Positions 1-33,657 of a DNA stretch of 33,657 nt are shown here, in pieces. The translations under genes and the position numbers were made by a program. Each line of letters starts with the position of its first letter. The first letter of the stretch is position 1. The notes beneath the pieces are model-generated. The model had not been told where the DNA came from. It saw only the letters and a list, made by a program, of their open reading frames with translations, and made no database searches. This stretch comes from an uncultured Clostridia bacterium (GTDB lineage: Bacteria > Bacillota > Clostridia > Christensenellales > Aristaeellaceae), in contig CAMVHE010000030.1 of the NCBI GenBank assembly GCA_947167215.1, positions 1 to 33,657 on the forward strand. The letters run 5' to 3'.

Positions 1-7
1 GTTTCCC

Positions 8-646
8 CTATCGCGCTTTCCGCATCGCATCTGCAACGATGTGCTGCATTGTGCGTTTCATGGTTATTATGAGCAGATCCATGCCCACATAGATGAGGCC
101 AAAGAATACCGGTTCAACACCAAAGTGAACTCCATCCGGTGTACCCATCAGTGCATTCAGCAGGATATTGACCAGATTGTACACCCAGAAAACCAGAAAT
201 AGTACAACGCCTGAATGGATGATATTGAGAAAAAAATTCACGTATTTCTTTTTCGGATACATCATAAAGGCATCATTGGCACCAGGTGTCTTTGCGAAGA
301 AACGCAAGGCATTGTTAACCAGAATATCATTCATGATTCCCAGAGCAATCCCGAGAACCACCATCTGGTCCAGTGTATTGTCCACATAAAATCCAATGCC
401 CCAGAAAAAGAAGAAACAGGCTGCGCCGCAGAACCACCATTTGATCAGGATGGAGCGCACCGTATTGGAAAGGTGGATTCCCTTTCTGGAACGGTATTTC
501 CTTAATTCTTCTTCAGAAACCTTTGGGGAGTTTTCTTCATTGGCTTCCACAAGGTCCCGAACAGCATCTGTATGCAGGTGATAATACTCTGCCGCACTTT
601 TCTTCTCATCCTGTGGCTCTGCCGTTTTTTTTCGCCCGAAAGCCAT
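8..646 (-). CDS. Four-helix membrane protein, last seen gene of the sugar ABC operon
   Basis: I do not recognise this 212-residue protein. It has a charged, hydrophilic N-terminal tail (about residues 1-60, many Glu, Lys and Arg) followed by four likely membrane helices near 66-88, 92-112, 136-165 and 178-196, and a short basic C-terminus. The start chosen is the ATG at 646, preceded by AAGGAAGAGGG; an upstream in-frame ATG at 679 would add 11 residues but lies inside the intergenic hairpin. It follows another four-helix protein (715-1272) on the same strand, separated by a strong hairpin. Its place at the end of a carbohydrate importer operon suggests an accessory role at the membrane, but the sequence alone gives no function. 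The operon may continue beyond the window edge. Confidence 0.8.
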   Translation of the reverse strand: MAFGRKKTAEPQDEKKSAAEYYHLHTDAVRDLVEANEENSPKVSEEELRKYRSRKGIHLSNTVRSILIKWWFCGAACFFFFWGIGFYVDNTLDQMVVLGIALGIMNDILVNNALRFFAKTPGANDAFMMYPKKKYVNFFLNIIHSGVVLFLVFWVYNLVNILLNALMGTPDGVHFGVEPVFFGLIYVGMDLLIITMKRTMQHIVADAMRKAR

Positions 647-666
647 TCTGCCCTCTTCCTTGCAAA

Positions 667-694
667 TTTGGGCGGCCAACTCCGGCCGCCCAAA
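667..694 (-). other. Strong intra-operon hairpin
   Basis: Two 11-base arms (667-677 and 684-694, TTTGGGCGGCC and its complement) enclose a 6-base loop, lying between the genes at 715-1272 and 8-646. No clean run of U follows on the minus strand, so it looks more like an mRNA stabiliser or a partial terminator than a full stop. It could lower expression of the last gene relative to the upstream ones. Confidence 0.65.
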
Positions 695-714
695 GCAATG
701 ATTCTTGTAACCGG

Positions 715-1272
715 TTAATTCTCGCCGGAAATGTCAATCTCTGCCAGTCCGCCGTTATCTTCCACATCAATAGAAGTCTTGATGCTTCGAAGCATCTTCG
801 CATAGACCGGCATCAGGGCGGTAAGGACCACACCAACGATCAGAATCACAATGTGATTGCGCAGCATGGCGTACGCAGCTTCGATATAGACTTCCGAAGC
901 AATGGGGTTTTCCGCCCGGTGAAGTGCGGTAAAGATCAATGAACGATACTGAATATCCGAAAAGATGATTGCAGCAATCATCACCAGCATCAGGATGAGC
1001 ATCGGTTTATTGACCGGTTTGCGGACCGGGAATGCATTCAGGTAGCACACAAAGGACAGCATGGAAAGCAACATGGTGATAAAACCAAACAGGCCCATGC
1101 CAGCGCCCTGAATACGGCTGGTCGTATGAGAAATGTGAGTCAGATTCAGCGAATAGACCAGAAAAGCAAGCACAAATACCAGCATGGGAATGGTCTGCGG
1201 TTTACGCTTGAGGTTTACGATGATCTTTCGGAGAAATTCAGGCATATTGCTCGTCTTTGCATTCTGGCTCAT
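715..1272 (-). CDS. Four-helix membrane protein of the sugar ABC operon
   Basis: This 185-residue protein is not recognised. It has a basic N-terminal segment (about residues 1-26), four likely membrane helices near 27-44, 57-80, 90-106 and 138-158, and an acidic C-terminal tail with DVEDNGG and EIDISGEN. The ATG at 1272 follows AAGGAGGGATAAAGC; this ribosome site overlaps the stop codon of the ATPase gene upstream, so the two are probably translationally coupled. Its topology resembles that of three other small proteins in the operon, although I see no clear sequence similarity by eye. Because it is coupled to the transporter ATPase, an accessory or sensing role in the importer is the simplest idea, but this is inference. 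Confidence 0.82.
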   Translation of the reverse strand: MSQNAKTSNMPEFLRKIIVNLKRKPQTIPMLVFVLAFLVYSLNLTHISHTTSRIQGAGMGLFGFITMLLSMLSFVCYLNAFPVRKPVNKPMLILMLVMIAAIIFSDIQYRSLIFTALHRAENPIASEVYIEAAYAMLRNHIVILIVGVVLTALMPVYAKMLRSIKTSIDVEDNGGLAEIDISGEN

Positions 1273-1275
1273 GCT

Positions 1276-2355
1276 TTATCCCTCCTTAATCGCATTCGTG
1301 GTATCTTTGTCGAAGAAGTGCATCCGCTTAAAGGAAATAGCCACTTCATCTCCATTATGGTAATCACACCAGCCACGAAGTTTCGCGGATATCTTGTTGG
1401 CGACATCCGTGGCATTGCCCAGATGACCATGCACCAGAGTATTCATGCCAAGGTTTTCATTGCTGACAACCTTCATGATGATATCTCCGCCCTCAACGAT
1501 GTTCTCAGGACGGACACCCAGGGTAATCTCTTTTCCGTTGTAAGCCTGAAGCAGATGCTTATCCTGATCAGAAAGCTTCGTCCGCAGCTGTTCACCTACG
1601 AGCTCTCCGTCCTGGACACGGACATTGAAGAAGTTCATGGGCGGCAGACCAATGAAGCTTGCAACGAAAAGGTTGGCAGGAGAATCATAGAGTTCAAGCG
1701 GTGTTCCTACCTGCTGGACATGACCCATGGACATACAGACGATACGGTCTGCCAGTGTCAGAGCTTCCGTCTGGTCATGCGTCACGTACATCATGGTTGC
1801 CTGCAGGCGCTTGTGCAGCAACAGGATCTCCCGGCGCGTTGCGCCGCGCAGTTTTGCGTCCAGGTTGGAAAGCGGTTCATCAAAGAGGAACAGCTTCGGG
1901 TTCCGGACAATGGAACGACCCATGGCAACACGCTGACGCTGGCCGCCGGACAGTTGCGAAGGTTTCTTGTTGAGCTGGCTGGTAAGACCCAGAATCTCAG
2001 CGGCTGCAAGCACTTTCTTATGGATCACGTTCGGATTTTCCTTGCGGAGTGTCAGGGAAAATGCCATGTTCTCATAAATGGTCATGTGGCCATACAGTGC
2101 ATAGCTCTGGAATACCATGGCCATGTCCCTGTCTTTTGCAGGAGCATTCGTGATATCCTTGCCGTCCAGGAATAGCTTGCCATTAGAGATATCTTCCAGA
2201 CCTGCCACCATACGGAGCGTTGTGGATTTTCCGCAGCCGGAGGGGCCGACCAGGACGATAAACTCTCCGTCCTTCACATCAAGGTTGAAATCGAAGACGG
2301 CCTGGACATTGTTGTCATAGATCTTGTCGATATGTTGTAAACTGAGCTGTGCCAT
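1276..2355 (-). CDS. UgpC/MsmX-type carbohydrate ABC transporter ATPase
   Basis: This cytoplasmic ATPase should drive sugar import by binding the coupling helices of the two permeases encoded at 5703-7658. The 359-residue protein has Walker A GPSGCGKST at 37-45, signature LSGGQ at 135-139, Walker B LFLFDE at 155-160 and the switch His in THDQTEA near 193. A C-terminal regulatory (TOBE-like) region follows from about residue 240, as in MalK, UgpC and MsmX. Length and layout are normal for the family. The ATG at 2355 has AAGGAGG in the short 12-base gap after the preceding gene. In many Firmicutes one MsmX serves several importers from a distant locus; here the ATPase sits inside the operon, so it is probably dedicated, though sharing cannot be excluded. 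The substrate is unknown. Confidence 0.95.
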   Translation of the reverse strand: MAQLSLQHIDKIYDNNVQAVFDFNLDVKDGEFIVLVGPSGCGKSTTLRMVAGLEDISNGKLFLDGKDITNAPAKDRDMAMVFQSYALYGHMTIYENMAFSLTLRKENPNVIHKKVLAAAEILGLTSQLNKKPSQLSGGQRQRVAMGRSIVRNPKLFLFDEPLSNLDAKLRGATRREILLLHKRLQATMMYVTHDQTEALTLADRIVCMSMGHVQQVGTPLELYDSPANLFVASFIGLPPMNFFNVRVQDGELVGEQLRTKLSDQDKHLLQAYNGKEITLGVRPENIVEGGDIIMKVVSNENLGMNTLVHGHLGNATDVANKISAKLRGWCDYHNGDEVAISFKRMHFFDKDTTNAIKEG

Positions 2356-2367
2356 GCTTGTCCCTCC

Positions 2368-2871
2368 TTAAGCAGCAGCCTGTTGTCCGAGGGACGCCAG
2401 GTGTTCATTCAGCTCGCGGCTCTTGCGGATACCGATAACCGCTGACGCAAAGCAGCAAACGGCTGAAATGACCAGATAAACGATCACTCTTATAAACTGG
2501 GGGTCTTCCATGACCCGGTTGGTAACTCCACCTACCGTCACTTCCGCAGCATGTGCCTGCATCGGAAGAATGAAGATGCGCACAATCTGCAGGATTCCGA
2601 TGATGATCAGCACATAAGAGAAATTGATCTTATAGTTCTTCACACCTTCGGAAGACAGGAATGCTGCCAGCATGAATACCAGGTTGTAGATGATGGATGC
2701 TCCAATGCGGATCTGATAATAGAAGTTTCCTACATTGTGACCTATATCCGATTTATAGATATTGATGAAGTAGAAAACGTTGAAGAGGATCGCCAGAAGA
2801 ACGAGATTTGCAGAGAGCGTGTTTCTTGTAAAACGCATGCGGTCTCTTTGTATGGTGCGGTCATCACTCAT
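2368..2871 (-). CDS. Four-helix membrane protein of the sugar ABC operon
   Basis: This 167-residue protein is of unknown family. A charged, basic N-terminus (about residues 1-17) is followed by likely membrane helices near 18-38, 55-73, 84-103 and 126-147, and a soluble tail ending in Ala-Ala-Ala. The loop between helices 3 and 4 (about 104-125) should face the side opposite the termini. Its start overlaps the stop of the gene at 2868-3467 in an ATGA arrangement, and the ATPase gene follows after 12 bases, so all three should be translated together. Tight coupling between two unknown membrane proteins suggests that they form a complex. No catalytic motif is visible. Confidence 0.83.
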   Translation of the reverse strand: MSDDRTIQRDRMRFTRNTLSANLVLLAILFNVFYFINIYKSDIGHNVGNFYYQIRIGASIIYNLVFMLAAFLSSEGVKNYKINFSYVLIIIGILQIVRIFILPMQAHAAEVTVGGVTNRVMEDPQFIRVIVYLVISAVCCFASAVIGIRKSRELNEHLASLGQQAAA

Positions 2872-3467
2872 GCTGCAGCTTCCTTTCCCGCATCAATCAG
2901 ATGCTGTTCTTTCTTCATCAGACTGAATTTCCAAATCATATTGGCAACCAGAAGCACACAGCCGAGGATTGCCAAACCGAAAACAAGATTGTGAATATCA
3001 AACCAGAAAGTTGATTCCGTATAGAAGGTATGACGTCTTTCACTGAACTTTTTCAGTGCCTCAAAATCTACCTGTAAATACTGAGCCTTGAAAGCAGTAA
3101 TCTGTGCGTGTGCCCAGAAAGCAACATAGAAGTTGGCAATCACATTAACAACCACTGCAATGATATTGCCAATATAGTAGCGCCGCCTTACGTGTGTATT
3201 AGTAATAAAAAGCAGAAGGCTCGTAAGAATCAAACCAATGGCAAGATGCAGGAACGTCTTGTTGAAATCCTGCATGTCATAGTAAATGAATGCCCCTGCC
3301 ACGGAATTGCGGCGCGTGTTTTCCCTATTTGCCGCGTCTGTGATGGTGTAATACAGGGAATCAAAAAGGTCAGTCATAATCCCCAGGGAATAAATGAACA
3401 CAATTACACTGGTGCACAGCACGAACAGACAGACGGCTTTCTGGATCGTCATCTGCTTTTTATACAT
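2868..3467 (-). CDS. Four-helix membrane protein of the sugar ABC operon
   Basis: This 199-residue protein is not recognised. Likely membrane helices lie near residues 10-33, 70-88, 97-120 and 157-178. There are two sizeable loops on the same side, about 34-69 and 121-156, both rich in aromatic and charged residues, which could be extracytoplasmic and could meet a ligand or the binding protein. The C-terminal tail ends in Ala-Ala-Ala, like its overlapping neighbour. The ATG at 3467 is preceded by GGGAGGG at good spacing. It is the first gene after the stable hairpin that follows the binding protein gene, so its expression is probably lower than that of the binding protein. Confidence 0.83.
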   Translation of the reverse strand: MYKKQMTIQKAVCLFVLCTSVIVFIYSLGIMTDLFDSLYYTITDAANRENTRRNSVAGAFIYYDMQDFNKTFLHLAIGLILTSLLLFITNTHVRRRYYIGNIIAVVVNVIANFYVAFWAHAQITAFKAQYLQVDFEALKKFSERRHTFYTESTFWFDIHNLVFGLAILGCVLLVANMIWKFSLMKKEQHLIDAGKEAAA

Positions 3468-3496
3468 AGTGACCCTCCCGAAATGTTTTGAGAGAA

Positions 3497-3528
3497 CGCC
3501 TCCCCGAAAGTCCCCTTTCGGGGAGGCG
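3497..3528 (-). terminator. Attenuator-like hairpin after the binding protein gene
   Basis: A perfect 14-bp stem (3497-3510 with 3515-3528, CGCCTCCCCGAAAG and its complement) closes a 4-base loop in the 90-base gap between the binding protein gene and the next gene. On the minus strand it is followed by TTCTCTC rather than a true U run, so readthrough is likely. Hairpins at this place in importer operons commonly protect upstream mRNA and leave more transcript for the binding protein than for membrane components. Confidence 0.7.
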
Positions 3529-3557
3529 AAATCATGTGAATCGTTTATAAGCGTGAA

Positions 3558-5642
3558 TTACTGAAGAGAATTGTAATAGTCAAGAATGTCTTCCCAAGCC
3601 CATTCCTTGATCTCGAGGTAAGGAATGCCATTCCAGGTATCAGCAACGGTGCTTGCAGCTTCCTCAGCAGAGGAGAAGCCTTCGAAGGTCAGACCATTGG
3701 CAATGCAGTCAACCAGAACGTTGACCTGATCATCACCCTTGGCGCTGCTGAACTTGGTCTTCAGCTCGGTGTAGGTATTGATCGTGTCATTGTCGATCTT
3801 CGTGGTGGGCAGCACGGTGGGAACAGAGGTGTACCAGCCGTTCTCGGTCACAGCCAGTTCGGGATGCTTGATGGTGCCAAGACCGATAGCCGTGGAGATA
3901 TGTCCTGCACCCTCGCGGCCGGCCTCAGAAGTGCACTGATATTCGAACGCCTGAGACTTTGCGAAGGAAAGGGTGGATCCCAGATACATACGAGCATAGT
4001 TGGTATAGTTGCCGCTGGCCTTCTCCCAGAGTTCTGCACGGGTAGCGTCAGCGATTTCAGGCATTTCCTGACCGTTGAACATGAAGGTTGCATAGCTTCC
4101 GTCCGCATTCTTCTTGATGAACGCGTCAGGACCATAGGACATGAGGATCATGCCTTCGGGGCTGTAAGCATAGTCAATCAGCTTGAGAGCTGCATTCAGC
4201 TTGTCGGGATTGTTGGCAACAGCAGGAGCAGAGATTCCCCAACCATCGGTCTTGACAGAACGCCAGGACTCGGTAAAGCGCATGTAAACGCCATCCTCGT
4301 TGGTGCCGTCATACCACCGGGCAACAGGAACCATAACTGCCATGTACTTTTCGCCTTCCTGCAGCTTGGTCTCATTGTAGATGGTCTGGGTCTGGTTGTA
4401 GTCATAGTGCATGAAACCGAGATCATTCTCAAGATACTTTGCAGTGTTCTCAGCTTCTTTGTTTACGAAAGCTTCGGAGATGAGGCCTTCGGTAACCAGC
4501 GTATGCATCCGAGCGAGAGCTTCATAGGTGCCGGCTTCCTGACGGGCATCATGCAGCAGGTTGTCGGTGCCTACATAGAGGTAATCCTGACGGGACTCAA
4601 GGCCACGAACGCCGAAGAGGTGTCCGGCAAAGCGGAACATATCAACGCGGCGCTGATTGTTGTCATCCTCACGGGTGAAGAGGCCCTGAACCTTGTCAGT
4701 TCCGTTCAGCGTGTAAGCATTGGCAACTACGCAGCGGAGCAGAGCAACCAGCTCATCTGCATCCCAAGCAGCATTCTGTCCAACGAACAGATTGGAGCGC
4801 TGGGTGCCATAGTAGCCATTGTAAGCTTCGTCGATGTACTTACGCAGCATGTTGACAGCAGCAACGCCGTCCACATCGCCAGCAGCAAGAGCATCATTCA
4901 TCGTTGCGATGATGTTGCCTGCAGCATCATAATTCTTGGAAATGGTTTCCACTGCAGTGCCGTCGAGCGTGACAACGTCAATATCGACAGAACCGGCGGT
5001 AGGCATATAAGGAGTATAAGCGGCAGGCTTGAGGGTTCCGCACTTCTCAGCGGTGAATTCGCCTTCGCCGTCCAGCAGCTTTGCTACCCAGTCTACACGC
5101 ATGAGGGGCATTCTCTCGATATCGTTGACACCGTCAAAATACGGAGAGAAGTAGATAGCGCCGGTGCTTACGTTACCGGTAATGGAAAGACGGACGATGG
5201 GGTTTGCTTCAAGGTATGCCTTGAAGTTCGGCATCTCGTCAAGATACTCGGCGATATTGACAATCGCTCCGCTCTCACCATACTCAGACAGCTTTGCAGC
5301 GGTACCGCTCAGCATGTCAACCTCGGTGAGCTGCTCTTTCCAGTACTCGAATTCGTTGGCTGCGCTGTTGCCCTGATACTTGTTTTCAAAGACAACCTTC
5401 AGCACATTCTGCACTTCAACCCAGGTGGGTTTGAGGTCGCCGGAATGATAGGTATTGCCATCTGCCAGGGTGATTCCTTCACCGGCAGTCTGGTCATCAA
5501 AGAAAAGACCAGTCTTCGCGCTGTTATAGCCTGTTGCCATGCGCAGTACGGTGCCGTCTGCATACTCAAGATCAGCAAAAGCTGCAGAGCAGACGAGAAC
5601 CATCATGATGGCAAGCAGCCAAGACAAAAGCTTCTTGTTCAT
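3558..5642 (-). CDS. Large extracellular solute-binding protein of the sugar ABC importer
   Basis: This is likely the substrate-capturing protein of the importer, working outside the membrane and delivering ligand to the permeases at 5703-7658. The 694-residue product starts with a Sec signal peptide (about residues 1-23, basic MNKK, hydrophobic core, AFA before Asp). The Cys in the core has Val before it, so it is not a proper lipobox and the protein looks secreted rather than lipid-anchored. Many acidic and aromatic residues (Trp, Tyr) fit a carbohydrate binder. LplA-type partners of LplB/LplC permeases usually have about 500-560 residues, so this one is clearly longer. The ATG at 5642 follows AAGGAGGAG; a longer frame from 5669 lacks a ribosome site. 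The sugar bound cannot be told. Confidence 0.9.
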   Translation of the reverse strand: MNKKLLSWLLAIMMVLVCSAAFADLEYADGTVLRMATGYNSAKTGLFFDDQTAGEGITLADGNTYHSGDLKPTWVEVQNVLKVVFENKYQGNSAANEFEYWKEQLTEVDMLSGTAAKLSEYGESGAIVNIAEYLDEMPNFKAYLEANPIVRLSITGNVSTGAIYFSPYFDGVNDIERMPLMRVDWVAKLLDGEGEFTAEKCGTLKPAAYTPYMPTAGSVDIDVVTLDGTAVETISKNYDAAGNIIATMNDALAAGDVDGVAAVNMLRKYIDEAYNGYYGTQRSNLFVGQNAAWDADELVALLRCVVANAYTLNGTDKVQGLFTREDDNNQRRVDMFRFAGHLFGVRGLESRQDYLYVGTDNLLHDARQEAGTYEALARMHTLVTEGLISEAFVNKEAENTAKYLENDLGFMHYDYNQTQTIYNETKLQEGEKYMAVMVPVARWYDGTNEDGVYMRFTESWRSVKTDGWGISAPAVANNPDKLNAALKLIDYAYSPEGMILMSYGPDAFIKKNADGSYATFMFNGQEMPEIADATRAELWEKASGNYTNYARMYLGSTLSFAKSQAFEYQCTSEAGREGAGHISTAIGLGTIKHPELAVTENGWYTSVPTVLPTTKIDNDTINTYTELKTKFSSAKGDDQVNVLVDCIANGLTFEGFSSAEEAASTVADTWNGIPYLEIKEWAWEDILDYYNSLQ

Positions 5643-5702
5643 AATACTCCTCCTTGTGTAAAAACACATTCTCTATGGTGAAGCGGAAAACCGCATCAAC
5701 CC

Positions 5703-6593
5703 TTATTCTTTTACGCCGCCAACGTTAACGCCCTTGGCGAAGTATTTCTGGATAAACGGATAGATAATGAGGATCGGAACAATCGAACAGACAATCAGAG
5801 CGTAGATAACAGAGTCAGAAGCATAGACTTCATTCCAGCCAGCGATGAACTCTGCATCACGGTACTGCTCCAGGAGCTCACGGATGAAAACCTGCAGCGG
5901 CTTTTCAAAGGAATTGGAGATCATCTGTCTCGCCCAGAAGTATCCGTTCCAACGGGAAATAGCGAAGAACAGGGCCACCGTCGCGATGGTGGACTTGCTC
6001 ATGGGAATGTAAACCGTGGAAAGAACCTGGAATTCTGTGGCGCCGTCAACGATAGCGGCCTCTTCAATCTCGGAAGGAACACCCTCGAAGGCGTTGCGCA
6101 GGAGAATGATATTCATGGCTGCCATACCCATGGCAATAACGACCAGCCATTTGTCATCCATGATGCCCACGCCGTTAAAGACAGCCTTGGTTGCCAGATA
6201 GTTGAGGTACTGCGGGACAATACCTGCAGAGAACCACATGGTGAAAACCAGGAAGAAGTTAAATGCCTTACGGAACAGAAGACGCTTCTTGGACAGGGCG
6301 TAAGCGCCGAGAATCGAATAAAGCAGACTCCAGATGGTTCCGTACAGTGTCAGGAACAAGGTATTCGAATAGGAATTCCAGAACATGTTGTCCGTGAACA
6401 TCCGGTGGAATGCTTCAAACTGGATGTCCTTCGGAAGCAGGACGATCTCATTGTAATCGACTGCCTTCGCTCCGCTGATGGAAGCCGAAACGGCATACAC
6501 AAAGGGATAGAGACAGCCCAAGGCAAAAATGGTAAGCAACGTATAGCTGATAATCTTAAAGATCAGCTCCGTTACTTCAAGCTTTCTTTTCAT
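5703..6593 (-). CDS. Carbohydrate ABC transporter permease, LplC/YtcP type
   Basis: This is an inner-membrane permease of the CUT1 sugar importer class and pairs with the permease encoded just upstream. The 296-residue protein has about six membrane helices and a clear cytoplasmic EAA loop (EAAIVDGA, then the LSTVYIPMSK segment) that docks on the ATPase. The ending, a run of hydrophobic residues then FIQKYFAKGVNVGGVKE, is typical of LplC-like proteins. The ATG at 6593 follows GAGGGGG and lies 12 bases after the upstream stop. The binding protein gene follows after 60 bases, giving the usual permease-permease-binding protein order of this subfamily. Confidence 0.95.
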   Translation of the reverse strand: MKRKLEVTELIFKIISYTLLTIFALGCLYPFVYAVSASISGAKAVDYNEIVLLPKDIQFEAFHRMFTDNMFWNSYSNTLFLTLYGTIWSLLYSILGAYALSKKRLLFRKAFNFFLVFTMWFSAGIVPQYLNYLATKAVFNGVGIMDDKWLVVIAMGMAAMNIILLRNAFEGVPSEIEEAAIVDGATEFQVLSTVYIPMSKSTIATVALFFAISRWNGYFWARQMISNSFEKPLQVFIRELLEQYRDAEFIAGWNEVYASDSVIYALIVCSIVPILIIYPFIQKYFAKGVNVGGVKE

Positions 6594-6605
6594 GGCAGCC
6601 CCCTC

Positions 6606-7658
6606 TTAGTACAGTGACGTGTCGGATGCCTTGCGGGCAATGGTGTTCGCTCCGATAACCAGCAGCATGCCGATGACGTTGTTCATCATTTCAGCAGCGG
6701 AGGCAATACCCTTCGAAGCACCCTCAAGGCCGTAGCGGTTGGCAAAGGTAGATACTACGTCAGCGGTAACAAAGGTATTGGCATTATAGAGCAGGATAAC
6801 CTTCTCATAGCCGATGTTCAGCAGCGAGCCAATCCTCGTGATCAGCATGATGACAATGGTGGACAGGATGCTGGGCAGAACCACATAACGCATCTGTGCC
6901 ATCTTGTCAGCACCGTCGATCTGAGCCGCTTCATAGCTGGTCGGGGAGATGGCAATAATGGCAGCAAAGAAAACGATACTGTCATAGCCGGCACCTTCCC
7001 AGATACCGCTGATGATGTAGATGGCCCGGAAGAAGCCGGGATTGTTCAGCAGACCAGCCCTGGCCGTTTCCTGAGAAATGAGTCCGATATTGGCCAGCGC
7101 CTGAGAGACAATACCCATGTTGGATGTCTGGGCACCCTGCTTGACCAACATCATGACCAGAGAGGTCATAACGACGGTAGACATGAATTTGGGCAGGTAG
7201 GTAAGTACCTGGTAGACCGAACGCGCACCGTTAGAGCGGACTTCATTGAAGAAGAGAGCCAGAATGATGGGCATTGGAAAACCAAAGCACAGACCATAGA
7301 AGCTCAGCACAAAGGTGTTGCGCAGTGCTCTCCAGAATTCAATGGACAGTGTCTCCTTGCCGGAGAGCAAAATCTTGAAATTGGAAAATCCTGAGAACAA
7401 CTGATCTGCCACCGGCAGCACGTTGTCCGCAACTTTGAAACATCCCAGAAGTTCATACATCGGGAAGTAACGCCAGAGCAGGAAAACGATCAGCATGGGT
7501 ATCAACATCAGGTAGAGACGCCAATCCTTGGCGATCGTCAGCCCGACGTGGTGCCAGTAATGCTTCTCCACATCGTCTCTTACCACCTGTTCCGGGTTTT
7601 CGTGATACGATTTTGTCGCCTCATCGTACACGAGGAAGTCTGATGCAACTGCTTTCAT
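6606..7658 (-). CDS. Carbohydrate ABC transporter permease, LplB type
   Basis: This is the other transmembrane subunit of the sugar importer. The 350-residue protein has an N-terminal cytoplasmic extension of roughly 45 residues, then six likely helices and the EAA loop (EAAQIDGADKMAQMRYVVLP). LplB proteins are usually nearer 300-320 residues; the extra length is the hydrophilic N-terminus, which contains EKHYWHHVG before the first helix. I chose the ATG at 7658, one base overlapping the stop of the upstream gene (TGATG), with AAGGGGG upstream; a TTG at 7661 is the alternative. Substrate specificity cannot be read from the sequence. Confidence 0.93.
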   Translation of the reverse strand: MKAVASDFLVYDEATKSYHENPEQVVRDDVEKHYWHHVGLTIAKDWRLYLMLIPMLIVFLLWRYFPMYELLGCFKVADNVLPVADQLFSGFSNFKILLSGKETLSIEFWRALRNTFVLSFYGLCFGFPMPIILALFFNEVRSNGARSVYQVLTYLPKFMSTVVMTSLVMMLVKQGAQTSNMGIVSQALANIGLISQETARAGLLNNPGFFRAIYIISGIWEGAGYDSIVFFAAIIAISPTSYEAAQIDGADKMAQMRYVVLPSILSTIVIMLITRIGSLLNIGYEKVILLYNANTFVTADVVSTFANRYGLEGASKGIASAAEMMNNVIGMLLVIGANTIARKASDTSLY

Positions 7659-8242
7659 CAATATCCCCCTTCATTCTCTTCCCGCTCCTTTTGCGTGCGA
7701 AGAAGATATGTTTTTTGATCCTCGAGCATTCCATCGAGTCTCGCTGCAATCCAGACCACCACCATCGTGAACAGTCCGGACAGTGCATCCGTAGTAAAGA
7801 AGTTCAGACAGGCAGACAGCCCTGCACCTGTAAGCAATGCTACCAGTGCCCGTCCCAGCTGCATCAGCAGCTGTGTGCCCAAAGCATACAGAAGCGTTAT
7901 CAGGGTTTCTTCCCGGATCCGTTTCTGTGAAAAAAGCCGAATAAGAAAAAGTGCCACCAGCGACATCAGATTGCCGATACCGTAAATAAGATACTGTCTT
8001 GGAGTTCCGCCGCCTGCCAAGCAGAAAACCAACCCTGCAAGTACGGCGTGAATTCCTCCCCATTTCCCCCATCGCATCATAACAATGGCTGTCACTGCCG
8101 CTGCTGCCGAAACCGTATACAGCTGATCCCGAAACCAGCGGCTCCCCGCCGTGATGATCAGAAATTCGGACAGCACCAGAATAATGGCAAAAAAGAATAA
8201 ATCCATTCGGCGATACTGTTCAAAAGTCAAATGCCGATTCAT
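7658..8242 (-). CDS. Six-helix membrane protein, first gene of the sugar ABC operon
   Basis: The family is not certain. The 194-residue protein has roughly six hydrophobic segments (near 13-33, 40-58, 60-78, 85-103, 113-135 and 148-166) and a charged C-terminal tail. The glycine-rich GKWGGIHAVLAGL stretch and overall size recall S components of energy-coupling factor transporters, but I see no decisive motif, and a typical S component does not sit with a CUT1 importer. It opens the operon and its stop overlaps the permease start. The ATG at 8242 follows AAAAGGAAT. I could not find a convincing promoter in the 136 bases upstream, which hold an A+T-rich stretch and the small palindrome TCAATTGA. 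Confidence 0.8.
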   Translation of the reverse strand: MNRHLTFEQYRRMDLFFFAIILVLSEFLIITAGSRWFRDQLYTVSAAAAVTAIVMMRWGKWGGIHAVLAGLVFCLAGGGTPRQYLIYGIGNLMSLVALFLIRLFSQKRIREETLITLLYALGTQLLMQLGRALVALLTGAGLSACLNFFTTDALSGLFTMVVVWIAARLDGMLEDQKTYLLRTQKEREENEGGY

Positions 8243-8378
8243 TGTATTCCTTTTAGCAAAATGTAAAATATGCCCAAATAGTCTGTTTGTCGTTCAATCA
8301 ATTGACTCTCATTTTATCCATGCGGCCGATGCGCGTACATACCTTAAATAAATCGATGCATGGACAAAACAGTTCTTG

Positions 8379-8963
8379 TCACGATTCGAGACCCAGTTCG
8401 TGCATCCTCAGATTGATGACTTCTTCGTCCGGTTTCATTGCCTCCAGAGTACGCTGAAGAAGGTCATCCAGATCCCAGGATAACATCTCCGCGCCTTTGG
8501 CAATAATCTCCCGTGAGCATCCTGCTGCAAAGCCTTTTGATTTATACTTCTTTTTCAGACTTTTGAGATCCATGTCCGTTATGCTTCCAGAAGGCCGCAT
8601 CTTTGCACATGCACCAATCAGTCCTGTCAGTTCGTCCGTTGCAAAAAGGATCTTCTCCATTTCATGCTCGGGGGCAACATCGCTGCAGATGCCGTAGCCA
8701 TGGCAGACAACCGCATGAATCAGTCTTTCCTCTGCCCCGCCTTCCTGAAGAAGCTCCACGCATTTCACGCAGTGCTGATCCGGCCAGCGTTCAAAGTCGA
8801 TATCGTGAAGCAGCCCGACACAGGCCCAGAACTCCTTTTCCTCCCCGTAGCCGAGTTCTTCCGCGAACCGTTTCATGACCTGGGATACGGTAATGCCATG
8901 ACGGATATGAAATGCTTCCTTATTATATTCCCGAAGCAGATTCAGCGCTTCCTGTTCGTTCAT
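8379..8963 (-). CDS. HD-domain metal-dependent hydrolase
   Basis: The 194-residue protein is a cytoplasmic HD-superfamily protein, probably a phosphohydrolase acting on a nucleotide or related phosphate. His19 and His22 in HIRHG, the HD pair His53-Asp54 in LLHDIDFE, and His83 and His88 in the following helix form the expected metal-binding pattern. The rest is mostly helical with many charged residues and no membrane segment or signal. The ATG at 8963 overlaps the stop of the channel gene (ATGA), so the two are cotranscribed and probably translationally coupled. The substrate is unknown; the pairing with a channel does not settle it. Confidence 0.88.
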   Translation of the reverse strand: MNEQEALNLLREYNKEAFHIRHGITVSQVMKRFAEELGYGEEKEFWACVGLLHDIDFERWPDQHCVKCVELLQEGGAEERLIHAVVCHGYGICSDVAPEHEMEKILFATDELTGLIGACAKMRPSGSITDMDLKSLKKKYKSKGFAAGCSREIIAKGAEMLSWDLDDLLQRTLEAMKPDEEVINLRMHELGLES

Positions 8964-9796
8964 TTATCCTCCCCGGTGACCCGAACGCGGGAACCCGCAT
9001 AGGTCATGTGAATATTCCGTTTTTCCAGTTCCTGCCAGATATTATCCATCAGCAGATAATAACAGTCCCAGTAGTCTGCATTGGGAACGTACATTCTTGC
9101 AATGTAATAAATGCCATGGTCCGCATATTCCTGCACTCCGGAAAAAGGAGGGGTACCACCGTCATGCCCGACATTGGTCAGGGTTGCCGCGGCGAGCAGT
9201 GCCTCTTTCACCTTCGCTGGGTCCTCTTCATAAGGGATCAGCACCTTGACATCAATCCGGCGGGTCTTCTGCACGGAATAATTGATAATCCGGGATGAAG
9301 CAACCTCGCTGTTGGGAATCATGATCTGCTTATTATCCGCAGAAAGCAGGTGCGTATATACCAGGTTGATCTCGTAAACGGATCCGGAGGCATTCGGTGT
9401 TTCAATCCAGTCCCCCGTATTGAACGGTTTACAGATCAGAATAATAAAACCGCTGATCAGATTGGAAAGCAGATTCTGAACAGACAGAGAGACAGCAAGA
9501 GCAAACAAGCTCAGAATAGCAACCAGAGAGGTAACCGCAATGGTTGCCAGGATAAAATACAGAAAGGCCTTCATGATGGCCTTCAAAAAGGAGAAGGCAG
9601 CACGATTCTGCTGCGGAAGCTGTTTTAAAAGTCGATCAATCAGCTTCAGAACGGCACGAATCACTACCAGCCCGATAATAACCGTGAGAATTGCGCGAAT
9701 GATTTCGCCGGCCTCAATATTCACCAGTGCAGAGACAACGGCCCCCACTTCCGGCTCCTTCTCGGAAACAGCGCTTGTAACTTCTTCGAGGGACAT
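8960..9796 (-). CDS. Small-conductance mechanosensitive channel, MscS family
   Basis: This is a membrane channel expected to open under membrane tension and release solutes during osmotic downshock. The 278-residue protein has an N-terminal soluble stretch, helices near 32-52 and 72-90, and the pore-lining TM3 at about 89-122, followed by the MscS middle beta domain (KPFNTGDWIE, then VYEINLVYTHL and the IPNSEV motif) and the C-terminal vestibule domain. TM3 differs from the E. coli pattern: where MscS has GAAGLAVGLALQG, this protein has SLFALAVSLSVQN, so the packing glycines are Ser or Ala, as in some other MscS-like branches. The ATG at 9796 has a strong GGAGGAGGG site. Its promoter lies at 9829-9857. 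Confidence 0.93.
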   Translation of the reverse strand: MSLEEVTSAVSEKEPEVGAVVSALVNIEAGEIIRAILTVIIGLVVIRAVLKLIDRLLKQLPQQNRAAFSFLKAIMKAFLYFILATIAVTSLVAILSLFALAVSLSVQNLLSNLISGFIILICKPFNTGDWIETPNASGSVYEINLVYTHLLSADNKQIMIPNSEVASSRIINYSVQKTRRIDVKVLIPYEEDPAKVKEALLAAATLTNVGHDGGTPPFSGVQEYADHGIYYIARMYVPNADYWDCYYLLMDNIWQELEKRNIHMTYAGSRVRVTGEDK

Positions 9797-9828
9797 TCGA
9801 TTCCCTCCTCCGCTTAAATCTAAAAGGA

Positions 9829-9857
9829 ATTATGCACCTTTTTAATATTTTTGTCAA
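9829..9857 (-). promoter_or_regulatory. Sigma-A promoter of the mscS-HD operon
   Basis: On the minus strand a perfect TTGACA (-35, at 9852-9857) is followed after 17 bases by CATAAT (-10, at 9829-9834). It lies about 35 bases upstream of the mscS start. Confidence 0.8.
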
Positions 9858-9896
9858 GATTTTATGACATATTCTTTAACAACCCATATGATCTAG

Positions 9897-9918
9897 TATT
9901 GATAACCAGATGTCAATA
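9897..9918. repeat. Inverted repeat between the mscS and degV promoters
   Basis: TATTGA at 9897-9902 and its complement TCAATA at 9913-9918 flank 10 bases, placed between the divergent promoters and just upstream of the degV -35. It could be a regulator site, but short A+T-rich repeats also arise by chance here. Confidence 0.3.
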
Positions 9919-9926
9919 TTTTCCGC

Positions 9927-9955
9927 TTGACATCACCTTGCTTATCGCTTATACT
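9927..9955 (+). promoter_or_regulatory. Sigma-A promoter of degV
   Basis: TTGACA at 9927-9932, a 17-base spacer and TATACT at 9950-9955 form a near-consensus promoter about 39 bases before the degV start codon, with AAGGAGGG in between. Confidence 0.9.
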
Positions 9956-9993
9956 ATATCTGATTTTTGAAATCCATCCAAGGAGGGATTCCC

Positions 9994-10845
9994 ATGAACA
10001 ATATGCATATTCTCGTGGACAGCTGCTGTGATCTGTCCGCCGAAGTCCGCAAGGCCATGGACGCTTCTGTGGCCCCTCTGACCATTACGGTCGACAATGT
10101 GGAATATATCGATAATGGAACCGTTGAAATCGTGCCTTACCTGGAAGCCATGAAGCTTTCTGCTTCCCCTGCACGTTCCGCCTGCCCCTCCCCATCTCTT
10201 TATATGGAAGAAATGCTTGCAGCACCGGGGGACTGTTTTGTCATCACGCTCTCCTCGCAGCTCTCCGGCTCCTATAATGCTGCCATGCTTGGCCGCGAAA
10301 TGGCGCTGGAAGCCGCCCCTGAAAAGCGGATCCACGTTTTTGACAGTGAAAGTGCATGTGCCGGGGAAACTCTGCTGGCAATGGATCTGAACGACGCCAT
10401 TCAGGCAGGCAAACCCTTTGACGAAATTGTCCGGTTTATTAATGAAAAGATTGCAAACATGCGCACCCTTTTCGTGCTCGATTCCATCGACAACCTGGCA
10501 AAAAACGGCCGGCTGAACCGCGCTGTGGCTGCCATTGCCAACGTCCTTTCGATCCGTCCTGTCCTCAGTGACGACGGCAAAGGCGGAATCAAGATTCTTT
10601 CGAAGGCCCGCGGCACCAAAAAGGCGCTTGCCCAGCTGGTGGAAGCCATCCGCAAACAGACCGATCACTGTGCAGAGCGCTCCAAGCGGCTTACGCTTTC
10701 CTACTGCAACTGTCTCGCCCGTGCCAAAGAAGTCCGCGAACAGATTTTCGCCAGATGCCCTGCCATTCGGGAAATCATCATGACCCCGACTTCCGCTCTC
10801 TCCTCCATGTACGCGGACGACGGCGGCATTGTAGTGGCATTCTGA
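9994..10845 (+). CDS. DegV family fatty-acid-binding protein
   Basis: DegV (FakB-like) proteins bind a single fatty acid and, in characterised cases, present it to the kinase FakA for phosphorylation and entry into lipid synthesis. The 283-residue protein shows the N-terminal domain start ILVDSCCDLS, the conserved TSQPSP-like segment (here ARSACPSPS), LSSQLSGSYNAA, and the C-terminal domain with LDNLKGGR-like IDNLAKNGRLN and the SIRPVL segment. No signal or membrane helix is present. The ATG at 9994 follows AAGGAGGGATT; an in-frame ATG at 9967 is too close to the promoter to be used. The gene stands alone, with a promoter at 9927 and a terminator at 10875. No fakA is in the window, so the kinase partner must be elsewhere. 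Confidence 0.92.
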   Translation: MNNMHILVDSCCDLSAEVRKAMDASVAPLTITVDNVEYIDNGTVEIVPYLEAMKLSASPARSACPSPSLYMEEMLAAPGDCFVITLSSQLSGSYNAAMLGREMALEAAPEKRIHVFDSESACAGETLLAMDLNDAIQAGKPFDEIVRFINEKIANMRTLFVLDSIDNLAKNGRLNRAVAAIANVLSIRPVLSDDGKGGIKILSKARGTKKALAQLVEAIRKQTDHCAERSKRLTLSYCNCLARAKEVREQIFARCPAIREIIMTPTSALSSMYADDGGIVVAF

Positions 10846-10874
10846 TTTTCCCGTTTCATCCCCTCCAAAAACTG

Positions 10875-10906
10875 CAGACGGCAGCAAACGCTGCCGTCTG
10901 TTTTTT
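10875..10906 (+). terminator. Rho-independent terminator of degV
   Basis: A perfect 11-bp stem (10875-10885 CAGACGGCAGC with 10890-10900) and a 4-base loop are followed by six T, 29 bases after the degV stop. Confidence 0.93.
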
Positions 10907-11029
10907 AATTTACTTCAGCCGGATGAAGCGCTTTCCTGTCCCGGCAATGCCAAGACGGAAGCAGTTTCAGGAAAGCCCCTCCGGCCCGCTGCCCGTTCCT
11001 TATCCTCAGGAAGGAAACGGCTGCAGGAT

Positions 11030-11602
11030 CTATCCCCAGTTGGCAGGAAGCACCGCCTCCTTAAGCTTTACAGGCTGCGGGTAGGATTCCCCGAAGGTTT
11101 CCACCCTGCACTTCCGGATTACCGGAGGATCCACCGGTGCCGTTATCCTTACACTGGGATCCAGCGGAAAATCAACGGGACACACGGGCAGCGTGTTCCA
11201 CCGCATGACCTCCTCCATTCCGGAGATGATCTTCCCAAAGGCGGGATAATGCCAGCGGATGTTCTCCTTGTCCACAAACGGAAAAAAGATTTCTCCGCCG
11301 GCTATTCCGTTGTCATAGCCTCCCATCACCAGGAACCCGGGGGCTGCAGGCAGATGATTCGGAAATCCTGCATCTCTGGTTTCGTATGCAATCAGATACC
11401 GGGCTTCTTCCCGGTGAAAAGCCGTATAGCTCATGTCTGCCACAAAATCCCGTGCAAGGCGCTCCATGGCATGTCCGTCATAAATGCCCAGCTGCGCGAG
11501 ATAGAGAAAACTGTTCACCGTATTAGGTGCTTCCTCCGGATAAAGTTCACAGACAATTTCCTTGCCGTTATCCATCTCAAAAGTAACAATGGGATGCCGC
11601 AT
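11030..11602 (-). CDS. Degenerate cyclophilin-type peptidyl-prolyl isomerase
   Basis: The 190-residue cytoplasmic protein has the cyclophilin outline: VTFEMDNGKEIVCELYPEEAPNTVNSFLYLA, then YDGHAMERLARDF where the family has YDGxxFHRVIxxF, a late GGEIFF segment and FGKIISGMEEV. Of the active-site motif, Arg48 and Phe53 remain, but the preceding Phe-His is Met-Glu and the QGG motif after it is Asp-Met-Ser, so normal isomerase activity is doubtful. The C-terminus has a short extension. I chose the ATG at 11602, which follows GGAAGGAG; the open frame continues upstream to 11692 without a better site. It stands alone, with no clear promoter in the 296 bases before the divergent opp operon. It may be a folding factor that binds rather than isomerises prolines. 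Confidence 0.85.
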   Translation of the reverse strand: MRHPIVTFEMDNGKEIVCELYPEEAPNTVNSFLYLAQLGIYDGHAMERLARDFVADMSYTAFHREEARYLIAYETRDAGFPNHLPAAPGFLVMGGYDNGIAGGEIFFPFVDKENIRWHYPAFGKIISGMEEVMRWNTLPVCPVDFPLDPSVRITAPVDPPVIRKCRVETFGESYPQPVKLKEAVLPANWG

Positions 11603-11796
11603 TTTTTCCAGCTCCTTCCATATGATGCACACACTGTAACACCAAATTGTATTTCTTGCAACTATTGCAGGAAACAAGAATTGCTCCATCATTTATTTTA
11701 GTTCTTTAATCGGATAAAATATTGGTTAAGAATTCCACAGTTTTGCCTAATTTTCCGGGTTTTATATCATCCTTCAGCACACAGTTACCTTTGTTA

Positions 11797-11828
11797 TTTT
11801 GCATTTCCAGTAATACAAAATTGCAAAA
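11797..11828. repeat. Inverted repeat upstream of the opp promoter
   Basis: TTTTGCA at 11797-11803 and its complement TGCAAAA at 11822-11828 lie 18 bases apart, ending just before the -35 region of the opp promoter. It may be a regulator site, but the A+T-rich setting makes a chance match possible. Confidence 0.35.
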
Positions 11829-11833
11829 GCATC

Positions 11834-11862
11834 TGTACAAACCGTTTAAGTCATGCTATACT
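11834..11862 (+). promoter_or_regulatory. Extended -10 promoter of the opp operon
   Basis: TGTACA (-35, 11834-11839), a 17-base spacer and TATACT (-10, 11857-11862), preceded by TG one base upstream, form an extended -10 promoter. The GTG start of oppB lies 37 bases further on. Confidence 0.75.
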
Positions 11863-11898
11863 CCTGTATCATACTCATGCAGAAAGGTAGACGAATCC

Positions 11899-12819
11899 GT
11901 GCTCAAATATGTAATCAAGCGTCTGCTTACCATGTTTCTCACCATTTTCGTGATCCTCTGCATCACGTTTCTCATCATGCATGCCATTCCTGGTGGCCCT
12001 TACAGCCAGGGGAAGCGTCTGCCGGAGGAAATACAGCAGGCCCTCAATGAAAAATACCATCTCAACGATCCGCTTTACAAGCAGTTTGTGGATTATCTGG
12101 TCCGCGTCATTCATTTTGACCTCGGTCCTTCTTTCAAATATGAAGGCATGACCGTCAATGACCTCATTGCGGAAGGTTTTCCCACCTCCGCCACCCTGGG
12201 ACTTCTTTCCATGCTCTTTACGCTCCTTGTATCAATCCCGCTGGGTATTCTTGCGGCACTTCGTCACGGGAAATGGCAGGATACCTTTGTCAGCGTGGTC
12301 ACTACCTTCGGGGTAACCATACCGTCCTTCGTCGTGGCGACGCTGCTTGAATACTTTCTCGCCTTCCGTCTCCGCTGGTTCCCCATCTACGGCGTTTCGG
12401 AATGGAAAGGCTATATTCTCCCCATGATCGCCCTTTCCGGCTATTCCATGGCATTTATCACCCGGCTTACCCGTTCCAGTCTGATGGAGGTCATGCGTTC
12501 CGATTATATCCGCACCGCCCGCGTGAAGGGGCTCAGTGAGTCCCAGATCGTCCTGCGACACGGACTGCGCAACTCCCTGATTCCGGTGATTACCGTTCTC
12601 GGTCCCACCCTGGCCGGCCTTCTGATGGGTTCCTTTGTGGTCGAGAAGATTTTTGCCCTGCCCGGCATGGGACGTTTCTTCGTACAGAGCATCACCAACC
12701 GGGATTATACGGCAATTATGGGCTTCACCCTCTTTTATGCCGTCATTCTGATTGTACTCGTTTTTCTGGTGGACATCGTCTACTGTATCATTGATCCCCG
12801 CATTCAACTGGAGGACTGA
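11899..12819 (+). CDS. oppB: Oligopeptide ABC transporter permease OppB
   Basis: This is one of the two membrane subunits of a peptide importer. The 306-residue protein matches the usual OppB length. It begins with LKYVIKRLLTMFLTIFVILCITFLIMH, a typical first helix, then a long outside loop, five further helices, and the cytoplasmic EAA-like loop (YIRTARVKGLSESQIVLRHGLRNSLIPV). The start chosen is the GTG at 11899, six bases after AGAAAGG-type sequence; the frame is open upstream to 11722, but that part overlaps the promoter and has no family similarity. First of five genes oppBCDFA transcribed together; two bases separate it from oppC. A dipeptide (Dpp-like) or nickel importer of the same family cannot be ruled out. 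Confidence 0.92.
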   Translation: MLKYVIKRLLTMFLTIFVILCITFLIMHAIPGGPYSQGKRLPEEIQQALNEKYHLNDPLYKQFVDYLVRVIHFDLGPSFKYEGMTVNDLIAEGFPTSATLGLLSMLFTLLVSIPLGILAALRHGKWQDTFVSVVTTFGVTIPSFVVATLLEYFLAFRLRWFPIYGVSEWKGYILPMIALSGYSMAFITRLTRSSLMEVMRSDYIRTARVKGLSESQIVLRHGLRNSLIPVITVLGPTLAGLLMGSFVVEKIFALPGMGRFFVQSITNRDYTAIMGFTLFYAVILIVLVFLVDIVYCIIDPRIQLED

Positions 12820-12821
12820 AC

Positions 12822-13973
12822 ATGACAAGTGAAAAGATGGACTGGTCCCCCATAGCTGAATCAGACCGCCAGAGGGATGTCATCGCTGCGGAACCCATCA
12901 GTCAGCTCCGGGAAATTCTGTGGCAGTTTTCCCGGAGAAAGACCGCGCTGCTGGGCATTGCACTGGTGCTTGCAACGGTTCTCTTCGCCGTTGCGGGGCC
13001 GCATTTTGCCCGCCACAACTACGACGAACAGACACTGGCCTTCGCCTCCATGGCCCCCGTCATCACGGTCTATACCGCAGGCGGCCAGGATTACTATGTA
13101 ACGGCAGCCGGAAAACTGGTTTCCATGGAAGACGGGGAACTCGGCGCCATCATCCGGAGCAAGAAAGACGACGGCAAAAAGAAGCGGTACGTCTTTGAAC
13201 TCAACGGCGAGACCTACTACCTCAATTACCGGAATCATCCGGCCACACTGGAAGATACCGAGGGCAATGTTCTGCCGTCCCGGAAGATGCTGAACCGCAC
13301 CTATCCCCTCGGCACCGATACCCTCGGACGGGATATTCTGGTGCGCCTCATGTACGGCGCCCGCATTTCCCTGACCGTTGCCTTTGTGGCAACCCTGGTG
13401 ACACTGCTCATCGGTATTCTGTACGGCTGCATTGCCGCCTACAGCGGCGGCATGGTAGACCTGGTCATGATGCGCATCGTGGATATCATCTCTTCCATTC
13501 CCCTCACCATGTATGTCATCCTGATCATGGTGCTTTTCGGCAACGGCGGCCTGAATTCCATTATTATCGCCCTGGGTTCCGTTTACTGGGTGGACATGTC
13601 CCGGGTTGTGCGCGGTGAAATCCTGACGCTCAAAAACCGGGAATATGTGGCTGCAGCCCGCACCATGGGCTCCTCCACCTGGTTCATCCTGACGCGGCAC
13701 CTTATCCCGAACGCCCTGGGCCCCATCATCGTCACCGCCACCATGCAGATTCCCTCGGCCATCTTTACGGAAGCCTTCATGAGCTTCATCGGCCTTGGCG
13801 TCTCCGCCCCCATGGCTTCCTGGGGCATGATGTGCAATGACGCCCTGGAGACCCTGCAGACTGCACCCTATCAGCTGATCTTCCCCGCCCTGGCCATCTG
13901 CATCGCCATGTTTGCATTCAATTTTATCGGAGATGGTCTGCGGGATGCCTTTGACCCCCAGATGAGAAAGTGA
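12822..13973 (+). CDS. oppC: Oligopeptide ABC transporter permease OppC with enlarged outside loop
   Basis: This is the second permease of the peptide importer. The 383-residue protein is longer than usual OppC/DppC (about 300). The extra length lies between the first helix (about 42-60) and the conserved YPLGTDTLGRD motif (161-171), where about 50-60 residues rich in Tyr, Lys and Asp are added (roughly 82-148). The rest is normal: five further helices and the EAA loop (REYVAAARTMGSSTWFILTRHLIPNALGPI). The insert should be extracytoplasmic, next to the binding protein docking surface. The ATG at 12822 follows GGAGG and lies two bases after the oppB stop; the stop overlaps the start region of oppD. 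Confidence 0.93.
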   Translation: MTSEKMDWSPIAESDRQRDVIAAEPISQLREILWQFSRRKTALLGIALVLATVLFAVAGPHFARHNYDEQTLAFASMAPVITVYTAGGQDYYVTAAGKLVSMEDGELGAIIRSKKDDGKKKRYVFELNGETYYLNYRNHPATLEDTEGNVLPSRKMLNRTYPLGTDTLGRDILVRLMYGARISLTVAFVATLVTLLIGILYGCIAAYSGGMVDLVMMRIVDIISSIPLTMYVILIMVLFGNGGLNSIIIALGSVYWVDMSRVVRGEILTLKNREYVAAARTMGSSTWFILTRHLIPNALGPIIVTATMQIPSAIFTEAFMSFIGLGVSAPMASWGMMCNDALETLQTAPYQLIFPALAICIAMFAFNFIGDGLRDAFDPQMRK

Positions 13974-13981
13974 GGCAGAAC

Positions 13982-14983
13982 ATGGAACCAATCCTCGAGA
14001 TCCGCAATCTGCAGACTTTCTTTCACACCAAATCCGGCGAAGTACAGGCCGTCCGCGGCGTAGATCTTTCCGTTCAGCCGGGAGAAGCCTTCGGCATCGT
14101 AGGCGAATCCGGCTGCGGCAAAAGCGTCACGGCCATGTCCATCCTCCGGGTGCTGCCGGAATATGCCTATCATCCCTCCGGAGAAATTCTCTACAACGGA
14201 AAGAATATCCTGACCATGAACCGGCAGGAGCTCCGCAAAATCCGGGGCAGGGAAATCGCCATGGTCTTCCAGGACCCGATGACCTGCCTTTCGCCCCTGA
14301 TGAAGGTCGGAAAACAGATCGACGAAGCCCTGCTGCAGGCCTGTCCCGGAATGACCCGTTCCGAAGCCAGGGAAAAAACGCTCTCCCTGCTGCGCCAGGT
14401 CCATATTCCGGATCCGGAAAGCCGCTACCACTGCTATCCGCACGAGCTGTCCGGCGGCATGCGCCAGCGCGTCATGATCGCCATGGCACTTTCGGCCAGC
14501 CCCAGGCTGCTGATCTGTGATGAGCCCACCACAGCGCTGGATGTCACCATCCAGAAACAGATCCTTCTGCTTCTGAAGGAAATGTGCCGCAGTTCCAATA
14601 CTGCCATTATCTTCATTACCCACGATCTTGGCGTTGTGGCCGAGCTCTGCGACCGTGTCGCCGTGCTTTACGGGGGCATCAAGGTAGAGGAAGGAGACGC
14701 ATTCTCCATCTATGAACATACCGCCCATCCCTATACCATGGGCCTGCTCTCCTCCATTCCCAGCATCGACCGGAACCGGAGCATCCGCCTGACGTCCATC
14801 CCCGGCTCTCCTCCGGACCTGCTGAAACCGCCGGCCGGCTGTCCCTTTGCGGCAAGGTGCCCCCATGCAAGGCGCATCTGCCTTTCCTCCATGCCGGACC
14901 TGATGCATCTGACAGAATCCCACGACAGCCGCTGCTGGCTCCTGCATCCGGATGCGCCCGCCGAAAACAATCCCCCTGTATGA
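13982..14983 (+). CDS. oppD: Oligopeptide ABC transporter ATPase OppD
   Basis: This is one of two ATPases powering the peptide importer. The 333-residue protein has Walker [10 protein letters not shown] at 41-49, the LSGGMRQRV signature, Walker B LLICDEPT and the [14 protein letters not shown] switch. The C-terminal oligopeptide/dipeptide segment carries the Cys-rich motif [15 protein letters not shown], which in this family is linked to an iron-sulphur cluster. I chose the ATG at 13982 with GAGG six bases upstream; a GTG at 13970 overlapping the oppC stop would add four residues. OppF follows after a 14-base gap holding AAAGGAGG. Confidence 0.94.
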
Positions 14984-14997
14984 AAGGAGGCTCCCCC

Positions 14998-15966
14998 ATG
15001 CCTGATGCAACCCCGCTGCTGGCCGTATCGCATCTCAAGCAGTATTTCCCGGTCGGCCATCGCAGAGACGTGGTCGTTAAGGCGGTAGATGATGTCTCCT
15101 TTACCATTTCCGAGGGGGAAACCTTCGGACTGGTGGGAGAATCCGGCTGCGGAAAATCCACCGTTGCCAGAAGCATCATGCGGCTGTATCACCCCACAGG
15201 CGGCCGGATTCTGCTGGACGGGCAGGACATCACGGATCTCCGGGAAAAGGAACTGCGGCCCGCCCGCAGAATCATGCAGATGATCTTCCAGGATCCCTAC
15301 GCTTCCCTGAACGGGCGGATGACTGTCCAGGACATTCTGCTGGAGCCGCTCATCGCCCAGCATACCGGAGAAAGCCGGCAGCAGATGGTGGACCGCGCTG
15401 CGGAAGCCCTGCGCCTCGTCAATCTTTCCGAATCCTTTCTCAAGCGTTATCCCCACGAGTTTTCCGGCGGACAGCGCCAGCGCATCTGTGTCGCCCGCGC
15501 CCTCATTGTGGGTCCCCGGCTGCTCCTGTGCGACGAAGCCATCTCTGCCCTCGACGTTTCCATTCAGGCACAGGTCGTCAACATGCTGGCGGATTTCCAG
15601 AAGCAGATGGGACTGACCTATCTCTTCATCGCCCACGACCTGTCCATGGTCCGCTATGTTTCCCACCGGGTCGGGGTCATGTATCTGGGCCATCTGATGG
15701 AAGTCTGTGAAACCGAGGCCATCTACGGGAATCCCCTGCATCCCTACACGCAGGGCCTCCTGCAGTCGGTTCCCATTCCGGATCCGCGGAAGGCAAGGGA
15801 GCACGACGCACAGCCCATCTCCGGCGAGATCCCCTCGCCGCTGCATCCGCCTGCCGGATGCCCCTTCCATACCCGCTGTCCCCTGGCTACATTGGAATGC
15901 CGGGAAGCGATGCCTCCCATGCGGGAAATTGTTCCCGGGCATTTTGCCGCCTGCCATCATATCTAG
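14998..15966 (+). CDS. oppF: Oligopeptide ABC transporter ATPase OppF
   Basis: This is the second ATPase of the importer, pairing with OppD. The 322-residue protein has Walker [10 protein letters not shown] at 47-55, FSGGQRQRI signature, Walker B RLLLCDEAIS with ALDVSIQAQV after it, and the AHDLSMVRYVSHRV switch. The C-terminus has GCPFHTRCPLATLEC, the same Cys-rich motif as OppD. An open frame runs upstream to 14857 inside oppD, but the ATG at 14998 has AAAGGAGG at ideal distance and fits family length. Position 156-157 of the Walker B region has Glu-Ala where many relatives have Glu-Pro, a common OppF variant. Confidence 0.94.
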   Translation: MPDATPLLAVSHLKQYFPVGHRRDVVVKAVDDVSFTISEGETFGLVGESGCGKSTVARSIMRLYHPTGGRILLDGQDITDLREKELRPARRIMQMIFQDPYASLNGRMTVQDILLEPLIAQHTGESRQQMVDRAAEALRLVNLSESFLKRYPHEFSGGQRQRICVARALIVGPRLLLCDEAISALDVSIQAQVVNMLADFQKQMGLTYLFIAHDLSMVRYVSHRVGVMYLGHLMEVCETEAIYGNPLHPYTQGLLQSVPIPDPRKAREHDAQPISGEIPSPLHPPAGCPFHTRCPLATLECREAMPPMREIVPGHFAACHHI

Positions 15967-16032
15967 CTCCGCATTTCCCGGGCTGCTGCCCGTCAAATGA
16001 AATATCATCGCAAAAACGAAAGGAGAATCCTC

Positions 16033-17637
16033 ATGAAGAGAACCTTATCCCTGCTCATTGCACTTTGCATGCTGCTGGTGCTCTCCCTGGCTGTACTCCC
16101 TGCAAATGCAGAAGGCGAAAAAGTTTTCCGTTTTGCCGTTCTTGACGATCCGGACAGCTTTGACCCCGGCTACACCCTCAACAGCTTTGCCGGCCCTGTA
16201 TTCTACAACTGCTTCGTCGGCCTTGTCCGCTATGACACGGACGATGCACTGGTTCCCGGTGCCGCATCCAGCTGGGATATCTCGGAAGATGGCCTGGTCT
16301 GGACCTTCCACCTGAACGAGGGCATGCTCTGGAGCAACGGCATGCCGGTGACTGCCGCGGACTTCGAATATGCCTGGCAGCGCGTGCTGACTCCTGAATT
16401 CGGTGCATCCGGCGCTTATATGCTCTACAACTACATTGCCGGCGCCAAGGATTTCTATGACGGAAAAGCAGGCTGGGATGCCGTCGGCGTCAAGTCCGTG
16501 GATGATCTGACCCTGGAAGTTACCCTTTCCGCGCCCTGCAGCTACTTCGTTTCCCTGCTGGCCACCTGGACCTATATGCCGGTGTGCAAGGCCGTCGTGG
16601 AAGCCAATCCTGCCTGGGCTACCGATTTTGAAAACTATGTGTCCAACGGACCCTTCCGCCTCGAAAGCTATCGCCGGACCGAGGGCATCTACCTCGTCAA
16701 GAACGAAAACTACTGGCTGAAGGATACCGTCAAGCTGGACCGGATGAACCTTATGATCATCCAGGACCTCAACACCGCTCTCAACGCCTATGAGGCCGGC
16801 GAACTGGACGGTCTGACCCGCGTTCCTTCCGCACAGATCACCTCCCTCAAGGGCCGGGATGACTTCTATTCCATCACCCAGTTCAGCAATACCTACTGGA
16901 TGTTCAACACCAAGGCAGAATTCCTCTCCGACGCCCGCGTACGGGAAGCGCTTGCCATCTCCATTGACCGTACCTCCCTCATCGAAGACGGCCTGCAGGC
17001 GTCCTACACTCCCGCCAGCGGTCACGTTCCCTTCGGCTATATTCAGTCGGACGGCCAGGACTTCCGCGAGGCCGGCGGCTACTACGGCATTACCGAAGAA
17101 GCTCAGATTGACCGCGCCAAGGAGCTCCTCGCCGAGGCCGGCTATGCCGATCCTTCCGAAATCACCATCCGCGTATGCTACTACACCAATGACACTGCCA
17201 AGAAGGTAGCAGAAGTGCTTGCCTCCATGTGGGAAACCAACCTGGGCATCCACTGCGTGATCGAGAGTGCAGAATGGGCCGTATTCTACCAGCAGATTCT
17301 GGACCTCGACTATGGTGTAGCTGCCATGGGTGATGCCGCCACTTACCTGCATCCCATGGCCTTCCTGCAGACCTATCAGGGCGAGAATCCCCCGCTGGAG
17401 ACCGGCTGGCGCAGTGCTGAGTATGACGAGCTCCTGACCAAGGCCATTGCCTGCACGGATCCTGCAGAAGCCGACGGTTACCTGCATGCAGCAGAAGACC
17501 TGTTCATGAAGGACTATCCGCTGCTGCCGCTCTACTATGGCTCCACCTCCATGCTGATGAAGGATTATGTGGACAACTGGTCCCTCACCGGCTGCGCTGT
17601 AGAAGTCTTTGACATGATTGACATTCTGGATCACTGA
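16033..17637 (+). CDS. oppA: Oligopeptide-binding protein OppA
   Basis: This is the substrate-binding protein (SBP_bac_5 family) of the peptide importer. The 534-residue protein has a Sec signal (about residues 1-26, ending ANA before Glu), then FRFAVLDDPDSFDPGYTLNS, the typical family start, LVPGAASSWDISEDGLVWTFHL, a family hallmark, and REALAISIDRTSLI. No lipobox cysteine is present: the Cys in the signal is preceded by Leu. Most Firmicute OppA proteins are lipoproteins, so this one may be soluble or held by other means. The ATG at 16033 follows AAAGGAG; an in-frame ATG at 15997 lacks a site and would bury the signal. Last of the operon, followed by a terminator. Confidence 0.94.
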   Translation: MKRTLSLLIALCMLLVLSLAVLPANAEGEKVFRFAVLDDPDSFDPGYTLNSFAGPVFYNCFVGLVRYDTDDALVPGAASSWDISEDGLVWTFHLNEGMLWSNGMPVTAADFEYAWQRVLTPEFGASGAYMLYNYIAGAKDFYDGKAGWDAVGVKSVDDLTLEVTLSAPCSYFVSLLATWTYMPVCKAVVEANPAWATDFENYVSNGPFRLESYRRTEGIYLVKNENYWLKDTVKLDRMNLMIIQDLNTALNAYEAGELDGLTRVPSAQITSLKGRDDFYSITQFSNTYWMFNTKAEFLSDARVREALAISIDRTSLIEDGLQASYTPASGHVPFGYIQSDGQDFREAGGYYGITEEAQIDRAKELLAEAGYADPSEITIRVCYYTNDTAKKVAEVLASMWETNLGIHCVIESAEWAVFYQQILDLDYGVAAMGDAATYLHPMAFLQTYQGENPPLETGWRSAEYDELLTKAIACTDPAEADGYLHAAEDLFMKDYPLLPLYYGSTSMLMKDYVDNWSLTGCAVEVFDMIDILDH

Positions 17638-17646
17638 TCCGGTCTT

Positions 17647-17677
17647 CCCCATCCTCCGGGATGGGGATTCTTTTTTT
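17647..17677 (+). terminator. Rho-independent terminator of the opp operon
   Basis: An 8-bp stem (CCCCATCC at 17647-17654 with GGATGGGG at 17659-17666) closes a 4-base loop and is followed by ATTC and seven T. Confidence 0.9.
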
Positions 17678-18097
17678 ATGCCATCTGTTTTTCTTCCGTT
17701 TCTGCCTTCCGTTCCCCATGCCGTTTCATCCTGTAGACACCGTATTTTGTATCGAATATTGTCGTTTTTTTGTCAAGGCAACTATATCTTGTGTTTTAAA
17801 TATTCATGACATTCCATGCCTCCTTTTAAAATATGAAGTTGATCTTCCTATTGAACTTCCGGTTTATGGCACAGGGGAAAACCCCATGCTTCCACGTTTT
17901 CCCTTATGCCCTTATCATGATCCCGGCACCCTTTTCATTCATTTCTCTTGTTTTTCCCATTTTTTCCTGTTTTACCCGTCATTTGTTACGCATTTTTAAT
18001 AAAAACTGCTTTCTGCGGTCGTTTTTGAATATCTTTCTACATTTTGGGATGTTTTTCCCCGTAACAAAATTGTAAGATTTAAAAACCGGAAACTTCA
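17678..18097. other. A+T-rich region before nrdD without a gene
   Basis: No gene with a ribosome site was found; the short open frames here are Phe/Leu-rich and look like noise from T runs. The stretch holds one NrdR-like box (17779-17794) with a possible weak promoter around it (TTGTCG at 17759-17764, 18 bases, TATATC at 17783-17788). GAAGTT and AACTTC (about 17836-17861) could form a weak hairpin. Confidence 0.5.
17779..17794. promoter_or_regulatory. Possible distal NrdR-like box
   Basis: The 16 bases match the NrdR consensus ACACWATATATWGTGT at 13 positions (differences at 1, 2 and 10). It overlaps a possible weak -10 (TATATC). It is 369 bases upstream of the better box, so a chance match in A+T-rich DNA remains possible. 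Confidence 0.35.
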
Positions 18098-18126
18098 TTG
18101 ACGCTTCCGCATACCGGGCATATAAT
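18098..18126 (+). promoter_or_regulatory. Sigma-A promoter of the nrdDG operon
   Basis: TTGACG at 18098-18103, a 17-base spacer and a perfect TATAAT at 18121-18126. The expected start of transcription lies just before the NrdR box. Confidence 0.9.
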
Positions 18127-18147
18127 GTGGCACGTCATCAAGTTAAA

Positions 18148-18163
18148 CCACAATATATTGTAT
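18148..18163. promoter_or_regulatory. NrdR box in the nrdD leader
   Basis: The 16 bases match the NrdR consensus at 14 positions, with a perfect 12-bp palindrome ACAATATATTGT at 18150-18161. NrdR represses ribonucleotide reductase genes when dATP is plentiful and usually binds two boxes. A weak second match (9 of 16) lies at 18115-18130 on the -10 element, 17 bases upstream. Repression of nrdDG is therefore likely; nrdR itself is not in the window. Confidence 0.75.
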
Positions 18164-18186
18164 TCAAAGGGGAGTCGGGGACACAA

Positions 18187-20361
18187 ATGAAAATCATCAA
18201 GAGAAACGGTTCTGAAGAGGCATTTACCAGAGACAAGATCACGCATGCCATTGAGAAGGCCAACGTCACCGTCGAGGAAAAATACCGGATGACGGACGTT
18301 CAGATCCATCGCATCGTGGATGCCGTCATCATGTCCTGTGAAGAGCTGAACCGCGTTCCCACTGTTGAAGAGATTCAGGATTTCGTGGAAGACCAGATCA
18401 TGGCACACGGAGCCTTTGAGGTCGCCAAGAACTATATTACCTACCGCTATACACGTTCTCTTGTCCGCAAGAGCAATACCACCGATGACCGCATTCTTTC
18501 CCTGATTGAATGCAACAACGAGGAAGCCAAGCAGGAGAACGCCAACAAGAATCCCATTGTCAATTCTACCCAGCGTGACTATATTGCCGGAGAGGTTTCA
18601 AGAGACCTCACCGACCGCATCCTCCTGCCGCCCGACATCGTTAAAGCCCATGAGGAAGGCATCATCCATTTCCACGACAGTGACTATTATGCGCAGCACA
18701 TGCACAACTGCGATCTGGTCAACCTGGAGGACATGCTGCAGAATGGCACCGTCATCACCGGAACGCTCATCGAGCGTCCCCACAGCTTCTCCACGGCCTG
18801 CAATATCGCAACCCAGATCATTGCGCAGGTCGCTTCCAACCAGTACGGCGGCCAGTCCATTTCGCTGTCCCATCTGGCTCCTTTTGTCCAGGTCTCCCGG
18901 GAAAAGATCCGCAGGAGCATCCTGGAAGAGCTGGAAACCATTCATGCGCCCATTTCCGAGGAGGTGCTCTCCCGCCTGACCGAGCGCAGGCTCCGGGAAG
19001 AAATCCGCCGCGGCATCCAGACCATCCAGTACCAGGTCGTAACCCTCCTGACCACCAACGGGCAGGCTCCCTTTGTCACGGTCTTCATGTACCTGGGAGA
19101 AGCCAAAAATGAACAGGAGCGGGAAGACCTTGCCCTCATCATCGAGGAGACACTGGAGCAGCGCTATCAGGGCGTAAAGAACGAGAAAGGCGTCTGGGTC
19201 ACCCCTGCCTTCCCCAAGCTCATTTATGTGCTGGAAGAAGACAACATTCACGAGAACAGCAAATACTGGTACCTGACCAAGCTTGCCGCAAAATGCACGG
19301 CACGCCGCATGGTTCCGGATTACATTTCCGAAAAGAAAATGCTGGAGCTCAAGGTCGACCGTAACGGCGAAGGCCACTGCTATCCCTGCATGGGCTGCCG
19401 CAGCTTCCTAACCCCGTACGTGGACGAAAACGGCAAGCCCAAATACTACGGCCGCTTCAACCAGGGAGTTGTGACCATCAACCTGGTGGACGTTGCCCTT
19501 TCTTCCGGCGGAAATACAGAGCGTTTCTGGCAGATCTTTGACGAGCGCCTGGAGCTCTGTCACAGGGCCCTCATGTGCCGCCATAACCGCCTGAAGGGCA
19601 CCCTCAGCGATGCGGCCCCCATCCTCTGGCAGTACGGCGCCTGTGCCCGGCTGCAGAAGGGTGAGCCGATTGACAAGCTGCTCTACGGCGGATATTCCAC
19701 CATCTCCCTCGGCTATGCGGGGCTTTACGAATGTGTCAAATACATGACCGGCAAGAGCCATACGGATCCTTCCGCCACCCCCTTTGCCCTCGAAGTCATG
19801 GAATACATGAATGCTGCCTGCCGCAAATGGAAAGCCGAGCATAACATCGACTTCAGCCTCTACGGCACGCCGCTGGAATCCACCACCTACAAATTCGCCA
19901 AATGCCTGCAGCATCGCTTCGGCATCATCCCCGGCGTCACCGACAAGAGCTATATCACCAACAGCTATCATGTCCATGTCACCGAGAACATCAATGCTTT
20001 TGACAAGCTCTCCTTTGAGGCCCAGTTCCAGAAGCTCTCTCCCGGCGGAGCCATCTCCTATGTGGAAGTGCCGGACATGCAGAACAACCTGGACGCGGTT
20101 CTTGAAGTGATGAAGTTCATCTATGACAATATCATCTATGCGGAACTGAACACCAAATCCGATTATTGCCAGGTATGCGGCTACAACGGGGAAATCTCCA
20201 TTGTGGAAGAGCATAACAAGCTCATCTGGAAATGCCCGCAGTGCGGCAATACCGACCAGAACAAAATGAACGTTGCCCGCAGGACCTGCGGCTACATCGG
20301 AACGCAGTTCTGGAATCAGGGACGGACACAGGAGATCAAGGAGCGCGTGCTCCATCTGTGA
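18187..20361 (+). CDS. nrdD: Anaerobic ribonucleoside-triphosphate reductase NrdD
   Basis: This class III enzyme reduces ribonucleoside triphosphates to deoxyribonucleotides using a glycyl radical and works only without oxygen. The 724-residue protein has an ATP-cone regulatory domain (about 1-95, IIKRNGSEEAFTRDKI), the catalytic barrel with NCDLVNLEDML and PHSFSTACNIATQI, a Cys-rich GHCYPCMGCRSF stretch, a zinc site near the C-terminus (CQVCG then CPQCG), and the radical loop RTCGYIG, where Gly702 is the expected radical site. I chose the ATG at 18187 after AAGGGGAG; the frame runs back to a GTG at 18127, which overlaps the promoter. The activase NrdG follows after 7 bases. ATP-cone and NrdR box indicate both allosteric and transcriptional control. 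Confidence 0.97.
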   Translation: MKIIKRNGSEEAFTRDKITHAIEKANVTVEEKYRMTDVQIHRIVDAVIMSCEELNRVPTVEEIQDFVEDQIMAHGAFEVAKNYITYRYTRSLVRKSNTTDDRILSLIECNNEEAKQENANKNPIVNSTQRDYIAGEVSRDLTDRILLPPDIVKAHEEGIIHFHDSDYYAQHMHNCDLVNLEDMLQNGTVITGTLIERPHSFSTACNIATQIIAQVASNQYGGQSISLSHLAPFVQVSREKIRRSILEELETIHAPISEEVLSRLTERRLREEIRRGIQTIQYQVVTLLTTNGQAPFVTVFMYLGEAKNEQEREDLALIIEETLEQRYQGVKNEKGVWVTPAFPKLIYVLEEDNIHENSKYWYLTKLAAKCTARRMVPDYISEKKMLELKVDRNGEGHCYPCMGCRSFLTPYVDENGKPKYYGRFNQGVVTINLVDVALSSGGNTERFWQIFDERLELCHRALMCRHNRLKGTLSDAAPILWQYGACARLQKGEPIDKLLYGGYSTISLGYAGLYECVKYMTGKSHTDPSATPFALEVMEYMNAACRKWKAEHNIDFSLYGTPLESTTYKFAKCLQHRFGIIPGVTDKSYITNSYHVHVTENINAFDKLSFEAQFQKLSPGGAISYVEVPDMQNNLDAVLEVMKFIYDNIIYAELNTKSDYCQVCGYNGEISIVEEHNKLIWKCPQCGNTDQNKMNVARRTCGYIGTQFWNQGRTQEIKERVLHL

Positions 20362-20368
20362 GGAACTT

Positions 20369-20893
20369 ATGAATTATGCAGCCATCAAGAACTGCGATAT
20401 TGCCGACGGCCCCGGCGTCCGGGTTTCCCTTTTCGTTTCCGGCTGTACCAACCATTGTGAAGGCTGCTTTCAGCCGGAAACCTGGGATTTTGCCTACGGC
20501 AGCCCCTTTACCCCGGAGGTGGAGCAGAAAATTCTGACCCTGCTTTCCCCTTCTTATATCCGGGGTCTCACTATCCTGGGCGGAGAACCCATGGAGCCGG
20601 CCAACCAGCCTGCGGTGGCAGAGCTCCTCCGAAACGTGCATGCCCGTTTTCCGGAGAAGAACATCTGGCTTTTTACCGGCTTTACCTACGAACTGCTGAC
20701 CTCTCCCAGAGCCTATCCCCATGTTCCCGGCACCACGCAGGAAATCCTCGCGCTTCTGGACGTTCTGGTGGACGGTCCCTTTATCCAGTCTCAGAAGGAC
20801 CTGATGCTCCGTTTCCGCGGTTCCCGCAACCAGCGTCTCCTCGACATGCACAAAACACGGGAAGCCGGCACTCCCGTTCCATGGACCGATTGA
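20369..20893 (+). CDS. nrdG: Anaerobic ribonucleotide reductase activase NrdG
   Basis: NrdG is a radical SAM enzyme that installs the glycyl radical on NrdD. The 174-residue protein has the cluster motif CxxxCxxC as Cys26, Cys30 and Cys33 (GCTNHCEGCFQPETW), the preceding IADGPGVRVSLFVSG, and the GGEPM motif that contacts SAM. Length is normal for the family. The ATG at 20369 follows TGAGGAAC, sharing bases with the nrdD stop area, so translation is probably coupled. The long open frame upstream to 20273 lies inside nrdD and is not coding. Confidence 0.96.
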   Translation: MNYAAIKNCDIADGPGVRVSLFVSGCTNHCEGCFQPETWDFAYGSPFTPEVEQKILTLLSPSYIRGLTILGGEPMEPANQPAVAELLRNVHARFPEKNIWLFTGFTYELLTSPRAYPHVPGTTQEILALLDVLVDGPFIQSQKDLMLRFRGSRNQRLLDMHKTREAGTPVPWTD

Positions 20894-20905
20894 GAAAGGA
20901 AAAGC

Positions 20906-21532
20906 ATGAACACTCAAGATACCCGCGGTTTTGTCGATGTCCACCGGATCTGTCCGGACGTGCTTCTGGACATGCGCTATTATTCCTCTCTCAATTTTAC
21001 CGGAAAGCCTGTTCCTGGCTACGATGCTCCCATTGCACTGCTCACGAGGGAAGCTGCGGAAGCGCTGAAAGGGGTCTGTAAGGAGCTGGAGCCTTCTCCG
21101 CTGCGCATCAAGATCTATGACGCCTACCGTCCCCAGTGTGCCGTGGACTCCTTTGTCGCCTGGGCCGATGCTCCGGGCCAGGAAACCATGAAGTCCTATT
21201 TCTATCCGGATCTGGCCAAGGACACCCTTTTCGATCTGGGCTTTGTGGCAAAACGCTCCGGCCACAGCCGCGGCTCTACCGTGGACCTGACCCTCTTTGA
21301 TCTGACCAGCGGGCGCGACCTTGACATGGGAAGTCCTTTCGATTTCTTTGGGGACATCTCCCATTATGCACCGCCCGGGCTGGCCTCCGAACAGCAGCAG
21401 AACCGCCGCTTTCTGCGGGAACTGATGCAGCGTCACGGATTCCGGCCTTATGACGGGGAATGGTGGCACTTCACGCTCAATAACGAGCCCTATCCAAAGA
21501 CCTATTTTACCTTTCCCGTCGCCCCTCTTTAA
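20906..21532 (+). CDS. VanX/DdpX-like D-Ala-D-Ala dipeptidase (M15D)
   Basis: This zinc peptidase probably cleaves D-Ala-D-Ala or a similar dipeptide. The 208-residue protein has the full M15D set: Arg75 in AYRPQ, zinc ligands His120 and Asp127 in SGHSRGSTVD, catalytic Glu185 and ligand His188 in EWWHF. The spacing equals that of enterococcal VanX (Arg71, His116, Asp123, Glu181, His184) with an offset of four. No signal peptide or membrane helix is seen, so it should be cytoplasmic. It lies 12 bases after nrdG and before a strong terminator, so it is probably in the nrd transcript. No vanH, vanA ligase or vanRS gene is nearby, so peptidoglycan recycling or use of imported D-dipeptides is more likely than glycopeptide resistance. 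Confidence 0.92.
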   Translation: MNTQDTRGFVDVHRICPDVLLDMRYYSSLNFTGKPVPGYDAPIALLTREAAEALKGVCKELEPSPLRIKIYDAYRPQCAVDSFVAWADAPGQETMKSYFYPDLAKDTLFDLGFVAKRSGHSRGSTVDLTLFDLTSGRDLDMGSPFDFFGDISHYAPPGLASEQQQNRRFLRELMQRHGFRPYDGEWWHFTLNNEPYPKTYFTFPVAPL

Positions 21533-21540
21533 AAACTTAC

Positions 21541-21572
21541 GACAATCTGCAGGGTATGCAGATTGTCTTTTT
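21541..21572 (+). terminator. Rho-independent terminator of the nrdDG-dipeptidase operon
   Basis: A perfect 11-bp stem (GACAATCTGCA at 21541-21551 with 21557-21567), 5-base loop and five T, 9 bases after the dipeptidase stop. Confidence 0.93.
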
Positions 21573-21877
21573 GTCTTCCATCCTCCCCGTTTTCGGAAGG
21601 ACCGGAAGCAGCAGTTCCTGCAGACAAATCCTCCTTTCTTCCGTCAGAACAATAGCTCAGATTACAAAAAAAGGAGCGCCCTCTCCGTTATCCGGGAGAT
21701 GGGGGCGCTCGATGATCGCTGTTATGCTTTCTTTCCGGGGTTCAGGGAGCTGGCCGGAAGGTATGGAAGTTCCGGATGGACACAGGCATTACGGCTTCCG
21801 GGGGCTTTCCTCCGGCAGGAAACAGGCAGGTTTTTCCCTGTCTTTTTTCTATGGCAGCCCCGGAGGCTGCCGTGAAC
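21573..21877. other. Intergenic region between convergent transcripts
   Basis: No gene is supported. The region holds a minus-strand terminator (21666-21710) and a second GC-rich hairpin right after the tetR stop (GGCAGCC at 21853-21859 with GGCTGCC at 21865-21871), which lacks a U run on either side and may be a stabiliser. Confidence 0.5.
21666..21710 (-). terminator. Terminator of tetR
   Basis: On the minus strand GAGCGCCC (21703-21710) pairs with GGGCGCTC (21674-21681) and TCTCC with GGAGA inside, with a small bulge, followed by seven T (21666-21672 as A on plus). It lies about 170 bases after the tetR stop. Confidence 0.7.
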
Positions 21878-22495
21878 TCAGCCGAGGGCTTCTCCGAGAA
21901 TATCCAGATATCCGAAGGCAGGCTTCGCTCCGAACATGGCCATCATGGCATCAAAAAGTTCATGCACCAGATCGTATTCCCCCTTCCGGGAACTCCATTC
22001 CATGGTCATTCCCGCAAGCATGCGCTGCAGCAGATCGTGCATCTGGCCCGGGGAAAGATCTGTCCGGACTTCCTTCAGTTCCTGAGCCTTGCGGAGCAGG
22101 GCATCCGAAATCGGCTGGAAATCATCCTTTCCCTTGAAAAAAGGATGTTCCTGTGCAGCAAACCCGCACTGACAGATGTAGGAAACCGCTTCATAGCCAA
22201 GTTCCACGGAACGCTTCGGGAAAAAATGCGTAATGCTCCAGTATTTCTGCATCACCGGTGCATCTGCCACAAGGATGGCCGGCATCACACGCATTACACG
22301 GGGTGTGACATAGACATAAAGATGGGAAAAGGCATCTTCCTTCGAAGCGAAATATTTATAGAAGGTCGACTTGGAAGTCTTTGCACGCATGCAGATATCG
22401 GATACCGATATTTGCTGACATGGTTTTTCATGGATCAGTTCGTCGATACTGGCAATGAGCAGGTCCTTCTTCCTGTCTTCCGTAATCACCGGCAT
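21878..22495 (-). CDS. TetR family transcriptional regulator
   Basis: The 205-residue protein has an N-terminal helix-turn-helix of TetR type: DLLIASIDELIHEKPCQQISVSDICM then AKTSKSTFYKYFASKEDAF (about residues 10-55). The C-terminal part (about 56-205) is the ligand-binding and dimerisation domain, which gives no clue to the ligand. The ATG at 22495 is the likely start, with AGGAGG 12 bases upstream, a rather long distance; an in-frame ATG at 22543 has no site and lies on the promoter. It is divergent from the 582-residue protein gene at 22613, and the two promoters overlap around a palindrome, so it probably represses both itself and that gene. Confidence 0.9.
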   Translation of the reverse strand: MPVITEDRKKDLLIASIDELIHEKPCQQISVSDICMRAKTSKSTFYKYFASKEDAFSHLYVYVTPRVMRVMPAILVADAPVMQKYWSITHFFPKRSVELGYEAVSYICQCGFAAQEHPFFKGKDDFQPISDALLRKAQELKEVRTDLSPGQMHDLLQRMLAGMTMEWSSRKGEYDLVHELFDAMMAMFGAKPAFGYLDILGEALG

Positions 22496-22529
22496 AGAAA
22501 TTATAATCCTCCTGTTATTACTTGAATTC

Positions 22530-22558
22530 TTTACATTCTCCATGGCTTATTATAGAAT
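22530..22558 (+). promoter_or_regulatory. Promoter of the 582-residue protein gene
   Basis: TTTACA at 22530-22535, a 17-base spacer and TAGAAT at 22553-22558, each one base from consensus. It overlaps the divergent tetR promoter. Confidence 0.7.
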
Positions 22559-22560
22559 AA
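22547..22560. promoter_or_regulatory. Palindrome over both divergent -10 elements, possible TetR operator
   Basis: TTATT (22547-22551) and AATAA (22556-22560) flank ATAG, giving a short inverted repeat that covers the -10 of tetR and of the divergent gene. A repressor here would block both promoters. Confidence 0.45.
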
Positions 22561-22578
22561 TCTGCAGGCAAAAGGCAA
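22549..22578 (-). promoter_or_regulatory. Promoter of tetR
   Basis: On the minus strand TTGCCT (22573-22578), an 18-base spacer and a perfect TATAAT (22549-22554). Confidence 0.65.
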
Positions 22579-22612
22579 TATTACACCGAATACATAAAAG
22601 GAAGGATGACCC

Positions 22613-24361
22613 ATGGGAAACTATCGTCATTTCAAACTGGTTGCCTATTTTGTGGCACATGCTGCTGCGACCATTACCCGTGAAGAGCTGGAAAAACAGC
22701 TTGCCTTCATGGAAAAGTATCTCCGCATCGACAAAATCTATCTGGAGCCCTGGCGCGGAGAACTTGCCTCTCACGAGCAGATCGAGATGTGCCGCCAGGT
22801 GCTCGAAGCCCATGGCATCGAGGTCGCCGGCGGCCTTACCACGGTGATTCCCACCCCCGAAGGAGCCGTCCCCAAGGCACGTCTTTTTGACACCTTTTGC
22901 TACAATGACCCCGCCATGCGGAAGAAGCTGAAGGAAGTCAGCACTTTCATCGGTTCCCATTTTGACGAATTCATCATTGATGATTTCTTCTTTACGGACT
23001 GCGCCTGCGAAGACTGCATCCGGGAGAGGGATGCCTATAACCGGCGCAACGGCATTACCGACGGAAGCTGGCAGTCCTATCGTCTGGATCTTCTCCGTCG
23101 CATCAGCCAGGAAGATATCATCGGGCCGGCAAAAACCGCCAACCCCCGCTGCAGGATTACCATCAAGTATCCCAACTGGGCCGAAAGCTACCAGGAAACC
23201 GGATACAATCCCCGTGAACAGCGTAAGCTTTTCGATCGCGTCTATACCGGAACCGAAACCCGGGATCCTGTAACCACCGACCAGCACCTGCCCCGTTATC
23301 TCTCCTATTCCCTGATGACGTACTTTGAGTCCATGTGGCCGGGGCATAATGGCGGAGGATGGTTTGACACCTTCGATGTGCATATTACGGAACATTACCT
23401 TGAGCAGGCCTACCTGACCGCTTTTGCTAAACCGCAGGAGATCATGCTCTTCTGCTTCCAGTCCATCTACGACAACATGCTGACGGCTGCCCTCGGATAT
23501 CAGCTGGACAAACTGGACGATGTCCTCGACCACGCAGGAAATCCCATCGGCATTTCCTGTTATCTCCCGGACGACAGTCAGGGAGAGGATAACCTGCAGG
23601 ATTTCCTCGGAATGGTAGGATTTCCGGTGCTCCTGACCCCCTACTTCCCGGAAAACGCACAGCAGATCCTGCTGACCCGCGCCGCGGCTTCCGACCCCGA
23701 CATCCTCACGAAGCTGGACACCTACCTCCGCAGCCATACAGGTACCGTCCTGGTAACTACCGGCTTCATTGATGCGGTGAAAGGATTTGAGCGTTTTTCC
23801 TCCATCCGCCTGCGCCATCGCAGCATTACCGCCCGGCAGTACCGTGTGGAAGAATGCCTGCCCCAGGACTGGCCCGCCTGTTCCTTCCCCGAGGGAGCCG
23901 CACCCGTCACTTTCCCGGTGGCCGAATTCCGGAACAATGCAACCTGGGCCATCGTGAAAGCCGTCCATCAGGAAGAAAGCTATGGCATACTTCTCCGTGA
24001 TTCCTATGGGCAGGGAACCATTTACACGCTGGCCGTACCGGATTCCTTCCCGGACCTTTACCGGATTCCCTCCCTGGCACTGTCCCGGATCCGTCAGGCC
24101 ATTCCCGTCAATGGCATCTGGCTGGAAGGTGCCCCCCGCATCAGCCTCTTCCCCTATGACAATGATACCTTCATCCTCTATCCGTATGTGATGGACGGCA
24201 CCCAGAGGGAAATTGTCCGGATCCATATCCGTAACGCTTCCCGCCTGACCCTCCCCCTGTCCGGCAAGGAAATTCTTCCCCTGTATAAGCGGGACGAAGA
24301 GTCGGTCTTTGAAGTTCCTGCAATCCCCGGTCAGTATGTACTCTACCGGATAGATCGCTGA
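22613..24361 (+). CDS. Putative TIM-barrel, glycoside hydrolase-like protein
   Basis: I do not recognise a named family. The 582-residue protein has no signal peptide or membrane helix, so it is probably cytoplasmic. The first two thirds look like an alpha/beta barrel: KIYLEPWRGE, IEVAGGLTTVIPT, and FDEFIIDDFFFTDCACEDC (about 117-135), in which Asp123-Asp124 after a beta strand and a nearby Cys-x-Cys-x-x-Cys group resemble catalytic strands of several glycoside hydrolase-like families; TIKYPNW and FESMWPGH follow. The last part (about 490-582) is beta-rich, like an accessory beta domain. The ATG at 22613 follows AAGGAAGG. It is the likely target of the divergent TetR protein. Substrate and activity are unknown; a non-enzymatic or other barrel enzyme is possible. 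Confidence 0.75.
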   Translation: MGNYRHFKLVAYFVAHAAATITREELEKQLAFMEKYLRIDKIYLEPWRGELASHEQIEMCRQVLEAHGIEVAGGLTTVIPTPEGAVPKARLFDTFCYNDPAMRKKLKEVSTFIGSHFDEFIIDDFFFTDCACEDCIRERDAYNRRNGITDGSWQSYRLDLLRRISQEDIIGPAKTANPRCRITIKYPNWAESYQETGYNPREQRKLFDRVYTGTETRDPVTTDQHLPRYLSYSLMTYFESMWPGHNGGGWFDTFDVHITEHYLEQAYLTAFAKPQEIMLFCFQSIYDNMLTAALGYQLDKLDDVLDHAGNPIGISCYLPDDSQGEDNLQDFLGMVGFPVLLTPYFPENAQQILLTRAAASDPDILTKLDTYLRSHTGTVLVTTGFIDAVKGFERFSSIRLRHRSITARQYRVEECLPQDWPACSFPEGAAPVTFPVAEFRNNATWAIVKAVHQEESYGILLRDSYGQGTIYTLAVPDSFPDLYRIPSLALSRIRQAIPVNGIWLEGAPRISLFPYDNDTFILYPYVMDGTQREIVRIHIRNASRLTLPLSGKEILPLYKRDEESVFEVPAIPGQYVLYRIDR

Positions 24362-24489
24362 TTTCACCGCTTTCTTCCCGTTCCACTGCGGGACCGCTCA
24401 GGTCCATGCGACAACCTTCTTCTTTGCCGGAATCCGGAAAATCCGGATAATCGTCCGGTCCTGTTTTGCCCATTCACGCTGAACACTGA

Positions 24490-24518
24490 AGCAAGTCCGT
24501 TTCCGGGCTTGCTTTTTT
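24490..24518 (+). terminator. Rho-independent terminator after the barrel-like protein gene
   Basis: AGCAAGTCCG (24490-24499) pairs with CGGGCTTGCT (24504-24513, one G-U pair) and ends in six T (24513-24518). It lies about 130 bases after the stop; the bases between hold only scattered CCGG repeats. Confidence 0.85.
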
Positions 24519-24561
24519 CATCCTTACCCGGACCGCTCCACTCTTGTTCTGCTTTTTACGC

Positions 24562-24590
24562 TTGACACGGTCTCTTCCTTCCTCTATACT
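24562..24590 (+). promoter_or_regulatory. Sigma-A promoter of the flavin reductase gene
   Basis: A perfect TTGACA at 24562-24567, 17 bases and TATACT at 24585-24590, directly followed by a perfect inverted repeat. Confidence 0.9.
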
Positions 24591-24613
24591 TTACAGTACC
24601 CTGAGTACTGTAA
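24591..24613. promoter_or_regulatory. Perfect 23-bp inverted repeat, likely repressor operator
   Basis: Two 9-base arms, TTACAGTAC (24591-24599) and GTACTGTAA (24605-24613), flank CCTGA. The repeat starts at the base after the -10 and covers the expected transcription start, a classic place for a repressor. The form suits a dimeric TetR- or MarR-type protein. A hairpin at the 5' mRNA end is the other reading. Confidence 0.75.
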
Positions 24614-24660
24614 TTGTACTCTATGTGCTCATTGCAATTAAAGATAGGAGGAAAAAGAAC

Positions 24661-26379
24661 ATGAAACGCATTGCTACCCTGTTCACGCTTCTGCTGGTCC
24701 TGCTCAATGCAGTCTCTGCGCTGGCCGATTTCACTCCCGGCGAATACACTGCCACTGCAGACGGCAACAATGGTCCTGTCGAAGTCAAGGTAACCTTTGA
24801 TGCCACAGCAATCACCGCAATCGAAATCGTATCCCATCAGGAGACCGCCGGTCTCTGTGATCCTGCCATCGAACGGATCCCCGCTGCCATTGTAGAGGGA
24901 CAGACGCTGGCCGTTGATGTCATTTCCGGAGCTTCCTTCACCAGCCGTGCCATTCTGGCCGCTGTGGAGGACTGTGTTGTCCAGGCCGGCGGTGATCCTG
25001 CCAGCATGATGACCGCCGGGGAAGCCGCCGAAAAACAGGCCGATGAGGCCCTTTCCTACGATGTCGTCGTGGTCGGCGGCGGTGCCGCCGGCATCGGCGC
25101 CGCCTTCAATGCCAAGGAAGCCGGCGCATCCGTCATTCTCTTTGAAAAACTCAGCCATATGGGCGGCAACACCCTGATTTCCGGCGGTCTGCTCTATGCT
25201 ACCGGAACCCCCTTCCAGGCAGAAGCCGGCGTCACCGACAGCGTGGATGACCTGGTCGCCTACTGGCAGTCCCGGGCAGAAGGCCATGCCAACGAAGATC
25301 TCCTTCGCCTGGTCGCTGAAAAGTCCGCTGACACCACTGCCTGGCTCATGGAAAACGGCGTCCAGCTGGCCGGCCCTGCCACCGCAGGCACCAGCGATGT
25401 GCCGCGCATGATGACCACCGGCCAGGGTGGAAGCGGCTTCGTTCTCCCCATGGTGGAAGCCATTTCGAAACTCGGCGTGGAAATCCGTCTGGAAACCCCG
25501 GTTACTGCGCTGCTCACCGATGAGTCCGGCACGGTCACCGGCGTGGAAGCCGTAGCTGCAGACGGCCATAAGGTCACCGTCTCCGCCAAGAGCGTCGTTC
25601 TGGCGACGGGCGGCTATGATGCCGATCAGGAAATGATGCGCAAATACTCTCCCAGCTATGCCGATGAGTACTGCTATGCCAGCCCCGGAAACACCGGTGA
25701 CGGCATCCGCTTTGCAATGGAGCTCGGCGCAGACACGGTCTTCCACGATGGCATTATCGGCCTGCGGGGCATCCGTCCCACCAGCTTCGGCGATCCGGAA
25801 AACGGATATGCCTGGCTGACCACCCTCTTTGTGGATCAGACCGGTGCACGCCGCTTCAATGAGAGCCTTGATTATCCCATCATGCATTCCAAGATCGTGG
25901 AAAGCGGGTCCCACCATTTCTTCATCATCTGTGACAGCACGATGGCTTCCGATGAAGTTCTCGCCACCCTCCTCTCGGAAGGATATGCCTTCCGTGCAGA
26001 TACGCTGGAAGAACTGGCTGCCGTTACCTATATGGATACGGAGACTTTCCTGGCTACCGTTGCACGGTACAATGAGCTGAAAGGCCAGGAAGATGCGGAC
26101 TTCGGCAAGGCTGCCGCTCTGATGAACGGCATCGGCGACGGTCCCTATTATGCCATCCGTCTCGTGCCGGCAACCATCGGCACCCTGGGCGGCATCAAAA
26201 TTGACCTGGACGCCCATGTCCTTAAGGCTGACGGATCCGCCATCCCCAACCTCTATGCTGCCGGTGCCTGCGCCAACGGTGAATTCTTCTATCGGGAGTA
26301 TCCGGCCTCCGGCACTTCCATCATGATGTGCTTTACCACGGGCCGCATTGCAGGAACCAATGCTGCTGCCGGCAAATAA
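24661..26379 (+). CDS. Secreted flavinylated fumarate/urocanate reductase-like flavoprotein
   Basis: This is likely an extracytoplasmic reductase that passes electrons from a covalent FMN to FAD and then to a small organic acceptor, as in the fumarate, urocanate and acrylate reductases of gut anaerobes. The 572-residue protein has a Sec signal (about 1-22, ALA before Asp, no lipobox), an FMN-binding domain (about 23-115) with the ApbE-type flavinylation motif SGAS at 89-92 (Ser92 the probable attachment site), and a FAD_binding_2 domain from about 133: VVVVGGGAAGIGAA, MGGNTLISGG, ATGGY at 315-319, NTGDGI, and GARRFNES at 396-403 where the family has an active-site Arg. The C-terminal YPASGTSIMMCFTTGRIAG closes the FAD site. 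The ATG at 24661 follows AGGAGG. It is a single-gene unit; the acceptor, ApbE and the electron donor are not in the window. Confidence 0.9.
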   Translation: MKRIATLFTLLLVLLNAVSALADFTPGEYTATADGNNGPVEVKVTFDATAITAIEIVSHQETAGLCDPAIERIPAAIVEGQTLAVDVISGASFTSRAILAAVEDCVVQAGGDPASMMTAGEAAEKQADEALSYDVVVVGGGAAGIGAAFNAKEAGASVILFEKLSHMGGNTLISGGLLYATGTPFQAEAGVTDSVDDLVAYWQSRAEGHANEDLLRLVAEKSADTTAWLMENGVQLAGPATAGTSDVPRMMTTGQGGSGFVLPMVEAISKLGVEIRLETPVTALLTDESGTVTGVEAVAADGHKVTVSAKSVVLATGGYDADQEMMRKYSPSYADEYCYASPGNTGDGIRFAMELGADTVFHDGIIGLRGIRPTSFGDPENGYAWLTTLFVDQTGARRFNESLDYPIMHSKIVESGSHHFFIICDSTMASDEVLATLLSEGYAFRADTLEELAAVTYMDTETFLATVARYNELKGQEDADFGKAAALMNGIGDGPYYAIRLVPATIGTLGGIKIDLDAHVLKADGSAIPNLYAAGACANGEFFYREYPASGTSIMMCFTTGRIAGTNAAAGK

Positions 26380-26407
26380 ACCCTTTTTGTTCCAAGGATA
26401 TGAAAGA

Positions 26408-26434
26408 GGCTATTGCGCACGCAATAGCCCTTTT
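26408..26434 (+). terminator. Terminator of the flavin reductase gene
   Basis: GGCTATTGC (26408-26416) and GCAATAGCC (26421-26429) form a perfect 9-bp stem with a 4-base loop, followed by C and four T. It reaches the last codons of the convergent gene at 26433. Confidence 0.82.
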
Positions 26435-26942
26435 AATATGGGTACATCTTAGGAGGAATCATCTCTCCTGCTTCAATGCTCAGACAGGATGGTATCCGGT
26501 TATGACGCATCACCACGGCCTTCATCTCCACGCTGGCGCCTTCCTTGAGGATCCCGTCCATCTCCAGAATCGCTCCCATGCCGACCAGGCTTCCGTCTTT
26601 CAATATACAGTGAGGGCCGATGACCGCCTGCTGAAAAACAGCAACCCCTTCTTCCATCTGTACCGTCCGGCTCACCGCCGCCGTCGGATGGAGAAGGTTT
26701 GCGACCCTGCAGCCTTTTTCCTTCATGCCCCGCAGTACCGCCAATCGTTTGCGGTTGTCCTGGATGGCCGGGAAGAAAACCGCCTCTTCCTCCTGAAGTG
26801 CTGCTGCCTCCGCTGCGATCTTTTCTGCAGGGTCCCGGAACCCCTTTTCCACGCAGACCACTTCGGCAAACTGTCCCGTCTCCTCCGCAATGTCTTTCAG
26901 CAGTTCCAGGGTGTCTTTATCCCCAAGCAGTATCAGTTTCAT
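26433..26942 (-). CDS. NeuD/PglD-like left-handed beta-helix protein lacking the catalytic His
   Basis: The 169-residue cytoplasmic protein resembles sugar O- or N-acyltransferases of the NeuD/PglD type: a small N-terminal alpha/beta domain (about 1-82) and a hexapeptide-repeat helix (about 85-155) beginning at HPTAAVS. Two things are off. The N-terminal nucleotide-sugar loop, usually GxGGHG-like, is here LLGDKDTLE. The family motif NTGAxxEHDC appears as GMGAILEMDG, so the general-base His is Met128. Acyl transfer in the usual way is therefore doubtful; a binding or scaffolding role, or another chemistry, is possible. The ATG at 26942 overlaps the stop of the glycosyltransferase gene (ATGA), so the two are coupled. 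Confidence 0.75.
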   Translation of the reverse strand: MKLILLGDKDTLELLKDIAEETGQFAEVVCVEKGFRDPAEKIAAEAAALQEEEAVFFPAIQDNRKRLAVLRGMKEKGCRVANLLHPTAAVSRTVQMEEGVAVFQQAVIGPHCILKDGSLVGMGAILEMDGILKEGASVEMKAVVMRHNRIPSCLSIEAGEMIPPKMYPY

Positions 26943-27922
26943 CTCCCGTCTCCTCTCATCCTGCGGTAAGCCGCAAAGAACGCCCGCTCCGAGCAGGCAA
27001 GCAGCATTCCCTGTGCCGCCACCATTGCATCTCCGCTTTTTCCGGCATATTCCGCCAGTTCCTTCCGGTTCTCCCGCAAAAACTGCAGTGCCTCTTCCCG
27101 GACCCTGCCGGACAGCTGGTATGCCTCGATATTCTTTCCCACGTTCAGCGCAATCTGTCCGATTCTCTTTTTCAGCTGTTTTCCTGCCTCCCGGTGCGGA
27201 ATGGTTTCCGCCAGTGCGGAAAGGTCCCTGCAGACCCGCAGATAAGACTTGCACCATCTGCTGCTTCGGGCAAAGGACTGCATGATGCTGTCTGCCCGCT
27301 GCCGGTACCAGACCAGCACCACGTCCGTTGCCCGGACCCTTTCGGCATGAAGGAGCGCGGGCGCCTGGAAAAGCTCGTCCTCAAACAGCGTTCCCTCCGT
27401 CATCCGAAGCCCGGTTTTCTCCAGGTATTCCCTTCGGTAGAGACACTGCCACACCATTGGCTCATATTCTCCATTCCGGCATTCGTCCGCAAACAGGTCT
27501 GCACCGGACAGCACTTCCGTCGGGGTCAGCTGCACGCCGGGGCGTGTTTCGCCGGTTTCATCCATCAGGTACAGAAACTGCCCTTTGATCACATCCAGTC
27601 TTTCCTCTTCGGCCCTTCTGCAGAGCGCTTCAATTCCTTCGGGAACGGGGATATCATCGCTGTCCAGGAAGTAGACATACTCTCCCCGGGCTTCCGAAAA
27701 ACCGGTGTTCCTTGCTGCGGACAGTCCGCCATTCTGCGCTCTGGTAATCAGTCTGGCAGAATCGTGCGTCCGGCAGAACTGTTCCACCTTCTGCCGGGTA
27801 TGGTCCTGCCCGCAGTCATCGACAAAGAGAATTTCCCCGTCAGTGATTCGTTCCAGAGCCTCCAGGCAGGGCTCAATGTACTGTTCCACCTGGTAAAACG
27901 GGATGATGATCGATAGCTTCAT
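26939..27922 (-). CDS. Family 2 glycosyltransferase
   Basis: This is a likely cytoplasmic or membrane-edge enzyme that transfers a sugar from a nucleotide sugar to a growing glycan. The 327-residue protein has the GT-A start LSIIIPFYQVEQYIEPCLEAL, the LFVDDCGQDHT strand, NGGLSAARNTG and the metal-binding DSDD at 87-90. The C-terminal third is helical and has no membrane helix. The ATG at 27922 follows GGCAGGA; a longer start at 27943 is weaker. Transcribed towards the NeuD-like gene and divergent from two more glycosyltransferases. No convincing minus-strand promoter was found in the 111 bases between 27922 and 28034. The donor sugar and acceptor are unknown. Confidence 0.9.
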   Translation of the reverse strand: MKLSIIIPFYQVEQYIEPCLEALERITDGEILFVDDCGQDHTRQKVEQFCRTHDSARLITRAQNGGLSAARNTGFSEARGEYVYFLDSDDIPVPEGIEALCRRAEEERLDVIKGQFLYLMDETGETRPGVQLTPTEVLSGADLFADECRNGEYEPMVWQCLYRREYLEKTGLRMTEGTLFEDELFQAPALLHAERVRATDVVLVWYRQRADSIMQSFARSSRWCKSYLRVCRDLSALAETIPHREAGKQLKKRIGQIALNVGKNIEAYQLSGRVREEALQFLRENRKELAEYAGKSGDAMVAAQGMLLACSERAFFAAYRRMRGDGR

Positions 27923-28033
27923 AGCATTTCCTGCCCTTGTCAATCTTTACGGAATATGCGATAATGTGTCAGTGTCGGATTTGTAAGCCGGCACGTTCCA
28001 TTATAGCATATTTAGGCAGGGAGAAAAAGAAAC

Positions 28034-28993
28034 ATGATCAGCGTGATCGTCATCGGACGCAATGAAGCAGAGCGGCTGCCTGCATGCTTTGAAAGCATTC
28101 AGAAAGGCTGTCGTTTCCTGCCCCATGAAATCATCTATGTGGATTCCCACTCCTCCGATGACAGCCTCCTCATCGCGCGTCAGCATGGCTGCCGCTGCTT
28201 TGAGGTTTCCGATCCCCGCCCCACTCCGGGACTCGGAAGGCAGATCGGCACCGATAAGGCCAGAGGAGAATGGCTCCTCTTCCTGGACGGCGACATGACG
28301 CTTCAGCCGGATTTTCTGGTGCACGCCCTGGCCCATGCCAACTCCCTCCCCTGCGACGCCCTGACGGGCATCCGGGAGGATGTATACCTTCATGACGGCA
28401 GGGAAGTCTCCCGGAATCCCAACTATTTTGACTGCCATCATGTGCGTCCTGCTCCGGAATTCGGCGGAGCGCTCTTCATCCGGAGCGATTCCCTGAAGGC
28501 TGCCGGAGGATGGGCCAAAGATGCCATTGCCTGCGAGGAAGCGGAGCTTCATGCGAGGCTGCAGAAAGCCGGCATTGTCGTCTATGAGATTCCTGTCCCG
28601 ATGATCATCAATACGGACGCCGTACGGGATAACCGCTCCATCCTTTCGCTCCTCTTTTCCAGGCGCAGGCTTGGAGAAGGGCAGGCCTTCCGTTGCGCCC
28701 TTGCAGCACATGCCGCCACCGCATACCTTCGCCGGGAACGGATAAAGTTCCTCTTTTATGCACTGGACTGGATTGCTCTCCTTCTGCTGCTGCTTCTGTT
28801 CAGCACCATGGGCATCCCCCTTTTCTTTCTGGCCGAATGCCTTCAGCTGGGCTATTTTCTTTCCACAAAGCATCCCAGGGCCTTCGTTACCCAGAAAATC
28901 TTCTTCTTCGCCTTTCTCCCCGGCTGCCTCTCCTATGAGGAGCGTTCCGGGGATGCCGTCACCGTTTCCGATTCTGTTTATCCGGAGTCTTGA
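28034..28993 (+). CDS. Membrane-anchored family 2 glycosyltransferase
   Basis: The 319-residue protein has an N-terminal GT-A domain: ISVIVIGRNEAERLPACFESI, the IIYVDSHSSDDS strand, RGEWLLFLDGDM with the DxD metal motif Asp85-Asp87, and the later EEAELHARL segment. Two likely membrane helices follow (about residues 236-290) before a short tail. The enzyme probably works on a lipid-linked acceptor at the inner face of the membrane. The ATG at 28034 is preceded by AGGGAGAAAAAG. The stop lies 2 bases before the next glycosyltransferase start, so both are in one operon with a YdcF-like gene. Extra basic residues (RRRLGEGQ) sit before the helices. Confidence 0.9.
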   Translation: MISVIVIGRNEAERLPACFESIQKGCRFLPHEIIYVDSHSSDDSLLIARQHGCRCFEVSDPRPTPGLGRQIGTDKARGEWLLFLDGDMTLQPDFLVHALAHANSLPCDALTGIREDVYLHDGREVSRNPNYFDCHHVRPAPEFGGALFIRSDSLKAAGGWAKDAIACEEAELHARLQKAGIVVYEIPVPMIINTDAVRDNRSILSLLFSRRRLGEGQAFRCALAAHAATAYLRRERIKFLFYALDWIALLLLLLLFSTMGIPLFFLAECLQLGYFLSTKHPRAFVTQKIFFFAFLPGCLSYEERSGDAVTVSDSVYPES

Positions 28994-28995
28994 TC

Positions 28996-30000
28996 ATGTA
29001 TAAGATAACTTTTTTTATCGTTGCCCTCAATGCCGGCAAGACGCTGGGCCCGCTGCTGGAGGACCTGGAGGCACAGACGATGGACCACCGTCTGGTAGAA
29101 GTTCTCCTGATTGACAGCATGTCCAAAGACAATACCCGTTCCATCATGGATGCTTTTGCCGCCCGTTCCAGCTACGACGTACGGGTGCTCGAAAATCCGA
29201 AGCAGTGGCTGGCGCCGGGATGCAATATTGCCCTCCGGGAATACCGCGGAGAGAATATCATGCGTCTGGATGCTCACGGCCGTATCCCGAAGGATTTTCT
29301 GGAGAAAAACCTTGCAGCGCTTGAAAAGGGCGAAGACATTGTCGGAGGTTCCACCCTCAGTCTTGCTCCGGAAAATGCCTGGCAGTCCATGCTGAAAATG
29401 CTGGACGCATCCCGGTTCGGCGGCGGTGCCGCCCCTTTCCGCAATGCCGGCACGGCTCGTTATGTGGACACCATTGCCTATGCGCTGTACCGCCGGAAGG
29501 TCTTCGATACGGTGGGCTATTACGATGAAAGGCTTCGGCGTACGGAAGACAATGACATGCACTACCGCATGCGCAAAGCCGGCTTCCGGTTTGCCTTCTG
29601 CCCGGAAATTGTTTCCTGGCATACGGCGCGTCCCACCTTCCGCGGACTTCTGCGGCAGAAATGGAGCAACGGGCTGTGGATCGGCAAAACGCTTCCGATC
29701 AAGCCCTACTGCTTTGCACTGCGCCACCTGATTCCGGCGTTCTTCGTGCTTGCACTTATTCTCTGCCTCGCTTTCTGTCTGATTTCCCCGCTGCCCCTGA
29801 TCGCGCTCGGCATTGCCTATCTCTCCATGGATCTTTATTTTTCCATTCAGGCTACGCTGCGGGCCGACAGCGGAAAGCTGCTTACTCTCTTCACCGTCCC
29901 TTTCCTTTTTCCCACGCTCCATCTTTCCTATGGAACCGGGACCCTGCTGGGGCTGCTGACCCCCATACGAAAGGATTCTTCCGATGCTCCGATACGTTGA
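28996..30000 (+). CDS. ExoA-like family 2 glycosyltransferase
   Basis: The 334-residue protein resembles ExoA-type glycosyltransferases used in exopolysaccharide repeat assembly. It opens with TFFIVALNAGKTLGPLLEDLEAQ, LLIDSMSKDNT and NPKQWLAPGCNIALREY. The metal motif is MRLDAHGR (Asp92-Ala-His94), the DAH form typical of ExoA-like enzymes, and RRTEDNDMHYRMRKAG carries the expected acidic cluster. About three membrane helices lie between residues 245 and 325. The ATG at 28996 follows CGGAG; a TTG at 28990 overlapping the upstream stop is possible. Its end overlaps the next gene by 17 bases. The glycan made by this cluster is unknown, and no flippase or polymerase gene is in the window. Confidence 0.9.
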   Translation: MYKITFFIVALNAGKTLGPLLEDLEAQTMDHRLVEVLLIDSMSKDNTRSIMDAFAARSSYDVRVLENPKQWLAPGCNIALREYRGENIMRLDAHGRIPKDFLEKNLAALEKGEDIVGGSTLSLAPENAWQSMLKMLDASRFGGGAAPFRNAGTARYVDTIAYALYRRKVFDTVGYYDERLRRTEDNDMHYRMRKAGFRFAFCPEIVSWHTARPTFRGLLRQKWSNGLWIGKTLPIKPYCFALRHLIPAFFVLALILCLAFCLISPLPLIALGIAYLSMDLYFSIQATLRADSGKLLTLFTVPFLFPTLHLSYGTGTLLGLLTPIRKDSSDAPIR

Positions 30001-30601
30001 AGATATCACCCGCTTCATCTTCCTTCAGGACCCGCCGTCCCCGGTGGATATCTTATTCATTCCCGGCAACGGATGCGCCGAGCCTTCGGAATATGCAGCA
30101 TCGCTGTATGCACGGAGGCTGACTCCCCTGCTCCTTCCCTCCGGACGCTACTCCATTCTGAAAGGGAGCTTCAGCGGGCAGGTCTCCGGAAGCCGTACGT
30201 ATGAAGGCAGCTTCCGGACAGAATGGGAATTCATGCGGCAGGTTCTGCTGGACAATGGGGTCCCGGATTCTGCCATTCTCCGGGAAGATCAGGCGGAGTA
30301 TACGTATCAGAACGCCATCTACTCCCGCCAGGTCACCGATGCCCTGGGGATTACGGTAAACCGTGCCATGATTGTCTGCATGCCGGTGCATGCCAGGCGT
30401 GCACGGATGTATTATGAAACCCTCTTCCCCGAAGCGCAACTGATCGTCTGCCCCTGTCCGAACGCTGACATCACCGCCGAAAACTGGACGCAGAGCGAAG
30501 AACGCATTCTCCATGTGCTGGAGGAGCTGGAACGCTGCGGCAGCCAGTTCCACCGGATTCTTCCGGAACAGCTCCTTTCCCCCGGCTCCAAAAAAAAATA
30601 A
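29984..30601 (+). CDS. YdcF/DUF218-like protein
   Basis: The 205-residue protein matches the DUF218 outline (YdcF, SanA, ElyC group): VDILFIPGNGCAEPSEYAASLYARR, then NGVPDSAILREDQAEYTYQNAIYSRQV, VNRAMIVCMPVHARRARMYYETLFPEAQLIVCPC. The family is linked to cell-envelope and polysaccharide metabolism and has a Rossmann-like fold, but its reaction is poorly known. Many relatives have an N-terminal membrane helix; none is visible here, so it is likely cytoplasmic. The ATG at 29984 follows AAAGGA and lies 17 bases inside the upstream glycosyltransferase gene, so translation is coupled. The C-terminus ends in Lys-Lys-Lys coded by an A run just before the terminator. Confidence 0.85.
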   Translation: MLRYVEDITRFIFLQDPPSPVDILFIPGNGCAEPSEYAASLYARRLTPLLLPSGRYSILKGSFSGQVSGSRTYEGSFRTEWEFMRQVLLDNGVPDSAILREDQAEYTYQNAIYSRQVTDALGITVNRAMIVCMPVHARRARMYYETLFPEAQLIVCPCPNADITAENWTQSEERILHVLEELERCGSQFHRILPEQLLSPGSKKK

Positions 30602-30603
30602 AC

Positions 30604-30638
30604 CGGTCGGATTCTCTGGCTCACAGAGAATCCGGCCG
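30604..30638. terminator. Bidirectional terminator between convergent operons
   Basis: A 15-bp stem (30604-30618 with 30624-30638, one G-U pair) with a 5-base loop. On plus it is followed by TTTCTATTT, on minus by TTTATTTTTTTTT, so it can end both the glycosyltransferase operon and the yhfC operon. Confidence 0.85.
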
Positions 30639-30651
30639 TTTCTATTTGGAT

Positions 30652-31437
30652 TTACGCTTCCATTTCTTCTTTTCGGTAACAGGTTCTGGCGGTCAGGACA
30701 ATGATTCCCGCAAATACCATCACCAGGAGCTCTACCAGATAGATGGAGACGCCCATCCTCATGGCATATACAGTGATACCGTCCAGGCCGGCATGAAGCA
30801 GCATCGCCAGGAACAGGAGGGAAACCCGTTTCTTCTTTACGGAAAGGAAAACCAGAACGGAAAACCCGAGGTGAGAAGCAATGGCCATCAGCCGCTCAAG
30901 GCCTCCCACCAGGAACTCCGGCGGCTGCGTGGCAATCAGTGTATCGATCTGCCTCTGAACCTCCGCCAGTTCTCCCCCGGCCAGCGTTCCTGTCAGGGCA
31001 GCGATGTTTCCGCTGTTGATCAGGCCGGACAGGATCAGATTGCCGATGACGGTCACACCGACAACGAGAATGGATTCAATCCCTCCATGTCCGGCACCAT
31101 ACATCAGTGCGTTGTTTACATCCCCCAGGTCTTTTCGCAGCACGGTCCGAAATGCCAGGTAACGGCCGGTTTCTTCAAAAAGTGCTGCCATCAGGCCGCC
31201 GTAAACCGCATACATCCACGGACTTGCCTGAATCGTGGCGCCAGCTGCAGAAAAAAGCACCAGGCGGTGCACCATGGCTTCCAGCACCAGTGCAAAGAGG
31301 AACATGACGGCCATTCCTACGAAGAAGGGCAGTCTGCGCGCGCCGCGCCTGCGAAACAGAATATAGAGGAAGATGGGTGTACCTACAGCCAGCAGAAGTT
31401 CAAGGACCATCATCCCAATCGCGTAAGTGGATACCAT
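30652..31437 (-). CDS. YhfC family intramembrane metalloprotease-like protein
   Basis: The 261-residue protein is a likely intramembrane protease of the YhfC family. About seven membrane helices are visible. The expected motif is present: Glu88-Glu89-x-x-Arg92 in FEETGRYLAF, His117 in GAGHGGIES, and a late His near 220 in AMLLHAGLDG, matching the EExxR/H pattern of Abi/CPBP-like intramembrane enzymes. The substrate is unknown. The ATG at 31437 follows AAAGGAG with a spacing of about 10. It is the third gene of the SPFH - ribbon-helix-helix - yhfC operon; SPFH proteins elsewhere often regulate membrane proteases (HflKC with FtsH, NfeD-linked stomatins), so a working pair is plausible here. Confidence 0.88.
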   Translation of the reverse strand: MVSTYAIGMMVLELLLAVGTPIFLYILFRRRGARRLPFFVGMAVMFLFALVLEAMVHRLVLFSAAGATIQASPWMYAVYGGLMAALFEETGRYLAFRTVLRKDLGDVNNALMYGAGHGGIESILVVGVTVIGNLILSGLINSGNIAALTGTLAGGELAEVQRQIDTLIATQPPEFLVGGLERLMAIASHLGFSVLVFLSVKKKRVSLLFLAMLLHAGLDGITVYAMRMGVSIYLVELLVMVFAGIIVLTARTCYRKEEMEA

Positions 31438-31453
31438 AATCCGTTTTCTCCTT

Positions 31454-31654
31454 TCAGGAAATATCCAGTTCTATCGGTTTATCCAGCTCTTCTGAAACAT
31501 ATTTCCCGTTTTTCTTCCGTTGCTTCACGCATTCCGTCAGCAAATACTCAATCTGTCCGTTCACGGATCTGAAATCATCCTCTGCCCACGCAGCGATGGC
31601 ATCGTACAGTTTTGCACTCAGACGAAGGGGTATCTGTTTCTTGCTGTCTGCCAT
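31454..31654 (-). CDS. Arc-like ribbon-helix-helix DNA-binding protein
   Basis: The 66-residue protein starts with MADSKKQIPLRLSAKLYDAI, a beta strand then helix of the ribbon-helix-helix fold, followed by AEDDFRSVNGQIEYLLTECV, the second helix that contains the dimer core; the tail (RKKNGKYVSEELDKP) is charged. It probably binds DNA as a dimer through the strand pair. The ATG at 31654 follows GGGAGG. It sits between the SPFH gene (56 bases upstream) and yhfC (16 bases downstream). The promoter of this operon has two tandem palindromes spaced one helical turn apart, which is how ribbon-helix-helix dimers commonly bind, so autorepression is likely. No partner toxin gene is visible, so I do not call it an antitoxin. 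Confidence 0.88.
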   Translation of the reverse strand: MADSKKQIPLRLSAKLYDAIAAWAEDDFRSVNGQIEYLLTECVKQRKKNGKYVSEELDKPIELDIS

Positions 31655-31710
31655 CTCTCCACCTCCCGTCTGAGCCCTTTCCGATGCCCTGAAATCTGTT
31701 CGAAACCATT

Positions 31711-32712
31711 TTAATACAGACTTCCGGAATTGACTACCGGCTGTGCGTCATGATTGCCGCAGAGAACCACCAGAAGGTTGGAAACCATCGCAGCCTTCCG
31801 CTCCTCATCCAGCTCCACCACCTGCTTCTCGCCGAGACGCTCCAATGCCATTTCCACCATACCGACAGCGCCGTCCACGATGAGCTTTCTGGCATCGACC
31901 ACGGCGGATGCCTGCTGACGCTGCAGCATGACCGCTGCAATTTCGGGCGCATAGGCCAGATAGGTAATGCGTACATCCAGGATCTCCAGACCTGCTTCTC
32001 TTACCTTCTCCTGGATTTCCTCCCGGATGCGGCCGACGACAATCTCGCTGGAACCGCGCAGGGAACCGTCATCCGCCTGTCCGTCTCCGGTAGTGTCCAC
32101 ATTGGGGGAGACATCATAAGGATAAACCTTCACAACATTGCGCACTGCACTGTCGCACTGGAGGGAAAGATATTCCTTGAAATTATCCACACTGAATACC
32201 GCTTTTGCCGTATCCTGCACCCTCCACATGACCGCGATTCCAATCTCCACCGGATTTCCCAGCACGTCATTGACTTTCTGAATGCCGTTGCTGAGGGTCA
32301 TGACTTTCAGGGAGATTCTCTTATTGACCAGCCCCGTGCCGTTTTTCATTGCCTGGGCAAGTTCGCTGCCGGCATGATTTTCCACATCGCGGCTCTGTCC
32401 GAGTCTGGTCTTGGCCGCAGGGTTCACGGATACGCAGAAAGGATTTACGGCAAAGAAGCCGGGTCCTTTCAGGGTTCCTTCATAGTTGCCGAACAGGGTG
32501 AGAACCAGCGCCTCCTGGGGCTGCAGAATCCGGAGTCCCAGCAGCGGAATCCAGGCAATGCAGGAAAACAGGATCAGCAGAAGGACCACTCCCCCCAGCT
32601 CGTATACGGAAAAGGCTAAGATTCCGATAATCAGCAGGATGTACAGCAGGATCTCGCCTACCAGGAGCAGCAGTCCGCTTTTCGGATTGTTCGAAATGAC
32701 TTTTTCCTTCAT
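31711..32712 (-). CDS. SPFH/band 7 (stomatin-like) membrane protein
   Basis: The 333-residue protein has two hydrophobic segments near the N-terminus (about residues 14-36 and 38-58), then an SPFH domain (LQPQEALVLTLFGNYEGTLKGPGFFAVNPF, the IGIAVMWRVQDTAKAVFSV core) and a long charged, helical, coiled-coil-like part (about 190-290) with EEIQEKVREAGLEILDVRITYLAYAPEI. SPFH proteins form large rings in the membrane and regulate proteases or membrane domains. The ATG at 32712 follows GAGAGAGG; a GTG at 32721 is possible. First gene of an operon with a ribbon-helix-helix regulator and YhfC. A linker rich in Asp and Gly (DTTGDGQADDGSLRG, about residues 206-220) interrupts the domain, a calcium-loop-like sequence of unknown meaning. 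Confidence 0.92.
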   Translation of the reverse strand: MKEKVISNNPKSGLLLLVGEILLYILLIIGILAFSVYELGGVVLLLILFSCIAWIPLLGLRILQPQEALVLTLFGNYEGTLKGPGFFAVNPFCVSVNPAAKTRLGQSRDVENHAGSELAQAMKNGTGLVNKRISLKVMTLSNGIQKVNDVLGNPVEIGIAVMWRVQDTAKAVFSVDNFKEYLSLQCDSAVRNVVKVYPYDVSPNVDTTGDGQADDGSLRGSSEIVVGRIREEIQEKVREAGLEILDVRITYLAYAPEIAAVMLQRQQASAVVDARKLIVDGAVGMVEMALERLGEKQVVELDEERKAAMVSNLLVVLCGNHDAQPVVNSGSLY

Positions 32713-32742
32713 GGATAACACCTCTCTCGTTTTGATGGCATT

Positions 32743-32771
32743 ATGATATCAAATTGATATCATTCTGTCAA
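32743..32771 (-). promoter_or_regulatory. Promoter of the SPFH operon
   Basis: On the minus strand a perfect TTGACA (32766-32771), 17 bases and TATCAT (32743-32748, one base from consensus). The spacer is filled by the operator palindromes. Confidence 0.88.
32744..32762. promoter_or_regulatory. Tandem palindromic operator within the SPFH promoter
   Basis: Two copies of the self-complementary TGATATCA (32744-32751 and 32755-32762) lie 11 bases apart, and together form a perfect 19-bp palindrome centred on 32753. The site fills the spacer and overlaps the -10, so a bound protein would block RNA polymerase. The Arc-like protein of the operon is the best candidate. Confidence 0.75.
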
Positions 32772-32805
32772 CAGGTATTTTTTTCTTTTCGCAACAGTGC
32801 AAACA

Positions 32806-32814
32806 TGTTATAAT
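32806..32814 (+). promoter_or_regulatory. Extended -10 promoter of the metallo-hydrolase gene
   Basis: TGTTATAAT gives a perfect extended -10 (TATAAT at 32809-32814). No good -35 is visible at the expected place. The coding start lies about 78 bases downstream, after AAGGAGG. Confidence 0.65.
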
Positions 32815-32891
32815 GAAACAACTTGTTATCCGATGTTCTTAGCAAGAACGTAATCCACACTATTTATGTGTTTCATCAAGGAGGTTTCATC

Positions 32892-33657
32892 ATGAGTTTT
32901 CGCTGCACTCCCGCTCCCAAGGACCCTGTACGCACGCTCGCATACGAGCCGTGGAAAATGGCTGTCCATGCTTTTCAGGTTTCTCCCCGTACCTGGTATG
33001 TTTCCGGCCAGTCCTGGGTTGGCGCCTATCTGATTGATACCGGAGATGGCTGTATCCTGCTTGACACGGCGATCCCGGAAAGCCTGTATCTTCTGGTCCA
33101 GGGCATTTATGAGTCCGGTCATACCCCGGAAGACATTAAAATGATCCTTCTTTCCCATGCCCATTTTGACCACATCGGCGGTGCTGCAGCCATGCAGAAA
33201 CTGACCGGTGCTGCCACCTATCTCTCCCGGGAAGATGCACTGTTCCTTGAGAAATGTCCGGAAGAGACCATCTCCCTGGATAAGGATTCCCATGTGCAGA
33301 TTCCTGTCATTGACCGCTATTATGATGACAATACTCCCATCTGTCTGGGAGATATTTCTGTCCGCACCCTGCTGACGCCCGGTCATACCATTGGATGCAC
33401 CAGCTTCTTCTGGCAGGAGACCAATCCGGAAACCGGTGCCGTTTACACCGTCGCCATGCATGGCGGCGTGGGTGCCAACACCATGAATGACAAATACTAT
33501 TCCACCTCGCATTATCTGACGCCAGACCTGCGGGACCGCTTTTTCGAAGATGCCCCGAAAGTAGCATCCATCCCCGTGGACATCGCCCTTCCCAGCCATC
33601 CCAATCAGATTGAGATTCTCGATAAAGCCGGTCAGTACACCCATGCCAGCCAGCCTT
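32892..33657 (+). CDS. MBL-fold metallo-hydrolase, class B3-like, cut by the window end
   Basis: The reading frame is open from the ATG at 32892 (AAGGAGG upstream) to the window edge, giving 255 codons without a stop, so the gene is partial at its 3' end. It shows the metallo-beta-lactamase fold: SGQSWVGAYLIDTGDGCILLDTAIPES, the zinc motif HAHFDHIGG, PGHTIGCTSF with the third His, and a late PSHPNQ. This set resembles class B3 lactamases and their relatives, but no signal peptide is seen, so it is probably a cytoplasmic hydrolase of unknown substrate rather than a resistance enzyme. It is divergent from the SPFH operon and has its own promoter. Confidence 0.88.
   Translation, partial: MSFRCTPAPKDPVRTLAYEPWKMAVHAFQVSPRTWYVSGQSWVGAYLIDTGDGCILLDTAIPESLYLLVQGIYESGHTPEDIKMILLSHAHFDHIGGAAAMQKLTGAATYLSREDALFLEKCPEETISLDKDSHVQIPVIDRYYDDNTPICLGDISVRTLLTPGHTIGCTSFFWQETNPETGAVYTVAMHGGVGANTMNDKYYSTSHYLTPDLRDRFFEDAPKVASIPVDIALPSHPNQIEILDKAGQYTHASQP

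What the first reader, a model, noticed from the sequence alone, without database searches (positions are those of the whole stretch)
30652..32771. SPFH, ribbon-helix-helix and YhfC form a self-regulated membrane module
One operon joins a ring-forming SPFH protein, an Arc-like repressor and an intramembrane protease-like YhfC. The promoter spacer carries two self-complementary TGATATCA sites exactly 11 bp apart, suited to two ribbon-helix-helix dimers on the same face of DNA. The module could sense membrane stress: the protease controlled by the SPFH ring, and the small repressor switching the operon. A sensor that releases the repressor is not obvious. I know of no described system of this composition.
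Basis: partly seen in the sequence, partly recalled or inferred. Interest (0 to 1): 0.75.

Follow-up and report, generated by a model that had tools for sequence, protein, structure and literature searches.

The report
Self-regulated membrane-scaffold operon of gut Clostridia
In many gut Clostridia a membrane-scaffold gene sits beside a tiny repressor-like gene behind a near-identical paired DNA switch, and in some relatives the same switch stands before exporter pumps, which points to a small membrane-stress circuit in which the neighbouring protease is only an occasional passenger.

Summary
In detail: SPFH (31711-32712), a 66-aa Arc-like ribbon-helix-helix protein (RHH, 31454-31654) and YhfC (30652-31437) form one minus-strand operon, and TGATATCA-AAT-TGATATCA (32744-32762) lies in its promoter. 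SPFH-RHH is a conserved pair: RHH follows SPFH in 80 of 80 related loci. The tandem site precedes SPFH in 78 of these 80, at 11-bp spacing. In 243 genomes of the class, 12 of 13 with an exact site carry the RHH, against 43 of 243 overall; the 13th has a divergent RHH right behind it. YhfC is not part of the conserved unit: adjacent in 1 of 80 loci. Unforeseen: of 25 further sites in 89 RHH genomes, 4 precede second SPFH genes and 14 precede ABC-exporter genes. Best reading: the RHH represses its own operon and, in some genomes, exporters, as a compact membrane-stress regulon.

The parts
31711..32712 (-). SPFH/Band_7 protein, 333 aa; first gene of the operon
   Evidence: Pfam Band_7 9.8e-19; 540 relatives found, best 80 kept
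31454..31654 (-). Arc-like ribbon-helix-helix protein, 66 aa; proposed autorepressor
   Evidence: RHH_5 7.1e-5, below cut-off; Arc first in PDB profile search; follows SPFH in 80 of 80 loci
30652..31437 (-). YhfC-family membrane protein, 261 aa; accessory third gene here
   Evidence: Pfam YhfC 2.5e-46; motifs EETGR at residue 88 and GAGHGGIE at 114; adjacent in 1 of 80 relatives
32744..32762 (.). Operator: TGATATCA-AAT-TGATATCA, two self-complementary boxes with starts 11 bp apart
   Evidence: conserved upstream of SPFH in 78 of 80 loci, spacing 11 bp in 78 of 81 regions
32743..32771 (-). Promoter TTGACA-17-TATCAT of the operon, overlapped by the operator
   Evidence: 11 of 12 matches
32733..32740 (.). 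Weak extra box TGATGGCA, 11 bp from the left box; significance uncertain
   Evidence: pair 32733-32751, 2 mismatches
32766..32773 (.). Weak extra box TGTCAACA, 11 bp from the right box, coincides with the -35; significance uncertain
   Evidence: pair 32755-32773, 3 mismatches
30604..30638 (.). Strong inverted repeat between the convergent DUF218 gene and YhfC; terminator-like on the plus strand in the scan
   Evidence: terminators in the shuffled region are as frequent (2 found, mean 2.3), so only the 15-pair stem is notable

Best explanation
The 66-aa Arc-like protein is a dedicated autorepressor. Two dimers bind the tandem TGATATCA boxes 11 bp apart, side by side on one face of the DNA, and cover the -10 of the SPFH promoter. 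The core unit is operator-SPFH-RHH, found across Clostridia. In a minority of genomes the same repressor also controls ABC exporter operons, and occasionally a YbjQ-type protein, a DUF4003 protein or a toastrack (DUF4097) lipoprotein. The gene content fits a small membrane-stress regulon in which the SPFH protein scaffolds or protects the membrane and the exporter removes the offending compound. YhfC in this window is an accessory gene of the operon. Shown by sequence: the unit, the operator, its spacing and overlap with the -10, co-occurrence with the RHH, the further sites. Inferred: binding and repression. Speculative: the inducing signal, and relief of repression by SPFH holding the RHH at the membrane.
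For: RHH after SPFH in 80 of 80 loci, within 60 bp in 67. Site (14 of 16 or better) before SPFH in 78 of 80 plus the window, shuffles never above 13; box spacing 11 bp in 78 of 81 regions, other spacings in at most 2. A -35 hexamer places the -10 in the left or the right box in 64 of 79. Class sample: 12 of 13 genomes with an exact site are among the 43 of 243 with the RHH, Fisher p 2.6e-9 (window genome included); in G162 the site stands before a divergent stand-alone RHH. Of 25 further sites in 89 RHH genomes 4 precede second SPFH genes and 14 ABC genes; the last two sites, overlooked at first and fetched only for the final recount, both precede the type A exporter already seen. Gene order agrees: ABC genes between SPFH and RHH in L151, type A ATPase directly after RHH in L050, YbjQ inside or after the pair in L007, L025, L046, L033, L056.
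Against: No binding, expression or stress data. The 80 loci are the closest of 540 relatives. In the class sample 5 of 14 RHH loci read lack a site within 2 mismatches: L154 starts at a contig end, L161 and L173 have truncated SPFH, in L172 neither SPFH nor RHH was recovered as an ORF, but L174 has a full-looking SPFH-RHH pair and no site within 3 mismatches. Exporter sites occur in only 14 of 89 genomes; this genome has one site only. Four of 25 further sites are unexplained and three sites lie in genomes where no RHH was found, in front of unrelated genes. The RHH is below every Pfam cut-off.
Confidence: 0.73

Rival explanations
1. One reading: SPFH ring, YhfC protease and RHH work together, with the protease regulated by the ring or feeding the switch.
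For: Tight co-transcription in the window (16-bp gap); YhfC directly after RHH in L034 and a Rce1/CAAX-type protease between SPFH and RHH in L063.
Against: YhfC adjacent in 1 of 80 loci; YhfC homologue in 9 of 44 genomes searched, next to RHH in one; none of the 25 further sites precedes YhfC.
Confidence: 0.1
2. Another DNA-binding protein recognises the tandem site and the RHH next to SPFH acts elsewhere.
For: Three family genomes have a near-site and no RHH match (G001, G004, G019); RHH below family cut-offs.
Against: 12 of 13 exact-site genomes in the class carry the RHH and the 13th has a divergent RHH behind the site; box geometry suits two RHH dimers.
Confidence: 0.07
3. The RHH is an antitoxin-like regulator and the pair is a toxin-antitoxin or defence system.
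For: ParD_like profile hit 1.7e-4; small autoregulated RHH proteins are typical antitoxins (PMC2812701, passages).
Against: No PADLOC hit for any of the three proteins; the partner is a conserved 333-aa SPFH protein and comes first; the site also precedes exporters; an RHH stands alone in G162.
Confidence: 0.03
4. The RHH autorepresses SPFH-RHH only for steady-state dosage; there is no stress regulon and the exporter sites are local recruitments without a common function.
For: In 64 or more of the 89 genomes only the SPFH site was found within 1 mismatch; the window genome has one site.
Against: 14 of 21 non-SPFH further sites precede ABC genes, in two orthologous families that recur (type A 52-82%, type B 68-74% identity); the ABC genes also enter the operon itself in L151 and L050.
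Confidence: 0.2

Closest known systems
Arc repressor of phage P22 (ribbon-helix-helix)
   Same: Best PDB profile matches are Arc, with the strand and the R-S-V-N turn aligned; two palindromic boxes 11 bp apart suit two dimers as on the Arc operator (operator geometry of Arc recalled, not from a call).
   Different: Weak match (E 0.023-0.64); chromosomal, paired with SPFH; the position of Arc N11 is P9 here (contacts Q9, N11, R13 recalled).
RelB of E. coli relBE
   Same: Autoregulating RHH; [quoted passage not shown]
   Different: Half-sites are 12 bp; the partner is a toxin that acts as co-repressor.
B. subtilis pspA-ydjGHI and FloA/FloT under sigma-W
   Same: SPFH proteins under membrane-stress control (PMC8581546, abstract and passages).
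   Different: Control is by an ECF sigma factor, not by a co-encoded RHH repressor; YdjI is described as lacking a membrane-anchor segment.
PSP/Lia envelope-stress neighbourhoods with band-7, toastrack, ABC and sometimes RHH genes
   Same: PMC11237479 (passages) reports a final RHH gene in some PspA-CesT/Tir operons and an RHH replacing a GntR regulator in an actinobacterial toastrack-ABC operon.
   Different: Those units centre on PspA or toastrack; here the unit is SPFH-RHH with its own operator.
SPFH-NfeD operons (QmcA-YbbJ type)
   Same: Two-gene SPFH operon (PMC8656257, passages).
   Different: The partner is a membrane protein NfeD, not a DNA-binding protein.

Membership tests
Arc/MetJ ribbon-helix-helix regulators | Match to a curated RHH family above cut-off | tested here: not met
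   RHH_5 22.9 bits (cut-off 26), ParD_like 21.9 (23), Arc 13.4 (20.4)
Arc/MetJ ribbon-helix-helix regulators | Sequence pattern of strand, two helices and turn, with Arc as nearest solved structure | tested here: inconclusive
Arc/MetJ ribbon-helix-helix regulators | Palindromic subsites in tandem at fixed spacing in the regulated promoter | tested here: met
   11-bp spacing in 78 of 81 regions, over the -10
Arc/MetJ ribbon-helix-helix regulators | Dimer binding to the operator | not testable with these tools
   needs purified protein
SPFH/Band_7 | Band_7 domain above cut-off | tested here: met
   68.5 bits, cut-off 23.6
SPFH/Band_7 | Ring or cage assembly in the membrane | not testable with these tools
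   no structure prediction available
HflK/HflC | Equivalog score above cut-off | tested here: not met
   hflK 19.2 bits of 159.4, hflC 14 of 134.4
YhfC (PF10086) | Pfam match above cut-off | tested here: met
   158.4 bits, cut-off 24.2
YhfC (PF10086) | Proteolytic activity | not testable with these tools
   only motifs seen
Type II toxin-antitoxin / defence system | Known toxin or defence partner | tested here: not met
   no PADLOC hit at E 1 for the three proteins; partner is SPFH
PSP/Lia envelope-stress systems | PspA or Lia partner in the unit | tested here: inconclusive
   none among the families shown (25 of 31) for 37 downstream genes; one toastrack gene behind a site (L140); not searched genome-wide

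The most novel reading that the evidence does not exclude
A so far undescribed Clostridia-wide membrane-stress regulon with one operator code, in which the SPFH assembly is itself the sensor: on membrane damage it captures the Arc-like repressor (candidate contacts: the C-terminal extension of the RHH and the near-invariant C-terminal tail of SPFH) and so releases SPFH-RHH and the exporters together, much as PspA is known to hold PspF (recalled).
Probability: 0.3. Interest if true: 0.82.

Novelty: new variant of a known kind. Interest (0 to 1): 0.64.

Why it matters
SPFH proteins are found in all domains of life, but how bacteria outside the sigma-W and PspA models control them is poorly known. 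Here a 66-aa protein and a 19-bp site make the regulon readable from sequence in many gut Clostridia (RHH in 43 of 243 genomes of the class), and the exporter targets give the SPFH protein a testable role in tolerance of membrane-active compounds.

Tried and rejected
YhfC as core member: rejected on linkage. Toxin-antitoxin or defence: rejected. HflK/C: rejected by score. Misbinned contig: considered because the window's RHH is 91-92% identical to proteins of other groups (L074; G194) but only 63-65% to two same-genus proteins, and the bin has 7.14% contamination. A 703-aa protein of the same contig has 73-88% matches in 6 of 12 same-genus genomes, though none in G071 and only a weak one in G032, so the contig probably belongs to the genus and the module may be acquired or a distinct subtype. 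Two-mismatch genome scans are noisy: 41 of 42 RHH genomes hit, but the reversed control pattern also hits in 19 of 42, and the list was cut, so they were not used for the regulon count. With 1 mismatch the control had no hit in 80, 30 and 50 genomes. Sites judged chance or unexplained: L082, L130, L145, L146, L147, L088, L093, L094, L155, L156, L157. The base rate for ABC genes (2 of 37 downstream genes) is crude: 37 of 43 co-directional candidates were scanned and six were dropped by hand as likely spurious (L002, L015, L029, L030, L041, L046). The shuffles keep base composition only. On the final recount I found two further sites that I had taken for SPFH sites (G128, G143); they are now included. 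Literature: no paper in the held library joins SPFH with YhfC or SPFH with YbjQ; the single hit for SPFH or stomatin with ribbon-helix-helix is an unrelated citation; SPFH domain with 'Arc family' had no joint hit among 11 papers; the operator letters with 'repressor' gave 83 papers, of which I saw 20 titles, none on this unit; searches gave nothing on it in what was listed. Subscription papers and preprints are not held.

Full report
WHAT IS THERE. On the minus strand of window 30652-32771 lie SPFH (333 aa), a 66-aa ribbon-helix-helix protein (RHH) and YhfC (261 aa), with gaps of 56 and 16 bp. Pfam names SPFH and YhfC above cut-off; the RHH is below every cut-off, and a 26-sequence profile finds Arc first among solved structures, weakly (0.023-0.64). 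The SPFH profile finds stomatin, prohibitin and HflK structures (1.6e-4 to 7.8e-3). Upstream, TGATATCA-AAT-TGATATCA sits at 32744-32762 within TTGACA-17-TATCAT. The pair is unlikely by chance (0.12 expected with up to 3 mismatches, 3 overlapping matches found); the count of single boxes is not remarkable. It is the genome's only site within 1 mismatch.

CONSERVATION OF THE UNIT. In 80 of 80 the RHH lies downstream, in 67 within 60 bp. The RHH is more conserved than SPFH (mean identity to the window 79% against 68%); K5 K6 L10 R11 W23 F28 R29 S30 N32 G33 Q34 I35 E36 are invariant in 26 chosen members. The site (at least 14 of 16) lies upstream of SPFH in 78 of 80 loci plus the window; 20 shuffles per region never exceed 13. 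The two misses, L042 and L049, have another gene ahead of SPFH: in L049 it is DUF4003 and the site (1 mismatch) precedes it; in L042 the contig begins inside a similar gene (only the L049 gene was scanned). Box spacing is 11 bp in 78 of 81 regions, any other spacing in at most 2. A -35 hexamer (4 of 6 or better) lies at one register in 46, at a register 11 bp away in 14 (window included), at both in 4, at neither in 15 of 79; the left or the right box then supplies the TATNAT-like -10. In the first register the variable base of the left box is the fourth base of the -10.

LESS BIASED SAMPLES. In 80 genomes of the window's family, 13 have a site within 1 mismatch, 0 the reversed control; 14 have an RHH match, 11 of them strong (E 2.8e-15 or better), and 9 of those 11, the window's included, have the site at SPFH. 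The other two, G032 and G071 of the same genus, have diverged SPFH-RHH with degenerate sites (2 and 3 mismatches). Of the 4 genomes with a site but no RHH match, G022 has it before an SPFH fragment; G001, G004 and G019 are unexplained. In 243 genomes of the class, 43 have the RHH and 13 an exact site, 12 of them RHH genomes (Fisher p 2.6e-9). In 10 of the 13 the site lies about 1.0-1.2 kb before the RHH; in G359 4.8 kb before it, in one operon; in G168 at a contig end; in G162 directly before a divergent stand-alone RHH. I read 14 class-sample RHH loci: SPFH sequence precedes the RHH in 13 (truncated in L161 and L173); in L172 neither was recovered as an ORF. A site within 2 mismatches is in front in 9 of 14; L154 starts at a contig end; L161, L172, L173 and L174 have none, and L174 looks otherwise intact. 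Several loci carry a third box at the same 11-bp step.

A WIDER REGULON. In 89 genomes with the RHH (9, 30, 50) there are 25 further sites within 1 mismatch. Four precede a second SPFH gene (L129, L131, L133, L149). Fourteen precede ABC transporter genes: L134, L135, L138, L139, L143, L184, L185 (type A, ATPases 52-82% identical, each with a permease of about 520-550 aa next to it); L132, L141, L144, L148 (type B, 71-74%; in L148 after a 171-aa gene); L128, L136 (type C, 45%); L150 (a 752-aa protein with an ABC ATPase domain, 215 bp away, the weakest case). One precedes YbjQ (L127), one lies between a toastrack lipoprotein and a divergent tgt-like gene (L140), one is at a contig end (L142), four are unexplained (L130, L145, L146, L147). 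L184 and L185 came to light only on recounting, after the exporter pattern had been noted, and both fit it; in L184 a type B ATPase follows the type A pair. With 2 ABC genes among 37 downstream genes as a crude base rate, 14 of 21 non-SPFH sites has p about 1.5e-13. Gene order agrees independently: in L151 an ABC ATPase and permease lie between SPFH and RHH; in L050 a type A ATPase follows the RHH; YbjQ lies between SPFH and RHH in L007, L025 and L046 (sequence) and after RHH in L033 and L056. The exporter sites occur in 14 of 89 genomes; most genomes show only the SPFH site, as does this one.

YHFC. Only L034 of 80 has YhfC directly after the RHH; L028 has one 2.1 kb further on. Five loci have under 450 bp after the RHH and could hide one. 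A YhfC homologue was found in 9 of 44 genomes searched, next to RHH only in G106, the genome of L034. L063 has a Rce1/CAAX-type protease in the operon. Downstream genes are otherwise varied. YhfC is thus an accessory here.

MECHANISM. Shown by sequence: a conserved two-gene unit, a conserved operator of fixed geometry over the -10, co-occurrence of RHH and operator, and the same operator before exporters in some genomes. Inferred: two RHH dimers bind the boxes and block RNA polymerase, as for Arc (half-site spacing and contacts Q9, N11, R13 recalled; the profile alignment puts Q7, P9, R11 there) and as for RelB (two dimers on the same DNA face; PMC2812701, passages). Speculative: the inducing signal is membrane damage, and the SPFH protein relieves repression. 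For this speak SPFH induction by membrane stress in B. subtilis (PMC8581546, abstract and passages), the exporter targets, and the toastrack, ABC and RHH links of envelope-stress systems (PMC11237479, passages).

KNOWN OR NEW. The parts are known kinds. PMC11237479 reports RHH genes at the end of some PspA-CesT/Tir operons and in an actinobacterial toastrack-ABC operon (passages). PMC12335938 names a C. autoethanogenum SPFH gene only as a neighbour of another gene (passages). PMC7939560 lists a YhfC-family protein only in a table (passage). Searches for SPFH with YhfC, RHH, YbjQ, 'Arc family' or the operator letters found no description of this unit in what was listed; subscription papers and preprints are not held. 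I rate it a new variant of a known kind.

Noticed in passing
window 32892-33656 (+): Divergent neighbour: a metallo-beta-lactamase-fold protein, nearest to subclass B3 models but below their cut-offs (166.5 bits of 240), so function open. The window ends inside it.
   Followed up: partly
L153:2297-2546 (G162): An exact operator stands before a divergent stand-alone Arc-like RHH with no SPFH beside it; the other side looks like a DtxR-type regulator and an NRAMP transporter (by eye, not scanned).
   Followed up: partly
L167 and L168 (G032, G071): Same-genus genomes carry a diverged SPFH-RHH (49-50% and 64-70%) with degenerate boxes at the TATCAT -10, so the window's version is closer to that of other families.
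   Followed up: partly
L049:2897-5233: A DUF4003 gene of unknown function leads the operon, behind the operator; L042 looks the same.
   Followed up: no
L161:1095-2962 (G318): SPFH reduced to a 72-aa C-terminal fragment next to a conserved RHH and a gene that resembles a transposase (by eye, not scanned).
   Followed up: no
L184:1978-5000 (G128): Operator, type A ABC ATPase, 528-aa permease and a type B ABC ATPase in a row: both recurrent exporter families behind one site.
   Followed up: partly
window 3558-5669 (-) and 22613-24361 (+): Long ORFs of 703 and 582 aa without a Pfam match at 1e-5; the second overlaps a 605-aa ORF on the other strand, so its reality is open. The first has 73-88% matches in 6 of 12 same-genus genomes.
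   Followed up: partly
window 18127-20361 (+): Anaerobic ribonucleoside-triphosphate reductase (NRDD 7.6e-198).
   Followed up: no
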